Shown here piece by piece: positions 1 through 64,000 of a DNA stretch of 64,000 nucleotides (position 1 is the first letter of the stretch; every line of letters begins with the position of its first letter). Under the pieces are notes generated by a model. That model was not told where the DNA came from. It saw only the letters and a list, made by a program, of their open reading frames with translations, and searched no databases. The translations under genes were made by a program, and so were the position numbers. Origin of the DNA: Cereibacter ovatus (GTDB taxonomy: Bacteria; Pseudomonadota; Alphaproteobacteria; Rhodobacterales; Rhodobacteraceae); assembly GCF_900207575.1 (NCBI RefSeq), contig NZ_OAOQ01000002.1:362587-426586 (forward strand), in the 5' to 3' direction.

Positions 1-140
1 GCCGACAGGAAGCGGTGGGTGGTGAACGGGTCTTCGGGCCGGCCCGTGGCCGCTTCGGGGCAGGCCACCGCATCCCAGCAGGTTTCCGGGATCTCGGCGA
101 TGGAGGCGTGGGCGGTGATCTCGATCTCGGGTCGGGTCAT
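1..140 (-). CDS. GNAT-like acetyltransferase, DUF482 family (partial, N-terminal 46 residues)
   Basis: Only the first 46 residues are inside the window; the rest lies beyond base 1. The visible N-terminus, with HASIAEIP, a Trp-Asp-Ala step and DPFTTHRFL, matches the start of the DUF482 'peptidogalycan biosynthesis/recognition' group, which has a GNAT-like fold. The substrate of these proteins is not established. It is the last gene of a minus-strand run RidA, glycerophosphodiesterase, this gene. It is separated from the phosphodiesterase by a GC-rich intergenic repeat. The call rests on a short segment. Confidence 0.6.
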   Translation of the reverse strand, partial: MTRPEIEITAHASIAEIPETCWDAVACPEAATGRPEDPFTTHRFLS

Positions 141-170
141 GCGGGGTGTGTTTCCGGAACCGGTGGAGCG

Positions 171-224
171 GGGGGCTGTCTGCCCCCCGCGCCCCCCGAG
201 GATATTTGTGCCAGAATGAAGGGG
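171..224 (+). repeat. Intergenic GC-rich repeat, copy 1
   Basis: A run of G and C able to fold into a hairpin is followed by the near-invariant core GATATTTGTGCCAGAATGAA. The same core with a similar GC-rich left arm occurs near 24351-24397 and 27634-27685. This copy fills the gap between the phosphodiesterase stop and the acetyltransferase start. Confidence 0.8.
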
Positions 225-228
225 GCTG

Positions 229-999
229 TCAGGTGGGAAGTGGGGCGAGGTAGTGTTCGAAGGTGATGTTCTGGGCGATGCGGCGGGCGGCGGCTTCGTC
301 CTTTGGTGAGCGGATGGTCCAGCACAGGATGGCGGCGCCTTGCGCCTTGAGTTCGGCCACGCGCGGGCGGTCGAGGTCGGGGGCTTCGTGTGAGAGGAAG
401 CTGGCGTCGGTGCGGTCGTAGTCGGGGATCGCGCGCAGGCGGTCGCAGGTTTCAGTCGGGACGGGGGCCCAGTCTTCGGGGCGGTAGGACGAGGTGACGA
501 GGCCGCGCGGAAGGTGGGGGGCGAGGCGGGCCATTTCGGCGATGCTGTGCGGGTTGAAGGACATCACGGCCACCGGGCCGGTGTAGTCTTGCAGGGCGCG
601 GGCGGTGGCGGCTTCGAGTGGGCCAACTGCCGGGCAGAGGGTGCCGGACTGGTCCTTGATCTCGATCAGCAGGGGGGCGCGGCCTGCGACGAGGGTCAGC
701 ACCTCGGGCAGGGTGGGGATGGTGTCGTCGCTGTCGCGCAGGGGGATGCGGCCGAGGTCGGCGGCGGTGCGGGCGGCGACGGGACCGGAGGCGTGGGTCA
801 GGCGGTCGAGGGTTTCGTCGTGGAACACCATCGCTTGGCCATCGGACGACAGTTGCAGGTCGATTTCGATGGCATAGCCGGCCGTGATTGCCGCGCGGAT
901 GGCGGCGGGCGAGTTTTCGGGCCGGCGCGCCCTGCGGTCATGCAGGGCGCGGTGGGCGATGGGCAGGTGCAGGAACGGGGCGGGCAGGGGGATGCGCAT
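229..999 (-). CDS. Glycerophosphodiester phosphodiesterase
   Basis: A 256-residue protein of the GDPD family, which hydrolyses glycerophosphodiesters to glycerol-3-phosphate and an alcohol. Family landmarks are the early His-Arg (HRALHD) with PENS, the metal-binding EIDLQLSSDG and VFHDETLDRLT, and a later LIEIKD. No signal peptide is obvious, so a cytoplasmic enzyme is likely. It starts with ATG overlapping the RidA stop by one base (TGATG), so the two are translationally coupled and probably co-transcribed. Confidence 0.9.
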   Translation of the reverse strand: MRIPLPAPFLHLPIAHRALHDRRARRPENSPAAIRAAITAGYAIEIDLQLSSDGQAMVFHDETLDRLTHASGPVAARTAADLGRIPLRDSDDTIPTLPEVLTLVAGRAPLLIEIKDQSGTLCPAVGPLEAATARALQDYTGPVAVMSFNPHSIAEMARLAPHLPRGLVTSSYRPEDWAPVPTETCDRLRAIPDYDRTDASFLSHEAPDLDRPRVAELKAQGAAILCWTIRSPKDEAAARRIAQNITFEHYLAPLPT

Positions 1000-1457
1000 C
1001 AGCGGATCTCGAAGATCGCCTCGATCTCGACGGCGACGCCGAAGGGCAGGCTGGCGGCCGAGACGGCCGAGCGGGCATGGCGGCCGGCATCGCCGAGGGC
1101 TGCCACAAGGAAGTCCGAGGCGCCGTTGATGACCTTGGGCTGGTCGGTGAAGTCGGGGGTCGAGTTCACGAAACCCGTCAGCTTCACGACCCGCACGAGG
1201 CGTGTCAGGTCGCCGTCGCAGGCGCGGCGCAGTTGGGCCAGCAGGCTGATGGCGCAGGCTTTTGCGGCCGCGGCGCCGGCTTCGGTTTCCATGTCGGCGC
1301 CGAGGCGGCCCTTGATCATCCCGTCCGCGGTCTGGCTGATCTGGCCCGAGACATGGACGAGGTTTCCCGTCACCACGAAGGGGACGTAGTTTGCGGCCGG
1401 GGCCGGCGCGTCGGGCAGGGTCACGCCAAGTTCGGCAAGGCGGGCTTCGATGGTCAT
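999..1457 (-). CDS. RidA/YjgF family protein
   Basis: A 152-residue RidA-superfamily protein. The family typically deaminates reactive enamine/imine intermediates released by PLP enzymes. Recognisable features are LVHVSGQISQT early on and a C-terminal half ending in VAVEIEAIFEIR. The usual catalytic arginine position was not checked residue by residue. This longer RidA type (about 150 residues) is common in alphaproteobacteria and often sits with a glycerophosphodiesterase, as here. The stop overlaps the next start. Confidence 0.88.
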   Translation of the reverse strand: MTIEARLAELGVTLPDAPAPAANYVPFVVTGNLVHVSGQISQTADGMIKGRLGADMETEAGAAAAKACAISLLAQLRRACDGDLTRLVRVVKLTGFVNSTPDFTDQPKVINGASDFLVAALGDAGRHARSAVSAASLPFGVAVEIEAIFEIR

Positions 1458-1528
1458 CGGGGATCTCCGGCTGGTTCGGGGCGGAGGCTAGCCCTGCCGC
1501 CCCGGGCCGGCAAGCCCATGTCTTGGGT

Positions 1529-2830
1529 TCAGGTCTCGCGCAGGGCGCGGTTGAAATAATCGGTGAAAGGTTTCAGCAGGTAGGCCAGCGGCGTGCGCTC
1601 GCCCGTTCGGATGAAGGCTTCGACCGGCATGCCGGGCAGCAGGGTGCGGTCTTCGAGCTTTTGCAGCTCTCCTTCGTCCAGCACGATTTCGGCGCGGTAA
1701 TAGGGGGCCTCGTTCTGCTGATCGGTCAGGGCGTCGGCCGACAGCACCGAGACATGCCCCATCAGTTCCGGCGTGGTGCGGCTGGAGAAGGCCGAGAACA
1801 CGAGGCGGACCGGCTGGCCCACGGCGACCTCGTCGATGTGGATCGGCTGCACCTTGGCCGCGATGACCAGCGGGCGGTCCTGCGGGATCAGATACAGCAC
1901 CGGATCGGCCGGGCGCACCACCGAGCGGGGGGTGGTCACCTGAAGCCCCAGCACCACGCCCGACACCGGCGCCCGCAGGTCAAGGCGCGCGATCTGTTCG
2001 GTCAGCGCGCTTTGGCGTTCGACCAGTTCCAGTTCACGATAGCCAAAGTCGCGCAACTGGGTGATGGCTTCCTCGCGCCGGGTCGAGCCGAGGCGGAGGA
2101 TCTCGATATCCAGTTCGGTCACGCGGCCCTCGGCATTGGCGCGCGAGGCCGCCAGTTCGCCCAGTTCGCCGCGCAGGCGGGCCTCTTCGCGTTGCAGGCT
2201 GAGAACGCGGCTGGCCTGCGCCAGACCCTTGGACAGCAGACCTTCCTGATCGGTCAGTTCCTGTTCGATCAGCGTCAGTTGCGTGCCCAGCGCGTCGATC
2301 TGGGAATCCACGCCTTCGATCTGGCTGGCGATCTGTGCCTTGCGCTTTTCGGTCTGTTCGATCTGGCGGGCCAGAGTTTCGCGGCGGGCGTCGAACAGGC
2401 GTTGCTGGCCGTCCATCAGATCCGCCACCGCGGGGCGCTGCTGTGCGGCCGCAACCAGTTCGGGCATGAATTTCAGCCTGTCGGAATCGTCGCGTTCGGC
2501 TTCCAGCCGGGCGCGGCGCGCGATCAGTTCGTAAAGCTGGCCTTCGACGATGGCCAGTTCCGACCGCAGCGAGGTGCCGTCGAAGGTCAGCAGGATGTCG
2601 CCGGCCTTGACCGTGGCGCCTTCGGTGACCGCGATGCTTTCGACCACGCCGCCGTCGGGGTGTTGGACCACCTGACGGTTCTGTTCGACCTCGATCTGGC
2701 CCGAGACGACGATCGCCCCCGAGATCGAGGAGAAGATGCTCCAGGTGCCGAAGCCCCCGAGCAGGATGGCGAGGGTGGCAAAGCCCAGCAGCAGCGGCTT
2801 GCGGCTGGACCAGGGTGCGGGGCGGCTCAT
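1529..2830 (-). CDS. Type I secretion membrane-fusion protein (HlyD/PrtE family)
   Basis: A 433-residue periplasmic adaptor. After a short basic N-terminus it has one membrane segment (about residues 13-35). A lipoyl-like half follows ([13 protein letters not shown]), then a long coiled coil rich in Glu, Arg, Gln and Leu (about 110-260), then the second lipoyl half and beta-barrel ([12 protein letters not shown], then the C-terminal [19 protein letters not shown] typical of HlyD/PrtE). I chose the ATG at 2830, which overlaps the upstream ABC gene by 4 bases (ATGA), over a longer frame that runs into that gene. It bridges the ABC exporter and a TolC-type channel, which is not encoded here. Confidence 0.9.
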
Positions 2831-4563
2831 GTCACTCCTCCGGGGCCGGCGTTCTTGACGATTTCGGTGTGGTTCTTGACCATCTCGCGCAGCACCTGAT
2901 CGCGCGGCCCGAAGGCGGTGCGCTGGCCGTGGTCCATCACCATCAACAGGTCGCATTCCTGAATGGCGGCGGGGCGGTGGGCCATGATGAAGATCGAGCC
3001 GCCCGCCTGTTTCATAGACCGGATGGCCGCGTTCAGTGCCTGAGACCCTTCGTTGTCGAGGTTCGAGTTCGGCTCGTCCAGCACCAGAAACACCGGGTTG
3101 CCATACATGGCGCGGGCAAGGCCGATGCGCTGGATCTGGCCGCCCGACAGCCGCCCGCCCATGGCCGACACACGGGTGTCATAGCCGTTGGGCAGCGCCA
3201 CGATCATGTCATGCGCGGCGGCCTTGCGCGCGGCGGCCACCACCGCTTCGCCGTCGGGGGTGCCCTTCAGCCGGGCGATGTTCTCGGCGATGGTGCCTTC
3301 GAACAGGGTCACGCGCTGCGGCAGATAGCCGATATAGCTGCCCAGAACGTCCGGATCATACTGATCCAGCGCCGCCCCATCCAGCCGCACCTTGCCCGCG
3401 GCCGGGCGCCAGACCCCGATCAGTGCGCGCGCCAGCGTCGACTTGCCCGATCCCGACGGCCCGATCACGCCCAGCGCCTGACCCGGGTCCAGCCGGAAGG
3501 TGATGCCGCGCACCACCGCCACGTTTTCCCCGGGTGGGATCACGCTCAGGTTCAGCGCCTCGATCATCGCGCGGGGGCGGGGCAGGGCGGTGCGCGGAGG
3601 CTCGACCGGCTGGCGGCTCAGCAGTTCGGCCATGCGGCGCCAGCCTTCCTGCGCCCGCTGCACCAGCGACCACTGGCCGATGGCGGTTTCGATCGGAGAC
3701 AGCGCGCGGCCCATCAGGATCGAGCCCGCGATCATCGCACCCGCGCTGAGTTCGCCCTGAAGCACCAGCCACGCCCCAAGGCCCAGCATGGCCGATTGCA
3801 GAAACAGCCGCAGCGTCTTGGTCAGCGTGCCGAAGGCGCCCGTCAGATCCGAGGCGGCAATGCTTGATTCCAGCGCCGCCCCGCGCGCCTTCTGCCAGCG
3901 GTCAAAGCCGTTGCCGGCCATGCCAAGCGCCTGCACCGCCTCGGCTTCGGATTTCAGGTTTTCCGCAAAGCGGTCGGCCTGAAGCGAGCCCGAGTTGGCG
4001 CGCTGCATCGGCACCTCGGCCATCTGCTTGTTCAGAAGCGTGACAAGGATCAGCGTCACGCCGCCGCCCACCGCCAGCCAGCCCATCCACGGGTGAAAGA
4101 CGAAGATCGCGCCGATGAACAGCGGCGTCCACGGAATGTCGAACAGCGCCAGCAGCACCGGCGAGGACCAAAGCCGTTGCACCGATTCCAGATCGCGTTG
4201 GGCGGCCACCGCGGCGGGATCGTTCGGCGCCAGCGCAAGGCGGCGCATCGAGGCTTCGAACACGCGGCGGTCAAGCCGGTCCTGAAACCGCGCGCCCACC
4301 CGGGCCATCACCCGCGCGCGGGCGTGATCCAGAAAGCCCATGGCCACGAACAGGAACGTCACCAGCAGCGACAGCGCCAGAAGCGTCTCTTCGGACCGCG
4401 AGCCAAGGACGCGGTCATAGACCTGAAGCATGTAAAGCGGCCCGGTCAGCATCAGCAGGTTGACAAAGACGCTGAACAAAAAGGCGGCAGACAGCGCGCC
4501 CAGCGACAGGCGGCGCGCGGCACGCAGCTCGTCCAGCCCCTTGCGGATGTCGGGTCCGGTCAT
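2827..4563 (-). CDS. Type I secretion ABC permease/ATPase (PrtD/HlyB family)
   Basis: A 578-residue half-transporter: an N-terminal ABC membrane domain (about residues 20-300) fused to an ATPase domain (about 335-560). The ATPase shows Walker [11 protein letters not shown]-loop LPQR, signature [15 protein letters not shown] and Walker [11 protein letters not shown], whose Asn-Ser-Asn-Leu-Asp ending is typical of PrtD-type exporters. There is no C39 peptidase domain, so the substrate should carry an uncleaved C-terminal signal. The stop overlaps the HlyD-like gene by 4 bases. No RTX-type substrate gene is visible nearby. Confidence 0.92.
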
Positions 4564-4760
4564 GGCATCCCCTTCGGTTTCCGGATGGTCGTGCCGGCCA
4601 TCCTTTCGTTTCGTTCGCCGCCGCCCAAATGCGCGGCATTCTTCATATCATGGGCAAACGCGGCCATTCGCGCGTTGCCTGCAAGGCCCAAGGTGCGTAT
4701 GCCTTGGGGCTTGTTCGCAAATGCGATTCCACTCTGCACGGTATCCTTCCGGAAAGGACC

Positions 4761-5555
4761 ATGAGCGTGAAAAACCCACTGTTGACCCTTGGCGGCTGCC
4801 GAATCGCCACCCGATGCGTTCTTCTATCGCTTCTTGGGGCGTTCGTCTCGGCCTGTGCCGGGACAGCGGGGCCCTCGCAGGCGATCAACGATCCGGATGA
4901 GGCGCACAATCGCCAGATCCACGAGTTCAACAAGGGCGTCGACCGTGCGATCCTGCGCCCGGCCTCGCGCGCCTATTCGGTGCTGCCCGATCCGGTCGAG
5001 CGGGGGGTGTCGAACGTTGCCGGCAACCTGGATCTGCCGGGCGATGTGGTGAACAGCCTGCTTCAGGGCCGGCCCGTCGCGGCGCTGGAAAACACCGCCC
5101 GCTTTGCGGTGAACACCACCATCGGCATCGGCGGCCTGTTCGATCCGGCGCGGGCGATGGGGCTGGATGGCCGCCAGACCGACTTTGGCGAGACGTTGCA
5201 TGTCTGGGGCGTGTCCGAGGGCGTTTATGGCGAGGTGCCGTTCCTTGGCCCCAAGACCGAGCGTGACCTTGTCGGCACCGTGGTCGATGTCGCGATGAAC
5301 CCGGTAAGGATGATTCTGCCCACGCCCGAGCGGACCTATGCCACGGCGATCAAGGCCGGCTCAAAGCTTGGTGATCGCGCCCGCTATTCCGATACGATCG
5401 ATTCCGTTCTATATGAAAGCGCGGACAGCTATGCACAGACACGGCTGACCCATCTTCAGAACCGGCGCTTTGCGCTTGGACAGAACGGCGGGGCGGACGA
5501 TGCCTTCATCGATCCCTATGCTGCCGACCCCTACGAGGATTTCGATGCCCGATGA
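4761..5555 (+). CDS. mlaA: MlaA family outer-membrane lipoprotein
   Basis: A 264-residue lipoprotein of the VacJ/MlaA family, the outer-membrane part of the Mla system that removes misplaced phospholipids from the outer leaflet. It starts at the ATG behind GGAAAGG. An N-terminal hydrophobic stretch ends in a lipobox around VSAC. The body has the family pattern DPDEAHNRQIHEFN, FAVNTTIGIGGLFDPA and DFGETLHVWGVSEG, then PFLGP. It overlaps mlaC by 11 bases, so the outer-membrane lipoprotein and periplasmic shuttle are made together. The inner-membrane MlaFEDB genes are not in the window. Confidence 0.93.
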   Translation: MSVKNPLLTLGGCRIATRCVLLSLLGAFVSACAGTAGPSQAINDPDEAHNRQIHEFNKGVDRAILRPASRAYSVLPDPVERGVSNVAGNLDLPGDVVNSLLQGRPVAALENTARFAVNTTIGIGGLFDPARAMGLDGRQTDFGETLHVWGVSEGVYGEVPFLGPKTERDLVGTVVDVAMNPVRMILPTPERTYATAIKAGSKLGDRARYSDTIDSVLYESADSYAQTRLTHLQNRRFALGQNGGADDAFIDPYAADPYEDFDAR

Positions 5556-6168
5556 CTTCCCTGCCCTCGCAAGGCCCGACCGTCGGGCCGTGACGCTGGG
5601 CCTGCTTGCCGCTGTTGCGGCAGGCATCCTGCCGCGGCCTGCGCTTGCCCTTGACCCGAGCGCCGCCCGTTCTCTGGTCGAACAGGCGGTGGCCGAGGTC
5701 AACCGCATCATCAACTCGGGCCGGCCCGAGCGGTCGATGTTTGCCGATTTCGAGCGGTTGTTCGCGCGCTATGCCGATGTTCCCGCCATCGCCCGCACCG
5801 CGCTGGGCGTGGCCGCCCGCCGCGCCTCGGCGGCCGAGATGCAGGCCTTCACCGCCGCCTATCAGGGCTATGTCAGCCGCAAATACGGCCGCCGCTTCCG
5901 CGAACTGATCGGCGGCCAGATCCGCGTGAACGAGACCCGTCCGATGAAAAGCGCGGTCGAGGTGGTCTCGACCGCCTTCCTGCGGGGCGAAGAGCCGTTC
6001 GAGGTGCGCTGGCATGTCTCGGACAAGTCGGGCCGCCCGGCGTTCTTCAACATCATCATCGAGGGCGTGAACATGCTTGCGTCCGAACGGGCCGAGATCG
6101 GCGCCATGCTGGACCGCGAACGCGGCTCGATCGCGGGCCTGACCGAAGCCTTGCGCCGCGCCGGCTGA
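5545..6168 (+). CDS. mlaC: Periplasmic phospholipid-binding protein MlaC family
   Basis: A 207-residue MlaC (Tol-Toc/Ttg2D) protein that carries phospholipid between the outer-membrane MlaA complex and the inner-membrane importer. The N-terminus contains Asp-Arg-Arg before a hydrophobic stretch ending near ALA, which could be a Tat signal. The mature part has the MlaC core: FERLFARYADVPAIARTALG, YVSRKYGRRF, VRWHVSDKSG and FNIIIEGVNML. The ATG at 5545 lies inside mlaA in another frame and is preferred because the signal peptide follows at once. A strong terminator follows. Confidence 0.92.
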   Translation: MPDDFPALARPDRRAVTLGLLAAVAAGILPRPALALDPSAARSLVEQAVAEVNRIINSGRPERSMFADFERLFARYADVPAIARTALGVAARRASAAEMQAFTAAYQGYVSRKYGRRFRELIGGQIRVNETRPMKSAVEVVSTAFLRGEEPFEVRWHVSDKSGRPAFFNIIIEGVNMLASERAEIGAMLDRERGSIAGLTEALRRAG

Positions 6169-6504
6169 TCCGGCGCGTGTAAATCGTCGGTTCCGCTTTG
6201 GACCCACAGGAAAACGCCGCCCGCGAGGGCGGCGTTTTTCATGTGCGGGCGGCCCTGCGATCGGTGGCTTGCCGTGCAGGCAGCGGGGCAAGGTGCCGGA
6301 TCTGGGCGCCGCTTTCAGCCGGCTTTGCCGCGGATATGGTGACATCCGGCAAGGCCGCAGATCCCGGTGCCGCGCGATGCCCGCGCCCTGTCCGGCTGTG
6401 CCACCCTGGGTCACCCGGCTACGGGCAACGGGGCAGGGTATGCACCCTTGCCTGCACGCCTCAGCGGTGGCGGCCCCCAAGCGGTATCGTCGCGACCTGC
6501 CGGC
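6169..6504. other. Intergenic gap between convergent mlaC and the PBP gene
   Basis: A 336-base gap between convergent genes. Bases 6211-6239 hold a strong terminator. From about 6245 to 6504 I see no gene, RNA or repeat that I can support; the open frames there have no recognisable protein features. Confidence 0.6.
6211..6239 (+). terminator. Rho-independent terminator of mlaA-mlaC
   Basis: Perfect stem AACGCCGCCC/GGGCGGCGTT with a GCGA tetraloop, flanked by A on the left and TTTTT on the right. It works on paper in both orientations, fitting its place between convergent genes. Confidence 0.92.
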
Positions 6505-8742
6505 TCAGTTCCGGCCGCCGCCGAAGATGCCCAGCACGTCGCGCACGATCTGTTCGCCTGCGCTGGGCGGGCGCGGGGCGGCCATCCAGTCGCCGGTGTC
6601 CTGCGGCGGGCGCGGTGCGGCCTGCCAGTCGCCGGTGTCCTGCGGCACCGGCGCGGTGCGCACATCGGCCGCGGTCTTCGGCGGCTGGCGCGGCTCGGGG
6701 ATGATCTTTGGCAGCGGGCGCGGCACCACACCTTCGTGAACCCGCAGCATCACCTCGCGCCAGATGTCGGCGGGCAGGCCGCCGCCCGTCACGCCCTTCA
6801 GGGGGGTGTTGTCGTCATAGCCCATCCAGACGCCGGCAACGTAATCGGCGGTAAAGCCCACGAACCACGCATCGCGCGCGGCCTGCGTGGTGCCGGTCTT
6901 GCCGGCGGCCTCGCGTCCCGGCAGGCGGGCGCGGGTGCCGGTGCCAGTGTTGATGACTTCGGTCATCATGTAGGTCAGAAGCTGCGCGGCCTTTTCCGAG
7001 ATCACCCGCTCGCCGATGCCGCCCTCTTGCCCGATCAGCGGCTGGTCGTCACCCTGAAGCCGCAGTTCGACCAGGCCATAGGGCTTGACCGCCGAGCCGC
7101 CGTTCAGGATGCCGGCATAGGCGCCGGTCATTTCCAGCAGCGTCGCCTCGGACACGCCCAGCGCCAGTGCGGGGCCGGCGGCCAGGTTGTTCTGGATGCC
7201 GAATTCCGAAGCAACGGTGCGCACCTTGTCGCGTCCGACCGCCTCGGTCACGCGGACGGCGGGGATGTTCAGCGATTGCTTCAGCGCCGTCGTCAGCGTG
7301 ACCAGACCGCGGAACTCGCGGTCATAGTTCGCGGGCGTCCATGGGCCGGACCCCTTCACCATCACCGTCAGCGGGCTGTCATCGACGAAATCCGACGGGC
7401 TGAAGCCCAGATCCAGCGCGGTGGCATAGATGAACGGCTTGAAGGCCGATCCGGTCTGGCGCAGCGCCTGCGTCGCGCGGTTGAACGATCCCGCGGCCTC
7501 AAGCTTGCGCCCGCCCACCATGGCGCGCACCGCACCATCCGCCGACATCACCACCACGGCGGCCTGCGCCTTGGACCCGGCGCTGACCTTGGTGGCAAAC
7601 ACATCGGCCAGCGCGCTTTCGGCGGCCTTTTGCAGGCTCTGGTCCAGCGTGGTGTGGATGATGACGTCTTCGGTGGTCTCTTTGGTCAGGAAGGCGGGGC
7701 CGGATTCCATCACCCAGTCGGCAAAGAACCCGCCGGATCGGCTTTGCGCCGCTTCCGACAGTTGCGCGGGGTTGCGGCGGGCGTGGTCGGCCTCGGCCCG
7801 GGTCAGGAAACCCTGTTCTTCCATCAGGCCGATGATGACGCGGGCCCGGTCGCGCGAGCGTTCGAGGTTCGCGGTCGGCGCGTAATAGGACGGCGCCTTC
7901 AGAAGCCCTGCCAGCATCGCGGCCTCGGCCGGGTTCACGTCATTGGCCGACTTGCCGAAATAGCGTTGCGCCGCCGCCTCGAAGCCGCGGGCACCGGCGC
8001 CCAGATAGGCGCGGTTGAAGTAGATCGTCAGGATTTCGGCCTTGGTGTATTTCGCCTCCATCGCGAAGGCGAAGGGCATTTCCTTGACCTTGCGCCAGAT
8101 CCCGCCGCGGCGGCAGTCGGCTTCATAATCGGCTTCGGATTTCCACTGTTTGGGGTCGTAGGCCACGCCAAGGCACAGAAGTTTCGCCACCTGCTGCGTG
8201 ATGGTCGAGCCGCCGTTGCCTTCCAGCGGCCCGCGCCCTTCGGCCAGGTTGATCCTGACCGCCGAGGCGATGCCGCGCGGGCTGATGCCGAAATGGGTGT
8301 AAAAGCGGCGGTCCTCGGTTGCGACCACCGCATTGCGCAGATGTTCCGACACCAGATCCGAGGTGATCATGCCGCCGAAAGTCTCGCCCCGCCAGGCGAA
8401 GACGCGGCCTTCGCGGTCCAGCATGGTGACCGACCCGCGGGCGCGGCCGTCCACCAGTTGCGACACCTCGGGCAGTTGCGAATAGAAGTAGTAGGACGAC
8501 AGCCCCACCACCAGCCCGACCGCCAGCGCGATGCGCCAGCCGATGCCCCAGACGATCCCCCAGACCAGCCGCACCAGCCATGAGACCAGCGCCACCAGCG
8601 GGTTGCGTCGCTTGCGTCGCGGCGCGGCCGGCGGCCGGCGTGTGCCCGCCCCCTTGCCGCCTGATGGCTTCTTTGGCGCCGGCGCGCCATAGCGCCTGTC
8701 TGCCACCAGTGGCGGCGGCCGCCGCCCGTTCGACCCGCTCAT
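6505..8742 (-). CDS. Class A penicillin-binding protein (PBP1A family)
   Basis: A 745-residue bifunctional peptidoglycan synthase. A basic, proline-rich cytoplasmic tail (1-50) precedes a membrane helix (about 50-85). The GT51 transglycosylase domain has EDRRFYTHFG (catalytic Glu143) and GGSTITQQ. The transpeptidase domain has SAFK (Ser432), SLN (490-492) and KTGT (615-618), all intact. The C-terminal tail from about 675 is proline-rich and holds a 13-residue tandem duplication (QDTGDWQAAPRP/QDTGDWMAAPRP). Divergent from glnK. Confidence 0.95.
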   Translation of the reverse strand: MSGSNGRRPPPLVADRRYGAPAPKKPSGGKGAGTRRPPAAPRRKRRNPLVALVSWLVRLVWGIVWGIGWRIALAVGLVVGLSSYYFYSQLPEVSQLVDGRARGSVTMLDREGRVFAWRGETFGGMITSDLVSEHLRNAVVATEDRRFYTHFGISPRGIASAVRINLAEGRGPLEGNGGSTITQQVAKLLCLGVAYDPKQWKSEADYEADCRRGGIWRKVKEMPFAFAMEAKYTKAEILTIYFNRAYLGAGARGFEAAAQRYFGKSANDVNPAEAAMLAGLLKAPSYYAPTANLERSRDRARVIIGLMEEQGFLTRAEADHARRNPAQLSEAAQSRSGGFFADWVMESGPAFLTKETTEDVIIHTTLDQSLQKAAESALADVFATKVSAGSKAQAAVVVMSADGAVRAMVGGRKLEAAGSFNRATQALRQTGSAFKPFIYATALDLGFSPSDFVDDSPLTVMVKGSGPWTPANYDREFRGLVTLTTALKQSLNIPAVRVTEAVGRDKVRTVASEFGIQNNLAAGPALALGVSEATLLEMTGAYAGILNGGSAVKPYGLVELRLQGDDQPLIGQEGGIGERVISEKAAQLLTYMMTEVINTGTGTRARLPGREAAGKTGTTQAARDAWFVGFTADYVAGVWMGYDDNTPLKGVTGGGLPADIWREVMLRVHEGVVPRPLPKIIPEPRQPPKTAADVRTAPVPQDTGDWQAAPRPPQDTGDWMAAPRPPSAGEQIVRDVLGIFGGGRN
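6568..6645 (-). repeat. 39-bp in-frame tandem repeat in the PBP tail
   Basis: Two adjacent copies encode PQDTGDW[Q/M]AAPRP at residues 700-712 and 713-725 of the PBP. They differ by little at the DNA level, suggesting a recent duplication by slippage. Confidence 0.85.
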
Positions 8743-8862
8743 CTCTGCCTTGCCTGCCTGATGTCCCGTGGACTTTTGCGCGACTCTACTCTCCGCCCGG
8801 CAGAATGTGGAGCGGCGGCGGGTTTAAATCATCTCCTCATGTCGCATTAAAATTGGGCATTA

Positions 8863-8889
8863 GTGCAAATCAGTGCAAAAAATGTGCAA
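8863..8889 (+). promoter_or_regulatory. Three phased GTGCAA repeats upstream of glnK
   Basis: GTGCAA starts at 8863, 8873 and 8884, a spacing of 10 and 11 bases, so all three lie on one face of the helix. The surrounding DNA is AT-rich for this genome. The place, about 120-145 bases before glnK, fits activator sites such as tandem NtrC sites. The protein that binds is inference, and no clear -24/-12 promoter follows. Confidence 0.45.
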
Positions 8890-9007
8890 CTTTTCCCGCC
8901 GATGCGCCCTGCCTTGCCGCGCTTTTGTTGTCCGCCGCCTTCCAAACAAGCCTTCTGGCGGCATGAGGCCCGAACAAGGGGCCGAAGTGCAACAACAGGG
9001 GATCGTC

Positions 9008-9346
9008 GTGAAACTCATCATTGCAGCAATCAAGCCGTTCAAGCTCGAGGAGGTGCGCGAGGCGCTTACCACCATCGGCGTGCGTGGCATGATGGTGACC
9101 GAGATCAAGGGCTTCGGCTCACAGTCGGGACACACGGAAATCTATCGCGGGGCCGAATACGCCGTGAACTTCGTGCCGAAGGTCCGGCTTGAGATTGTGG
9201 TGCCCGACAGCCTTGCCGATCCGGTGGTCGAGACGATCCGCACCACCGCCAAGACCGACAAGATCGGCGACGGCAAGATCTTCGTGCTTGATGTCGAGCA
9301 GGCCGTCCGGGTGCGCACCGGCGAAATCAACGATGACGCGCTCTGA
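9008..9346 (+). CDS. glnK: P-II nitrogen regulatory protein GlnK
   Basis: A 112-residue P-II signal protein, exactly the family length. It starts at GTG (KLIIAAIKPFKLEEVREAL). The T-loop carries Tyr51, the uridylylation site, in GAEYAVNFVPK. The C-terminal half has the B-loop TDKIGDGKIFV and C-terminal VRTGE. P-II senses ATP/ADP and 2-oxoglutarate. Directly followed by amtB 27 bases later, it should be the GlnK type that plugs the ammonium channel when nitrogen is plentiful. Upstream open frame has no homology, so GTG is preferred. Confidence 0.96.
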   Translation: MKLIIAAIKPFKLEEVREALTTIGVRGMMVTEIKGFGSQSGHTEIYRGAEYAVNFVPKVRLEIVVPDSLADPVVETIRTTAKTDKIGDGKIFVLDVEQAVRVRTGEINDDAL

Positions 9347-9373
9347 CGCGGACGGGAGAGGGATAAGGAAAAA

Positions 9374-10726
9374 ATGAGAAAACTTTCGCATTATCTGGGC
9401 CTGTCCGCGCTGGGCGCGGTTGCCGCCCTGCCGGCCTGGGCACAGGACGCCGCGACCGAGGCCGCGCAAGCCGTGACCGAGGCCGTCACCCCCGTCATGG
9501 ACAAGGGCGATGTCGCCTGGATGCTGATGTCCACCGTGCTGGTGTTCTTCATGATCCTGCCGGGCATCGCGCTGTTTTACGGCGGCCTTGTGCGCGCCAA
9601 GAACATGCTGTCGGTGCTGATGCAGGTCACGCTGATCGCCTGCGTGGTGATGGTGATCTGGGTGATCTACGGCTATTCCTTTGCCTTCGGCGGCGGTGAC
9701 AGCCCGTTCTGGGGCGGTCTGGGCAAGCTGTTCCTTGCCGGTGTGACCCCCGACAGCATGGCGGCCACCTTCTCGGACGAGTTCGTGATCCCGGAATATC
9801 TGTTCATCTGCTTCCAGATGACCTTTGCCGCGCTGACGCCGGCGCTGATCGTCGGCGGCTTTGCCGAGCGGATCAAGTTCTCGGCGGTGCTGATCTTCTC
9901 GGTGATCTGGGTCACCTTTGCCTATTTCCCGATCGCGCACATGGTCTGGGACGCGAACGGCCTGATCTTCAACTGGGGTGCGATCGACTTCGCGGGCGGC
10001 ACGGTGGTCCATATCAACGCCGGTGTGGCGGCGCTGATCGGCGCGATCATGGTCGGCAAGCGCGTGGGCTTTGGCAAAGAGAACATGGCACCGCATTCGA
10101 TGGTGATGACCATGATCGGCGCCTCGATGCTGTGGTTCGGCTGGTTCGGCTTCAACGTCGGTTCGAACCTTGAAGCCAATGGCGGCGCGACGCTGGCGAT
10201 GATCAACACCTTCGTCGCCACCGCGGCCGCGGTCGTGGCCTGGTCGCTGATCGAGGCGCTGGCGCGCGGCAAGGCTTCGATGCTGGGTGCGGCTTCGGGC
10301 ATGATCGCGGGCCTTGTGGCGGTGACGCCGGCCTGTGGCACCATCGGTCCGATGGGGGCGATCGTGCTGGGTGCGGTGGCGTCGGTCATCTGCTATGTGT
10401 TCGTGACCACGGTGAAAAACGCGCTGGGCTATGACGACAGCCTTGATGTGTTCGGCATCCATGGCATCGGCGGCATCATCGGCGCGGTCGGCACCGGCAT
10501 CTTCTCGGCGGCAACGCTGGGCGGGGTCAACGGCGACGACTATTCCATCGTCGGCCAGACCATCGTCCAGATCCAGGCGATTGTCGTGACCATCATCTGG
10601 ACGGCCATCGTCTCGGTCGTGGCGTTCAAGATCGCTGACCTGATCGTGGGCCTGCGGGTGGATACCGAAAGCGAGCGCATCGGTCTTGACCAGACCTCGC
10701 ACGGCGAATCCGCCTATCACGCCTGA
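9374..10726 (+). CDS. amtB: Ammonium transporter AmtB
   Basis: A 450-residue Amt-family channel. An N-terminal signal sequence (1-23, ending AWA) precedes an alanine-rich linker and about 11 membrane helices. The paired pore histidines are His189 (FPIAHMVWD) and His363 (FGIHGIGG), with the GGFAER segment near 161-166. Co-transcribed with glnK, as is common, and so likely induced under nitrogen limitation. Two hairpins follow the stop. Confidence 0.96.
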   Translation: MRKLSHYLGLSALGAVAALPAWAQDAATEAAQAVTEAVTPVMDKGDVAWMLMSTVLVFFMILPGIALFYGGLVRAKNMLSVLMQVTLIACVVMVIWVIYGYSFAFGGGDSPFWGGLGKLFLAGVTPDSMAATFSDEFVIPEYLFICFQMTFAALTPALIVGGFAERIKFSAVLIFSVIWVTFAYFPIAHMVWDANGLIFNWGAIDFAGGTVVHINAGVAALIGAIMVGKRVGFGKENMAPHSMVMTMIGASMLWFGWFGFNVGSNLEANGGATLAMINTFVATAAAVVAWSLIEALARGKASMLGAASGMIAGLVAVTPACGTIGPMGAIVLGAVASVICYVFVTTVKNALGYDDSLDVFGIHGIGGIIGAVGTGIFSAATLGGVNGDDYSIVGQTIVQIQAIVVTIIWTAIVSVVAFKIADLIVGLRVDTESERIGLDQTSHGESAYHA

Positions 10727-10732
10727 AGGTTT

Positions 10733-10761
10733 GTGCGGCGGGAAGACCTTGCCCGCCGCAC
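10733..10761 (+). terminator. Hairpin after amtB
   Basis: GTGCGGCGGG and CCCGCCGCAC form a perfect 10-bp stem with a 9-base loop, starting 6 bases past the amtB stop. There is no T tract, so termination is likely but not certain. Confidence 0.6.
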
Positions 10762-10781
10762 CTGCCCGCAGGGAACAAAGA

Positions 10782-10814
10782 CCGGCCCCGTCGATGCAGA
10801 TCGGCGGGGCCTTT
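10782..10814. terminator. Second hairpin between convergent amtB and dut
   Basis: GGCCCCG/CGGGGCC stem followed by CTTTC. It lies just past the dut stop on the other strand and could serve both genes. Confidence 0.55.
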
Positions 10815-10838
10815 CGCTGCGCCCTGCGCCCTCGGGCC

Positions 10839-11291
10839 TTAGCGCAACCCGGTCGAGCCGAAGCCGCCCGTTCCGCGTTCGCTGTCTGACAGGTCATCGA
10901 CCTCGACCGGCCGGCAGTGCCGGACATCCGCCACCACCGCCTGCGCGATGCGGTCGCCGTGACGGATGGTGAAGGGATCGGAGCCCAGATAGTAAAGCCC
11001 ACACATCACCACGCCGCGGTAATCGCTGTCCACGGTGCCGGGGCTGTTCGGGATCAGGAAGCCATGCTTCAGCGCAAGGCCGGACCGGGGGCGGATCTGC
11101 ATCTCGGTTCCCGGCGGCAGTTCCACCGAAAACCCGGTCGAGATGATCCGAAGCTGGCCATGTTCGAACGTCACCGGCCCGTCGGGCAGGAAGGCGCGCA
11201 GATCCATCCCCGCGGCGCCCGGGGTGGCATAGGCGGGCAGGGGCAGGTCGGTGTTTCCGTCGGCGCGTTTGAAGCGGATGTCTGTCGTCAC
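10839..11291 (-). CDS. dut: dUTP diphosphatase
   Basis: A 150-residue trimeric dUTPase that turns dUTP into dUMP and pyrophosphate, keeping uracil out of DNA and supplying dUMP for thymidylate synthesis. All five family motifs are visible: PGAAGMDLRA, PRSGLALKHG, PGTVDSDYRG, GDRIAQAVV and the C-terminal RGTGGFGSTG. It lies downstream of a DeoR-type gene on the same strand, with a 50-base gap. Confidence 0.96.
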   Translation of the reverse strand: MTTDIRFKRADGNTDLPLPAYATPGAAGMDLRAFLPDGPVTFEHGQLRIISTGFSVELPPGTEMQIRPRSGLALKHGFLIPNSPGTVDSDYRGVVMCGLYYLGSDPFTIRHGDRIAQAVVADVRHCRPVEVDDLSDSERGTGGFGSTGLR

Positions 11292-11341
11292 GATGGCCTC
11301 TTGGTCTGATGGTGCCGTTCTGGGGGGGCTTCTGCCTGCGA

Positions 11342-12115
11342 TCAGTCGCCCATTTGCCCGGCAACGGTGACGGCGGTGCCCCAGCCATCGCAGCGCCGGG
11401 CCAGATCCTCGGGCAGTGGCGTATCGGTGAACACCGCATCCAGCTCCTTCAAAGAGCCGATCCGCACCGGCGCCTTGCGCCCCAGTTTCGATCCGTCGGT
11501 GACAAGGAAGCGTTGCCGCGACTGGCGCAGGATCGCCTTCGACACCCGCACCTCGGCCAGATCGAAATCCAGCAGATCGCCGTCGGGGTCCAGCGCCGAG
11601 GTGCCGATCACCGCGAAATCCACCTTGAACTGTTCGATGAACTGGATCGTCAGATCCCCCACCAGCCCCCCGTCCGAGCGCCGAAGCTGCCCGCCCGCCA
11701 CCATCACCTCGCAGGATGGATTGGCGACAAGGATGTTGGCCACATTCATGTTGTTCGTGACCACGGTGATGTTGCGATGGCCCAGAAGTTCGCGCGCCAC
11801 CGCCTCGGTCGTGGTGCCGATGTTCAGGATCATCGAGGAATTGTCCGGGATCGCGCGGGCGCAGGCGCGGCCGATGGCGGCCTTGGCGGCCTCGTTCATG
11901 CGGCGGCGTTCCTCATAGCCGATGTTGCTGACGCCGGTGCGCAGCACCGCGCCGCCATGCACCCGATCCAGCAGGCCGGCATCGGCCAGCTCGGTCAGGT
12001 CGCGCCGGATGGTCTGAAGCGTCACCGCGAACCGTTCGGCCAGTTGTTCGACCACCACGCGGCCCTCGATCCGGGCGATGTCCAGGATCTCGGTCTGGCG
12101 GAAATTCAGCGCCAT
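11342..12115 (-). CDS. DeoR/GlpR-family transcriptional regulator
   Basis: A 257-residue repressor with an N-terminal DeoR helix-turn-helix (about 3-58, including VTLQTIRRDLTELADAGLLDRVHGG) and a C-terminal sugar-phosphate sensor of the isomerase-like fold (NIGTTTEAVARELL, VVTNNMNVANIL, VAGGQLRRSDGGLVG). The pattern is closest to GlpR-like members that respond to glycerol-3-phosphate, but no glp genes are here, so the ligand is open. I chose the ATG at 12115 behind AAGGA; two in-frame ATGs lie 9 and 18 bases upstream. Divergent from the RNA methyltransferase gene. Confidence 0.9.
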   Translation of the reverse strand: MALNFRQTEILDIARIEGRVVVEQLAERFAVTLQTIRRDLTELADAGLLDRVHGGAVLRTGVSNIGYEERRRMNEAAKAAIGRACARAIPDNSSMILNIGTTTEAVARELLGHRNITVVTNNMNVANILVANPSCEVMVAGGQLRRSDGGLVGDLTIQFIEQFKVDFAVIGTSALDPDGDLLDFDLAEVRVSKAILRQSRQRFLVTDGSKLGRKAPVRIGSLKELDAVFTDTPLPEDLARRCDGWGTAVTVAGQMGD

Positions 12116-12199
12116 CGGTGTCATCCTTGCCATTTCAGATGCTGTTTGCCACGCCCGTTCGGCCGTGTCATGCCTTCGCGGCATATTTTCGGAACCGCC

Positions 12200-13363
12200 A
12201 TGACCCCCGCAGCCCGCCTTTCCGCCGCCATCGGCATCCTTGACCGCATCCTTGCCGGCGCCCCGGCCGAACAGGCGCTGACCAACTGGGGCCGTGCCAG
12301 CCGCTATGCCGGATCGGGCGACCGGGCGGCGGTGCGCGATCTGGTGTTTGACGCGCTGCGCTGCCGGCGGTCTTTCGCGCGGCTGGGTGGGGCGGAAACG
12401 GGCCGCGGGCTGATCCTTGGCGGGCTGCGCGCGGCCGGGGCGGATGTGGGCGCGCTGTTTTGCGGCGAGGGCCATGCCCCCGCGCCGCCCGCGGGGCCGG
12501 AACTTGCGCCGCAGCCGCCATCCGCGCTTGAGTCGCTTGACTGCCCCGACTGGCTTGCCCCGCGGCTTCAGGGCAGTCTGGGCGCGGATTTTGCTGCGGT
12601 GATGCAGGCGCTGCGTCATCGGGCGCCGGTATTCCTGCGGGTGAACCTTGCGCGTGCCAGCGTGGCGGCGGCGATCGAAGCCCTTGCCGCCGAAGGGATC
12701 GTGGCGCGACCGCATCCCTTGGCCGCCACGGCGCTGGAAGTGACGGAAGGTGCGCGGAAAATCCACGGCTCGGCCGCCTATCGCGACGGTCTGGTCGAGT
12801 TGCAGGATGCGGCCTCGCAGGCGGTGGTTCAGGCGCTGCCGCTGGTCGCGGGCGCGCGGGTGCTGGATTATTGCGCGGGCGGGGGTGGCAAGACGCTGGC
12901 GATGGCCGGTGGTGCCGGGTTGACGCTGTTTGCCCATGACGCCGATCCGCGTCGGATGCGCGATCTGCCGGCGCGGGCCGAACGGGCCGGCGTCCGGGTG
13001 CGGCTGTTGTCCACAGCCGACACGCGGCGCGAGGCGCCCTTTGACCTTGTGCTGGCCGATGCGCCGTGCAGCGGTTCGGGAAGCTGGCGCCGCGCACCCG
13101 AGGGCAAATGGAGCCTGACGCCTGCACGTCTGGCGGCGCTGGTTGCCACGCAGGCCGCCATTCTCGATGAGACGGCGGCGCTGGTGCGGCTCGGGGGGCA
13201 TCTTGGTTATGCCACCTGCTCGGTGTTGGACGAGGAAAACGACGACCAGATCCATGCCTTGCTGGCCCGCAGGCCGGGCTGGGAAAGGGTGTCGCGCCTG
13301 CGGTTGACGCCGCTTGACGGGGGGGATGGGTTCTTTCTGTCGCTGTTGCGACGAATTGGATGA
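12200..13363 (+). CDS. RsmB/NOP-family RNA (cytosine-5) methyltransferase
   Basis: A 387-residue SAM-dependent RNA methyltransferase. An N-terminal helical region (1-130) is like the NusB/RsmB N-domain. The catalytic Rossmann domain has the SAM motif VLDYCAGGGGKTLAM, motif IV ADAPCSGSGSWRR (Cys290) and motif VI YATCSVLDEEND (Cys340, the usual nucleophile). It probably makes m5C in 16S rRNA or another RNA; the exact base cannot be read from sequence. It is a short form compared with RsmB. Confidence 0.9.
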   Translation: MTPAARLSAAIGILDRILAGAPAEQALTNWGRASRYAGSGDRAAVRDLVFDALRCRRSFARLGGAETGRGLILGGLRAAGADVGALFCGEGHAPAPPAGPELAPQPPSALESLDCPDWLAPRLQGSLGADFAAVMQALRHRAPVFLRVNLARASVAAAIEALAAEGIVARPHPLAATALEVTEGARKIHGSAAYRDGLVELQDAASQAVVQALPLVAGARVLDYCAGGGGKTLAMAGGAGLTLFAHDADPRRMRDLPARAERAGVRVRLLSTADTRREAPFDLVLADAPCSGSGSWRRAPEGKWSLTPARLAALVATQAAILDETAALVRLGGHLGYATCSVLDEENDDQIHALLARRPGWERVSRLRLTPLDGGDGFFLSLLRRIG

Positions 13364-13390
13364 ACTTGACCCACTGTTTCCGGATCAGGA

Positions 13391-13405
13391 TTAAGCACTG
13401 GTTAA
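13391..13405 (+). promoter_or_regulatory. CtrA box (TTAA-N7-TTAA) upstream of cckA
   Basis: TTAA at 13391-13394, seven bases, then TTAA at 13402-13405: a perfect match to the full CtrA site known from alphaproteobacteria. It ends 18 bases before the cckA start used here. TTAA is rare in this GC-rich DNA, which lowers the chance of a random match. Confidence 0.6.
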
Positions 13406-13423
13406 TGATTTGGGCGCCGAATT

Positions 13424-15751
13424 GTGCTGCGGACGAATCCGGTGCAGGGGGTGCGAGTGCACAGGCAGGCGGCAGAACTGATGGACGGGGGGGCAGGCTC
13501 CCGGCTCTGGCTGCTTCTCGCGGTGGCGGGCGGGGCGTTTGTGACGGCGCTGTTTGCTCCTGATCTGCATATGCAGCTTGGCGCGGCGATGGTGGCGCTG
13601 ACATTCGGGGCGGTCGTGCTGATGTGGCGCGGCCTGATGGCATGGCATAGCCTGCGCGAGCGTGACCTTGACCACAGGCTGTCGCGTCTTGTGGGCGAGG
13701 ATGCGGCGCCCTGCTTCACCACCGATGGCGTGGGCAAGATCGGATACCAGAACCGCACGGCGGCGGAACGCTTCGGCGACCGGGGGGGCGCCACGCTTGT
13801 CGCGGCGCTCAGCGATCATTTCGCCAGTCCTGCCTCGGTCCTGTTCCGGTTGCAGGCGCGTGCCGCCCAAAGCGGGGCCGCGCGCGAAGATGTGGTGACC
13901 CGGCGAGGCCACACCCGCCTGTCGGTGCATCGCGTCGACAAAGAGCGGTTCCTTTGGCGGCTGGAAGAGTTTCAGGATCGCAGCGCCGCGGGCGGGCGCG
14001 GGGCCGAGGCGCTGAGTCTGCCGATGCTGATCGCCAACAAGACCGGCGTCGTGTTGTTCGCGAACGAGGCGCTGCGGCGCCTGATCGGTCAGCGGCCAAA
14101 GCGGCTGGACCGCATCTTTACCGACCTCTCACCCCGCTCGGGCGAAGAGGTCGAGATCGCTTCGGCCGACGGCCCGGTGCGCGCGATTCTGGCCGAGGTC
14201 GAAGGGGTGGGCGAACGGCGCGAGATCTACCTGATGCCGGTGGCGCCCCGTTCGGACCACGCGGCCGAGGTCGCGGATTTCGAACACCTGCCGGTGGCGC
14301 TGCTGAAACTTTCCGGCGATGGCGGTCTGCGCTTGGCCAACCGCGCGGCGCGCGACCTTCTGCATCTGGACCCTGACGCGCGGCCGATGTTTTCCGACCT
14401 GTTCGAAGGGCTTGGTCGGTCGGTCACCGACTGGCTTGCCGATGTCGCAACCGAGCGGATGCCGGGCGGGGCTGAAGTGCTGCGTCTGCGCCGCTCGGAA
14501 GAAGACCTGTTCCTTCAGATCGCCCTTCGGCGGATCGTCGAGCAGGGGCGCCCGGCGGTGCTGGCGGTTCTCAACGATGCCACTGCGCTCAAGACGCTTG
14601 AGGCGCAGTTTGTCCAAAGCCAGAAAATGCAGGCCATTGGTCAGCTCGCAGGCGGGATTGCGCATGATTTCAACAATCTGCTGACCGCGATCTCGGGGCA
14701 CTGCGATCTGCTGCTTTTGCGCCACGACCGCGAAGATCCCGAATTTGCCGATCTGGTGCAGATCCACCAGAACGCGAACCGGGCGGCAAGCCTTGTGGGT
14801 CAGCTTCTGGCCTTCTCGCGCAAGCAGACGCTGAAGCCGGAACGGATCGACCTGCAAGAGGCGCTGTCGGATCTGACCCATCTGCTGAACCGGCTTGTGG
14901 GCGAGAGGGTGACGCTGCGCCTGACCCATGCCGCCGAGCTTGGTCCGATCCGGGCGGACAAGCGGCAGCTTGAGCAGGTGCTGATGAACCTTGTGGTCAA
15001 TGCCCGCGACGCGATGCCAGAGGGCGGCGTGATCGGGATCGAGACAGAGGCGCTGACCCTTCCCGAGGAATTGCGCCGTGATCGTGCAGTCGTTCCGCCC
15101 GGCGACTATGCCGTGATCCGGGTCCGCGACGGTGGCACGGGGATTCCGCCTGACCGGCTTCAGAAGATATTCGAGCCCTTCTTCACCACCAAGCGCCCGG
15201 GCGAGGGGACCGGCCTTGGCCTGTCCACGGTCTATGGAATCGTCAAACAGTCCGGCGGGTTCATTTTCGTCGACAGTGAGCCCGGTGAGGGCAGCGTGTT
15301 CCATCTGTATTTCCCGATCCACGGCGATCCACTGCCAGCCGAGGCCTGCCCGGTTGCCGTCCCCGCTCCGGTCTCGCTGCGCCGGGGTGAAGGGGTGGTG
15401 CTGCTGGTCGAGGATGAAGCGCCGGTCCGGGCTTTTGCCTCGCGTGCGCTGCGGATGCGGGGCTACACCGTCATCGAAGCGGAAAACGCCGAAGAGGCGT
15501 TGAAAGCATTGGACGATCCTGCGCTTGAGGTGGATGTGTTCGTGACGGATGTGGTCATGCCGGGCATGGATGGCCCCACCTGGGTTCGCCATGCGCTCAA
15601 GGAGCGGCCGAACGTGCGTGTTATTTTTGTTTCGGGCTACGCCGAGGAATGTCTTGCGGAATCGCAGGCCCGCATTCCCAATTCGGTCTTCCTGCCCAAG
15701 CCGTTCTCGCTCAACGATCTGACGGCAACGGTGCAAGGGCAGGTTTGCTGA
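13424..15751 (+). CDS. cckA: Hybrid sensor kinase CckA
   Basis: A 775-residue membrane hybrid kinase. Two membrane segments (about 27-45 and 50-72) are followed by PAS-like regions (about 95-390), a HisKA domain with His414 in GGIAHDFNNLL, a HATPase domain (N box NLVVNARDAMPEGG, G2 box GEGTGLGLSTVYGIVKQSGG) and a C-terminal receiver with Asp709 (VTDVVMPGMDG) and Lys759. This is the CckA layout; CckA feeds phosphate through ChpT to CtrA, which in Rhodobacterales controls motility and gene transfer agents rather than being essential. The start is not certain because no clear SD precedes it. Confidence 0.93.
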   Translation: MLRTNPVQGVRVHRQAAELMDGGAGSRLWLLLAVAGGAFVTALFAPDLHMQLGAAMVALTFGAVVLMWRGLMAWHSLRERDLDHRLSRLVGEDAAPCFTTDGVGKIGYQNRTAAERFGDRGGATLVAALSDHFASPASVLFRLQARAAQSGAAREDVVTRRGHTRLSVHRVDKERFLWRLEEFQDRSAAGGRGAEALSLPMLIANKTGVVLFANEALRRLIGQRPKRLDRIFTDLSPRSGEEVEIASADGPVRAILAEVEGVGERREIYLMPVAPRSDHAAEVADFEHLPVALLKLSGDGGLRLANRAARDLLHLDPDARPMFSDLFEGLGRSVTDWLADVATERMPGGAEVLRLRRSEEDLFLQIALRRIVEQGRPAVLAVLNDATALKTLEAQFVQSQKMQAIGQLAGGIAHDFNNLLTAISGHCDLLLLRHDREDPEFADLVQIHQNANRAASLVGQLLAFSRKQTLKPERIDLQEALSDLTHLLNRLVGERVTLRLTHAAELGPIRADKRQLEQVLMNLVVNARDAMPEGGVIGIETEALTLPEELRRDRAVVPPGDYAVIRVRDGGTGIPPDRLQKIFEPFFTTKRPGEGTGLGLSTVYGIVKQSGGFIFVDSEPGEGSVFHLYFPIHGDPLPAEACPVAVPAPVSLRRGEGVVLLVEDEAPVRAFASRALRMRGYTVIEAENAEEALKALDDPALEVDVFVTDVVMPGMDGPTWVRHALKERPNVRVIFVSGYAEECLAESQARIPNSVFLPKPFSLNDLTATVQGQVC

Positions 15752-15777
15752 TGAATATCCCGTCGGGCGTTTGAAGG

Positions 15778-15829
15778 GGCGGTGGCTGCCGCCAACGCCA
15801 CCGCCAGCGCGGCCTAGGCCCGCGCTGGC
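15778..15829. terminator. Two adjacent hairpins between convergent cckA and sulfotransferase genes
   Basis: First stem GGCGGTGGC/GCCACCGCC (15778-15786 with 15797-15805). Second stem GCCAGCGCGG/CCGCGCTGGC (15803-15812 with 15820-15829), loop CCTAGGC. The hairpins share three bases, so only one can form fully at a time. No T tract. Confidence 0.55.
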
Positions 15830-15897
15830 CAGTATGGATGCATGTGACACAGCACACTGTCGCACCTGCCAAGGAACGTTCAGGTGCCGGCAGCCCG

Positions 15898-16488
15898 TCA
15901 CCCCAGCGATTCGTAAAGCGCGAAATCTTTTTCCAGCACCTGCCGCAGTAGCGCCTCTGACTCGTCAGACAGATCGAGCGAGGCCGAGGGCGAGACATTC
16001 AGCCGGGGCAGGATGATCTCGCACCCCAGCCGCTCTTCCAGAAAGTCGATGAACCCGCCGATGTCTTCGTAACGGAAGATCCGGTCCACACCCTTGCCGC
16101 TCTTTGCGTCCAGAAACCGTGCCTGCGAGCCGACGGCCGCAAAGTCCGGTTGCGGGTCGCTGGCATAAGCCCGGACGAAATCGTCGAAGCCGAGATCGGC
16201 AGTGCTTCTCGCCTGATCGAGGATATCTTCGCGCTGACGATAGCGAAACCAGCTGCCAAGCCAGGCGCGCGGCTCGCGCATCAGTGCGACAAGGGTGAAC
16301 TCCTCACCCGCGGCGGCCTCGAGATAGGGGCCGATGAAGCGCCGGTAGCGTTGGGCGGTGGTATGCTTCAGGTTGGGCGGGCGCTGGATCGACACCGTGG
16401 CGAGCGATTCGAGGGCCGCCTCGATGGCGGTCGTCCCCGTTTTGGGCGTGGCCAGAAACGCCAGCCGTTGTTCCCAGAATACGAGCAT
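15898..16488 (-). CDS. Sulfotransferase-family protein
   Basis: A 196-residue protein with the PAPS 5'-phosphosulfate loop TPKTGTTAIEAAL near the N-terminus and a 3'-phosphate region VALMREPRAWLGSWFRYRQR. It resembles small bacterial sulfotransferase-family proteins, about 200 residues, found in Rhodobacterales. The acceptor is unknown, perhaps an envelope glycan. It sits alone between cckA and recA, divergent from recA. Confidence 0.75.
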   Translation of the reverse strand: MLVFWEQRLAFLATPKTGTTAIEAALESLATVSIQRPPNLKHTTAQRYRRFIGPYLEAAAGEEFTLVALMREPRAWLGSWFRYRQREDILDQARSTADLGFDDFVRAYASDPQPDFAAVGSQARFLDAKSGKGVDRIFRYEDIGGFIDFLEERLGCEIILPRLNVSPSASLDLSDESEALLRQVLEKDFALYESLG

Positions 16489-16617
16489 TCTGTCCCTTTT
16501 TGCAGCCGGGCCTCTCTCGTGCCCTATCGTTGTAAACTAGCCCTTAACCGTTTTTGCCGGAAGCTGCATCCATCGGAGAATCCGGTTGCCATGTTCGCCA
16601 TTGGGTCGCATATTGAC

Positions 16618-16632
16618 GAACATAAGGCGAAC
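16618..16632 (+). promoter_or_regulatory. LexA (SOS) box of recA
   Basis: GAAC-N7-GAAC, the alphaproteobacterial LexA site, perfect in both halves and 50 bases before the recA start. A -35-like TTGACG at 16613-16618 touches it, so LexA would block RNA polymerase directly. Confidence 0.85.
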
Positions 16633-16681
16633 ATCGCAACAGATTGCTGGCCCGGCGCGGCTGTGGGATAAGGAACCCGAC

Positions 16682-17755
16682 ATGGGAACGGCGAACCTGC
16701 TCGACTTGAACGAAAGGCGCGAGATGGACAAGGCGAAGGCGCTGGAAAGCGCACTGGCACAGATCGAACGGCAGTTCGGCAAGGGCTCGATCATGAAGCT
16801 GGGCGCGAACAGCCCGGTGATGGAGATCGAGGCGACCTCGACCGGCTCGCTCGGCCTCGATATCGCGCTGGGGATCGGCGGTCTGCCCAAAGGGCGGATC
16901 ATCGAGATCTACGGGCCGGAAAGTTCGGGGAAGACCACCCTGACGCTGCATGTGGTGGCCGAGGAACAGAAAAAGGGCGGGGTCTGCGCCTTTGTCGATG
17001 CCGAACATGCGCTGGATCCGCAATATGCCAAGAAACTTGGCGTCAACCTTGACGAATTGCTGATCTCGCAGCCTGACACCGGCGAACAGGCGCTGGAGAT
17101 CGTGGATACGCTGGTGCGCTCGGGCGCGGTCAGCCTGATCGTGGTGGATTCGGTGGCGGCGCTGACGCCGAAATCCGAGATCGAGGGCGACATGGGCGAC
17201 ATGCAGATGGGCTCTCAGGCCCGTCTGATGAGCCAGGCGATGCGCAAGCTGACCGCCAGCATCGGCCGGTCGAACTGCATGGTGATCTTCATCAATCAGA
17301 TCCGCATGAAGATCGGCGTGATGTTCGGCAACCCCGAAACCACCACCGGCGGCAACGCGCTGAAGTTTTACGCCAGCGTCCGCCTGGACATCCGCCGCAC
17401 CGGCGCGATCAAGGACCGTGACAACGTGATCGGCAACACCACCAAGGTGAAGGTGGTGAAGAACAAGGTGGCGCCCCCGTTCCGCGAGGTCGAATTCGAC
17501 ATCATGTATGGCGAGGGCATCTCGAAAACCGGCGAACTGGTCGATCTGGGCGTGAAGGCCGGTGTCGTCGAGAAGTCGGGGTCGTGGTATTCCTATGGCG
17601 ACGAGCGCATCGGTCAGGGGCGCGAGAATGCCAAGGCTTTCCTGCGCTCGAACCCTTCGGTTGCCCATGACATCGAGGACAAGATCCGCGCCTCGCACGG
17701 GCTTGATTTCTCGACCGGAGAGTCCGGCAAGGACGACGATCTGGTGGACATGTGA
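16682..17755 (+). CDS. recA: Recombinase RecA
   Basis: A 357-residue RecA, the ATP-driven strand-exchange protein of homologous repair and the co-protease for LexA. Walker A is GPESSGKTT (78-86), with the MAW-type motifs [23 protein letters not shown] and [21 protein letters not shown], and an acidic C-terminus ending DDDLVDM. The ATG at 16682 is chosen because the alphaproteobacterial N-terminus MGTANLLDL starts there. Control by LexA is supported by the upstream box. Confidence 0.98.
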
Positions 17756-17758
17756 CGC

Positions 17759-17796
17759 GGCCCCGCGTCGAGGTGGACAGCCTCGGCGCGGGGGGC
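17759..17796 (+). terminator. Imperfect hairpin between recA and alaS
   Basis: A long GC-rich inverted repeat with CCCCGCG and CGCGGGG outer arms and an inner CGAGG/CCTCG pair, just past the recA stop. No T tract. Confidence 0.5.
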
Positions 17797-17841
17797 TAAA
17801 CGGGTCGGCGAAGCTCAGATCCGCCTGACAGGGGCCCTCTC

Positions 17842-20493
17842 ATGCCGTCGTTGAACGATATCCGCTCTACCTTCCTCGACTATTTCCGACGCAATGGCCA
17901 CCGGGTGGTCGAGTCGAGCCCGCTTGTTCCGCGCAACGACCCGACGCTGATGTTCACCAACTCGGGGATGGTGCAGTTCAAGAACTGCTTCACCGGGTTG
18001 GAGCGTCGCGACTACACCCGCGCGACCACGGCGCAGAAATGCGTGCGTGCGGGCGGTAAGCACAACGACCTGGACAACGTCGGCTACACCGCGCGGCACC
18101 ATACCTTCTTTGAAATGCTGGGGAACTTTTCCTTTGGCGACTATTTCAAATCCGATGCGATCCCCTTTGCATGGGAACTTCTGACCAAGGATTTCGACAT
18201 CCCGAAGGATCGGCTTCTGGTCACGGTCTATCACACCGATGACGAGGCGGCGGCGATCTGGAAGAAGGTGGCGGGCCTGCCTGATGATCGCATCATCCGC
18301 ATTCCCACCAACGACAACTTCTGGATGATGGGTCCGACCGGCCCCTGCGGCCCCTGCACCGAGATCTTCTTTGATCATGGCCCCGGCATCTGGGGCGGCC
18401 CGCCCGGGTCCGCCGATGAAGACGGCGATCGCTTCATCGAGATCTGGAACCTTGTGTTCATGCAGAACGAGCAGCATCCCGACGGCTCGATGACGCCCTT
18501 GCCGATGCAGTCGATCGACACCGGCATGGGGCTGGAACGGATCGGCGCCCTGCTGCAAGGCAAGCACGACAACTATGACACCGATCTGATGCGCAGCCTG
18601 ATCGAGGCGTCGGCCAATGCGACCTCGTCGGACCCGGATGGTCCGGGCAAGACCCACCACCGGGTGATTGGGGATCACCTGCGCTCGACCAGTTTCCTGA
18701 TTGCCGATGGGGTGATGCCGTCGAACGAGGGCCGCGGCTATGTGTTGCGCCGGATCATGCGGCGCGCGATGCGCCACGCGCATCTTCTGGGTGCGCAGGA
18801 TCCGGTGATGCACCGGCTGGTGCCGGCGCTGGTGCGCCAGATGGGCGCGGCCTATCCCGAACTGGTGCGCGGTCAGGCGCTGATCGAGGAAACACTGAAG
18901 CTTGAGGAAACCCGCTTCCGTCAGACGCTTGACCGTGGTCTGCGGCTGCTTGAGGATGAGTTGGGCCACCTGCCCGAGGGCGCGGCGCTGCCGGGCGAGG
19001 CGGCGTTCAAACTCTATGACACCTATGGGTTCCCGCTGGATCTGACGCAGGATGCGCTGCGCGAGAAGGGCCGCAAGGTCGATACCGACGGGTTCGAAGC
19101 CGCGATGGCCGAGCAGAAGGCCAAGGCGCGGGCCAGCTGGGCAGGCTCGGGCGAAACCAAGGATGCCGCGATCTGGTTCGATCTGGCCGAAAAGCACGGC
19201 GCGACCGAGTTTCTGGGCTATGACACCGAAACCGCCGAAGGGCAGGTTGTGGCCCTTGTCGCGGGCGGCGCGGCGCAGGCGGTGGCCACTTCCGGCCAGT
19301 CGGTGCAGATCGTTCTGAACCAGACGCCGTTCTATGCGGAATCGGGCGGTCAGGTGGGCGACATGGGCGACTTGTCCACCGATTCGGGGCGGGCGCGCAT
19401 CACCGATGTGAAGAAGTCCCAGGGTCTGTTCCTGCATTTCGCCGAGGTGACCGAGGGTGAGATCCGGCAGGGGCAGGGCGCTCAGTTGGCTGTCGATCAC
19501 GCGCGGCGGTCTGCGATCCGGGCCAATCACTCGGCCACCCACCTTCTGCACGAAGCATTGCGCCGTGCGCTGGGGGATCATGTGGCCCAGCGCGGAAGCC
19601 TGAACGCGCCGGATCGTCTGCGTTTCGACTTCAGCCACTCCAAGGCCCTGTCGGCCGAGGAGCTGGCCACGGTCGAGGCCGAGGTCAACAGCTTCATCCG
19701 GTCCAACGGCCCGGTCGAGACGCGGATCATGACGCCCGACGATGCCCGTGCGCTGGGCGCGCAGGCGCTGTTCGGCGAGAAATATGGCGACGAGGTCCGC
19801 GTGGTTTCGATGGGGGCGCTGGACGGGTCCGGCAAGGGCGCCGACGGGCGGACCTATTCGCTGGAACTGTGCGGGGGCACCCATGTTGCGCGGCTGGGCG
19901 ACATCGGACTGTGCGTGATTCTGGGCGATTCGGCATCCTCGGCCGGCGTTCGCCGGATCGAGGCGCTGACCGGCGAAGGCGCGCTTGCCTACCTGAACGA
20001 GCAGATGAAGCGGCTGGCCGAGGTCGCCGCCGCGCTGAAAGCCGCCCCGGCCGAGCTGGTGGACCGGGTGAAGGCGCTGGTCGACGAACGCCGCGCCTTG
20101 CAGAATGAGGTCGCGCAGTTGCGGCGCGAGGCTGCGATGGGCGGCGGTGCCGGGGCCGAGGCGAAAGAGATCGCCGGCGTGAAGTTCCTGGCGCAGATCG
20201 TTCAGGGCGTTCCTGGCAAGGACATGCCGGGCCTGATCGACGAGATGAAGGCGCGGGTGGGCTCGGGCGCGGTGCTGCTGATTTCCGACACCGGGGGCAA
20301 GGCGGCGCTGGCGGCGGGTGTCACGGCGGATCTGACCGACCGGCTGTCGGCGGTGGCGCTGGTCAAGGCCGCGGCCGAGGCCCTGGGCGGGCGCGGCGGC
20401 GGCGGGCGGCCGGACATGGCCCAGGCAGGCGCGGCCGATGCCTCGCAGGCGGAACAGGCCATTAAAGCGGCCGAATCCGTGATCGGGGGCTGA
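17842..20493 (+). CDS. alaS: Alanyl-tRNA synthetase
   Basis: An 883-residue class II synthetase of normal length. The catalytic core starts with the AlaRS N-terminus ([12 protein letters not shown], then [12 protein letters not shown]) and contains motif 2 [17 protein letters not shown]. The editing domain has the zinc set HSATHLLH (about residue 562) and CGGTH (about 677). The C-terminal C-Ala region includes a coiled-coil stretch and the glycine-rich [15 protein letters not shown]. No tRNA-like leader or riboswitch is seen in the 86-base gap after recA. Confidence 0.98.
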
Positions 20494-20494
20494 G

Positions 20495-20785
20495 ATGGCG
20501 ACCGCACTCTGGATTGCGAATGTCGAAGTGACCGACCCCGAAGCCTATGGCCTTTATGCGAGGGGCGCGGGGCCGGCGATTGCCGCGCATGGCGGGGTGT
20601 TCCTTGCCCGTGGCGGCCGTTTTGTCCAGTTGGAAGGGCGCGAGCGGTCGCGCAATGTCGTGGCGCGGTTCCCTTCGGTCGAGGCGGCGGTGGCCTGCTA
20701 CCACTCGGCCGAATATCAGGCGGCGCTGGATCACGCGCGGGGGGCTTCGGTCCGCGATCTGGTGGTGGTCGAGGAAGTCGAGTAA
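20495..20785 (+). CDS. DUF1330 family protein
   Basis: A 96-residue protein of the DUF1330 group, a small ferredoxin-like dimeric alpha/beta-barrel fold. Visible pattern: VTDPEAYGLYARGAGPAI, then FVQLEGRER and a central VVARFPSVEAAVACYHSAEYQAA. The function of the family is unknown. It starts one base after the alaS stop, so it is very likely co-transcribed and translationally coupled. Confidence 0.88.
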   Translation: MATALWIANVEVTDPEAYGLYARGAGPAIAAHGGVFLARGGRFVQLEGRERSRNVVARFPSVEAAVACYHSAEYQAALDHARGASVRDLVVVEEVE

Positions 20786-20887
20786 CCGCGCGGCGTTTCG
20801 CCGGTGCGACGGATTTGCGACGAAATCGTGATGCGGCGTTGCGGCGGCCCTGCTAGGATGACTGCAAAGCAAGACGCCGGAGCAGTC

Positions 20888-20929
20888 ATGAAGGTGCCGC
20901 CGTTCCGTCGCGCCCCCGGGGCGCTGTAG
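20888..20929 (+). CDS. Predicted 13-residue leader peptide before the amidotransferase
   Basis: A short frame, MKVPPFRRAPGAL, with a good Shine-Dalgarno GGAG five bases before its ATG. Its stop lies three bases before the ATG of the class II amidotransferase, whose own upstream region (inside this frame) has no SD. This arrangement suggests translational coupling or a regulatory leader. There is no homology to support it as a functional peptide. Confidence 0.45.
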   Translation: MKVPPFRRAPGAL

Positions 20930-20932
20930 ATC

Positions 20933-21727
20933 ATGTGCCGTTGGGCCGCCTATATCGGGGCGCCGATCTTCCTTGAGGAGATCGTCAGCCGCCCCGGCCA
21001 TTCCCTGATCCATCAAAGCCATTGCGCCACCGAATGCCGGACCGCGATCAACGCGGACGGCTTCGGCCTCGCCTGGTATGGCGAGCGGCCAGAGCCCGGG
21101 CTTTACCGCGACGTCTTTCCCGCGTGGAGCGATCCGAACCTGCGCAGTCTGACGGCGCAGGTGAAATCGGGGCTGTTTCTGGCCCATGTCCGCGCTTCGA
21201 CCGGAACAGCCACCAGCCGCAACAACTGCCATCCCTTTGTGGTCGGACGCTGGGCCTTCATGCACAACGGTCAGGTGGGGGGCTATGACGCGCTGCGGCG
21301 CGATGCCGACATGCTGATCCCGGATGCGCTTTACGGCCACCGCAAGGGCGCGACAGACAGCGAGGCGCTGTTCCTTGTCGCACTGGCCGAAGGGTTGGAG
21401 ACCGACCCCAAGGGCGCGCTGGAACGCAGCGTGCGCCGGTTCGAGGCGCTTGCCCGCGACAAGGGCGGCGCGCCGCATCTGCGGCTGACCGCGGCCTTTT
21501 CCGATGGCCAGCGGCTATACGCGGTGCGCTATGCCAGCGACGATCAGGCGCCGACGCTGTATCACCGCTGGAGTCTGCGGCGCGGCGGCCGCGCCGTGGT
21601 GTCAGAACCGTTGGAGCAGGACGAAGGCGACTGGCTGGAAGTCGCGCCCGGGTCGTTCTGCGTCTTCGAGGACGAGTCGGTCCGGATCGAACCCTTTGCT
21701 CCGCTGGGATACGCAGCGGCGGCCTGA
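20933..21727 (+). CDS. Class II glutamine amidotransferase (YafJ type)
   Basis: A 264-residue N-terminal-nucleophile amidohydrolase. The protein begins MCRWAAYIG, so Met removal exposes the catalytic Cys; this fixes the start. Other class II features are NADGFGLAWYG, LAHVRASTGTATSRNNCHPF and MHNGQVGG. It is a stand-alone glutaminase domain of the YafJ/DUG3-like type, without a synthetase part. Its acceptor or substrate is not known. Convergent with typA, sharing a terminator. Confidence 0.9.
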   Translation: MCRWAAYIGAPIFLEEIVSRPGHSLIHQSHCATECRTAINADGFGLAWYGERPEPGLYRDVFPAWSDPNLRSLTAQVKSGLFLAHVRASTGTATSRNNCHPFVVGRWAFMHNGQVGGYDALRRDADMLIPDALYGHRKGATDSEALFLVALAEGLETDPKGALERSVRRFEALARDKGGAPHLRLTAAFSDGQRLYAVRYASDDQAPTLYHRWSLRRGGRAVVSEPLEQDEGDWLEVAPGSFCVFEDESVRIEPFAPLGYAAAA

Positions 21728-21776
21728 CGCCACCTGCGACCGTGACCGGGCTTTCGGAACGGCCTTGGCCTGCTAT

Positions 21777-21812
21777 GAAAAGGGCGCCGGCCGGGATGGC
21801 GGGCGCCCTTGT
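21777..21812. terminator. Bidirectional terminator between the amidotransferase and typA
   Basis: AAGGGCGCC/GGCGCCCTT perfect 9-bp stem with a 13-base loop, preceded by AAA and followed by TTGTG. It lies between convergent genes and ends 9 bases before the typA stop. Confidence 0.8.
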
Positions 21813-21820
21813 GATCGGTG

Positions 21821-23641
21821 TTACTCGGCGGCGCGGGCCGCGCGCTTGCGTTCGTGCGGGTCAAGGTGCCGCTTGCGCATCCGCACGATCTTGGGCGTCA
21901 CTTCCACCAACTCGTCGTCGTCGATATAGGCGATGGCCTGTTCCAGCGACAGCCGCACCGGGGGCGTCAGGCGAACCGCCTCGTCCGTGCCCGAAGCGCG
22001 GACGTTGGTCAGCTTCTTGCCCTTCAGCGGGTTCACTTCCAGATCGTTCTCGCGGCTGTGCTCGCCGATGATCATGCCTTCATAGACGGCTTCCTGCGCG
22101 CCGATGAACAGATGGCCGCGTTCTTCCAGATTCCACAGGGCGTAAGGCACCGAACTGCCGTTCTCCATCGAGATCAGCACGCCGACGCGGCGGCCCTCGA
22201 TCGGGCCCTTGTGCGGCGCCCATTCGTGGAACACCCGGTTCAGCACGCCCGTGCCGCGGGTGTCGGTCAGGAACTGCCCGTGATAGCCGATCAGCCCGCG
22301 CGACGGCACATGCGCGATGATCCGGGTCTTGCCGGCGCCGGCGGGCTTCATCTCGACCAGATCGCCCTTGCGCGGGCCGGTCAGCTTTTCGATCACGGCG
22401 CCGGTGTATTCGTCGTCGACGTCGATGGTGACTTCTTCGATCGGTTCCAGCCGCTGGCCGTTTTCTTCACGGAACAGCACGCGCGGGCGCGAGATCGACA
22501 GCTCGAACCCTTCGCGGCGCATGTTCTCGATCAGAACGCCCATCTGCAATTCGCCGCGGCCGGCGACTTCGAAGGCCTCGCCGCCGGGGGTGTCGGTGAC
22601 CTTGATCGCCACGTTGATCTCGGCCTCTTTCATCAGCCGTTCGCGGATGACGCGGGACTGCACCTTGTTGCCGTCCTTGCCGGCGAGGGGCGAATCATTG
22701 ATGCCGAAGGTGACCGAGATCGTCGGCGGATCGATCGGCTGCGCCGGCAGCGGCACGTCGATTTCGGGCGCGCAAAGCGTGTCGGCCACGGTGGCCTTGG
22801 ACATGCCGGCAAGCGTGACGATGTCGCCGGGTTCGCCCAGTTCGATCTGGCTTTGCGACAGGCCGCGGAAGGCCAGCACTTTCGAGACGCGGAACTGTTC
22901 CAGCCGTTCGCCGGTGCGCGACAGCGCCTTCAGCGTGTCGCCGGCCTTGACGGTGCCGGATTCGATCCGGCCGGTCAGGATGCGGCCGATGAACGGATCG
23001 GCCGACAGCGTGGTGGCCAGCATCCGGAACGGCTCGTCCCGGTGGGCAAGCTGGCGCGGTTCGGGGACATGGCGCAGCACCAGTTCGTAAAGCGCCGACA
23101 GATCCTTGCGCGGACCGTCGAGTTGTTCATCCGCCCAGCCCGAACGGCCCGAGGCGTAAAGAACAGGGAAATCAAGCTGATCGTCATCGGCGCCAAGGTT
23201 GGCGAACAGGTCGAACACCTCGTTCAGGGCGCGGTCGGGTTCGGCGTCGGGCTTGTCGACCTTGTTCAGCACCACGATGGGCCGCAGCCCCAGCGCCAGC
23301 GCCTTCGAGGTGACGAACTTGGTCTGCGGCATCGGGCCTTCGGCGGCATCGACCAGCAGCACCACGCCATCGACCATGTTCAGGATCCGCTCGACCTCGC
23401 CGCCGAAATCGGCGTGACCGGGGGTGTCGACGATGTTGATGCGCTTGCCCCCCCATTCCAGCGAGGTGCATTTGGCAAGGATGGTGATCCCGCGCTCGCG
23501 TTCGATGTCGTTCGAATCCATGGCGCGTTCGGCCACGGCCTGATTGTCGCGGAAGGCGCCGGACTGCTTGAGAAGCTCGTCCACCAGGGTCGTCTTGCCA
23601 TGGTCGACGTGCGCGATAATGGCGATGTTGCGAAGCTCCAT
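21821..23641 (-). CDS. typA: Ribosome-associated GTPase TypA/BipA
   Basis: A 606-residue translational GTPase related to EF-G and LepA. It has G1 [11 protein letters not shown]2 region ERGITI, G3 [15 protein letters not shown]4 NKVDKPDA, then beta-barrel, domain III and V, and the BipA-specific C-terminal domain. It acts on ribosome assembly and stress-related translation, often at low temperature. Length and motifs are normal. Single gene with its own terminator. Confidence 0.97.
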
Positions 23642-23720
23642 CGGGGGACACTTTCGGTTGTGTTCAGGGGTTGTCGCGGCGTTACATCAGCCGGCGCCGA
23701 AAAGCCAGAGGCTTTCGGCG

Positions 23721-24326
23721 TCAGGTGGCGATGTAGCGGTCGCGGCGGTGGTTGATCGCGATCACCAGGTTGACGACCAGCGCACCAAGGAAGGACCAGG
23801 CGACCAGCGGCCAGTCAAGCAGTGTCAGCGCCACGGCAAACAGCGCCGCGTCGAAGGCCAGTTGCGTCCAGCCGGCGCGAAAGCCGGTGCGGTCCTGGAT
23901 CAGCAGCGCGAGGATGCCGATGCCGCCAAGGCTGGCGCCATGGCGAAACAGCGACAGCAGCGCCGAGCCCGAGACCATGCCGAACAGCACCGCCCCGAAG
24001 CCGGGGTGCAGCGTGTCGAAGCGGACCCACTGCGGCATGAGGTGCACCAGCGCCGACATCAGGCCCACGGCCAGAAAGGTCTTGAGCGTGAAGGCCAGCC
24101 CCATGCGGCGGTAGCCGATCAGGTAGAACGGGATGTTGATGAGGAAGAACACCGCGCCGAAGCCCCAGCCGGTGGCATAGGAGATCAGCACCGCCAGTCC
24201 CGCGGTCTGGCCGGTAACAAGGCCGAGATGGGTCAGGATGGTGATGCCGAAGGCAGCCATGGTGACGCCGAAGGCAAGTGCCTGCGCGTCTTCGAGGGGG
24301 CTGTGGGCGGTGGTGGTCTCGGTCAT
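23721..24326 (-). CDS. YitT-like integral membrane protein
   Basis: A 201-residue membrane protein with about five to six hydrophobic segments and the GLVTGQTAGLAVLISYATGWGFG start typical of the YitT/DUF161-related group. Transport function is presumed but unproven. The ATG at 24326 (MTETTTAH) is chosen. A longer frame to 24401 would read through an intergenic repeat and gives a spurious N-terminus (FHSGPNIPG) that looks like other mis-extended proteins of this order. Confidence 0.82.
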   Translation of the reverse strand: MTETTTAHSPLEDAQALAFGVTMAAFGITILTHLGLVTGQTAGLAVLISYATGWGFGAVFFLINIPFYLIGYRRMGLAFTLKTFLAVGLMSALVHLMPQWVRFDTLHPGFGAVLFGMVSGSALLSLFRHGASLGGIGILALLIQDRTGFRAGWTQLAFDAALFAVALTLLDWPLVAWSFLGALVVNLVIAINHRRDRYIAT

Positions 24327-24350
24327 TCCGGGGGGGCCTTGGGGACGCGT

Positions 24351-24397
24351 CCGGGGCGCTGCCCCGGACCCCGGGATATTTGGGCCAGAATGAAAGG
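24351..24397 (+). repeat. Intergenic GC-rich repeat, copy 2
   Basis: GGGGCGCTGCCCC hairpin arm followed by the core GATATTTGGGCCAGAATGAA. It matches the copies at 171-224 and 27634-27685. It sits between the icd stop and the YitT-like start. Confidence 0.85.
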
Positions 24398-24412
24398 GCA
24401 AGGGGTCGGGGT

Positions 24413-24426
24413 GGGGGGGGGGGGGG
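24413..24426 (+). repeat. Homopolymer of 14 G
   Basis: An unbroken run of 14 G, between icd and the YitT-like gene. Such tracts can vary in length by slippage and are also error-prone in sequencing. Confidence 0.9.
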
Positions 24427-24452
24427 CGGTTGCCCCGCCGCGCCCTGCCGGG

Positions 24453-25667
24453 TCAGGCGCCCAGTGCGCGGTCGAGATATTCGTCGACCTTTTCCAGATA
24501 GCCCATCGTGGTCAGCCATTTCTGGTTCGGGCCGACGAGAAGGGCGAGGTCTTTGGTCATGTGGCCGTCCTCGACGGTCTGGACGGTCACGCGTTCCAGC
24601 GTTTCGGCGAAGCGCATCAGGTCGGCGTTGTTGTCGAGTTTGGCGCGGTGCTTGAGGCCGCCGGTCCAGGCGAAGATCGAGGCGATCGAGTTGGTCGAGG
24701 TTTCCTTGCCGGCCTGGTGTTGGCGGTAGTGGCGGGTGACGGTGCCGTGGGCGGCTTCGGCCTCGACGGTCTGGCCATCGGGGGTCATCAGCACTGAGGT
24801 CATCAGGCCGAGCGATCCGAAGCCCTGGGCCACGGTGTCGGACTGCACGTCGCCGTCGTAGTTCTTGCAGGCCCAGACATAGCCGCCCGACCATTTCAGC
24901 GCCGAGGCCACCATGTCGTCGATCAGGCGGTGTTCGTAGTGGATGCCCTTGGCCTTGAATTTCTCTTCGAATTCTTCTTCGTAGACCTTCTGGAACAGAT
25001 CCTTGAAGCGGCCGTCATAGGCTTTGAGGATGGTGTTCTTGGTCGAGAGATAGACCGGCCAGCCGAGGTTCAGGCCGTAGTTCATCGAGGCCCGCGCGAA
25101 GTCGAGGATCGATTCGTCGAGGTTGTACATCGCCATGGTCACGCCGGCGCCGGGGGCGTCGAACACGTCGCGTTCGATCACGGTGCCGTCCTCGCCCACG
25201 AATTTCAGCGTGAGTTTGCCCTTGCCGGGGAAGCGGAAGTCGGTGGCGCGATACTGGTCGCCGAAGGCGTGGCGGCCGACGACGATGGGCTGGGTCCAGC
25301 CGGGGACAAGGCGGGGGACGTTCTTGCAGATGATCGGCTGGCGGAAGATCACGCCGCCGAGGATGTTGCGGATGGTGCCGTTGGGCGATTTCCACATCTG
25401 TTTCAGGCCGAATTCCTCGACCCGGGCCTCATCGGGGGTGATGGTCGCGCATTTCACGCCGACGCCGTATTTCTTGATCGCATGGGCGGCGTCGATGGTG
25501 ATCTGGTCCTGGGTCCGGTCGCGTTCCTCGATGCCGAGGTCGTAGTAGTGCAGGTCGATGTCGAGGTAGGGCAGGATCAGCTTCTGTTTGATGAAGTCCC
25601 AGATGATGCGGGTCATCTCGTCGCCGTCGAGTTCGACGACGGGGTTCGCTACCTTGATCTTCGACAT
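24453..25667 (-). CDS. icd: NADP-dependent isocitrate dehydrogenase
   Basis: A 404-residue enzyme of the eukaryote-like homodimeric NADP-IDH subgroup, which makes 2-oxoglutarate and NADPH from isocitrate. Typical segments are the N-terminus [32 protein letters not shown] for substrate binding, YDGDVQSD with metal-binding aspartates, and [12 protein letters not shown] for NADP. Length is normal. Its 2-oxoglutarate product links to the P-II system encoded elsewhere in the window, though the genes are not adjacent. Confidence 0.97.
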
Positions 25668-25751
25668 GGGAGTCTCCGGGTTTGGATTGGTCTGGGATCG
25701 GATAGCCGAAAAACCACGCCAAGGGAAGTGCTGTATGCGGCGGTATACCGA

Positions 25752-26336
25752 CTATCGCGCAGGCGCGTCGAAATAGCGCCGGGTGAGGCTGCGGACATGG
25801 GCCCAGAGTTGCGGGGCGCCGCGTTCGATCTTGGTGCCGACGCGGGCGTCGAGCTGGTCCGAGGTCACCGCGAAGTCGCGCCAGGTTCCACCGCCCGAGG
25901 CGAGGTTTTGCATCACCGGCTGCACCCGGTCGATGGCGCGGGCGAAGATTGCGTCGGGGGTTTCTCCGGCCTCGAATTCCTCCCACAGGGTGCGGAGGGT
26001 TGTCGCCTGATCCGGGGGGAGCAGGCCGAAGATGCGGTTGGCGGCTTCGGCCTCTGCTTTGGCGGTCGCCTGGGGATCGTGGCTGCCGTGGATCGGCGTG
26101 TCGCCTACGTCGATCTCGACCAGGTCATGCAGCAGAAGCATCCGGATCACGCGGTCGATCCGGACTTCGGGGGCGGCGTGGTCGGACAGGACCAGCGCGT
26201 AAAGCGCGATATGCCAGCTGTGTTCGCCCGAATTCTCGCGGCGCGAGGCGTCGCAGAGCGGGTTGGCACGCAGGACGGATTTCAGCCGGTCCGCCTCGGA
26301 CAGGAAGGCGAGTTGCCGGCTGAGCCTGTCTGTCAC
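25752..26336 (-). CDS. HD-domain phosphohydrolase (YfbR-like)
   Basis: A 194-residue HD-superfamily metal phosphohydrolase. Metal ligands are visible as His39 (GEHSWH), His70-Asp71 (LLLHDLVEIDVGD) and Asp136 (RAIDRVQP). It resembles the YfbR/COG1896 group, which includes 5'-deoxynucleotidases. It starts at GTG (26336), overlapping the stop of the alpha/beta hydrolase by 4 bases (GTGA), so the two form an operon. Confidence 0.88.
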   Translation of the reverse strand: MTDRLSRQLAFLSEADRLKSVLRANPLCDASRRENSGEHSWHIALYALVLSDHAAPEVRIDRVIRMLLLHDLVEIDVGDTPIHGSHDPQATAKAEAEAANRIFGLLPPDQATTLRTLWEEFEAGETPDAIFARAIDRVQPVMQNLASGGGTWRDFAVTSDQLDARVGTKIERGAPQLWAHVRSLTRRYFDAPAR

Positions 26337-26992
26337 CTTGTGGCCTCGGTCAGGCGGCGTTTCACATAATCGGAAACGGTGGCGATCATCGGGGCCATGT
26401 GGGCTTCCTCGTCCTTGAAGAAGTGGTCGGCGCCTTCGATCTGTTCGTGGGTGATGGTGATGCCCTTCTGCTCGTGCAGTTTGTTCACCAGTGTGACCGT
26501 GTCCTTCGGTTGCGCCACCCGGTCGGCCGTGCCGTTGATGATCAGGCCCGATGATGGGCAGGGCGCGAGGAACGAGAAGTCATACATGTTCGCCGGCGGG
26601 GCGACCGAGACGAAGCCGGTGATTTCGGGGCGGCGCATCAGAAGCTGCATCCCGATCCAGGCGCCGAACGAGAAGCCTGCCACCCAGCAGTGTTTGGCGT
26701 TCTGGTTCATCGACTGAAGGTAGTCGAGCGCGGCCGCGGCGTCGGACAATTCGCCGATGCCCTGATCGTATTCGCCCTGCGACCTGCCGACGCCCCGGAA
26801 GTTGAAGCGCAGGACTGTGAATCCCAGCCGGTAGAAGGCATAGTGCAGGTTGTAGACGACCTTGTTGTTCATCGAGCCGCCGAACTGCGGATGGGGGTGC
26901 AGCACGATGGCGATGGGGGCGTCGCGATCCTTCTGGGGGTGGTAGCGGCCTTCGAGCCGGCCTTCGGGGCCTGCGAAAATGACTTCGGGCAT
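26333..26992 (-). CDS. Alpha/beta hydrolase (COG2945-like)
   Basis: A 219-residue hydrolase. The N-terminal strand region holds LHPHPQFGGSM, the nucleophile elbow is GFSFGAW (Ser108), and later NGTADRV and GADHFF (His190) fit the acid and histidine of the triad. The substrate is unknown. ATG at 26992 (MPEVIFAGPEG) is chosen over a start 27 bases upstream because homologues start there. Divergent from iscR, sharing a 148-base control region. Confidence 0.88.
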   Translation of the reverse strand: MPEVIFAGPEGRLEGRYHPQKDRDAPIAIVLHPHPQFGGSMNNKVVYNLHYAFYRLGFTVLRFNFRGVGRSQGEYDQGIGELSDAAAALDYLQSMNQNAKHCWVAGFSFGAWIGMQLLMRRPEITGFVSVAPPANMYDFSFLAPCPSSGLIINGTADRVAQPKDTVTLVNKLHEQKGITITHEQIEGADHFFKDEEAHMAPMIATVSDYVKRRLTEATR

Positions 26993-27022
26993 CGCCTCGC
27001 CTTTTCTTCCGTGGCGCATTTG

Positions 27023-27059
27023 TTGACAAAAACGCTCGGATAAATTAGAACCATTCTAC
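27023..27059 (+). promoter_or_regulatory. iscR promoter with overlapping IscR-type (Iron-Rhodo) operator
   Basis: -35 TTGACA at 27023-27028, a 17-base spacer and -10-like TAGAAC at 27046-27051. An inverted repeat TTAGAA-CCA-TTCTAC (27045-27059) covers the -10. This resembles the Iron-Rhodo-box/IscR site reported for Rhodobacterales. Binding here would block the promoter, giving autoregulation of the Fe-S operon. Confidence 0.7.
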
Positions 27060-27061
27060 CT

Positions 27062-27111
27062 GGGCGGGTTGCCCGCCCTGGAACCGTAACGAGTTAAGCG
27101 GCCTGCCGCTT
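27062..27111 (+). promoter_or_regulatory. Two small hairpins in the iscR 5' leader
   Basis: GGGCGGG/CCCGCCC (27062-27078) with loop TTG, and AAGCGGC/GCCGCTT (27096-27111) with loop CT. They lie between the predicted transcription start and iscR. They could affect mRNA stability or early termination; there is no T tract. Confidence 0.4.
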
Positions 27112-27140
27112 GGCGTCAATGGATTTGGCGGGAACGTAAA

Positions 27141-27608
27141 ATGAAACTGTCGACCAAGGGTCGGTATGCGATGGTGGCGCTGGCGGATCTGGCGCTGGCG
27201 TTGAGGGCCGGGGATGAGTTGGTGTCGCTGGCGGAAGTGTCGAAGCGGCAGGACATATCCTTGCCCTATCTGGAGCAGTTGTTCGTGAAGTTGCGCCGGG
27301 CCGGGTTGGTCGAGGCGGTCCGCGGCCCGGGTGGTGGCTATCGTCTGGCGCGCAGCCCGGACTCGATCCGGGTGAGCGAGATCATGGAGGCGGTGGAGGA
27401 GACGGTGAATGCGATGCATACCGGCGCTGGCGCACATGGAGGCGTTTCCGGCTCTCGTGCACAATCCTTGACCAACCGGCTGTGGGAGGGGCTGTCTGCC
27501 CATGTCTATGTCTTCCTTCACCAGACCCGGCTGTCGGACATCATCAGAAACGACATGCGGCCTTGTCCGGCGGTGCCGGCGCTGTTTCGAGTGGTTGATG
27601 AGGACTGA
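27141..27608 (+). CDS. iscR: Rrf2-family Fe-S regulator IscR
   Basis: A 155-residue Rrf2 repressor: an N-terminal winged helix (MKLSTKGRYAMVALADLAL, LPYLEQLFVKLRRAGLVE, GPGGGYRLAR) and a dimer helix. The three clustered cysteines that hold the [2Fe-2S] cluster in E. coli IscR (near residue 92-104) are absent; that loop reads MHTGAGAHGG. The only cysteine is Cys142 near the end. Rhodobacter IscR is known as an unusual cluster-binding type with a lone cysteine, and this protein fits. It heads the Fe-S assembly operon. Confidence 0.93.
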   Translation: MKLSTKGRYAMVALADLALALRAGDELVSLAEVSKRQDISLPYLEQLFVKLRRAGLVEAVRGPGGGYRLARSPDSIRVSEIMEAVEETVNAMHTGAGAHGGVSGSRAQSLTNRLWEGLSAHVYVFLHQTRLSDIIRNDMRPCPAVPALFRVVDED

Positions 27609-27633
27609 GGTGGAGGCGTTCGCGGCCGGCCGC

Positions 27634-27685
27634 CGGGGGCGGCTGCCCCCGGACCCCCGCGGATATTTCTGCCAGAATGAAGGGT
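27634..27685 (+). repeat. Intergenic GC-rich repeat, copy 3
   Basis: CGGGGGCGGCTGCCCCCG arm followed by the core GGATATTTCTGCCAGAATGAA and GGG. It lies between iscR and the desulfurase gene inside the operon, and the AAGGG at its right end may serve as the SD of the next gene. Confidence 0.85.
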
Positions 27686-27690
27686 AAAGG

Positions 27691-28737
27691 GTGGGCTTGC
27701 GCGTCTATCTTGACTGGAATGCCACGGCGCCGTTGCGCCCTGAGGCGAAGGCGGCCATGGCGGCGGCCATGGAGCTTGTGGGCAATCCGTCCTCGGTTCA
27801 TGCCGAGGGGCGGGCGGCCAAGGCGCTGATGGAGCGGGCGCGGGCGCAGGTCGCGTCGGCGCTGGGGGCGGGTGCTGCGGATGTGGTGTTCGTATCCGGG
27901 GCGACGGAGGCTGCGGCTTTGGCCTGTGCGGGCCGTGGGCTGGTCTGTGCCGGGATCGAGCATGAGGCGGTTTCGGCCTGGTGCGATGTGTCTCTGGCTG
28001 TGGATGGGCTGGGCCGGGTGGCGGTGGCCGACCCCGGGTGCACGGCGTTGCAGATGGCCAACTCCGAGACGGGTGTGATTCAGGATCTGCCCGAGGGGTT
28101 GGCGGTTTGCGATCTGACGCAGGCTTTTGGCAAGGTTCCGTTCGCGTTCGACTGGCTGGGCTGTGCGGTGGGGTTTGTCTCGGCGCACAAGATCGGCGGG
28201 CCGAAGGGGGTGGGTGCGCTGGTGATCCGGCGGGGGCTGGATCTGGAGGCGCGGCTGAAGGGCGGCGGGCAGGAGATGGGTCGGCGTGCCGGCACCGAGA
28301 ACCTGATCGGCATTGCCGGATTTGGCGCTGCGGCCGAGGCCGCCGCGCGGGATCTGGCCGATGGTGTCTGGGAGCCGGTCGAGCAACTTAGAAATATTCT
28401 AGAATTGGCGTTGTCTCGCGACGGCGAAGGAACTATTTCTGTCGGGAAAGCGGCGCGGCGCTTGCCGAACACGCTTTGTCTTGTCACTTCGGGATGGAAG
28501 GGTGAGACGCAGGTGATGCAGATGGACCTTGCGGGATTCGCCGTCTCGGCCGGGTCGGCCTGTTCGTCGGGCAAGGTTCGGGCCAGTCGGGTGTTGACGG
28601 CGATGGGGTTCGACGAGGTGGCGGCGGCTTCGGCATTGCGGCTGTCGCTTGGGCCCGAGGTGGCAGAGGCCGATGCGATGCGCTTCGCCGAGGCCTGGGT
28701 GGCGGCGCGCGAGCGGTTTCGTGCGCGGGCGGCATGA
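27691..28737 (+). CDS. Cysteine desulfurase (NifS/IscS family)
   Basis: A 348-residue PLP enzyme that takes sulfur from cysteine to build Fe-S clusters. PLP Lys167 is in [10 protein letters not shown], an ATEAAALA phosphate loop lies near 71, and the persulfide Cys291 is in [10 protein letters not shown], a class I (IscS/NifS-like) loop. It is somewhat shorter than IscS (about 400). A GTG start at 27691 follows AAGGGTAAAGG; a TTG six bases later is possible. Residues 233-251 are spelled with AT-rich codons over a hidden operator-like palindrome. Second gene of the operon; a group II SufS is also present. Confidence 0.92.
28388..28402 (+). promoter_or_regulatory. IscR-type palindrome inside the desulfurase coding sequence
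   Basis: TTAGAA-ATA-TTCTAG matches the iscR operator TTAGAA-CCA-TTCTAC in both arms and spacing. It is encoded by CTT AGA AAT ATT CTA, codons otherwise avoided in this GC-rich gene. It may mark an internal sense or antisense promoter of the suf genes. Promoter hexamers around it are weak. Confidence 0.5.
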
Positions 28738-28744
28738 GGATGAC

Positions 28745-28759
28745 GGGCGCCGGGCGCCC
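28745..28759 (+). other. Small hairpin between the desulfurase gene and sufB
   Basis: GGGCGC/GCGCCC with a CGG loop, just past the desulfurase stop and 22 bases before the sufB start. Too weak to end transcription; it could modulate translation or mRNA processing. Confidence 0.35.
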
Positions 28760-28781
28760 CTGGAACGGAGACGTAAGACCG

Positions 28782-30311
<1,530 letters not shown>

Positions 30312-30317
30312 CGCGGA

Positions 30318-30497
30318 ATGACCCCCTTTGCGATACAGGCGCTGATCGTGGGCGCCGGCGTGACCATGGGCCTTTGGTTCCTGTGGTGGCGCACCGGGCA
30401 GATGGCGGGCCTGCGCCGTCTGGCCATGGCGCTTCTGGCGGGGGGCGGCATGGCGGTGGCCACGCTGGTCATCTCGCGCACCATCGCCGCGATCTGA
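30318..30497 (+). CDS. Small two-helix membrane protein in the suf operon
   Basis: A 59-residue frame, six bases after the sufB stop and ten before ybjQ, starting [18 protein letters not shown] and ending VISRTIAAI. It has two hydrophobic segments (about 4-24 and 36-54) joined by a basic loop ([12 protein letters not shown]). The tight spacing and a GGAA SD support translation. No function is known. It is probably conserved in related suf operons, but I cannot check that here. Confidence 0.75.
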
Positions 30498-30507
30498 GGG
30501 GCACGCC

Positions 30508-30819
30508 ATGATCGTCACCACCACGCCCAACATCGAAGGCTACCAGATCGCCACCTACCACGGCATCGTGACCGGCGAGGCGATCCTTGGCGCCAACATC
30601 ATCCGCGACCTGTTCGCGGGGATCACGGACATCCTTGGCGGGCGGTCCGGCGCCTATGAGGCGGAACTGGCGAAGGCGCGGGAAACCGCGCTTGCCGAGA
30701 TGGAGGAACGGGCGCGCACCAAGGGCGCCAATGCCGTCGTCGGCGTCGATCTCGATTACGAGGTCATCAACAACATGCTGATGGTGTCGGCCTCCGGCAC
30801 CGCCGTCACCATTGCCTGA
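30508..30819 (+). CDS. YbjQ/DUF74 family protein
   Basis: A 103-residue YbjQ-type protein: [24 protein letters not shown], a central helix with [17 protein letters not shown], and [17 protein letters not shown]-like C-terminal strands. The fold forms pentameric rings; a heavy-metal link has been suggested for the family but is not proven. Its place between sufB and sufC suggests a role linked to iron or Fe-S metabolism. Confidence 0.9.
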
Positions 30820-30828
30820 GGGAAAAAG

Positions 30829-31587
30829 ATGCTCGAGATCAAGAACCTGCATGTGAAGCTGGAAGATGAGGACAAGGTGATCCTCAAGGGTGTCAACCTG
30901 ACGGTCGAGGCCGGAAAGGTTCATGCCATCATGGGGCCGAACGGGTCGGGCAAGTCGACGCTGTCCTATGTGCTGTCGGGGCGCGGCGGCTATGTCGTGA
31001 CGGATGGTTCGGCCACGATGGACGGCCACGAACTGCTGGGGATGGAACCCGAGGAACGCGCCGCGGCCGGTCTGTTCCTGGCGTTCCAGTATCCGGTCGA
31101 GATTCCGGGCGTCGGCAACATGACCTTCCTGCGCACCGCGCTGAACGCGCAGCGCAAGGCCCGCGGCGAGGATGAGATCAGCGCCGGCGATTTCCTGAAG
31201 CTGGTGCGCGAAAAGGCCAAGGCGCTGAAGATCGACGCCGACATGATGAAGCGCCCGGTGAACGTGGGCTTCTCGGGCGGTGAAAAGAAGCGCAACGAGA
31301 TCCTTCAGATGGCGATCCTTGAGCCGAAGATGTGCATCCTGGACGAGACCGACTCGGGGCTGGATGTCGATGCGCTGAAGCTGGTGTCGGATGGCGTGAA
31401 CGCGCTGCGCGATGCGGGCCGAAGCTTTCTGGTCATCACCCACTATCAGCGGCTTCTGGACCATATCACGCCCGACGTGGTGCATATCATGGCCAACGGC
31501 CGCATCGTGAAGACCGGCGGGCCGGAACTGGCGCTTGAGGTCGAGAAGAACGGCTATGCCGACCTGCTTGATGCGGAGGCGGTGTGA
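30829..31587 (+). CDS. sufC: Fe-S assembly ATPase SufC
   Basis: A 252-residue soluble ABC-type ATPase of the SufBCD complex. It has Walker A GPNGSGKST (about 37-45), Q-loop AFQYPVEIPG, signature FSGGEKKRNEILQMA and Walker B CILDETDSGLD, all in the SufC version. It powers conformational change of the SufB-SufD scaffold. GGAAAAAG lies just before the ATG. Its stop overlaps the sufD start by one base. Confidence 0.97.
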   Translation: MLEIKNLHVKLEDEDKVILKGVNLTVEAGKVHAIMGPNGSGKSTLSYVLSGRGGYVVTDGSATMDGHELLGMEPEERAAAGLFLAFQYPVEIPGVGNMTFLRTALNAQRKARGEDEISAGDFLKLVREKAKALKIDADMMKRPVNVGFSGGEKKRNEILQMAILEPKMCILDETDSGLDVDALKLVSDGVNALRDAGRSFLVITHYQRLLDHITPDVVHIMANGRIVKTGGPELALEVEKNGYADLLDAEAV

Positions 31588-32870
31588 TGGCCGAGGCCAA
31601 GCCGAAGGACGACCGGACGGCCGCCCGCCTTGCGGGCCTGTCCTTCGCCAATGAGGGCTGGCAGGCGCCGGCGCGGGGTGACGCGCTGGCGCGGCTGACG
31701 GCCATGGGTGTGCCGGGGCGGCGGGACGAATACTGGCGCTACACCGACCCGGCCAGTTTCAACGCGCCCGAGGCGATGGCGGCCTCGACGGCGGGCGATG
31801 GCGACGACCGCCCGGTGTTCGAGGGCATTGACCGGCTGAAGCTGGTCTTTGTCGATGGCGTGTTCGATGCCGCGGCCTCGGACCCGCTGGCGCTGGATCA
31901 TGTCGAGATCAGCCTGCTTGGCGCTGCGCAAAGCGATATCCACTGGGCGCGCGATCTGTATGGCGTGCTGGAAGCGCGGGGGCAGGTGCCGGTGAAGCGG
32001 CCGTTCGCGGCGCTGGGCACCGCCTTTGCCACCGAAGGCGTGTTGCTGCGGGTCACGGGCGCGGTGCCGAAGCCGGTGGCGCTGATCTACATCCACCGTG
32101 CCGAGACGTCGGACGCGATCCTGCACCACTGCATCCGGGTTGAACCGGGTGCCGAGGTGACGATACTGGAAAGCGGCCCGGCGGCCGCGCGCCTTACCAA
32201 GGTGATGGAGGTGGATGTGGCCGAAGGCGGCCGTTTCCACCATATCCGCGCGCAAGGTCCTGACCACGAACGCCGCGCTTGCACCCACATCTTTGCCCGT
32301 GTCGCGGGCAAGGGGCTGTTCAAGTCATTCACCCTGACCGCGAACGGTGTGATGACCCGCAACGAGGCGGTGATCGAGCTGGTGGGCGACGATGCGGTGG
32401 CCCATGTCGCCGGTGCGGCGGTGGGCGACGGCCGCTTTCACCACGACGATACCGTGTTCGTGACGCATCAGGGACAGGCTTGCGAAAGCCGGCAGGTGTT
32501 CAAGAAGGTGCTGAAGAACGGTGCCACCGGCGTGTTTCAGGGCAAGATCCTTGTCAAACCCGGCGCGCAGAAGACCGATGGCTACCAGATCAGCCAGTCG
32601 TTGCTGCTGGATGACGACTCGGTGTTTCTGGCCAAGCCGGAACTCGAGATCTATGCCGACGATGTGAAATGCTCGCACGGGTCGACCTCGGGGGCGATCG
32701 ACGAGACGGCGCTGTTCTACCTGCGGTCGCGCGGGGTGCCGCTGAAGGCCGCACAGTCGCTGCTTGTGCTTGCCTTCCTTGCCGAAGCCATTCAGGAAAT
32801 CGAGAACGAGGAAATCGCCGAGGATATCCAGCAGTTGCTGGAAGCCTGGCTGGCGCGTCACGAGCATTGA
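31587..32870 (+). CDS. sufD: Fe-S assembly protein SufD
   Basis: A 427-residue SufD, the SufB paralogue in the scaffold complex. The N-terminal half is variable (GVPGRRDEYWRYTDPASF is the usual SufD entry), the C-terminal beta-helix ends with CSHGSTSGAIDETALFYLRSRG and an Ile/Glu-rich tail IENEEIAEDIQQLLEAWLARH. ATG at 31587 shares its A with the sufC stop (TGATG), so translation is coupled. Confidence 0.95.
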   Translation: MAEAKPKDDRTAARLAGLSFANEGWQAPARGDALARLTAMGVPGRRDEYWRYTDPASFNAPEAMAASTAGDGDDRPVFEGIDRLKLVFVDGVFDAAASDPLALDHVEISLLGAAQSDIHWARDLYGVLEARGQVPVKRPFAALGTAFATEGVLLRVTGAVPKPVALIYIHRAETSDAILHHCIRVEPGAEVTILESGPAAARLTKVMEVDVAEGGRFHHIRAQGPDHERRACTHIFARVAGKGLFKSFTLTANGVMTRNEAVIELVGDDAVAHVAGAAVGDGRFHHDDTVFVTHQGQACESRQVFKKVLKNGATGVFQGKILVKPGAQKTDGYQISQSLLLDDDSVFLAKPELEIYADDVKCSHGSTSGAIDETALFYLRSRGVPLKAAQSLLVLAFLAEAIQEIENEEIAEDIQQLLEAWLARHEH

Positions 32871-33350
32871 ATGGCAGTTACCATCGACATCGTCAAAAGC
32901 TATCGCCGTCCCCGTCTGGTCATCCGGCGGCATCTCGATGCCGGTGAGAACGAGGGGCGGGCGCTTGCCATCCTGATGGGCGCCTGCCTGCTGATCTTTG
33001 TCGCCCAATGGCCGATGCTGGCGCGGGCGGCCTATCTTGACCCGTCGCAACCGCTGGAAGCGCGGTTGAGCGGGGCACTGATGGGAACCGTCTTTCTGCT
33101 GCCGCCGATCTGCTATGCGATTGCCGGGGCAAGCCACCTGTTCGCCCGCGTCTTTGGCGGCAAGGGCAGCTTTTACGGCGCGCGGCTGGCGCTGTTTCTG
33201 TCGTTGCTGGCGGTGACGCCGCTGATGTTGTTCCACGGGCTGATCGGCGGCTTCATCGGCGAGGGGCCGGCCTCGCTGCTGGTGGGATTTGTCGTGCTGG
33301 GGGCCTTTGTCGCGATCTGGGGCCTGATGCTGTTCGAGGCCGAACGATGA
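32871..33350 (+). CDS. Yip1-like membrane protein in the suf operon (first)
   Basis: A 159-residue membrane protein starting directly after the sufD stop, with no gap. Four hydrophobic segments are visible (about 31-50, 68-90, 104-128, 133-153), and the loop HLFARVFGGKGSFYGARLAL is typical of bacterial Yip1-domain proteins (GGKGxF pattern). Its function is unknown. It overlaps the next gene by 4 bases (ATGA), and both are Yip1-like. Confidence 0.75.
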   Translation: MAVTIDIVKSYRRPRLVIRRHLDAGENEGRALAILMGACLLIFVAQWPMLARAAYLDPSQPLEARLSGALMGTVFLLPPICYAIAGASHLFARVFGGKGSFYGARLALFLSLLAVTPLMLFHGLIGGFIGEGPASLLVGFVVLGAFVAIWGLMLFEAER

Positions 33351-33925
33351 CCCCGGGTCTGGGTGATCTGCTGCGGCTGGCCCGCTTTACCGTCAGCGAT
33401 CCGCGCGCGGGGGCGCGGGCGGTGCTGATGATGGATCTGCCGCTTCAGGCGCGCTGGCTGGTGCTGGTGTTCAGCGCGGTTGCCGCGGCTTTGGTCACCT
33501 CGGTCGGGCTGACGCTGCTGCCGCCCGAGGTGCAGGCCCTTCTGGGCGACGACTTGCCCAGCCCGCTGGCCAGTGCCGCGTTGCAGGTGGCCTTGCTGGT
33601 CGTGGCCTCGGGGGTGATCCATCGCGTCGGCCAGTGGCGTGGCGGCAAGGGCAACTTTGCCGATGCCATGGTGCTGGTCGCGTGGCTTCAGTTCATCCTT
33701 GTCTGCGTCGAGGTTCTGCAACTGGTGGCCCAACTGGTGCTGCCGTTTGTGGCTGATATCCTTGGCGTGCTGGGGATCATGCTGTTTTTCTGGCTGCTCA
33801 GCCATTTCGTGGCCGAGCTTCACGGCTTCCGCTCTACCCTTGCGGTTCTGGGCGGGATTCTGGTCGTGATGTTCGGCATGGCCTTTGTTCTGGCTGCCAT
33901 CCTGATGCCCGTTCTGGGCGCCTGA
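33347..33925 (+). CDS. Yip1-family membrane protein in the suf operon (second)
   Basis: A 192-residue membrane protein with about five hydrophobic segments and the GQWRGGKGNFADAMVLVAW loop of Yip1-domain proteins, followed by a C-terminal helix ending FVLAAILMPVLGA. Together with the preceding gene it may form a hetero-oligomer in the inner membrane. Function unknown. It ends 11 bases before sufS. Confidence 0.82.
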   Translation: MTPGLGDLLRLARFTVSDPRAGARAVLMMDLPLQARWLVLVFSAVAAALVTSVGLTLLPPEVQALLGDDLPSPLASAALQVALLVVASGVIHRVGQWRGGKGNFADAMVLVAWLQFILVCVEVLQLVAQLVLPFVADILGVLGIMLFFWLLSHFVAELHGFRSTLAVLGGILVVMFGMAFVLAAILMPVLGA

Positions 33926-33936
33926 GGACCGATCCC

Positions 33937-35157
<1,221 letters not shown>

Positions 35158-35177
35158 AACGGGCCTGTCGCAGGCCG

Positions 35178-35193
35178 GGCCGCCGAAGCGGCC
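35178..35193 (+). terminator. Candidate terminator of the suf operon
   Basis: GGCCGC/GCGGCC stem with a CGAA tetraloop, 20 bases past the sufS stop. No T tract; it also precedes the 3' end of convergent cbiB. Confidence 0.45.
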
Positions 35194-35247
35194 TGCCTGC
35201 GGGCAGTCAGTCCAGCGCCGGGCATGGCATCGCCATTGCCCGGCTGG

Positions 35248-36183
35248 TCAGACCATCGCGATCACCACAAGACCCGCGGCCAGTGCCGCCATCGCGCGGC
35301 GGTAAAGCCGCAGGCCCTGCCGCAGATCGGCGGACGCAGGGTCGGGCGCGCCGCCGTTCAGCCATGGCTCGTTCGACAGACGGTCGGCATAGATCCGCGG
35401 CCCGGACAGCCGCACCCCCAGCGCCCCCGCCATCGCCGCCTCGGGCCAGCCGGCATTGGGCGAGCGGTGGGCGCGGGCGTCGCGCCGCATCACCGCCAGC
35501 GCCCCCCGCGCGCGCCCCGAAACCAGCGCGAACAGCGCCCCCGTCAGCCGCGCCGGGATCAGGTTCACCACATCGTCGGTCAAGGCCGAGGCGCGTCCGA
35601 AGTCCTCGTGCCGGGGCGTGCGGTGGCCGATCATCGAATCCAGCGTGTTGATCGCCTTGTAGGCCGCAATCCCCGGCAGGCCCAGCAGCGCGCCCCAGAA
35701 CAGCGGCGCCACGATCCCGTCGGATGTGTTCTCGGCCAGACTTTCCAGCGCCGCCCGCGCCACGCCGGCCGGGTCCAGTTGCGACGGATCGCGGCCGACG
35801 ATCATCGACACCGCCCGCCGCGCGCCCGGCAGATCGCCCGCCGACAGCGGCACCGCAACCGCGGCGACATGATCGTGCATCGACCGCAGCGCCACCAGGG
35901 GCCAGGCCAGCAGCCCGGTCAGCACCACGCCCAAAAGCCCCCCCGGCAGCAGCGATTGCAGCCACCACGCCGGCAGCGCCGCCGCCAGCACCACCAGCAC
36001 CAGCGTCACCACCCCGCCCCGTCGCCGCTGTTCGGCCGTGCCGTGGTTCAGCCGCGCATCCAGCGCCGAGATCAGCCGGCCGATCCAGACCACCGGATGC
36101 CCGATCCGCGCGTAAAGCCGGTCGGGCCAGCCCCATGCGGCATCCGCCGCCATCGCCACCACCATCGCCCCGGCCAGCATCAT
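35248..36183 (-). CDS. cbiB: Adenosylcobinamide-phosphate synthase CbiB/CobD
   Basis: A 311-residue membrane enzyme that attaches aminopropanol phosphate to adenosylcobyric acid in cobalamin synthesis. Family segments: RIGHPVVWIGRLI, AALESLAENTSDGIVAPLFWG (a diagnostic CbiB motif), KAINTLDSMIGHRT and RRDARAHRSPNAGWPEAAMAGALGVRL. ATG at 36183 is chosen because AAGGGG lies at SD distance; an ATG 33 bases upstream is possible. Other cob genes are not in the window. Confidence 0.94.
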   Translation of the reverse strand: MMLAGAMVVAMAADAAWGWPDRLYARIGHPVVWIGRLISALDARLNHGTAEQRRRGGVVTLVLVVLAAALPAWWLQSLLPGGLLGVVLTGLLAWPLVALRSMHDHVAAVAVPLSAGDLPGARRAVSMIVGRDPSQLDPAGVARAALESLAENTSDGIVAPLFWGALLGLPGIAAYKAINTLDSMIGHRTPRHEDFGRASALTDDVVNLIPARLTGALFALVSGRARGALAVMRRDARAHRSPNAGWPEAAMAGALGVRLSGPRIYADRLSNEPWLNGGAPDPASADLRQGLRLYRRAMAALAAGLVVIAMV

Positions 36184-36239
36184 CGCGCGCCCCCTTTTTG
36201 TCGCCTGATCCGACAAACGCCGCCCTGCCGCAAGGGCCG

Positions 36240-38096
36240 TCAGCGATAGCCGGCGGCCTGAAGTTCGAACAACTCGGCATAGCGGCCGCGTTGGGCGATC
36301 AGTTCGTCATGGGTGCCGCTGGCCTCGACCCGGCCATTGGCCAGCACAAGGATGCGGTCGGCCATCCTGACCGACGAAAACCGATGCGAGATCAGCACCG
36401 CCGTCCGGCCCGCCGACAAATCCTTGAACCGCTGGAACACCTCGAACTCGGACCGTGCATCCAGCGCGGCGGTGGGCTCGTCCAGGATCAGCACCTCGGC
36501 GTCGCGCATATAGGCGCGGGCGATCGCCAGCTTCTGCCATTCGCCGCCCGAAAGCTCGACCCCATTGTGAAAGCGTTTGCCCAGCATCTGGTCATAGCCC
36601 GCGGGCAGGCGATCCACGATCCGGTCGGCCAGACTGCGGCGGGCGGCCTCGGATATGCGGTCGGCGTCGGTGCGGGCCTCGATCCGACCCACGGCGATAT
36701 TGTCGCCCGCGGTCAGTGCGTAGCGCACGAAATCCTGAAAGATCACCCCCATCGCGGCGCGCAACGCCTGTGGGTCGAACGCGCGCAGGTCGTGGCCGTC
36801 CAGTGTGATCCGCCCCTCATCTGGGTCGTAAAGCCGGGCCAGCAGCTTGACCAGCGTGGTCTTTCCGGCGCCGTTCTCGCCCACCAGCGCCAGCGTCTCG
36901 CCCGCCTTCAGCGTGAAGGACAGGTCGCGCACCGCCCATTCCGCGGCACCCGGATAGCGAAAGCCCACACCGTCGAAGCGAAAGCCCGTCTGGATCGGGC
37001 GGGGCAGGGGCCGTGGGCTGGCAGGCGGCAGGATCGAGGGCTGTTCGCGAAAGAACCCGAACAGGTCGTCCAGATACAGCGCCTGCGCGGCGGTGGCGGA
37101 AAAGCCCAGCAAAAGCCCCTCGGCCAGCCCGCGCAGCCGCAGGAACGAGCCGGCAAGAAAGGTCAGGTCACCGATGGACAGCTGCCCCGAAAGCGTGGCC
37201 CCCACCATCCACAGATAGGCCAGATAATAGCCCGCCGTTCCCAGCGCGCTGAACAGCGTGCCCCAGACCGCACGGGCCGCCGCGATCCGCCGCCGCGCCC
37301 GGTAAAAGCTGTCCGACAGCGCGCGGTAGCGGCCGATCAGGAAGGGTGCAAGGCCGAAGATCTTGATTTCCTTGGCTGTGTCGACGCTGGCGGCGGTGAC
37401 GCGGAGATAGTCCAGTTCCCGCCGTTCAGGCGTGCGGCGGAAGTCGAGGTCATAGTTCCGCGCGTTGAAATGCGCCTCGCCCAGAAAGGCCGGGACCAGC
37501 GCCAGCAGCAGCAGGCCCATCAGCCAAGGGTTGTAGATCACCAGCCCGCTGGCAAAGGCCACCACCGTCACCCCATCCTGTATCTGGGTCAGGATCTGCC
37601 CCGTCAGCGTCATCCGCCCGCCCGACTGGCGGCGGGCACGTTCCAGCCGGTCCTGAAAACCGGCATCCTCGAAGCTGGCCAGATCAAGGCTTGCCGCATG
37701 GCCCATCAGTCGCACCGACGAGGCCATGGTCAGCCGTTCCGACAGCAGCGTGTCGACAAGGCCGCTTGACCGGCCCAGAAGGTCCGACAGGATCGCAAGG
37801 ACGAACTCGGCCGCGATGAACCAGATCAGCCGCTCGGTGCCATCGGCGCCGATCCAGCCCCATGCGTCGCCGGCCGGGGTCAGTGCCGAAAGCCGCACCA
37901 CCTCGTCGATGATCAGCTTGCCGAACCACAGCGCGGCAACCGGGATCAGCGCCCGCATCAGCCGCAGGATCAGGCCCAGCAGCAGAAAGCCGGGCGCCGC
38001 CTGCCAGACCATGCGCAGGAACGGCGGCACATTGCCCAGTGCGGCCCAGCGGGCGCGGAAGCCTTGCGGCGGATCGGGAAGGGGGTGGCGGCTCAT
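36240..38096 (-). CDS. ABC exporter (fused permease and ATPase)
   Basis: A 618-residue half-transporter. The membrane domain (about 25-330) has roughly six helices. The ATPase domain shows Walker A GENGAGKTT, Q-loop IFQDFVRYALT, signature ELSGGEWQKLAIARAYMR and Walker B VLILDEPTAALDA. The Glu-Trp-Gln-Lys form in the signature is seen in a subgroup of exporters near lipid or peptide pathways. Substrate unknown. ATG at 38096 (MSRHPLPDPP); the frame stays open far upstream on this GC-rich strand, but that part is antisense to the polyferredoxin gene. Confidence 0.88.
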   Translation of the reverse strand: MSRHPLPDPPQGFRARWAALGNVPPFLRMVWQAAPGFLLLGLILRLMRALIPVAALWFGKLIIDEVVRLSALTPAGDAWGWIGADGTERLIWFIAAEFVLAILSDLLGRSSGLVDTLLSERLTMASSVRLMGHAASLDLASFEDAGFQDRLERARRQSGGRMTLTGQILTQIQDGVTVVAFASGLVIYNPWLMGLLLLALVPAFLGEAHFNARNYDLDFRRTPERRELDYLRVTAASVDTAKEIKIFGLAPFLIGRYRALSDSFYRARRRIAAARAVWGTLFSALGTAGYYLAYLWMVGATLSGQLSIGDLTFLAGSFLRLRGLAEGLLLGFSATAAQALYLDDLFGFFREQPSILPPASPRPLPRPIQTGFRFDGVGFRYPGAAEWAVRDLSFTLKAGETLALVGENGAGKTTLVKLLARLYDPDEGRITLDGHDLRAFDPQALRAAMGVIFQDFVRYALTAGDNIAVGRIEARTDADRISEAARRSLADRIVDRLPAGYDQMLGKRFHNGVELSGGEWQKLAIARAYMRDAEVLILDEPTAALDARSEFEVFQRFKDLSAGRTAVLISHRFSSVRMADRILVLANGRVEASGTHDELIAQRGRYAELFELQAAGYR

Positions 38097-38219
38097 GGGC
38101 TGACCTTTGCTGGCCCCCGATTGGACCGCTTTGGGCGCCGAAGTCAAACCTGCGGCGCACCGTCGCGGGGCGTGGGGCGGCCTTTCGGCCGGGGCGGCGC
38201 GGGGCCTAGAAGGCGTGCA

Positions 38220-39554
38220 ATGCAGCAAGCGCCCCGCCAGTTCTCCGATGTCCGTCCCGTGGCCGCCCCTGCGGTCAGCCGGCTTGAACGCTTTGGTCTG
38301 TGGTTGCGGGATCATCAGTCGCTGATCGGGCGGCTGCAATGGGCGATGGTGGCGGTTTATCTGCCGCTGCTGATCGTGCCGGCGCTGGTGCCCGCGCCTG
38401 CGCCGGGGGCCACGATCCTGACCGATCTGACGCGGTTTGCGCAGTTCCTGTTCTGGGGCCTGTGGCTGCCGGGGGTTCTGGTGTCGGTCGTGCTGTTCGG
38501 GCGGCTGTGGTGCGGCCTTTTGTGCCCCGAGGGCGCGCTGACGGCCGCCGCCTCGCGCCATGGCAAGGGCTGGGCGATCCCGCGCTGGATGAAATGGCCG
38601 GGCTGGCCGTTTGCGCTGTTCGCGGGCGTGACGGTCTATGGTCAGATGGTTTCGATCTATGACGAGCCGCGGGCGGCGCTGCTGATCCTTGGCGGTTCCA
38701 GCGCCTGCGCGCTGCTGGTGGGCTGGCTTTACGGTAAGGAAAAGCGTGTCTGGTGCCGGTTCCTGTGCCCGGTCAACGGGATGTTCGGGCTGCTGTCGAA
38801 ACTGGCGCCGATGCATTACCGGGTGGATGGTCGGGCGTGGGATGCCTGTCCGCCTGCGCGCACCCGCACCATGCGTTTCAACTGCGAGCCGATGGTGCCC
38901 GTGCGCACGATGGATAGCGCCTCGCCCTGCCATATGTGCGGCCGCTGCGCCGGATTCCGCGATGCCGTTCGGCTTGAGGCGCGGGCCGCCGGCGCCGAGA
39001 TCGTGCGGGGCCGCGGCTCGGCCGGGGACAGTCTGATGGCGCTGGTGGGGGTGCTGGGCATCGGCTCGGCGGCGTTCTGGTGGCAGGCCGTGCCGTGGGG
39101 GCCGGATCCGGCGCGCGGGCCGGTGGCGCCGTGGTTTCTGTTCGGCCACGGCCCCGATGCCCCGGCGGTGACGCTGCTGGCAGGGGGTGCCGGGCTTCTG
39201 ACGCTGGCGCTGATCGCGCTGGCGCTGGCGGCGGCGGTGGCGCTGCCGCTTTGGGCCTCGGCGCGGCTGGCGGGGGGCGGGGTTGCGCTGTTTCACCGGC
39301 TGGCGCTGGCGGTGCTGCCGCTGGCGGCGGCGGGGATCGTCGCGGGGCTGACCCGGCGCACGGTGGCGCAGCTGGCCGACAGCGGGCTTGCGGTGTCGGC
39401 GGGGCCGGTCTGGGCGGCGCTGCTGCTGGGGGGCGGGCTATGGGCGCTGTGGTTGGCACATGGCGTCCTTGGCCAGAGGCGGGCGGCGCTGGCCGTCTTT
39501 GCCGTGGCGCTGACGCCGCCGCTGGCCGGATGGGGGGCGCTGCTGTGGGCGTGA
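38220..39554 (+). CDS. Membrane polyferredoxin (NapH/NosR/CcoG-like 4Fe-4S protein)
   Basis: A 444-residue membrane protein with several helices in the N- and C-terminal parts and cysteine motifs between. It has two CxxxCP elements, WCGLLCPEG (Cys98, Cys102) and WCRFLCPVNG (Cys179, Cys183), as in NapH/NosR. A later CHMCGRC (237-243) lacks the fourth Cys-Pro of a classical ferredoxin site; Cys210 and Cys222 could complete it. It probably passes electrons across or along the inner membrane. No nos, nap or cco gene is adjacent, so its partner is unknown. Confidence 0.82.
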   Translation: MQQAPRQFSDVRPVAAPAVSRLERFGLWLRDHQSLIGRLQWAMVAVYLPLLIVPALVPAPAPGATILTDLTRFAQFLFWGLWLPGVLVSVVLFGRLWCGLLCPEGALTAAASRHGKGWAIPRWMKWPGWPFALFAGVTVYGQMVSIYDEPRAALLILGGSSACALLVGWLYGKEKRVWCRFLCPVNGMFGLLSKLAPMHYRVDGRAWDACPPARTRTMRFNCEPMVPVRTMDSASPCHMCGRCAGFRDAVRLEARAAGAEIVRGRGSAGDSLMALVGVLGIGSAAFWWQAVPWGPDPARGPVAPWFLFGHGPDAPAVTLLAGGAGLLTLALIALALAAAVALPLWASARLAGGGVALFHRLALAVLPLAAAGIVAGLTRRTVAQLADSGLAVSAGPVWAALLLGGGLWALWLAHGVLGQRRAALAVFAVALTPPLAGWGALLWA

Positions 39555-39558
39555 ACCG

Positions 39559-39693
39559 TCAGAAGATCCAGATCAGGATCAGCACCCAGCCGGCGATCCC
39601 GTCCAATACCATCGGCACGATCCACCAGCCGGCGCGGAGGCGCGGCGGGGTCGGCGTCTCGCCGGGCGTCGGGGAAGGGTCTGGTGCCTGCAT
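39559..39693 (-). CDS. 44-residue single-helix membrane protein
   Basis: A small frame, proline-rich at the N-terminus (MQAPDPSPTPGETPTPPRLR) with a C-terminal hydrophobic helix (WWIVPMVLDGIAGWVLILIWIF, about 20 residues). It is convergent with the polyferredoxin gene, stops 4 bases apart. The strong contrast between a Pro/Thr head and an aromatic helix looks like a real protein rather than chance. No function known. Confidence 0.55.
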   Translation of the reverse strand: MQAPDPSPTPGETPTPPRLRAGWWIVPMVLDGIAGWVLILIWIF

Positions 39694-39745
39694 CGCCTGT
39701 CTTTCCGAACCGCCGGCCCGTGCCGGTTCACGGGACGCGGGTCGG

Positions 39746-39815
39746 CACCTTGCCTGTCAAGGTGAAAGGGTGGCACGAAGCAGCGGCGCCACAAGCCCTG
39801 TCGGCAGCTTCGTGC
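39746..39815. other. Two inverted repeats in a 262-base divergent region
   Basis: CACCTTG/CAAGGTG (39746-39764) with a 5-base loop, and GCACGAAGC/GCTTCGTGC (39773-39781 with 39807-39815) 25 bases apart. They lie between the 44-aa gene and the winged-helix regulator and could be operators or an RNA hairpin. The rest of 39694-39955 holds an AT-rich stretch with a TTGACA but no gene. Confidence 0.4.
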
Positions 39816-39955
39816 ACAGGAGTTACGCGCAAGTTGTCTCTTTGTTGACAAGACTGCGTCATTTGGTCGCTTGCACTCGTCCTGCGAAGGTCGGGTAGTC
39901 TGCTCAAAGATGGGCAATTTGTGTCGATTGTTAATGCAGTTAGGGGGAAGTAAAG

Positions 39956-40300
39956 GTGGACGGGGGCAAGATGGACGACCGGATGACGACATCACGTCGT
40001 TTCCAAAGCGTTGCGCAATTGAGGGAACTGTTGCTGGGGTTGGAACATGACCTCGGGATCGCCGATCTGTCTCGGAATGAGTTGGACGTTCTTTACGCCG
40101 TGAAACTGCTGGGCGAGACCGAAGAGTCGATCGTCCGGTCCGATGCGATCCGGCGCCATACGCTGTGCAACGCCATCGCCACGCCGACCTTCCACCGCGC
40201 GTTGCGTTCGCTGGTCGAAAAGGGCTTTGTCGAGCATGCGCCGCAGACCAAGGCGCGGGCTTACAAACTGGGCAAGCGCGCGGGCCAGATCGCCCACTGA
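39956..40300 (+). CDS. Winged-helix (MarR-like) DNA-binding protein
   Basis: A 114-residue protein (109 if the ATG at 39971 is used; both starts have GGGGG at SD distance). The layout is a helix, LSRNELDVLYAVKLL, then a recognition helix region NAIATPTFHRALRSLVEKGFVEHAPQ and a basic wing KARAYKLGKRAG. This is a MarR-like winged helix with a very short C-terminus, so dimerisation is by the N-terminal helices. Target unknown; it lies just upstream of, and may control, the antiporter gene. Confidence 0.72.
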   Translation: MDGGKMDDRMTTSRRFQSVAQLRELLLGLEHDLGIADLSRNELDVLYAVKLLGETEESIVRSDAIRRHTLCNAIATPTFHRALRSLVEKGFVEHAPQTKARAYKLGKRAGQIAH

Positions 40301-40375
40301 CAAGCGGCCCTTCGGTCAAGCGGACGTGCGCGGCGGCGGGTTTCCCCGACGTCGCAAACCCCTTATCAGAGACGC

Positions 40376-42874
40376 ATGACCATCATCCTTCTCGTCTCCG
40401 CTCTGGCCTGTCTTTTCATTGTCATCGCCGCATGCGAGCCGATCGCGGCCCGTTTGCGCATGCCGTTTACCGCCGTGCTGGCCGTGGTCGGCGCGGCGCT
40501 CGGAACCGGCGCGCTGTGGTTGCAGCACAGCGAGGTCGCCCATGGCTTTTCGCCCGAGGTGACACAGCTCCTGGGCCTGCCGATCCGCTCCAGCGTCTTT
40601 CTTTACATGATTCTGCCGACGCTGCTGTTTCAGGTCTCGCTGAGCCTGAACATCCGGCGGATGATCGACGACTGGGTGCCGATCCTTGTGATGGCAGTGG
40701 TGGCGGTTGTGGTCTCGACGCTGGCCATCGGCTTTGCGCTGCAACCGTTTTCGTCGATGTCGCTGGTGGCCTGCCTGCTGCTGGGGGCCATCGTGTCCAC
40801 CACCGACCCTTCGGCGGTGGTCAGCATCTTCCGCTCGATCGCGGCGCCGCAGCGGCTGACGCGGATCGTCGAGGGCGAAAGCCTGCTGAACGACGCCGCC
40901 GCCATCGCGCTGTTCGGCTTCTTTCTGACCTTCGTCATGGCGGGGGTTCCCGATCCCACGCTGCGCGATGCGCTGGTCAGCTTTCCGCTTCTGATCGGGG
41001 GTGGGGTGGCGGCGGGCTATGTCATGGCGCGCATCGGGCTGTGGGCGATGACGCTGCTGGCGGCCTATCCTACGGCGCAGATCTCGCTTAGTCTTGCGCT
41101 GCCCTATCTGACCTTTGTGCTGGCCGAACAAGGGCTTGAGGCGTCGGGTGTGATTGCGGTGGTCACGGTGGGCATCACCATGAACGTGGCCGGGCCCGGG
41201 CGGCTCAGCCCTGCGACATGGGCCAGCCTGTCCGAGATCTGGGCCATGCTGGCGCATTGGGCCGGGTCGCTGATCTTCATTCTGGCCGCGCTTCTGATCC
41301 CGCGGCTGATCGGGCGGGCGACCGACTGGGATCTGGTGCTGATCGGGGTGGTGACGCTGGCCGCGGTGGTTGCGCGCTGGGTGATGCTGTGGGGGATGGT
41401 GCCGCTGCTGGGGCGGCTGAACCTGTCGCCGAAGGTGGAACAGCCCTACCGCGTCGCCATCCTGTGGGGCGGCCTGCGTGGCGCGGTCACGCTGGCGCTG
41501 GCGCTGGCGGTGACGGAAAACCCGATGGTGCCGCCGCATGTGAAGCGCGAGGTCGGCATTCTTGCCACCGGCTTCGTGCTGTTCACGCTGCTGGTGCAGG
41601 GCACCACGCTGCGCTGGGTGATCCGGCGGCTGGGTCTGGCGCGGCTGACGCCGCTGGATCTGGCGCTGTCCAATCAGGTGATCGCGGTCGCGCTGCAAAA
41701 TGTCCGCGAGGAAGTGGCCCAAACCGTGCGCGAGCGCGAGCTGGACCCCGCCATCGTCCGCGCGGAAGCCAAGCGGTTCGGCGAGCGGCTGGAAAGGTCG
41801 GTCGATCTGGCCGATGACAGCGCCGAGGACATCAACGACCGCGACAGGATCACGCTGGGCCTGCTGGCGCTGGCCGGGCGCGAGCGCGATGCGATCCTTG
41901 CCGCCTTCCGTCAGCAGTTGATCTCGTCCCGGCTGGTCCAGATCATGCTGGTGGATGTGGACCGGCTGATCGAACGCACGCGGCTTCAGGGTCGCGACGG
42001 CTATCGCGCCGCCGGCCGCATGGCGCTGGGCACTGGCCGCAGCCATCGGTTGGCGGTGCTGGCGCACAATCGGCTGAAGATCAGCCGCTGGCTTAGCCGG
42101 CTGACCGCCGACCGGTTCGAGATGCTGCTGAGCCAGCGGTTGATCCTGTCGGATCTGCATGGGCTGATCGACGGCAAGATCCGGCGCATCCACGGCCGCC
42201 GCGTCGCCGAGATCCTGCACGAGATGCTGAAACGCCGCGAGGAAGAGACGGTTCAGGCGCTTGAAGCGTTGCGGCTGCAATATCCGGGCTATTCCGACGA
42301 GATGGTGCGTGCCTTCATCCGCCGCACCGCGCTGCGGCTGGAAGAACGCGAATACGAGATGCTGCTCGGAGACGGGCTGATCGGGCAAGAGCTTTACATG
42401 ACCCTGCTTCAGCGTATCGCCAATGAACGCAGGCGCGTCGAGGTGCGGCCCCATCTGGATCTGGCGGTGCAGAAATCCGAACTGGTTCGCCAGTTCCCGC
42501 TGTTCCGCGACATGGAGGAAGACCAGCGTCGCGCGCTCGAACATCTGTTGCAGACCGTCTATGTCCGCCCGGGCGAGGTGTTGCTGCGCCGGGGTGATGC
42601 GCCGCGCAAGGTGTTCTTCATCGCCTCGGGGGCGGTCGAATCGGATGTGGCGGGGCAGAAGGTGCGGCTGGGCCGTGGCGAGATGTTCGGCCAGCTGGCG
42701 ATCCTGACCCGCAAGCCGCGCCGCGCGCAGGTGACGGCGATCAGCCACGGCACGCTGCTCAGTCTGGACGAGGTGCGATTCAAGGAACTGTTGCGCCGTA
42801 ACGCGGCGCTTCAGGCCGCAACCGTGGAAAGCGCCGCCCGGCGCGGGGTGACGCTGGATCTGTCCACGCTGTAG
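40376..42874 (+). CDS. CPA1-family Na+(K+)/H+ antiporter with C-terminal cyclic-nucleotide-binding domain
   Basis: An 832-residue antiporter. The first 400 residues carry about 12-13 helices with the CPA1 motifs TDPSAVVSIF and EGESLLNDAAAIALF (the Asn-Asp ion site). A soluble helical linker (about 420-690) follows. The last 130 residues form a cNMP-binding domain (FRDMEEDQRRALEHLLQ, VRPGEVLLRRGD, GEMFGQLAIL, RRAQVTAIS). The PBC arginine of classical cAMP sites is recognisable in KPRRAQVTA, suggesting ligand binding. It may control pH or sodium in response to cyclic nucleotide. Confidence 0.9.
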   Translation: MTIILLVSALACLFIVIAACEPIAARLRMPFTAVLAVVGAALGTGALWLQHSEVAHGFSPEVTQLLGLPIRSSVFLYMILPTLLFQVSLSLNIRRMIDDWVPILVMAVVAVVVSTLAIGFALQPFSSMSLVACLLLGAIVSTTDPSAVVSIFRSIAAPQRLTRIVEGESLLNDAAAIALFGFFLTFVMAGVPDPTLRDALVSFPLLIGGGVAAGYVMARIGLWAMTLLAAYPTAQISLSLALPYLTFVLAEQGLEASGVIAVVTVGITMNVAGPGRLSPATWASLSEIWAMLAHWAGSLIFILAALLIPRLIGRATDWDLVLIGVVTLAAVVARWVMLWGMVPLLGRLNLSPKVEQPYRVAILWGGLRGAVTLALALAVTENPMVPPHVKREVGILATGFVLFTLLVQGTTLRWVIRRLGLARLTPLDLALSNQVIAVALQNVREEVAQTVRERELDPAIVRAEAKRFGERLERSVDLADDSAEDINDRDRITLGLLALAGRERDAILAAFRQQLISSRLVQIMLVDVDRLIERTRLQGRDGYRAAGRMALGTGRSHRLAVLAHNRLKISRWLSRLTADRFEMLLSQRLILSDLHGLIDGKIRRIHGRRVAEILHEMLKRREEETVQALEALRLQYPGYSDEMVRAFIRRTALRLEEREYEMLLGDGLIGQELYMTLLQRIANERRRVEVRPHLDLAVQKSELVRQFPLFRDMEEDQRRALEHLLQTVYVRPGEVLLRRGDAPRKVFFIASGAVESDVAGQKVRLGRGEMFGQLAILTRKPRRAQVTAISHGTLLSLDEVRFKELLRRNAALQAATVESAARRGVTLDLSTL

Positions 42875-42891
42875 CGTATGGCGCCGCACGG

Positions 42892-42916
42892 CCGGGCCCG
42901 ACTGAACCGGGCCCGG
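42892..42916. terminator. Hairpin between convergent antiporter and metG genes
   Basis: CCGGGCCC/GGGCCCGG stem with a 9-base loop, 18 bases past the antiporter stop. No T tract. Confidence 0.55.
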
Positions 42917-42945
42917 TGACGGCTATTCCTTTGACGTGGCGCGGA

Positions 42946-42969
42946 ACCTTTGCCGCGCGCGGCAAAGGT
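42946..42969 (-). terminator. 24-bp perfect palindrome just after metG
   Basis: Arms ACCTTTGCCGCG and its exact complement meet without a spacer; the RNA would fold with a small inner loop. It starts 5 bases past the metG stop on the minus strand, so it is a good transcription end or 3' protective hairpin. Confidence 0.65.
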
Positions 42970-42974
42970 GTGGT

Positions 42975-44693
42975 TCAGGTGCGAACGCCGGCAAAGCGGG
43001 TCTGCCAGTCCACCCGTTCCTCGTCGGTGATCTTGCGGAACAACACCTCGGGCGTGGTGAAAGCGTGGCCCGCGGGCAGCACCGACAGCGCCGCGGCGAC
43101 ATCGCCGGGCCAGGTCCAGTCGTCGCAGTTCAGCGATGCCATGGTCGAGGCCGCCGCATCCGGGATGAACGGGCGCGAGATCACCGCGTAAAGCCGGATC
43201 AGGTTCAGCGAAAGGCGGATCATCGCCTGTGCCCGCTCCGGCTCGGTCTTGACCACGGTCCAGGGGGCGGCGGATTGCAGATATTCGTTGCCCGCCACCC
43301 AGATCGCGCGCAATTCGGTCGCGGCCTTGCGGATCTCCATCGCTTCCATGCAGGCTTCATAGGCGGCAAGCCGCTCTTGCAATTCCGCGATCAGCGCCTG
43401 TTCCCGCTCGCCCAGGGTGCCGCCTTCGGGCACGGTTTCCCCGAATTTCGCGCGGCAGAACTTGGTCACGCGGCTGATCAGGTTGCCCAGAACGTCGGCC
43501 AGATCCTTGTTCACCGACGCCTGGAAATTCTCCCATGTGAACTCGCTGTCGCTGTTTTCCGGCGCGTGCGACAGAAGCCACCAGCGCCAGTAATCGGCCG
43601 GCAGGATCGACAGCGCCTGATCCATGAACACGCCGCGGCCCTGGCTGGTCGAGAACTGGCCGCCATCATAGTTCAGGTAGTTGAAGGACTTGATGTAATC
43701 CACCAGCTTCCACGGCTCGCGAGAGCCCATGATGGTCGCGGGGAAGGACAGCGTGTGGAAGGGCACGTTGTCCTTGCCCATGAACTGAACGTAGCGCACG
43801 TCATCCGCGCCCTTGTCGGTGCGCCACCAGCGTTCCCAGTCGGCATCCGTCTTGCCGTTGGCGTCCGCCCATTCGGCGGTGCAGGCGATATATTCGATGG
43901 GGGCGTCGAACCAGACATAGAAGACCTTGCTCTCCATCCCCGGCCAGGGGGCATCGCCCTTGCGGACGGGAACGCCCCAGTGCAGGTCGCGGGTGATGCC
44001 GCGGTCCTGAAGCCCGTCGCCGTCGTGCAGCCACTTTTTCGCGATCGAGGTGGTCAGCACCGGCCAGTCGGTCTTGCTGTCGATCCAGGCTTCAATCTCG
44101 TCCTTCAGCGCCCGCTGACGCAGGTAAAGATGCTTGGTCTCGCGCACTTCCAGATCGGTCGAGCCGGAAATCGCCGAACGCGGGTTGATCAGATCGGTCG
44201 GATCAAGCTGTTTGGTGCAATTCTCGCACTGGTCGCCACGGGCCTTGTCATAGCCGCAATTCGGGCAGGTGCCCTCGATGTAGCGGTCGGGCAGGAAGCG
44301 GTTGTCGGCGACCGAGAACACCTGCCGCTCGCTGACTTCCTCGATGAAGCCATTGTCGGCCAGACGCCCGGCGAAATGCTGGGTCAGCTTGTGGTTCCGC
44401 GCGCTGGACGAGCGGCCGAAATGGTCGAACGACAGCCGGAAGCCGGCCGCGATGTCCTTCTGGATTTCGTGCATCTCGGTGCAATAGACCTCGACCGGCT
44501 TGCCGGCCTTGGCGGCGGCCAGTTCCGCCGGCGTGCCGTGTTCGTCGGTGGCGCAGATGAACATGACCTCGTGGCCGCGTCCGCGCATGTAGCGGGCGTA
44601 AAGGTCGGCCGGAAGCTGGCTGCCGACGAGGTTGCCCAGATGCTTGATCCCGTTGATATAGGGGATCGCAGAAGTGATCAGTATCCGCGCCAT
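42975..44693 (-). CDS. metG: Methionyl-tRNA synthetase
   Basis: A 572-residue class I synthetase. It has the HIGH-type HLGN (IKHLGNLVG), a zinc knuckle with [25 protein letters not shown], and a KMSKS-loop equivalent [10 protein letters not shown], which is normal for this subgroup. There is no C-terminal EMAP/tRNA-binding extension. Start ATG at 44693 ([15 protein letters not shown]). Confidence 0.96.
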
Positions 44694-44854
44694 GCCCAGA
44701 AATCCCTTGTCCCGACCGCGCGTTGTTTAGCGCCGGACGGCCCCGAGGGCCAGAGGATGATTGCGCCGCATGGCCCCCTTATGGCGTGGGAAAGGCGGGG
44801 TGCGCCTTGCCATCCCCGTGCCGCCCGCTAGGCTGAACCGGAAAGGAGACCGCG

Positions 44855-45895
44855 ATGCGATTGATCCCTCTTGGCAGGACCGGCCTTGTCGTGTCCGAGT
44901 TCTGTCTTGGCACCATGACCTGGGGCAACCGCAACGATGCGGCCGAAGCCCACGCCCAGATCGATCTGGCGCTGGACCATGGGGTGAATTTCATCGACAC
45001 GGCCGAGATGTATCCGGTCAATCCGGTCGCGGCCGAGACCGTCGGCCGGACCGAGGCGATCATCGGCCAGTGGTTGGCCGCCCGCGGCGGGCGCGACCGG
45101 ATCGTGCTGGCGACCAAGGTGACCGGCGAGGGCAGTGCCGCGGTCCGCGACGGCGCCCCGATCACGCCCGCGGCGCTGCGCCGTGCGCTGGACGATTCGC
45201 TGGCCCGTCTGCGCACCGATCATGTCGATCTGTATCAGATCCACTGGCCGAACCGCGGATCGTATCATTTCCGCAAGATGTGGGACTATCGCCCGCCCAT
45301 GGACCGCGAAGCGGTGCTGGACGACATGCTGGCGCTGCTGGAAGAAGCTGGCCGGCTGGTGGCCGAAGGCAAGGTGCGCCACTTTGGCCTGTCGAACGAA
45401 ACGGTGTGGGGGGCTGCGCAGTGGCTGTCGCTGGCCGACCGGCACGGTTTGCCGCGGATGGCGTCTATCCAGAACGAATATTCGCTGCTCTGCCGGCAGT
45501 TCGACACCGACTGGGCCGAGCTTTGCGCGCTGGAGGACATGCCGCTGCTGGCCTATTCGCCGCTGGCTGCGGGGTTGCTGTCGGGGAAATATGCCGGCGA
45601 CGTGACGCCCGACGGATCGCGCCGCGAGGTCAATCCGACGCTGGGTGGGCGCATCACGCCCCCGGTGTTCGAGGCGGTGGCAGGCTATCTGGGCATTGCC
45701 GCGCGCCATGGGCTTGATCCCTGTCAGATGGCGCTGGCCTTCTGCCGGCAGCGCCCCTTCCCGGTGATCCCGATCCTTGGCGCGACCGACCTGCGGCAGT
45801 TGCGCACCGATCTGGGCGCGGCCGGGCTCTGCCTGTCGCCCGAGGTGCTGGCCGAGATCGCGCAGGCGCACCGCATCTGGCCCGCTCCGTTCTGA
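44855..45895 (+). CDS. Aldo/keto reductase (Tas-like)
   Basis: A 346-residue NADPH-dependent oxidoreductase of the AKR family. The TIM-barrel entry LGRTGLVVSEFCLGTMTWG, catalytic DTAEMYPVNP (Asp and Tyr), the Lys of VLATKV, and IHWPNRG are visible; the NADP end is AFCRQRPFPVIPILGATDL. The length and the insert with YHFRKMWDYRPPMD match the Tas group. Substrate unknown. SD AAGGAG before ATG. Confidence 0.93.
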   Translation: MRLIPLGRTGLVVSEFCLGTMTWGNRNDAAEAHAQIDLALDHGVNFIDTAEMYPVNPVAAETVGRTEAIIGQWLAARGGRDRIVLATKVTGEGSAAVRDGAPITPAALRRALDDSLARLRTDHVDLYQIHWPNRGSYHFRKMWDYRPPMDREAVLDDMLALLEEAGRLVAEGKVRHFGLSNETVWGAAQWLSLADRHGLPRMASIQNEYSLLCRQFDTDWAELCALEDMPLLAYSPLAAGLLSGKYAGDVTPDGSRREVNPTLGGRITPPVFEAVAGYLGIAARHGLDPCQMALAFCRQRPFPVIPILGATDLRQLRTDLGAAGLCLSPEVLAEIAQAHRIWPAPF

Positions 45896-45955
45896 TCCCC
45901 CTTGCAGAGGGCGGCTTTCGCGCGCCATCTGGTCGGGCGATCACAAGGACAGACC

Positions 45956-46429
45956 ATGCGCCGCCCGCTTCTTCTGCTTGCCTTCCTTGCCCTTGGTGCC
46001 TGCCGGCTGGGTCTTGGCGCCGAACCTGAAACGCCCGGCCCTGCGGCCGCGGGACTGGCGACCGCCGAGATCGCGGTGACCCCGCTGGATGCCCCGGCAT
46101 CCGCGGCGCCCGCGCCCGAAACTGCGCGCGCGGCACAGCCGGCACCCGCCCGGCCAGAGGCCGCTTCCGCCGCCGCCCCCGAGTCCGCCGTTCCGAAATC
46201 CGCCGGGCAGATCGCCTGCGAGAAGAAGGGCGGAAGCTATGTCGCGGTCAAGTCGCTTTACACCTGCGTGCGCGTGCCGCGCGATGCCGGCAAGGCTTGC
46301 ATCAGCGGGGCAGAGTGTTCGGGCGAATGTCTGGCGCGGTCGAAAACCTGCGCGCCCTATGATCCGCTGGTCGGGTGCAACGACATTCTGGACGATTTCG
46401 GCCGCCGGATGACGCTGTGTCTGGGCTGA
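45956..46429 (+). CDS. Cysteine-rich lipoprotein
   Basis: A 157-residue protein with a signal ending in lipobox LGAC (about residue 16). An alanine/proline-rich linker (about 30-75) precedes a compact C-terminal domain with eight cysteines (IACEKKGG, YTCVRV, KACISGAECSGECLA, KTCAPYDPLVGCNDIL, MTLCLG), which should form disulfides in the periplasm. Not recognised beyond that. ATG at 45956 behind AAGGAC. It overlaps the next lipoprotein gene by 13 bases. Confidence 0.75.
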   Translation: MRRPLLLLAFLALGACRLGLGAEPETPGPAAAGLATAEIAVTPLDAPASAAPAPETARAAQPAPARPEAASAAAPESAVPKSAGQIACEKKGGSYVAVKSLYTCVRVPRDAGKACISGAECSGECLARSKTCAPYDPLVGCNDILDDFGRRMTLCLG

Positions 46430-46932
46430 GGCGCGCGGCCCTGCTGGCGCTGGCCTTGGCCGCCTGCGCGCCTGAACCCGCGCCGCGCACGGTGCCGGTC
46501 TTTCGCACCCCGGGAGCGCCGATCTGGTCCAATGCGGTGCTTGATCCGGCCCGTCTGGTGGGCGACTGGCAAGAGGTGGCGGCCTTTGCCGCGCCGGGTG
46601 CCTGCCGCCCCGGCGGGGCGCGGATCGTGGCCGGCCCGGGTGGCGGGGGGCTTGGCCTTGCCGCGCGGCTGTGCCTTGGCGGGAAAGAGACCGCGTTTCA
46701 GGGGCCGCTGGCCGTCACCGGCCCCGGCCGCTTGCTGCCCGCCAACGCGACCGAGCCGTGGTGGGTGCTGTGGGCCGATACCGATGTGCGCACGCTGGCG
46801 ATCGGCACGCCCTCGGGGCGGTTCGGCTTCATCCTGAACCGTGGCGGCGCGCTGCCGCCCGACCGGCTGGCGGCCGCGCGCGAGATCCTGGACTGGAACG
46901 GCTATGACCTGCGGTGGCTGACGCTGTTCTGA
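46417..46932 (+). CDS. Lipocalin-like lipoprotein
   Basis: A 171-residue protein with a signal peptide ending in lipobox LAAC and a lipocalin-like body: DPARLVGDWQEVAAF (the GxW entry), then strands up to WWVLWADTDVRTLAIGTPSGRFGFIL. This resembles Blc-type lipocalins shortened or remodelled. A GTG at 46417 is the best start, overlapping the previous gene; the SD is weak, so translation may be coupled. Likely an outer-membrane lipoprotein that binds lipids; inference. Confidence 0.72.
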   Translation: MSGLRRAALLALALAACAPEPAPRTVPVFRTPGAPIWSNAVLDPARLVGDWQEVAAFAAPGACRPGGARIVAGPGGGGLGLAARLCLGGKETAFQGPLAVTGPGRLLPANATEPWWVLWADTDVRTLAIGTPSGRFGFILNRGGALPPDRLAAAREILDWNGYDLRWLTLF

Positions 46933-46996
46933 ACGCGCGGCGCCGCTGTCCGATCAGTCGGGCGGATCGCCCATCGGGTCGGGGATGAGGCAGGGA

Positions 46997-47680
46997 TCAC
47001 CCCAGCCGGCGGAAGGTCGGAACGGTGCCGGAATTGTCGAAGAACGGCACGCCCGTGCCGTCGCTGTCGCCGCGCAGAAGTGCCGAGACCTCGGCCAGAA
47101 CCACCTCGGTGATGAAGGGTAGATCCAGCCGGCGGGCCTCGGACAGGGGCAGCCAGTGCAGGTGCGAAAGCTCGTCACAGGCGCCCGAGAAATCCTCGAT
47201 ATCGCCGGTCACCCGCTCGGCATCGGCCAGAAAGAAGCGCGCGTCGAACCGGCGCGGACGGCCGGGCGGGGTGATGGCGCGGAACACGAAACGCAGCCCC
47301 GAGGCGTCGGGCTGAAGGCCGCGGTCGGCAAAGCCCTGCCAGTCGGCGGGCGCCTGCCATGCGCCGGGAAGGCCCAGCGGCAGGCCGGTTTCCTCCCACA
47401 GTTCGCGGATCGCGGCGGCGGCCAGCGCGCGGGCGCCCGGTTCGGCCTGATCCAGACGCTTCTGGCAGGCCGGCGCAGGCAGGCGGGCCAAGGGCACCGC
47501 GGCATCGCCGGGATCGACCGCGCCGCCGGGAAAGACGAATTTCGACGGCATGAAGGCCGCGCCCGCGCCGCGCATTCCCATCAGCACCTCGGGGCCTGCC
47601 GCGCGCTGGCGCAACAGGATCACCGTGGCGGCGGGACGGATGCGGGTCTTGTCATCGGCGGCCTGTGCGTCTGCTTGCAA
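46997..47680 (-). CDS. Nudix hydrolase
   Basis: A 227-residue Nudix protein. The box is GGAVDPGD, a stretch, then AAIRELWEETGLPLG, with intact Arg-Glu-x-x-Glu-Glu metal site. FVFPGG and RFDARFFLAD fit the coenzyme A or nucleotide type of larger Nudix enzymes. The substrate cannot be read from sequence. Start ATG at 47680. Confidence 0.9.
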   Translation of the reverse strand: MQADAQAADDKTRIRPAATVILLRQRAAGPEVLMGMRGAGAAFMPSKFVFPGGAVDPGDAAVPLARLPAPACQKRLDQAEPGARALAAAAIRELWEETGLPLGLPGAWQAPADWQGFADRGLQPDASGLRFVFRAITPPGRPRRFDARFFLADAERVTGDIEDFSGACDELSHLHWLPLSEARRLDLPFITEVVLAEVSALLRGDSDGTGVPFFDNSGTVPTFRRLG

Positions 47681-47883
47681 ATCCCTGGACCCTCGTGACC
47701 TTGCGCCGGATCACCATGGCGGCTTTGCACCGCGGCGGCAAGGATGACGCGGCGGCCGATCTCGGGCGGGCGGTGGCGGTCCCGATCTTTCCGCGCCGCC
47801 CGCGACGGAAGCGACAAGGCCGCGCGTTTGAGTGTCAGAAGCGGACAGCAAGCGGGCGCTGACGCAAAGCAGGAGAGACGACG

Positions 47884-48471
47884 ATGAAACGCATGAACAT
47901 TCTTGGTGTGGCGACTGCGGCGGGTCTGGTCCTTGCCGTCGGTGGGGCCGTTCTGGCGCAACAGGCGCCGGGCATGGGTATGGGCATGGGGCCGGGTGCG
48001 GGTATGGGCCCGGGCGGCGGCATGGGCATGGGCATGGGTATGGGCCCCGGTGCCGGCATGGGCAAGGGCATGGGGCCGATGTTCGATTTCGACACGCTTG
48101 ACACCGACAAGGACGGCACTGTGACCCGGGCCGAGCTTGACGCCGCGCGCACGGCGCGGGTCGACAATGCCGATGCCAACGGCGACGGCCTGCTGTCTCT
48201 TGATGAGTTGAAGACGCTGCATCTGGCGCAGATGACGCCGCGGATCGAGGCCCGTGCCAAGCAGATGATCGCGCATCTTGACGCCGACGGCGACGGCCAG
48301 CTTTCGGTTTCGGAACTGGCGGCGGGGCCGGGGCCTGCGATGATGTTCAACCGGCTGGACGCCAATGGTGACGGGGCGCTGTCGCAGGACGAGGCCGACC
48401 GCGCCGGCCCGCGCGGCCGTGGTCCGGGCCGGGGGTATGGCCACCACGGCGGCGGCTGGTTCTGGAACTGA
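47884..48471 (+). CDS. Exported four-EF-hand protein with Met/Gly-rich segment
   Basis: A 195-residue protein. A signal peptide (1-25, VLAQQ) is followed by a segment of Gly-Met and Gly-Pro repeats (30-66), made of two imperfect copies of a GMGMGMGPGAGM unit. Four EF-hand loops follow: DTDKDGTVTRAE (73-84), DANGDGLLSLDE (97-108), DADGDGQLSVSE (133-144) and DANGDGALSQDE (159-170). The tail is Gly/Arg/His-rich. Probably a periplasmic calcium-binding protein; Met repeats could bind copper or silver, which is inference. Upstream of an ECF sigma operon. Confidence 0.88.
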   Translation: MKRMNILGVATAAGLVLAVGGAVLAQQAPGMGMGMGPGAGMGPGGGMGMGMGMGPGAGMGKGMGPMFDFDTLDTDKDGTVTRAELDAARTARVDNADANGDGLLSLDELKTLHLAQMTPRIEARAKQMIAHLDADGDGQLSVSELAAGPGPAMMFNRLDANGDGALSQDEADRAGPRGRGPGRGYGHHGGGWFWN

Positions 48472-48486
48472 TCTGCCGCGCGCTGC

Positions 48487-48520
48487 CGCGACCGGGGCCA
48501 GACGACGCGCCCCGGTCGCG
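48487..48520 (+). terminator. Hairpin between the EF-hand gene and the ECF sigma gene
   Basis: CGCGACCGGGG/CCCCGGTCGCG perfect 11-bp stem, extendable by one pair, loop of about ten bases. No T tract. It separates the EF-hand gene from the sigma gene by a 91-base gap. Confidence 0.55.
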
Positions 48521-48562
48521 GAAATTGCACTGACGGTGCTTCTGCGCTAGGCCCGGGACAGG

Positions 48563-49156
48563 ATGGAAATGCCGTTCGATGCCCTTTCAGATGTCTCGGA
48601 TGAGGCGCTTGTCGTGCTTTACGCCAACGGCGATCCGCTGGCGGCGCGGGCGCTGACGTTGCGCCTGACGCCGCGGGTTCTGGCGGTGGCGGCGCGGATG
48701 CTGGCCGATCGGGCCGAGGCCGAGGATGTCGCGCAAGAGGCGATGCTGCGGCTGTGGCGGATCGCGCCCGACTGGCGGCAGGGCGAGGCCAAGGTTTCGA
48801 CCTGGCTTTACCGGGTGGTGTTCAACCTGTGCGCCGACCGGCTTCGCGGGCGGCGCCGGCAGTCGCCCACCGCACTGGACGACGCGCCCGAAGTGGCCGA
48901 CGCCGCCCCGGGGGTCGAGGCCGCGCTGATCGAGGGCGACCGGATGCGGGCGCTGGATGCGGCGCTTGCGGCCTTGCCCGACCGGCAACGTCAGGCGGTG
49001 GTGCTGCGGCATCTGGAAGGGCTGTCGAACCCCGAGATCGCCGAGGTGATGCAGGTGGGCGTCGAAGCGGTGGAAAGCCTGACCGCGCGGGGAAAACGGG
49101 CTTTGGCGGCGCTGCTTTCGGGGCAGCGCGCCGAACTGGGATATGAGGAAGGCTGA
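48563..49156 (+). CDS. ECF-type RNA polymerase sigma factor
   Basis: A 197-residue sigma-70 family protein with regions 2 and 4 only. Region 2 has DRAEAEDVAQEAMLRLWR and WLYRVVFNLCADRLRGRRR; region 4 has LPDRQRQAVVLRHLEGLSNPEIAEVM and VEAVESLTARGKRALAALL. Followed one base later by a membrane protein that looks like its anti-sigma factor and then a heavy-metal-sensor protein. So it is likely held inactive at the membrane until a periplasmic signal comes. Confidence 0.93.
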   Translation: MEMPFDALSDVSDEALVVLYANGDPLAARALTLRLTPRVLAVAARMLADRAEAEDVAQEAMLRLWRIAPDWRQGEAKVSTWLYRVVFNLCADRLRGRRRQSPTALDDAPEVADAAPGVEAALIEGDRMRALDAALAALPDRQRQAVVLRHLEGLSNPEIAEVMQVGVEAVESLTARGKRALAALLSGQRAELGYEEG

Positions 49157-49157
49157 G

Positions 49158-49529
49158 ATGCGCGACACCGATCTGGATGATCTGTTTGCCAAGGCACGGC
49201 ACGCAGCCCCGCTGCCCTCGGTCGATCTGATGGCGCGCATCCTGCGCGACGCCGAAGCGGCGATGCCCCCGCCCGCCCCGATCCGGTCCGCCCCGATCCG
49301 GCCCGCGCGGCTGCCGCGTCGGTCCTGGGTGCTGGTGCTGTTCGGCGGCGGCGGGGTTCTGGCCGGTCTTGCCACGGCAACGGTTGCGGGCGTCTGGATC
49401 GGCATGCAGCAGCCCGCCCCGGTGGCCGAGGCGCTGTGGCGAGGCGATGCGACCGCCCAACTTGACAGCATGGACCTTGCGCCGGGGTATGAGCTGTTTG
49501 CAAGTCTCGACATGCCGGTGGAGGGTTGA
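49158..49529 (+). CDS. Putative anti-sigma factor (single-pass membrane protein)
   Basis: A 123-residue protein with a soluble N-terminus (LDDLFAKARHAAPLPSVDLMARILRDAEAAM), one membrane helix (about 56-83, WVLVLFGGGGVLAGLATATVAG) and a short outer part. The layout fits an anti-sigma factor, but there is no ZAS zinc motif (HxxxCxxC). The role is inferred from position between an ECF sigma and a metal-sensor gene. Start ATG at 49158. Confidence 0.65.
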   Translation: MRDTDLDDLFAKARHAAPLPSVDLMARILRDAEAAMPPPAPIRSAPIRPARLPRRSWVLVLFGGGGVLAGLATATVAGVWIGMQQPAPVAEALWRGDATAQLDSMDLAPGYELFASLDMPVEG

Positions 49530-49532
49530 TCC

Positions 49533-50072
49533 ATGTCTGATAGTTCCACCCCGCCCGTCGGGCCGCGTTCGCCCCTGTGGATGAAGATCGCGCTGGGGGT
49601 TTCGCTGGCGCTGAACCTTGCGGTTGCGGGCATGGCCGGGGGGGCGATCTGGCGGCTTCAGTCGGATGGCCAGCCGCCGGGGCCGGTGCGCGATCTGGGC
49701 TTTGGCCCCTTCGCCGCGGCGCTAAGCCCCGCCGACCGCGCCGCCATGCGCAAAGAGTTCTTCGAGATCCGCGGCGATTTTCGCGCGATGCGGCGCGAGA
49801 TGCAGCAGGATTTCGCGCAAACGCTGGCGGCCTTGCGGGCCGAGCCGTTCGATCAGGCCGGATTGCAGGCGATGCTTGACCGCCAGCGGACCCGGGGGGC
49901 CGAGGCGGCCGCGCTTGGATCGCGCCTGCTTGCTGCGCGGATCGCGGCGATGTCGCCCGACGACCGCCGCGCGTTTGCCGACCGGCTGGAACAGAGCCTT
50001 AGCCGCCGCAGCCACCACGGCGGCCCCGGCGAGGGCGGCTATCGTGGCCATGGCGGCCATCCGGGCGGCTGA
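49533..50072 (+). CDS. Periplasmic heavy-metal sensor-like protein (CnrX/Spy-like)
   Basis: A 179-residue protein anchored by one N-terminal helix (about 17-41), then a helical domain (about 55-160) of the heavy-metal-resistance type: LSPADRAAMRKEFFEIRGDFRAMRREMQQDF, LRAEPFDQAGLQAMLDRQR, MSPDDRRAFADRLEQSL. The tail is His/Gly-rich (RSHHGG, GHGGHPGG), suited to metal binding. In CnrYXH-type systems such a protein senses metal and controls release of the sigma factor. Three bases separate it from the anti-sigma gene. Confidence 0.8.
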   Translation: MSDSSTPPVGPRSPLWMKIALGVSLALNLAVAGMAGGAIWRLQSDGQPPGPVRDLGFGPFAAALSPADRAAMRKEFFEIRGDFRAMRREMQQDFAQTLAALRAEPFDQAGLQAMLDRQRTRGAEAAALGSRLLAARIAAMSPDDRRAFADRLEQSLSRRSHHGGPGEGGYRGHGGHPGG

Positions 50073-50114
50073 AACCGGCCCGGCAGGCCATGTGCGCCAC
50101 AGTCGGCCGCCGCG

Positions 50115-51500
50115 TCAGGCGGCAGCCGACTGGCCTATGGTCACCTGATTGCGTCCGCCCGATTTCGCCATCAACAGCGCACTGTCGGCGCGGTTGATGA
50201 CCTCGGCCACCGGCTCCAGCCGGCGGGGATCGCCCTTGCCCGAAAAGGCAAGCCCGATCGAGACCGTCACCCCCAGCGTGCCGCCGGCCGGCAAGGGCAC
50301 CGGCTTTTCCTCGATCGCCTGCCGCAGCCGTTCGGCGATGGCCTGTGCTTCCTCGGGGCGGTGGACATCGGGCAGGGCGACAAGGAATTCCTCGCCGCCG
50401 ATCCGCGCCAGCAGGTCGCCCGGGCGCAGGTTGGCATGCAGCCTGCGCGCCACATCCACCAGCACCGCATCGCCCGCGCCATGGCCCCAGCGGTCGTTCA
50501 CCGTCTTGAAGCGGTCGAGGTCGATCACCATCACCGCAAAACGCCCGCCGGTGGTCTGTGTCCGCTCCGCCACCGCCGCCAGATGGGCGCCGGCATAGCG
50601 GCGGTTGTAAAGCCCGGTCAGCGGATCGACCACCGCCAGCCGCAACCCGTTCTGAAGCGTTGCGCGCTGCCGGTCGGCCCGACGCTTGCGCAGCATCAGG
50701 TTGCGCAGCCGGATCCGCGCTTCGCGCGGGTCGAACTCGGTGCCCAGCAGATCGTTGGCGCCCAGATCGAAGGCCATTGCCGCGGCTTCGCCCTGCAACT
50801 CGCCACGCACGATGCAGACCGCGGCATGGCGCGTGCCCGCCCGGCTGCGCAGTTCCGACATCAGCCGCAGCCCGCCGCCCGGGCCGCCCAGATCGCCCTC
50901 GACCAGAAAGATGTCGGCAAGGGGGGCGGTTTCGTCCAGCGCCTCTTCTCGGGTCAGGAAGACCAGACGATCCGCCATCAGCGGCTGAAGATCCTTGCGC
51001 CAGCGCATTGCGGTTTCGGCCCGGCTGGCGACCAGCGCGATGGTGCCGGGGCCGTCGAAGCCCTCGCCATCCTCGGCCAGACCCAGCGCACGCAGCGCCG
51101 CACCCCGCACCGCGATTTCGCCGGTGCCGTCCTTCAGCCGCAACAGGCTGCGCAGCCGCGCCATCAGCACCGGATCATCCATCGGCTTGGCCAGATAGTC
51201 GTCGGCACCCGCATCCAGCGCCTGAAGGCGAACCTCGGGGTCTTTCGAGGTCGAGACGATCACCACCGGGATCTCGTGCGTCAGCGGGTCCGACCGCAGC
51301 CGGTGCAGCACCTCGATCCCGGACATGTCGGGCAGCATCAGGTCAAGCAGGATCAGATCCGGCACCTCTGCCCGGGCAAGGGCGAGGCAACTGGCCCCGT
51401 CCGCCGCCAGAAGCGGGCGGTAGCAGGCCGCCCCGAGCTTGACCTTTAGAACGATGCGGTTGGTCGCAACGTCATCCGCGATGAGAACCTTGCCGGCCAT
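50115..51500 (-). CDS. pleD: PleD-type response regulator diguanylate cyclase
   Basis: A 461-residue protein: receiver with Asp53 (ILLDLMLPDMSG), a second receiver-like domain (about 150-270) and a GGDEF domain with GGEEF at 368-372. The inhibitory site RPGD is at 359-362, so the layout matches PleD of Caulobacter in order and spacing. It makes c-di-GMP when phosphorylated; the kinase is not in the window. Divergent from DUF3572, a common neighbour of pleD/divK in alphaproteobacteria; divK is not here. Confidence 0.93.
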   Translation of the reverse strand: MAGKVLIADDVATNRIVLKVKLGAACYRPLLAADGASCLALARAEVPDLILLDLMLPDMSGIEVLHRLRSDPLTHEIPVVIVSTSKDPEVRLQALDAGADDYLAKPMDDPVLMARLRSLLRLKDGTGEIAVRGAALRALGLAEDGEGFDGPGTIALVASRAETAMRWRKDLQPLMADRLVFLTREEALDETAPLADIFLVEGDLGGPGGGLRLMSELRSRAGTRHAAVCIVRGELQGEAAAMAFDLGANDLLGTEFDPREARIRLRNLMLRKRRADRQRATLQNGLRLAVVDPLTGLYNRRYAGAHLAAVAERTQTTGGRFAVMVIDLDRFKTVNDRWGHGAGDAVLVDVARRLHANLRPGDLLARIGGEEFLVALPDVHRPEEAQAIAERLRQAIEEKPVPLPAGGTLGVTVSIGLAFSGKGDPRRLEPVAEVINRADSALLMAKSGGRNQVTIGQSAAA

Positions 51501-51619
51501 GCCTTGTTGTTTCCTGTAAACTTGCGGGCTTCAGTCTGCTGCTGATTTGGTTAAAACTTCCTTTCGGAAATCGCTCAACTCTGACGCGATTTCAGACACA
51601 CACTTTTTCGGGGGTTCCC

Positions 51620-51898
51620 ATGCGGCAACAATCCGCCGAGACGCTCGCCCTTCAGGCGCTGGGCTGGCTTGCCTCGCGAGAGGGGGTGTTCGAGGCATTT
51701 CTTCACAGCACTGGCGCCACCCCCGAGGATGTGCGCCGCGATGCGGCCAAACCTGCCTTCCTGATCGGCGTGCTGGACTTTCTGATGGCCGAGGATGCGC
51801 GGGTGATGGAATTTTGCGACGATACCGGGCTGCCGTATGACGCCCCGATGCAGGCGCGGGCCTCGCTTCCGGGCGGTGCGCCGCTGCACTGGACATGA
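51620..51898 (+). CDS. DUF3572 family protein
   Basis: A 92-residue protein of DUF3572: ESAETLALQALGWLAS-like start, then FLHSTGATPEDVRRDAAKPAFLIGVLDFLM and a C-terminal FCDDTGLPYDAPMQARASLPGG. No known function. It is short but typical of the family, next to pleD. The GGGGG run before ATG is a weak SD. Confidence 0.9.
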   Translation: MRQQSAETLALQALGWLASREGVFEAFLHSTGATPEDVRRDAAKPAFLIGVLDFLMAEDARVMEFCDDTGLPYDAPMQARASLPGGAPLHWT

Positions 51899-51957
51899 GG
51901 CCGTTGCAATCGGGGGCCATGATGCCCACTCTCACTGCGCGAGGGGGAGGGCGCAGC

Positions 51958-52653
51958 ATGATCCACGGCATCATCTTCGACAAGGACGGCACCCTGTTCG
52001 ACTTTCGGCGCAGCTGGGGGGCGTGGTCGGCGCATCTGCTGCGCGAAATCGCAGGCGATGAGGCGCAGGCGCGGCGGCTGGGCGAAGAGATCGGTTATGA
52101 TCTGGACAGCGGCAGCTTTTCGCCGGAAAGCCCGGTGATCGCCTCGACCGCGGGGGAAATCGCGGAACGGCTGCTGCCGCATCTGCCGGGGCGGCAGATT
52201 GACGATCTGGTGGACCAGATGAACCGGCTGGCGGCGGATGCCGAAATGACCGAAGCCGTGCCTCTGGTGCCGCTGCTGGGCAGCCTGCGGGCGCGGGGTC
52301 TGAAGATCGGGCTGGCCACCAACGATTCCGAAGCGCCGGCGCGGGCGCATCTGGGCCGGCACGGGCTGACGGATCTGTTCGATTTCATCGCGGGGGCGGA
52401 TTCGGGCCATGGCGGCAAGCCCGAGCCGGGGATGCTGCTGGCCTTCGCCGACCGCGTGGGGCTGGAGCCTGCGCAGGTGGTGATGGTGGGGGATTCGGCG
52501 CATGACCTGATCGCGGGCCGGGCCGCGGGGATGCGGACGGTGGCGGTGCTGACCGGCATCGCGCTGGCCGATGAGCTGGTGGGGTTCGCCGATGTAGTCC
52601 TGCCCGATATCGGCGGGCTGGCGGACTGGATCGACGGGATGGCCGCCGCCTGA
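51958..52653 (+). CDS. HAD-superfamily phosphatase (Gph-like)
   Basis: A 231-residue HAD hydrolase. Motif I is FDKDGTLFDF, motif II is LATNDSEAPA (Thr/Asn in place of the usual Ser), motif III Lys in GGKPEPGM, motif IV MVGDSAHDLIAGRAAG. It resembles phosphoglycolate phosphatases; the true substrate is open. ATG at 51958 behind GAGGGGGAGGG is chosen over an upstream ATG that overlaps DUF3572. Confidence 0.9.
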   Translation: MIHGIIFDKDGTLFDFRRSWGAWSAHLLREIAGDEAQARRLGEEIGYDLDSGSFSPESPVIASTAGEIAERLLPHLPGRQIDDLVDQMNRLAADAEMTEAVPLVPLLGSLRARGLKIGLATNDSEAPARAHLGRHGLTDLFDFIAGADSGHGGKPEPGMLLAFADRVGLEPAQVVMVGDSAHDLIAGRAAGMRTVAVLTGIALADELVGFADVVLPDIGGLADWIDGMAAA

Positions 52654-52682
52654 CAGGCCGGGGCCGGGGCGGGTGTGCCGTC

Positions 52683-52705
52683 CGCGGGGGCATCGAACCC
52701 CCGCG
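52683..52705 (+). terminator. Hairpin after the HAD gene
   Basis: CGCGGGGG/CCCCCGCG perfect stem with loop CATCGAA, 30 bases past the stop. On the minus strand its loop reads like a tRNA T-loop, but no real tRNA forms. Confidence 0.5.
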
Positions 52706-52859
52706 CCCGGCGCTGCCGCGGACATGGGCCGGCGTGCCTCGGGGCGGACGGGGGGCGGTGTCTGTGCGACATGGCTGCCAGCATCTGGTCCCGCCCGGTC
52801 ATTCACGTTAGCGTCGCCGGCGCCGGCAGGGTCGGCGTCAGCGGCGGGTGAGTGCAGGC

Positions 52860-54581
52860 ATGGAGCGGAACAATCTTCAGCGGCTGACGATGGCCAGTAT
52901 CGGCGGCCTTGCCGGGGTCAGCCTGCATATGCTGTCTGGCCTGCTGGCGCATCCCCTTCTGCCCGAGTGGCTGGCACTTGCCGCGACCGGTTTTGCCGCG
53001 GTCTTTTTCGGCGGCTGGCTGGGGCTGGCGGGGCCGCTGCCTTTGGCGCGGGCTGCGCTTGGTGCGGCGGGTGTGGCGGTCATGGTGGCCTGTTTCGTGC
53101 TGCTGGCCAGCCTGCGTGTCTACCGGATCGAAAGCCTGTTCATGATGCGGGGGGTGGCGCTGTCCACACTGGCGTTGGCCACGGTGCCGCTGCCGTTTCT
53201 GGTCGCGCGGGCCGGTGGGCGGTGGCTTGACTATCCGGTCTTGTTCACTGCCGCCTGGGGTCTTGCCGTCCGGGCTGCGGCTGCGGTTCTGTTTGCGCTG
53301 GTGGTCTGGGCGTTCGTCCTGCTGTCGTCCGAAGTGCTGGCGCTGGCCGGAATTGCCGCGGCCGAGCGTGTCGTCTCGTCCGGTCCCGTGCCCTGGGCGA
53401 TCAGCGGGCTGGCGGTCGGCCTGGGTCTTGCGGTGGTGTCGGAACATGTCGAGCTGATCGCGCCCGACCTGATCCTGCGGCTGCTGCGTCTGCTGTTGCC
53501 GCCCGCGTTGCTGGTGATCGCGCTGTTCACCCTGCTGTTGCCGCTGCGCGGGATGGAGACGGTCTTTTCCGGCATGTCGGCCGCCGGGACGCTGATCGCG
53601 ATGGCCGCGCTTGGGGCGACGCTGGTCAGCATCGCGGTCGATCGCAGCGACGCCGAGGCCGCGCAGGGGCCGGTGATGGGTCGCGCCACGCCGGCGCTGG
53701 CGCTGATCCTGCCTGTGCCGGGTGTGTTGGCGGCATGGGCGCTGTGGCTGCGGGTCGATCAGTATGGCTGGACGCCAGACCGTCTGGCGGGGGCGCTGGC
53801 GGCGGTTCTGGCGCTGGGCTACGGGCTGGTCTATGCGGCGGCGGTGCTGCGCGGGCGGGGCTGGCGGATGCGCATCCGGCGCGGCAATATCGGTATGGCC
53901 TTTATGGCGCTGACGCTTGCGGGCCTGTGGCTGACGCCGGTGCTGGATGCCACGCGGATCTCGGCGCGCGATCAGCTTCGGCGGTTTCAGGACGGGCGGA
54001 CGGCGGTGGCAGATCTGGATGTGACCTCGATCGGGCGCTGGGGCCGCGAAGGGGCCGCGGCACTGGCAGCATTGCGCCGGATCGCCGGTCAGCCGGGACA
54101 AGAGGCGCTGGCCGCCCGCCTTGCCGGTGCGGCCGACCCCGGCCCCGCACAGGAAGCCGCCGATCTGGCGGCCGAGATCGCGCGCCTGACCGCGGTTCGC
54201 CCGCCTGAAGCGGCCGGTTTCCGCGATGCCATCGTTGCCCGCCTGTCGGGGCCGGAACGCCGGATCTGGCGTGACGGCTGCCTTGTGCGGCTGCCGGACG
54301 GGCGGCCCGGCTGCGTCATGCTGGTGGCCGATTTCCTGCCCGAGCAGCCGGGGGACGAGGCGCTTCTGCTGACGCTGACCCGGCGTGGCGGGCTTGATCC
54401 GCGCGGCTATGCGCTGCCCGACGGGCGGCTTGAGACGCTGGCCGTGCGGGGCCTTGGCGCCGATCTTGCCGGCGATCCGGCGGCGCTGGTGGCCGCGGTC
54501 CTTGACCAGGTGCCCGAGGTGACGCCTGCGCCGCTGAACCGGCTGCGGCTGGGGGGCGGGTCGGTCGTGCTGCTGCCCTGA
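52860..54581 (+). CDS. DUF4153 family membrane protein
   Basis: A 573-residue protein. About twelve hydrophobic segments fill residues 10-370 and a soluble domain of about 200 residues follows (EGAAALAALRRIAG, then LPDGRPGCVMLVADFLPEQPGDEALLLTL). The membrane part and the conserved pattern around FVLLSSEVLALAG match DUF4153. Function unknown. An upstream in-frame GTG at 52848 is an alternative start. Confidence 0.85.
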   Translation: MERNNLQRLTMASIGGLAGVSLHMLSGLLAHPLLPEWLALAATGFAAVFFGGWLGLAGPLPLARAALGAAGVAVMVACFVLLASLRVYRIESLFMMRGVALSTLALATVPLPFLVARAGGRWLDYPVLFTAAWGLAVRAAAAVLFALVVWAFVLLSSEVLALAGIAAAERVVSSGPVPWAISGLAVGLGLAVVSEHVELIAPDLILRLLRLLLPPALLVIALFTLLLPLRGMETVFSGMSAAGTLIAMAALGATLVSIAVDRSDAEAAQGPVMGRATPALALILPVPGVLAAWALWLRVDQYGWTPDRLAGALAAVLALGYGLVYAAAVLRGRGWRMRIRRGNIGMAFMALTLAGLWLTPVLDATRISARDQLRRFQDGRTAVADLDVTSIGRWGREGAAALAALRRIAGQPGQEALAARLAGAADPGPAQEAADLAAEIARLTAVRPPEAAGFRDAIVARLSGPERRIWRDGCLVRLPDGRPGCVMLVADFLPEQPGDEALLLTLTRRGGLDPRGYALPDGRLETLAVRGLGADLAGDPAALVAAVLDQVPEVTPAPLNRLRLGGGSVVLLP

Positions 54582-54644
54582 AGCTGTTCTGCTTTTGTTA
54601 ATCGGCGGGCGCTAGGCTTCTTCGGGAATCGGAGGGGTCCGGGG

Positions 54645-55232
54645 ATGCATGGCTTGGTGAACAGGGCGATCCAGTGCTTTCTGCGCGATACCTATGGCGC
54701 CGACCTATGGGCCGATGTCGCCCGGGACGCGCGGCTTGGCTTCGACAGTTTCGAAGCCATGCTGACCTATGACCTGTCGCAGACCGAAGCGGTGATCCGC
54801 GCCGCCTGCTTCCGCCTTGTCAAGCCGCGCGATGCCCTGCTTGAGGATCTGGGAACCTATCTCGTCTCGCATCCGACGACCGAACCCCTGCGCCGCCTGC
54901 TGCGCTTCGGCGGCGTCACCTTTACCGATTTTCTTTATTCCCTGGACGATCTGCCCGATCGCGCCCGGCTGGCCCTGCCGGAACTCGACCTGCCCGAACT
55001 TCAGCTGGTCGGCCTTGGCCCGCATCGGTTCCGGCTGGTCTGCGCCTCGCCCATGGAAGGGATGGGCCATGTCGCCGTGGGCCTGCTGCGGGCCATGGCC
55101 GACGATTACGGGGTGCTTGTGCTGCTGGACCACCGCGGGCACCGCCGCGAGGGCGAGGTGGTGTCGATCGCGCTTCTGGATTCGGCCTTTGCCGCCGGTC
55201 GCCCGTTCGATCTGGCCGAGCGGCTGGCCTGA
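54645..55232 (+). CDS. H-NOX-like protein lacking heme-ligand residues
   Basis: A 195-residue protein with the H-NOX (heme NO-binding) fold signature: MHGLVNRAIQCFLRDTYG at the N-terminus and FGGVTFTDFLYSLDDLP, with a C-terminal VAVGLLRAMADDYG. In active H-NOX a His near 102-105 binds heme; here the place is Pro104 (LDDLP). The YxSxR motif that holds the heme propionates reads Cys133-x-Ser135-x-Met137. It is thus probably heme-free or has a changed ligand set. It overlaps a cyclase gene by one base (TGATG). Confidence 0.85.
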   Translation: MHGLVNRAIQCFLRDTYGADLWADVARDARLGFDSFEAMLTYDLSQTEAVIRAACFRLVKPRDALLEDLGTYLVSHPTTEPLRRLLRFGGVTFTDFLYSLDDLPDRARLALPELDLPELQLVGLGPHRFRLVCASPMEGMGHVAVGLLRAMADDYGVLVLLDHRGHRREGEVVSIALLDSAFAAGRPFDLAERLA

Positions 55233-56239
55233 TGGGCAGCGTCGCCAAACCCGTCAACATCGGCGCCGGGGGGCTTGACCTTCTGATGCCGATGCATGTC
55301 CGGGTCGATCCGCAGGGCCGCATTTCGGGCTGCGGGCCGACGCTGGGAAAGCTGCTGACTGCGCCGCCTCTGGGCCGCCCGTTCTTTGACCTGTTCGAGG
55401 TCCGGCGCCCTGCCGGGATCGCGACGCCGGCCGCGCTGGCCGATCGCACCGGCACGCGGCTGCATCTGGCCTTGCGCGATGGCGGTGGCGCCAGCCTGCG
55501 GGGTGTCGCGACCCCGCTGCATGACGGCCGCGGGCTGCTGCTGAACCTGTCCTTCGGGATTTCCGTGCTTGACGCGGTGCGCCGCCACGGCCTGACCGAT
55601 GGCGATTTTGCCGCGACCGACCTGACGGTGGAGCTGCTTTATCTGGTCGAGGCCAAGACCGCGGTGACGGACGAGCTGCATCGCCTGAACCGTCGCCTCG
55701 AAGAGGCCCGTCGCGCAGCCGAGCATGAGGCCCTGACCGATACGCTGACCAGTCTGCGCAATCGCCGCGCGTTCGAACAGACATCCGAGGCGCTGATCGC
55801 TGTCCGCCAGCCGTTCGGGCTGATGCATCTGGATCTCGATCACTTCAAGGCGGTGAACGATACGCTGGGCCATGCGGCAGGCGATCATGTGTTGCGAACG
55901 GTGGCCCGGGTGCTGCTGCGCGAGACGCGCGCCGGCGACATGGTGGCGCGGGTCGGCGGCGACGAATTCATGATGATCTTTCCCGGCCTTGCCGATCCCG
56001 CCCGAATGCGACGGGTGGCCGAGCGGATGATCTCGGGTGTGGCGCTGCCGGTTCCGTTCGAGGGGCAGTTGTGCCGCGTCACGGCCAGCATCGGCATGAC
56101 GCTTTCCGTATTCTACGAAGCGCCGGCGCTTGACGCGATGCTGGCAGATGCCGATGGCGCGCTTTATGCTGCCAAGCGGGCTGGGCGTGGTATCGCCGTG
56201 CTGGCGAACCCGGGGTGCAGCAGCGTCCGACGCGCTTGA
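55232..56239 (+). CDS. Diguanylate cyclase with H-NOX-associated (HNOBA) domain
   Basis: A 335-residue protein. Residues 1-115 resemble the H-NOXA/HNOBA PAS-like domain (HVRVDPQGRISGCGPTL, LGRPFFDLFEVRRP, LRGVATPLHDGRGLLLNLSFG). A helical linker (130-165, with LVEAKTAVTDELHRLN) leads to a GGDEF domain with GGDEF at 242-246 and an inhibitory-site RAGD at 233-236. It should make c-di-GMP from GTP. Co-translated with an H-NOX-like partner that would control it. Confidence 0.92.
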   Translation: MGSVAKPVNIGAGGLDLLMPMHVRVDPQGRISGCGPTLGKLLTAPPLGRPFFDLFEVRRPAGIATPAALADRTGTRLHLALRDGGGASLRGVATPLHDGRGLLLNLSFGISVLDAVRRHGLTDGDFAATDLTVELLYLVEAKTAVTDELHRLNRRLEEARRAAEHEALTDTLTSLRNRRAFEQTSEALIAVRQPFGLMHLDLDHFKAVNDTLGHAAGDHVLRTVARVLLRETRAGDMVARVGGDEFMMIFPGLADPARMRRVAERMISGVALPVPFEGQLCRVTASIGMTLSVFYEAPALDAMLADADGALYAAKRAGRGIAVLANPGCSSVRRA

Positions 56240-56280
56240 CCGCCACGCGGCGCAATCTTGCATTGGCCATCCATGATTCC

Positions 56281-56330
56281 GGCCGCCGCCCCATGCGGGA
56301 CCGGCTGCCGTTCCGCATGGGGCGGTGGCC
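56281..56330 (+). other. 18-bp inverted repeat after the cyclase gene
   Basis: Arms 56281-56298 and 56313-56330 pair over 18 bases with one mismatch and a 14-base loop. Arms include CCGCCCCATGCGG. It lies in a 280-base gap before the dehydrogenase gene. No T tract follows, so it may be a terminator, an RNA element or a processed small RNA. A TTGACG sequence at 56448 lies further downstream. Confidence 0.55.
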
Positions 56331-56519
56331 GGGCGCCATGGCGATGCGCGTCGGGCCGACTGGATGCGCGATCCGGCGATTCGTTGCCCCGCAGCAGGCG
56401 TTGCCGCCATCGGCTGGCGTCCATGCCGTCATTGTGGCCGTTCGGGGTTGACGCCGCCCCGCAGCATCGCGTTAGCGTTAACAAAGCGCGACATTCGCGT
56501 AACGATGATGAAGGAGCCG

Positions 56520-57521
56520 ATGTTGGACGTTGCGATCTTCAGTGCCAAACCCCATGACCGCCAGTTCCTGTCCGCGGCCAATGCCGGGCGGCACCGGCTT
56601 GCCTTCATCGAGGCGCGCCTGTCGGAAGAGACGGTGCGCTTTGCCGGTGGGGCGGCCTGCGTCTGCGCTTTCGTGAACGATCAGGTGACGGCGCCGGTGA
56701 TCCGGGAACTGGCCGCGGCGGGCACGCGGCTGATCGCGCTGCGCTCGGCCGGGTTCAACCATGTCGATCTGACCGCGGCCGAGTCGGCTGGCCTTGCCGT
56801 GGGCCGGGTGCCGGCCTATTCGCCCCATGCGGTTGCGGAACATGCGGTTGCGCTGATCCTGACCCTGAACCGCAACATCCACCGCGCTTTCAACCGCGTG
56901 CGCGAGGGCAATTTCGCGCTGGATGGGCTGCTGGGCTTCGATCTTTGCGGCAAGACGGTGGGTGTGGTGGGCACCGGCCTGATCGGGCGCACCTTCGCCG
57001 GCATCATGCGGGGGTTTGGCTGCCGGGTGATCGCCTTCGATCCGTTCCCGTCCGAAGCCTGCACCGCGATGGGTGTGACCTATGTGCCGCTGGACGAGCT
57101 GTTCGCCACCGCCGACATCATCAGCCTGCAATGCCCGCTGACCCCCGAGACGCACCATCTGATCGATGACGAGGCCATCGCAAAGATGAAGCGCGGGGTG
57201 ATGATCGTGAACACCAGTCGCGGTGCGGTGGTCGATGCCAGCGCCGTGATCCGCGGGTTGAAAAGCGGCGCCATCGGCGCGCTGGGTCTTGATGTCTACG
57301 AGGAAGAGGCCGACCTGTTTTTCGAGGATCTGTCGCAGACCGCCATTCAGGACGATGTCTTTGCCCGCCTGCTGACCTTCCCGAACGTGGTGATCACCGG
57401 CCATCAGGCCTTTTTCACCCGCGAGGCGCTGAACGGGATCGCCTGCACCACCATCGCCAACATCACCGCATTTGAGGAAACCGGCAGCGTCGTCCATCCG
57501 GTCTTGCCGCCGCGGGGTTAG
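56520..57521 (+). CDS. ldhA: D-2-hydroxyacid dehydrogenase (fermentative D-lactate dehydrogenase type)
   Basis: A 333-residue NAD-dependent dehydrogenase. The Rossmann motif is [14 protein letters not shown], Arg in [11 protein letters not shown], Glu in [15 protein letters not shown] and His in [13 protein letters not shown]; the -FFED-S- segment and length match the E. coli LdhA-like group that reduces pyruvate to D-lactate. ATG at 56520 behind AAGGAG is preferred to two earlier ATGs. Monocistronic; convergent with pxpC. Confidence 0.9.
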
Positions 57522-58513
57522 CCGCGCGCATCCACCACACCGCCGATCAGGTTCGCCTGCGCCAGTCGCTGGCCCAGATCGCGCGGCCCGGCCAGCGCGG
57601 CAAGCCGTGTCATTCGCGCTTCGTGAATGGCTCGGGCGGTCCGAACGGCCTGATCGGGGCGGATCGCCGTGAAATGCAGCACCTCGTCCGGGCGCATCTG
57701 GGCCAGCGCATCAAGATCGGGGCCGATCACGGTGGCGATCTTGGGATAGCCGCCGGTCGTCTGGTGATCGGCCATCAGCACCGTCGCCACCCCGTCGCCC
57801 GAGACCTGAACCGACCCGCGCAGCACCGGCTCGGATGGCATGTCCAGCGCATTGGGCAGCAGCCGCGGCCCGTCCAGTCGCTGCCCCATCCGGTCGCGCG
57901 CGGCCGAGACGCGGAAGGGCTGCGACAGCAGCGCCTGCATGGCCTCGGGTGCGAAAAACCGCTGTTGCGGACCGATCACCACCCGCAGGTGGCCGTCAGG
58001 GCGGGGCGGGGGATCGAACGGGCCGTGCCGCTCGGGGCGCAGGGCGGTGTCGGTGACCTCAAGCTCTGTCCCCGGCTGTAACAGCCCCGCCCCCAGCCCC
58101 GAGGCGGCATGCGTCGCCGCCGAGCCCAGCCATGACGGCACCCCCAGCCGCCCGGCCAGCGCAAGCACCGCCCAGTTGCCCCAGTCGCCCGGGCGCAGCG
58201 CCAGCCTGTCGCCCGCGCGCAGGGGAAAGACGCCGGCGCCTTCGCGGGTCACGCCCGCGCAGGTGGCGCGGAAGCCGCCGCCCGCCAGCGCAACCGAAAG
58301 CGCCCCCGACAGACAGTCCAGCACCAGCCCCGCGGGCGGGATTTCCAGCGCCGCGGTGCCGTCCGGGTTGCCCAGTGCCGCATTGGCCATCGCGAAGGCC
58401 AGCCGGTCCATCGGCCCGGATTGCGGCACGCCAAAGCGCATCAGGCCCGGCCGTCCACCGTCCTGAACCGAAGCCAGCGGCCCGGCGTCAACAATGCGCA
58501 ACCGGGCGATCAT
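57518..58513 (-). CDS. pxpC: 5-oxoprolinase subunit C (PxpC, biotin-dependent carboxyltransferase family)
   Basis: A 331-residue protein of the KipA/PxpC group, homologous to urea amidolyase. Visible segments: [53 protein letters not shown] and [22 protein letters not shown]. With PxpA and PxpB it hydrolyses 5-oxoproline to glutamate using ATP. It overlaps pxpB by 4 bases. Confidence 0.94.
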
Positions 58514-59157
58514 AGGGTGCCGATGCGGCGGAACCGCACGCTGTCGCCCGCGTCGAACAGGAAGGGGTGCACCGGATCGCCGGTCAGGATGCGCACCGGC
58601 GAGCGGCCTATGATCCACCAGCCGGTCGGCATCGTCAGTGTCGATACAAGGCACTGTGGCCCTGCGATCAACACGCTTCCCGCCGGAATATCGCGCAAGG
58701 CGCTGGGTTTGCGCGGCAGGTGCAGGGCTGCCGGCACACCGGCCAGATAGGCATAGCCGGGCGCGAAGCCATACATCACCACGCGGTAGCGGCCCTGAAG
58801 ATGGGCGGCGATCACCGCATTGGGGGCAAGGCCGGTGCGGGCGGCGACCTCGGGCAGATCCTGCCCGTCATAGCAGACCGGCACCTCATGCACCTGCGCG
58901 CGGCTGGCAGCTTCGGCCGGATGGGTCAGCAGGGCGCGCAGGGCGGCCTCGGCTGTGGCATGGTCGGTTGTCAGCGGGTCGAAGGCCACAAGCAGGCTGA
59001 CATAGGCGGGCACCGCCTCGGCAAAGCCGGCAAAGGGTGCCGCGGCCAGCGCCCGGTCAAGGGCCGCTACGGCGGCTTCGGCGGCCGGGTCGGGGGTTTC
59101 GGCAAATTCGACCAGCAAGGCACGCTCGGCCACGGGGCGGAAGCGGGGGAAGGTCAT
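58510..59157 (-). CDS. pxpB: 5-oxoprolinase subunit B (PxpB)
   Basis: A 215-residue protein of the allophanate hydrolase subunit 1/PxpB group: RPVAERALLVEFAETP, MYGFAPGYAYLAGVP, LPRKPSALRDIPAGSVLIAGPQ and MPTGWWIIGRSP. Works with PxpC; overlaps pxpA by 4 bases, so the three subunits are made together. Confidence 0.95.
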   Translation of the reverse strand: MTFPRFRPVAERALLVEFAETPDPAAEAAVAALDRALAAAPFAGFAEAVPAYVSLLVAFDPLTTDHATAEAALRALLTHPAEAASRAQVHEVPVCYDGQDLPEVAARTGLAPNAVIAAHLQGRYRVVMYGFAPGYAYLAGVPAALHLPRKPSALRDIPAGSVLIAGPQCLVSTLTMPTGWWIIGRSPVRILTGDPVHPFLFDAGDSVRFRRIGTL

Positions 59158-59924
59158 GCCGCGAAGGGGGCGAGGGCGATGCCGGCGGCGGTCAGTGTGC
59201 CGCGGATGCGGCTGGCCATGGCGACGGCATGGGGGCTGTCGCCATGCACGCAGATCGAATGGGCGGCAAGGGGGATCGAGCCGCCGCCCGCCACCTCCAT
59301 CCGGCCAGAGTCAAGGAAGCGCAGCAGGCGGGCCGCGGCCATCCCAGGATCATCGATCACGGCCCCGGCCTGCGATCGCGGCTGAAGGCGGCCGTCGGGC
59401 AGGTAGGCGCGGTCGGCGAATATCTCGGAAAAGACCGCAAGGCCCGCGGCATCGGCGGCCGGTTCCAGCGCGGTCCCCGAGATCGCCAGCACCGCCAGAT
59501 CGCCCGACACCGCCCGCACCGCCCGGGCGATGGCGCGGGCCACGTCGGCGTTGTCGGCGGCCAGATTGGCCAGCGCGCCATGCGGCTTGACATAGGCGAC
59601 GCGCACCCCCGCCAGCGCCGCGGCACCCAGCAGGCTGCCGATCTGGCAGGCGACCATCCGCGCGATCTGATCGGGGGCCATCGGGATCACGCGACGGCCA
59701 AAGCCTTCGCGATCGGGATAGCCGGGATGGGCGCCGATGGTGACGCCCCGCGCCTTCGCCGCCGCCAGCGTCGCGGCCATCGTGTCGGGATCGCCTGCAT
59801 GGCCGCCGCAGGCCACATTGGCCGAGCTGACCAGCGCCAGCATCGCCGCATCGTCCCCCATCTGCCAGGGGCCGTAACTTTCGCCAAGATCGGCGTTCAG
59901 GTCGATGCGCTGCGTCGTGGTCAT
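59154..59924 (-). CDS. pxpA: 5-oxoprolinase subunit A (PxpA, LamB/YcsF family)
   Basis: A 256-residue protein: IDLNADLGESYGPWQMGDDAAML, SSANVACGGHAGDP, GAHPGYPDREGFGRR, YVKPHGALAN and ICVHGDSPHAV, all typical of LamB/YcsF. First gene of pxpABC. 5-oxoproline arises as damage from glutamine and peptides, so the operon is a housekeeping detoxification. The start is ATG at 59924; the frame stays open upstream but without homology. Confidence 0.96.
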   Translation of the reverse strand: MTTTQRIDLNADLGESYGPWQMGDDAAMLALVSSANVACGGHAGDPDTMAATLAAAKARGVTIGAHPGYPDREGFGRRVIPMAPDQIARMVACQIGSLLGAAALAGVRVAYVKPHGALANLAADNADVARAIARAVRAVSGDLAVLAISGTALEPAADAAGLAVFSEIFADRAYLPDGRLQPRSQAGAVIDDPGMAAARLLRFLDSGRMEVAGGGSIPLAAHSICVHGDSPHAVAMASRIRGTLTAAGIALAPFAA

Positions 59925-60011
59925 GGCCCTATCATGCCCCAGCGCGGGGGCGGGGTGAAGGGCTGGACTGTGTGCGGCTTTGCCGTCACGATCCGGGCGA
60001 AAGGACCGCCG

Positions 60012-61271
60012 ATGTCGCCTGATGACCGCCGCCTTCTGACCGATCTGTTTCGCGCCGCGGTTGCGGCCGCCGACCCGGCGCTGGCGCTGGCGGCCCATCT
60101 GCCGCCGCGGCCGAAGGGGCGGGTGGTGGTGGTGGGCTGCGGCAAGGGCGCGGCCCAACTGGCCGCCGCGTTCGAGGATCTGTGGGACGGGCCGCTTTCG
60201 GGGGTGGTGGTCACGCGCTATGGCTATGGTGCGCCCTGCCGGCAGATCCGGGTGATCGAGGCCGCCCATCCGGTGCCGGACGCGGCGGGGCTGGCGGCCT
60301 CGGGCGCGTTGTTTCAGGCGGTGCGGGGGCTGACGCCGGACGATCTGGTGGTGGCGCTGATCTGCGGCGGCGGCTCGGCGCTGTTGCCGATGCCGCCGGG
60401 CGATCTGACGCTGGCCGATGAGGTGGCGCTGAACCGGGTGCTTCTGGCCTCGGGGGCGCCGATTTCGGTGATGAATGCGATCCGTGCCCAGGTTTCCGGG
60501 ATCAAGGGCGGGCGGCTGGCGGCGGCCTGCGCGCCGGCGGGGGTGGTGTCGCTGGTGGTCTCGGACGTGCCGGGGGACGATCCGGCGCAGGTGGCCTCGG
60601 GGCCCACCGTGCCGGCGGCGGTGACGCGCGCGGCGGCGCGGGCGATGGCCGCGACCTGGAAGATCGCCATGCCGCCGCGGGTGGCGGCATGGCTTGCGGG
60701 CGATCAGGGTCGCGCGCCGCCGCCCACGGACCCGGTCTTTGCGGGGCAAGAGGTTCGTGTCATCGCCTCGGCCCGGCTGTCGCTTGAGGCGGCGGCGCGG
60801 GCGGCCGAGGCGGCGGGCATCCGCGCCGCACTGCTGTCCGACGCGATCGAGGGCGAGGCGCGCGAGGTGGGCCGCGTTCATGCCGCCCTTGCGCGCGAGG
60901 TGGTGCTGCGTGACCGTCCCTTTGCGCGCCCGGTGGTGCTGCTGTCGGGCGGCGAGACCACGGTCACGGTGCGCGGGCCGGGCCGGGGCGGGCGCAACAC
61001 CGAGTTTCTGCTGGCCTTCGCCCTTGCCGCCGAAGGGCTGCCGGTTGCGGCGCTGGCGGCCGATACCGACGGGATCGACGGATCGGAAGACAACGCCGGC
61101 GCCTTTGCCGGGGGCGACACCGCCCTGCGGCTGCGGGCGGGCGGGGCCGATCCGGCGGCGCTTTTGGCGGCAAATGATGCATGGGGCGCCTTTGCCCGGC
61201 TGGGCGATCTGTTCGTCACCGGCCCGACCGGCACCAATGTGAACGATTTCCGCGCGATCCTTTGCCGTTAG
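60012..61271 (+). CDS. Glycerate 2-kinase / MOFRL family protein
   Basis: A 419-residue protein: an N-terminal DUF4147 domain (GRVVVVGCGKGAAQLA, EAAHPVPDAAGLAASGALF, LICGGGSALLPMPP, VRAQVSGIKGG-like) and a C-terminal MOFRL domain (LLSGGETTVTVRGPGRGGRNTEFLLAFA, AADTDGIDGSEDNAGAF). Once called hydroxypyruvate reductase TtuD, members are glycerate 2-kinases (GckA). Makes 2-phosphoglycerate. Divergent from pxpA. SD AAAGGA before ATG. Confidence 0.92.
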   Translation: MSPDDRRLLTDLFRAAVAAADPALALAAHLPPRPKGRVVVVGCGKGAAQLAAAFEDLWDGPLSGVVVTRYGYGAPCRQIRVIEAAHPVPDAAGLAASGALFQAVRGLTPDDLVVALICGGGSALLPMPPGDLTLADEVALNRVLLASGAPISVMNAIRAQVSGIKGGRLAAACAPAGVVSLVVSDVPGDDPAQVASGPTVPAAVTRAAARAMAATWKIAMPPRVAAWLAGDQGRAPPPTDPVFAGQEVRVIASARLSLEAAARAAEAAGIRAALLSDAIEGEAREVGRVHAALAREVVLRDRPFARPVVLLSGGETTVTVRGPGRGGRNTEFLLAFALAAEGLPVAALAADTDGIDGSEDNAGAFAGGDTALRLRAGGADPAALLAANDAWGAFARLGDLFVTGPTGTNVNDFRAILCR

Positions 61272-61288
61272 GCCAGGGTGGCCATGAC

Positions 61289-61321
61289 AGCGCCGCCCGG
61301 TGGTTGTCCGGGCGGCGCTTT
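61289..61321 (+). terminator. Terminator after the glycerate kinase gene
   Basis: AGCGCCGCCCGG/CCGGGCGGCGCT perfect 12-bp stem, 7-base loop, then TT. It lies between convergent genes. Confidence 0.8.
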
Positions 61322-61361
61322 CGGGCGGGATGTGGCTGGCGTTGTGGCGCGGGCTTCCGCG

Positions 61362-61862
61362 TCAGTCGGCGGGGCGGACGATGGCGGCGATGGCCTGCAT
61401 CTCGGGCTTGCCAGAGGCGGCGATGGCCTCGCGGATCGGCTGCGAGGGGGTCTCGATCGCGATGCCGGCGGCGGTCAGGCGGGCCACAAGATCCTGCGGT
61501 GTCATGCCCAGCAGCGGCGCCACGTCCGACGCGGGATTGGCAAGGATCATGTGCGAAAACGCAAAGGGCGGCGGGCCACCGGCGCCTTGCTGGCCGGACG
61601 GCAGCAGGAACGGCAGCGATATCAGGACCGAGACCGCCAGCGCGATCCCCATCGGCGCGCGTTTGAAATGGGTCAGGAATGGGCGCCAGTTCTTCCACAG
61701 GTGAAGGGCGAACGGCAGGATCAGCAACATGCTCAGCCATTCATGCATGCCATGAAAGCCGCTGGGGCCGATATGAAAGAACAGTGCGATCCCCGAGATC
61801 AGCGAAACGATGAAAAGGCCGGTGATGAACGGCGTGGCGTAGCGTCCCAGAACAGAGGACAT
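61362..61862 (-). CDS. DUF4405 family membrane protein
   Basis: A 166-residue membrane protein with three helices and a soluble C-terminus. Histidines in FHIGPSGFHGMHEWLSMLL and FALHLWKNW suggest heme or quinone contact, as in DUF4405/cytochrome b561-like proteins. The C-terminal 80 residues contain a helix-hairpin-like segment (LLGMTPQDLVARLTAAGI). ATG at 61862 is chosen; an upstream frame lacks homology. Confidence 0.82.
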   Translation of the reverse strand: MSSVLGRYATPFITGLFIVSLISGIALFFHIGPSGFHGMHEWLSMLLILPFALHLWKNWRPFLTHFKRAPMGIALAVSVLISLPFLLPSGQQGAGGPPPFAFSHMILANPASDVAPLLGMTPQDLVARLTAAGIAIETPSQPIREAIAASGKPEMQAIAAIVRPAD

Positions 61863-62348
61863 GGCAAGCTCCTGCACAATTGGCCCGGAAGGGCTGTCTG
61901 TCACCCGGGTCACAGCGGCCCGTGGCGAGTCTCTGGGATTTCTACGGGGCAGATCTGCGGAACCGTCGCCCTTTCGCGGATCGTCGCGCATCTGCGACAG
62001 CCCGCCACAGGCTGCGGGTCATCCGGCCCGGTCCGACCGCGCGGCGAAGATCCCCGATGGCCCCTTGGTCGCAGGCGCTGTTCCGGGCGACAGCCGCGGC
62101 GGCGCCTGCCGGACGATCCGCGCGCCGCGCATCGCGGCTTTGTCAGGGCCGATCCGCAGGCGGGCGAAGTCGACGCTGCCGGGGCGCCGAAGGCCCCGTC
62201 GATTTCGCGGGTTTCCCCAAGCCGCAGACGCGGGGCATCCGGAACGGCAAGGGCCATGCGGGCGCCACAGGTGGGCACGATGGCCGACCTGTGGGACCAT
62301 GATCCGATGTGGCACGGTCTGGCCGTTCCCGGTCGGGTGCGGCCCCGC
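61863..62348. other. Long gap between two minus-strand genes
   Basis: 486 bases without a gene I can support. Several frames stay open because of the high GC, and one minus-strand stretch (around 62100-62250) reads somewhat protein-like in two neighbouring frames, which might mean a decayed gene. No repeat, tRNA or hairpin with a T tract stands out. Confidence 0.5.
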
Positions 62349-63653
62349 CTACTGCACCAGCCGGAAATAGTTTGCCTGAAAGTTGGCATCCATGCCGGTG
62401 CCACAGAAGCCCATCGCCATGTTGCTGGTGCCGTCGATCCGGCCGCCTGCCACCAGCGAGGCGCCCTCGATTCCGTCGGCGTTGGCGGCAAACTGGATGT
62501 CGCCGGCGGCCAGAAGCTGGCTGCCGTAGATTTCAAGGTTGCCGGCAAAATCCATCCCACCCATCGACAGAAGCTGCGCGCCGCCGCCCTCGGCGCAGCC
62601 ATCGTTGCGGCCGATCCGCATGGCGCTGTTGTGGTGCATCGAGCTGGCGCCGGTGTGGGTGGTGGCGATGACCGCATCTTCCAGCGCGATGTTCACGAAG
62701 GTGATTTCGCAATTGGTGACCAGCGCGATTTTGGACAGGGTGCCGCCGCTGATCTTCAGGCCCTTGTTCGGGGCGCAGGTGTAGACATGCAGCCGGTTGG
62801 GCTTGAAATCGGCCGGGGTCAGCTTGTCCGATGTCAGCGTCTCGATCAGGTCGGGCGCGATATAGGGCGGCAGATAGCGCGGGTCGAAGGCACGCAGGCC
62901 CGCGATGATCGCGTCGATCTGTTTCAGCACCCGGATGTGATACGATCCGGTGCGCAGCGCGTCTTTCAGGCCGGCGTTCTTGTCAAACCCCGAGGCCGGC
63001 AGGTCCAGCGCGGTCAGATCCGGCATCGAGACGATGGTTCCCGCCTCGAACGTGTTGTTGTTGTTCAGCGACACATGTTCGTTCGAATGGATGCAGAAGC
63101 CGTTGGTAAAGGTGTTGTTGCTTTGAATATCCACCACATCCTCGGCGACGAAGCCTTCGCGGAAACAGGTGGGGTGGTAGGTTTCGGCCACGGCTGTCGC
63201 CTGAAGGTTCCAGTAATCCACCCCCACAAGGCCGAGCAGGTAGGTCTTGACCGGGTTCATCGCGGTCTCGTTCCGGCTGGCCACCAGTTCCACCGCCGAT
63301 GAGGATGATGCGTCGGGGGTGAAGGTGGCGGTGGTGCGATCCCATGTGCCGAAGGTGATGGAATCGACGGTGACGACATTGCCGAACTGCGCGGCCGGCA
63401 GCATGCCCTGCAACACCTCGATGGCGCGGGCCTTGGCTGTGGCGGCGGCATCGGGGGCGGCGGCTGTCACGTCGCGCGTCAGCAGGGCGGCATGAACCGC
63501 GCTGTCGGTGGCGGCCTGTAACTGGGTGCGGGCGGCGATGGCGTGCTGAACGTCGATCGCCAGCCCGCCGATCATCATCGCCGAGGTGAAGGTGAACAGG
63601 CCAAAGGCCGTCATCCCGCCGCTTTCGTCATGGATCAGGGCGCGAAGGGCCAT
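62349..63653 (-). CDS. TadG-like pilus assembly protein
   Basis: A 434-residue protein of the TadG/Flp-pilus group (TadE/G-like N-terminus): ESGGMTAFGLFTFTSAMMIGGLAIDVQHAIAAR gives one membrane helix (about 15-36), then a long periplasmic domain with NNNT repeats and several cysteines (FCIHSNEHVSLNNNN, FCGTGM). Linked to Flp/Tad pili used for surface attachment. The rest of the tad cluster should lie beyond base 64000. Overlap-free, 3 bases after the next gene. Confidence 0.85.
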   Translation of the reverse strand: MALRALIHDESGGMTAFGLFTFTSAMMIGGLAIDVQHAIAARTQLQAATDSAVHAALLTRDVTAAAPDAAATAKARAIEVLQGMLPAAQFGNVVTVDSITFGTWDRTTATFTPDASSSSAVELVASRNETAMNPVKTYLLGLVGVDYWNLQATAVAETYHPTCFREGFVAEDVVDIQSNNTFTNGFCIHSNEHVSLNNNNTFEAGTIVSMPDLTALDLPASGFDKNAGLKDALRTGSYHIRVLKQIDAIIAGLRAFDPRYLPPYIAPDLIETLTSDKLTPADFKPNRLHVYTCAPNKGLKISGGTLSKIALVTNCEITFVNIALEDAVIATTHTGASSMHHNSAMRIGRNDGCAEGGGAQLLSMGGMDFAGNLEIYGSQLLAAGDIQFAANADGIEGASLVAGGRIDGTSNMAMGFCGTGMDANFQANYFRLVQ

Positions 63654-63656
63654 CGG

Positions 63657-64000
63657 TCACGCCTCGGACAGATGTTCGGATGAGATCGTCAGTGTCAGGC
63701 CGTCAAACATGTCCAGCATCGGTGTGGCCGAAAGGTTGGCCACCGGCAGCGTCACGCGGCTGACGATCAGCCCTTCGGTCACGCTGGTTTCGACCGTCGT
63801 GCTGCCGCCGTAGCGCGTCAGTTGCGAGGCGATGAAGGACTCGGTCTGTTCGATGGTGCGGAACCGCCCGACCGAAAGCGCGCGGTTCGCGTCCTGGATG
63901 ATCCGCATCACCTGCGCCTGCGAGGTGAAGATGATCGCGGTATCCGCGACCAGAACCAGCAGAAAGACGAATGTGGGCATCCACAGCACCGCCTCGACGG
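63657..64000 (-). CDS. TadE-like pilus assembly protein (partial, 5' end missing)
   Basis: The C-terminal 113 residues of a small pseudopilin-like protein: EAVLWMPTFVFLLVLVADTAIIFTSQAQV is a TadE-type helix with the conserved Glu near the window edge. The start lies beyond base 64000. Next to TadG, as in tad clusters. Confidence 0.8.
   Translation of the reverse strand, partial: VEAVLWMPTFVFLLVLVADTAIIFTSQAQVMRIIQDANRALSVGRFRTIEQTESFIASQLTRYGGSTTVETSVTEGLIVSRVTLPVANLSATPMLDMFDGLTLTISSEHLSEA

Follow-up and report, generated by a model that had tools for sequence, protein, structure and literature searches.

The hnoX gene of Cereibacter ovatus codes for a member of the Group 5 clade of H-NOX proteins which carries neither of the two canonical haem-ligand motifs. 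Its product is, somewhat likelier than otherwise in our estimate, a subunit that regulates, and probably inhibits, the GGDEF cyclase encoded by the adjacent gene dgc without depending on the His. This reading is drawn from the sequence, the clade, the linkage to the partner, purifying selection and the predicted fold. Both genes are located in a stretch of 64,000 nucleotides, the whole of which is here called the window; their features are compiled in Table 1.

Table 1. Features of the hnoX-dgc gene pair (positions within the window)
Feature	Position	Strand	Basis
Likely ribosome-binding site GGAGGGG, 7 bases ahead of the hnoX start	54631..54637	+	sequence reading, inference
hnoX, 195-aa His-less H-NOX protein, Group 5 clade member	54645..55232	+	ORF, Pfam and tree
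Codons of E67-D68 (hnoX)	54843..54848	+	160/160 in the clade; E67 in 3/32 and D68 in 1/32 canonical H-NOX
Codon of hinge Gly70 (hnoX)	54852..54854	+	160/160 in the clade, 32/32 canonical
Codons of R83-R84-L-L-R87, basic cluster of the clade (hnoX)	54891..54905	+	R87 in 160/160 of the clade, 3/32 canonical
Codon 104 CCC = Pro, replaces the proximal haem His (hnoX)	54954..54956	+	alignment to Nostoc H-NOX
C133-A-S135-P-M137, replaces Y-x-S-x-R (hnoX)	55041..55055	+	alignment, sequence
Codon of hinge Gly146 (hnoX)	55080..55082	+	160/160 in the clade, 32/32 canonical
TGATG, hnoX stop and dgc start, one-base overlap	55230..55234	+	sequence; close arrangement conserved
dgc, 335 aa: HNOBA-like N-terminal domain, long helix (aa 131-172), GGDEF	55232..56239	+	ORF, Pfam, model
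I-site R233-x-x-D236 (dgc)	55928..55939	+	invariant over 59 aligned partners
GGDEF active-site motif, aa 242-246 (dgc)	55955..55969	+	Pfam, 59-partner alignment

With 74.9 bits at a curated cut-off of 25.5, the hnoX product belongs to the Pfam family HNOB (PF07700), and it is the single HNOB match in the 3.8 Mb genome. Codons 104 (CCC), 133 (TGC) and 137 (ATG) specify Pro, Cys and Met, with Ser at 135, and the residues H105, Y134, S136 and R138 of the Nostoc H-NOX align with Pro104, C133, S135 and M137. Codon reading and alignment agree with each other and with the earlier note, which had described an H-NOX-like protein with Pro104 and a Cys-x-Ser-x-Met motif. Neither the proximal His on helix F nor YxSxR, the two hallmarks of canonical NO sensing by haem, is present. 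The absence of the haem ligands is thus borne out at the sequence level and, furthermore, is general across the clade, where YxSxR is found in none of 160 members. Of 30 canonical rows, by contrast, 29 have the motif; these rows include Nostoc and contain one locus (L031 = L198) twice. The Pro104 protein of the window itself presumably carries no haem.

The stretch LDDLPDRARLA is also found in four further species of the genus, represented by one genome apiece (loci L012, L013, L018 and L020). L013 is from Cereibacter johrii, a genus mate of the window host, and L012 we take to be the homologue of R. sphaeroides 2.4.1. Since these four genus mates concur, a single-strain loss or a sequencing error behind Pro104 was discarded. 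The retention of His104 by orthologues in the genus had been set as a test by the earlier note: His is absent in all four, and the 18 of 160 clade members carrying it lie outside the genus. Of the three exchanged residues, whose conservation the earlier note proposed to check, Pro104 is kept in four of four genus mates and 125 of 160 clade members. Cys133 occurs in only 99 of 160 and elsewhere gives way to Val, Leu, Ser, Ile or further residues, and position 137 varies widely.

These counts come from 191 sampled loci, 190 of which yielded an H-NOX frame; with further loci and two Paracoccus records added, the clade set comprises 160 distinct proteins. The one exception (L117; G298:C24:241161-241622) is an H-NOX copy whose score is that of Group 5 proteins but whose frame is interrupted by one TAA, possibly a pseudogene or a sequencing error, and enters none of the counts. 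Nine residue types occupy position 104 (Pro 125, His 18, Gln 5, Arg 4, Asn 3, Gly 2, and Asp, Ala and Glu one each), in a sample which is uneven because the 80 loci nearest the query are rich in Pro and part of the rest, chosen by high or low score, is rich in His. For comparison, a subset of 55 distinct proteins from part of the sampling routes has 43 Pro, 4 His and 8 other residues at 104, and the share of His in Group 5 was published as below 10% (PMC8738867). All four Pro codons are used at this position (CCG 56, CCC 46, CCT 13, CCA 10), and therefore Pro itself seems to be kept there.

HNOB matches of either kind were found in 221 of 295 genomes of the family (220 of 294 genera), with two matches in 21 rows. 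When 196 genomes of the order were searched with a profile built from 12 clade members, 161 gave a match at E <= 0.001, including at least two weak matches (G321 and G333), of which G321 is canonical. With a profile of 12 clade members applied to 385 genomes of the class at E <= 1e-20, 8 genomes were retrieved. Five of them belong to the family, the window's own and the canonical G321 included; the three from outside are canonical proteins with His and YxSxR.

In a tree of 190 rows, calculated with column 104 omitted and leaving out repeat loci and the two long branches L028 and L162, 159 clade rows fall on one side of a branch with an SH-aLRT support of 99. The same clade (152 rows, support 99) was obtained in an earlier tree in which column 104 was kept. 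Both the P. denitrificans protein (L207, Pro104) and L192 are located inside the clade. L192 has kept His104 but lacks YxSxR; it is probably the HNOX of Dinoroseobacter shibae, an assignment of ours which the gene position, fitting Dshi_2815, agrees with. The window protein shows the features by which Group 5 is recognised, namely Pro104, grouping with L207 away from the His/YxSxR proteins, no conserved Cys and kept hinge glycines. Between His and non-His states 12 changes are required inside the clade on the 190-row tree; on the earlier tree the His label changes 12 times over all rows, five of these being forced by well-supported branches. Repeated change between His and non-His in the clade is therefore likely, but the exact number is not firm, because both trees are quick ones, with some half of their inner branches supported below 80 (85 of 178 in the earlier and 94 of 187 in the 190-row tree). 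As far as sampled, YxSxR appears to be absent throughout the clade, with His104 coming and going. Given such repeated switching, a single base change might, in a reading that we consider rather unlikely, turn a form that senses NO into one blind to it or back. A loss outside Group 5 was observed as well: L113, which groups with the canonical H-NOX proteins and shares with them the Tyr that opens YxSxR, carries Gln in place of the proximal His.

Other residues do not vary at all. E67, D68, G70, W22, R87, G146 and D153 are shared without exception by the 18 His and the 142 non-His members. Of these, E67, D68, R87 and D153 are rare among the 32 canonical proteins (D153 in 6; for the others see Table 1), whereas all 32 have the two hinge glycines. 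Across the clade, the putative output side would thus be constant and the haem-ligand side free. For the canonical proteins, a hinge role of glycines of the G70/G146 type is described, as is contact to the kinase through helices A-C and F (PMC7108781). Purifying selection is also evident from the nucleotide sequences: dN/dS of hnoX is 0.15-0.21 when the window gene is compared with that of three genus mates and 0.03-0.21 in 12 of 13 pairs overall (one saturated); for dgc it is 0.12-0.25 in 10 of 13 pairs (three saturated).

For the neighbouring gene, the earlier note had claimed a one-base overlap with hnoX, an HNOBA-GGDEF product with intact active and inhibitory sites, and a domain partnership that was kept. 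The overlap is read directly from the sequence (hnoX stop TGA at 55230-55232, dgc start ATG at 55232-55234). The GGDEF assignment stands (132.3 bits), and none of the residues R233, D236 and G242-F246 varies in an alignment of 59 partners, to which that of the window belongs; RxxD constitutes the I-site of GGDEF cyclases. The HNOBA assignment needs a qualification: 19.2 bits is below the Pfam cut-off of 23.4, though E <= 0.01 is reached in 51 of the 59 partners, again including that of the window. When the N-terminal half of the cyclase was searched by sequence against solved structures, only one match at chance level (E 0.71) was returned.

The partnership itself is conserved. A GGDEF gene is located directly downstream of hnoX in 169 of 172 clade loci, a number including some genomes fetched by two routes, whereas among 29 canonical loci from the family, one of them entered twice (L031/L198), 4 have a GGDEF neighbour within the approximately 1.5-2.5 kb that were covered to each side, or within less where the contig ends. 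Two of the remaining three clade loci, L079 and L120, have no GGDEF in a stretch which probably ends there, and the third is a fusion. This natural fusion (L200) is a 528-aa frame with matches to HNOB (103.1 bits), HNOBA (16.2 bits, below the cut-off) and GGDEF (144.8 bits); it has kept His, together with Y-x-F-x-K. The nearest dgc start codon lies inside hnoX by 4 bases in 84 loci and by 1 base in 32 loci, where taking the start codon nearest the hnoX stop leans towards overlaps.

The AlphaFold model of the hnoX product (pLDDT 89.4) has the H-NOX fold and superimposes on the Nostoc protein (2o09_A) with Z 21.5 and rmsd 2.3 over 178 residues. Among human sGC beta1 structures, the NO-activated forms (8hbf_B, Z 22.1, rmsd 2.1; 8hbh_B, 21.9; 6jt2_B, 21.3) score above the inactive ones (8hbe_B, Z 20.8, rmsd 2.4; 6jt0_B, 20.3, rmsd 2.4). 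For insect sGC the values are Z 17.5 (active, 6pat_B) and 16.9 (inactive, 6pas_B), for the compact 9oxn_B and the extended 9p2r_B 19.2 and 12.7, and for S. oneidensis 19.8 in the NO form, 19.7 unliganded, 16.4 in the H103G mutant and 16.6 in the wild type. The predicted structure may hence be slightly nearer to the NO-activated than to the inactive human protein, a faint tendency made up of near ties and mixed elsewhere. The dgc model (pLDDT 91.5) consists of an N-terminal alpha/beta domain, a helix comprising residues 131-172 and a GGDEF domain matching PleD (Z 22.7); its PDB re-ranking was filled by GGDEF domains, with the HNOBA half barely probed.

The neighbourhood of hnoX appears to be partly conserved, because a homologue of the DUF4153-like gene is present somewhere in 36 of the 80 H-NOX loci nearest the query; a homologue of the HAD-type gene is present in 50 of these 80. 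In the window, hnoX is directly preceded by a gene (52848-54581, + strand) whose 577-aa product matches DUF4153 below the threshold. A few genes from dgc, at 50115-51500 on the - strand, a PleD-like response regulator with GGDEF is encoded, scoring 369.5 bits with the PleD model, for which the equivalog cut-off is 474. Two adjacent genes at 57518-59157 (- strand) resemble, as we presume, subunits of bacterial 5-oxoprolinase (PxpC/PxpB type), with a PxpA/LamB-YcsF-like frame next to them on the same strand. A perfect TTAA-N7-TTAA, which we take to be a CtrA-like site, occurs at 13391-13405 (+ strand). A site of this type before hnoX was considered and rejected: with up to one mismatch the motif is found in the window only at 13391 and 16533, and 13 of 100 shuffles reach two occurrences.

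How could an H-NOX protein without proximal His control a cyclase? Most likely, it would bind the cyclase, to which it is closely coupled, at the HNOBA/long-helix region and keep the synthesis of cyclic-di-GMP down. The contact between the two would then be direct and its effect inhibitory, and both haem and a response to NO would be lacking. In the canonical case, NO breaks the iron-His bond and the two subdomains turn about the two hinge glycines into the active state; rupture of this bond is thought to be needed for canonical activation (PMC12329717). Here no iron-His bond is possible, and one of two things would be expected: the protein inhibits in an active-like state whether or not NO is present, or some ligand that is not His-bound haem does the switching. 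Because the bond whose rupture activates cannot form, the Pro protein may be permanently active-like. On the other hand, the kept hinge glycines and the proximal Pro117 suggest that the domain still moves, which counts against a purely fixed state.

For Paracoccus denitrificans, the hnoX mutant was reported to be partly biofilm-deficient and without BapA and the dgcAB mutant, in which both cyclases are gone, to overproduce biofilm and BapA; the authors infer that H-NOX inhibits DgcA, with NO as input (PMC5588039). As the protein concerned is the homologue L207, this shows that a Pro-type H-NOX matters in vivo. Cyclic-di-GMP was given as below detection in a later paper on this organism (PMC12582929). 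In D. shibae, NO-bound HNOX is reported to inhibit Dgc1 (PMC8846402, PMC7232146). That the signal has changed in the Pro form, as the earlier note inferred, is plausible from what the sequences offer; a fixed regulator without any signal is equally compatible. The genome of the window has two FIST and nine GGDEF matches, and NO could therefore enter by another route, the FIST family including NosP (PMC8738867).

Instead of haem, a different small molecule might occupy the cavity (a flavin, a tetrapyrrole without His ligation, a lipid or a metabolite), turn the hinge and control the cyclase, which we consider possible but rather unlikely. Such a ligand would fit with the constancy of G70 and G146 (160/160) and Pro117 (159/160), with the spelling of Pro104 by all four codons, and with the prevalence of Ile, Val, Leu, Met or Phe in the clade at positions 5, 9, 12, 13, 51, 65, 66, 69 and 73 (Nostoc Trp74), columns which were taken from the residues of apolar tunnel 1 in Nostoc H-NOX (PMC7356049). 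However, an apolar core is normal for any folded domain. Polar tunnel 2, moreover, is lost, position 48 (Nostoc Tyr49) being mostly Glu, Asp or Pro and position 140 (Leu141) mixed. No new polar set has taken the place of Y, S and R, as 133, 135 and 137 vary widely, and Q, R, N, G, D, A and E occur at position 104 as well. That a clade present in most sampled genomes of one family should have swapped haem for another cavity ligand, with hinge and cyclase interface kept, we likewise regard as doubtful; in that case the loss of the metal site would have adapted a gas sensor to a new signal. It is improbable that haem is still bound, loosely or via another residue, and NO still sensed as in the D. 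shibae His-keeper. The clade does hold a His-keeper, which is probably that reported haem-binding NO sensor, and NO is the input in the model of the P. denitrificans authors (PMC5588039), but the proximal His is gone in 142 and YxSxR in all 160 members. A conserved His that could serve as replacement ligand was looked for: His2 is present in 146 of 160 members, but it is as common with His104 (15 of 18) as without (131 of 142), does not have the look of a replacement ligand and was rejected as such.

Redox sensing through Cys133, suggested by the earlier note, or through a zinc-cysteine site as in the Vibrio cholerae H-NOX fares worse and is in our view very improbable. Position 133 is the commonest Cys column of the clade, and Cys11 occurs in 81 of 160 members; for other H-NOX proteins, moreover, redox activation in a haem-free form or through zinc-bound cysteines has been published (PMC7108781, PMC12329717). 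Yet Cys133 is missing in 61 of 160 members, and the 2022 review describes no conserved Cys in Group 5 (PMC8738867). C11, C55 and C133 are the sole cysteines of the window protein, and none lies past 133, where the zinc cysteines sit (C139, C164 and C172 in S. oneidensis; PMC7108781); the C-terminal set of three zinc-binding Cys and a His or Gln which characterises the zinc-site redox H-NOX is absent. Least credible of all is a decaying gene, kept merely by its place before dgc. One copy with an in-frame stop (L117, see above) would be expected under such decay, but the mutant phenotype in P. denitrificans (PMC5588039), dN/dS well below 1, the many near-invariant residues and HNOB matches in 220 of the 294 sampled genera of the family all argue against it. 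The reading as a His-independent regulatory subunit of the cyclase is the one we consider likeliest.

Compared with Group 5, the window protein is no different in kind but adds one more representative, whose host is closely related to R. sphaeroides. Kumar & Spiro 2017 (PMC5588039), citing Iyer 2003 and Plate & Marletta 2013, noted the absence of the His in R. sphaeroides and P. denitrificans, and Group 5 was named by 2022; the loss of His is thus already in print. As described by Lee-Lopez & Yukl 2022 (PMC8738867; type Pden_3719), Group 5 shares with the window protein the Pro in place of the proximal His, the lack of a strictly conserved Cys, the conserved hinge Gly and the GGDEF neighbour. 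The HNOX-Dgc1 system of D. shibae, if it is L192, belongs to the same clade and has the same operon layout, with a 4-base overlap to a gene for a 346-aa GGDEF protein. It has lost YxSxR too but, unlike the window protein, has His104; haem binding has been reported for it (Bedrunka 2018, via PMC7232146 and PMC8846402).

The canonical proteins (Nostoc alr2278, S. oneidensis, sGC beta1) share the predicted fold, but the proximal His and YxSxR are theirs and not those of the window protein. A haem-less H-NOX-like domain on a HNOBA/PAS-coiled-coil cyclase is also known from the N-terminus of sGC alpha. The match to it (7d9r_A) is weak, with Z 8.8 over 120 residues, and it belongs to a fused guanylate cyclase rather than to a separate GGDEF partner. 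Signalling without the NO-haem trigger has been described for the haem-free V. cholerae and the zinc-site C. crescentus H-NOX (PMC12329717, PMC7108781); these groups have a proximal His and zinc-bound Cys, which are absent here. In our literature search, which covered few subscription papers, no title or abstract opening announced a test of haem binding or cyclase control for the Pro form.

New in this work is the comparison at the level of the clade, comprising a probable His-keeping NO sensor, a fusion, and constant residues set against free ligand positions. How Group 5 proteins sense anything was asked in the 2022 review (PMC8738867), and this comparison makes the question testable within one clade: the His-keeper, probably from D. 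shibae, and the Pro members differ in the ligand position and have the clade-invariant residues in common. The fusion L200, furthermore, offers both partners in one chain for structural studies. Should there be a new ligand, an input into cyclic-di-GMP signalling would be explained for a large group of marine and soil bacteria.
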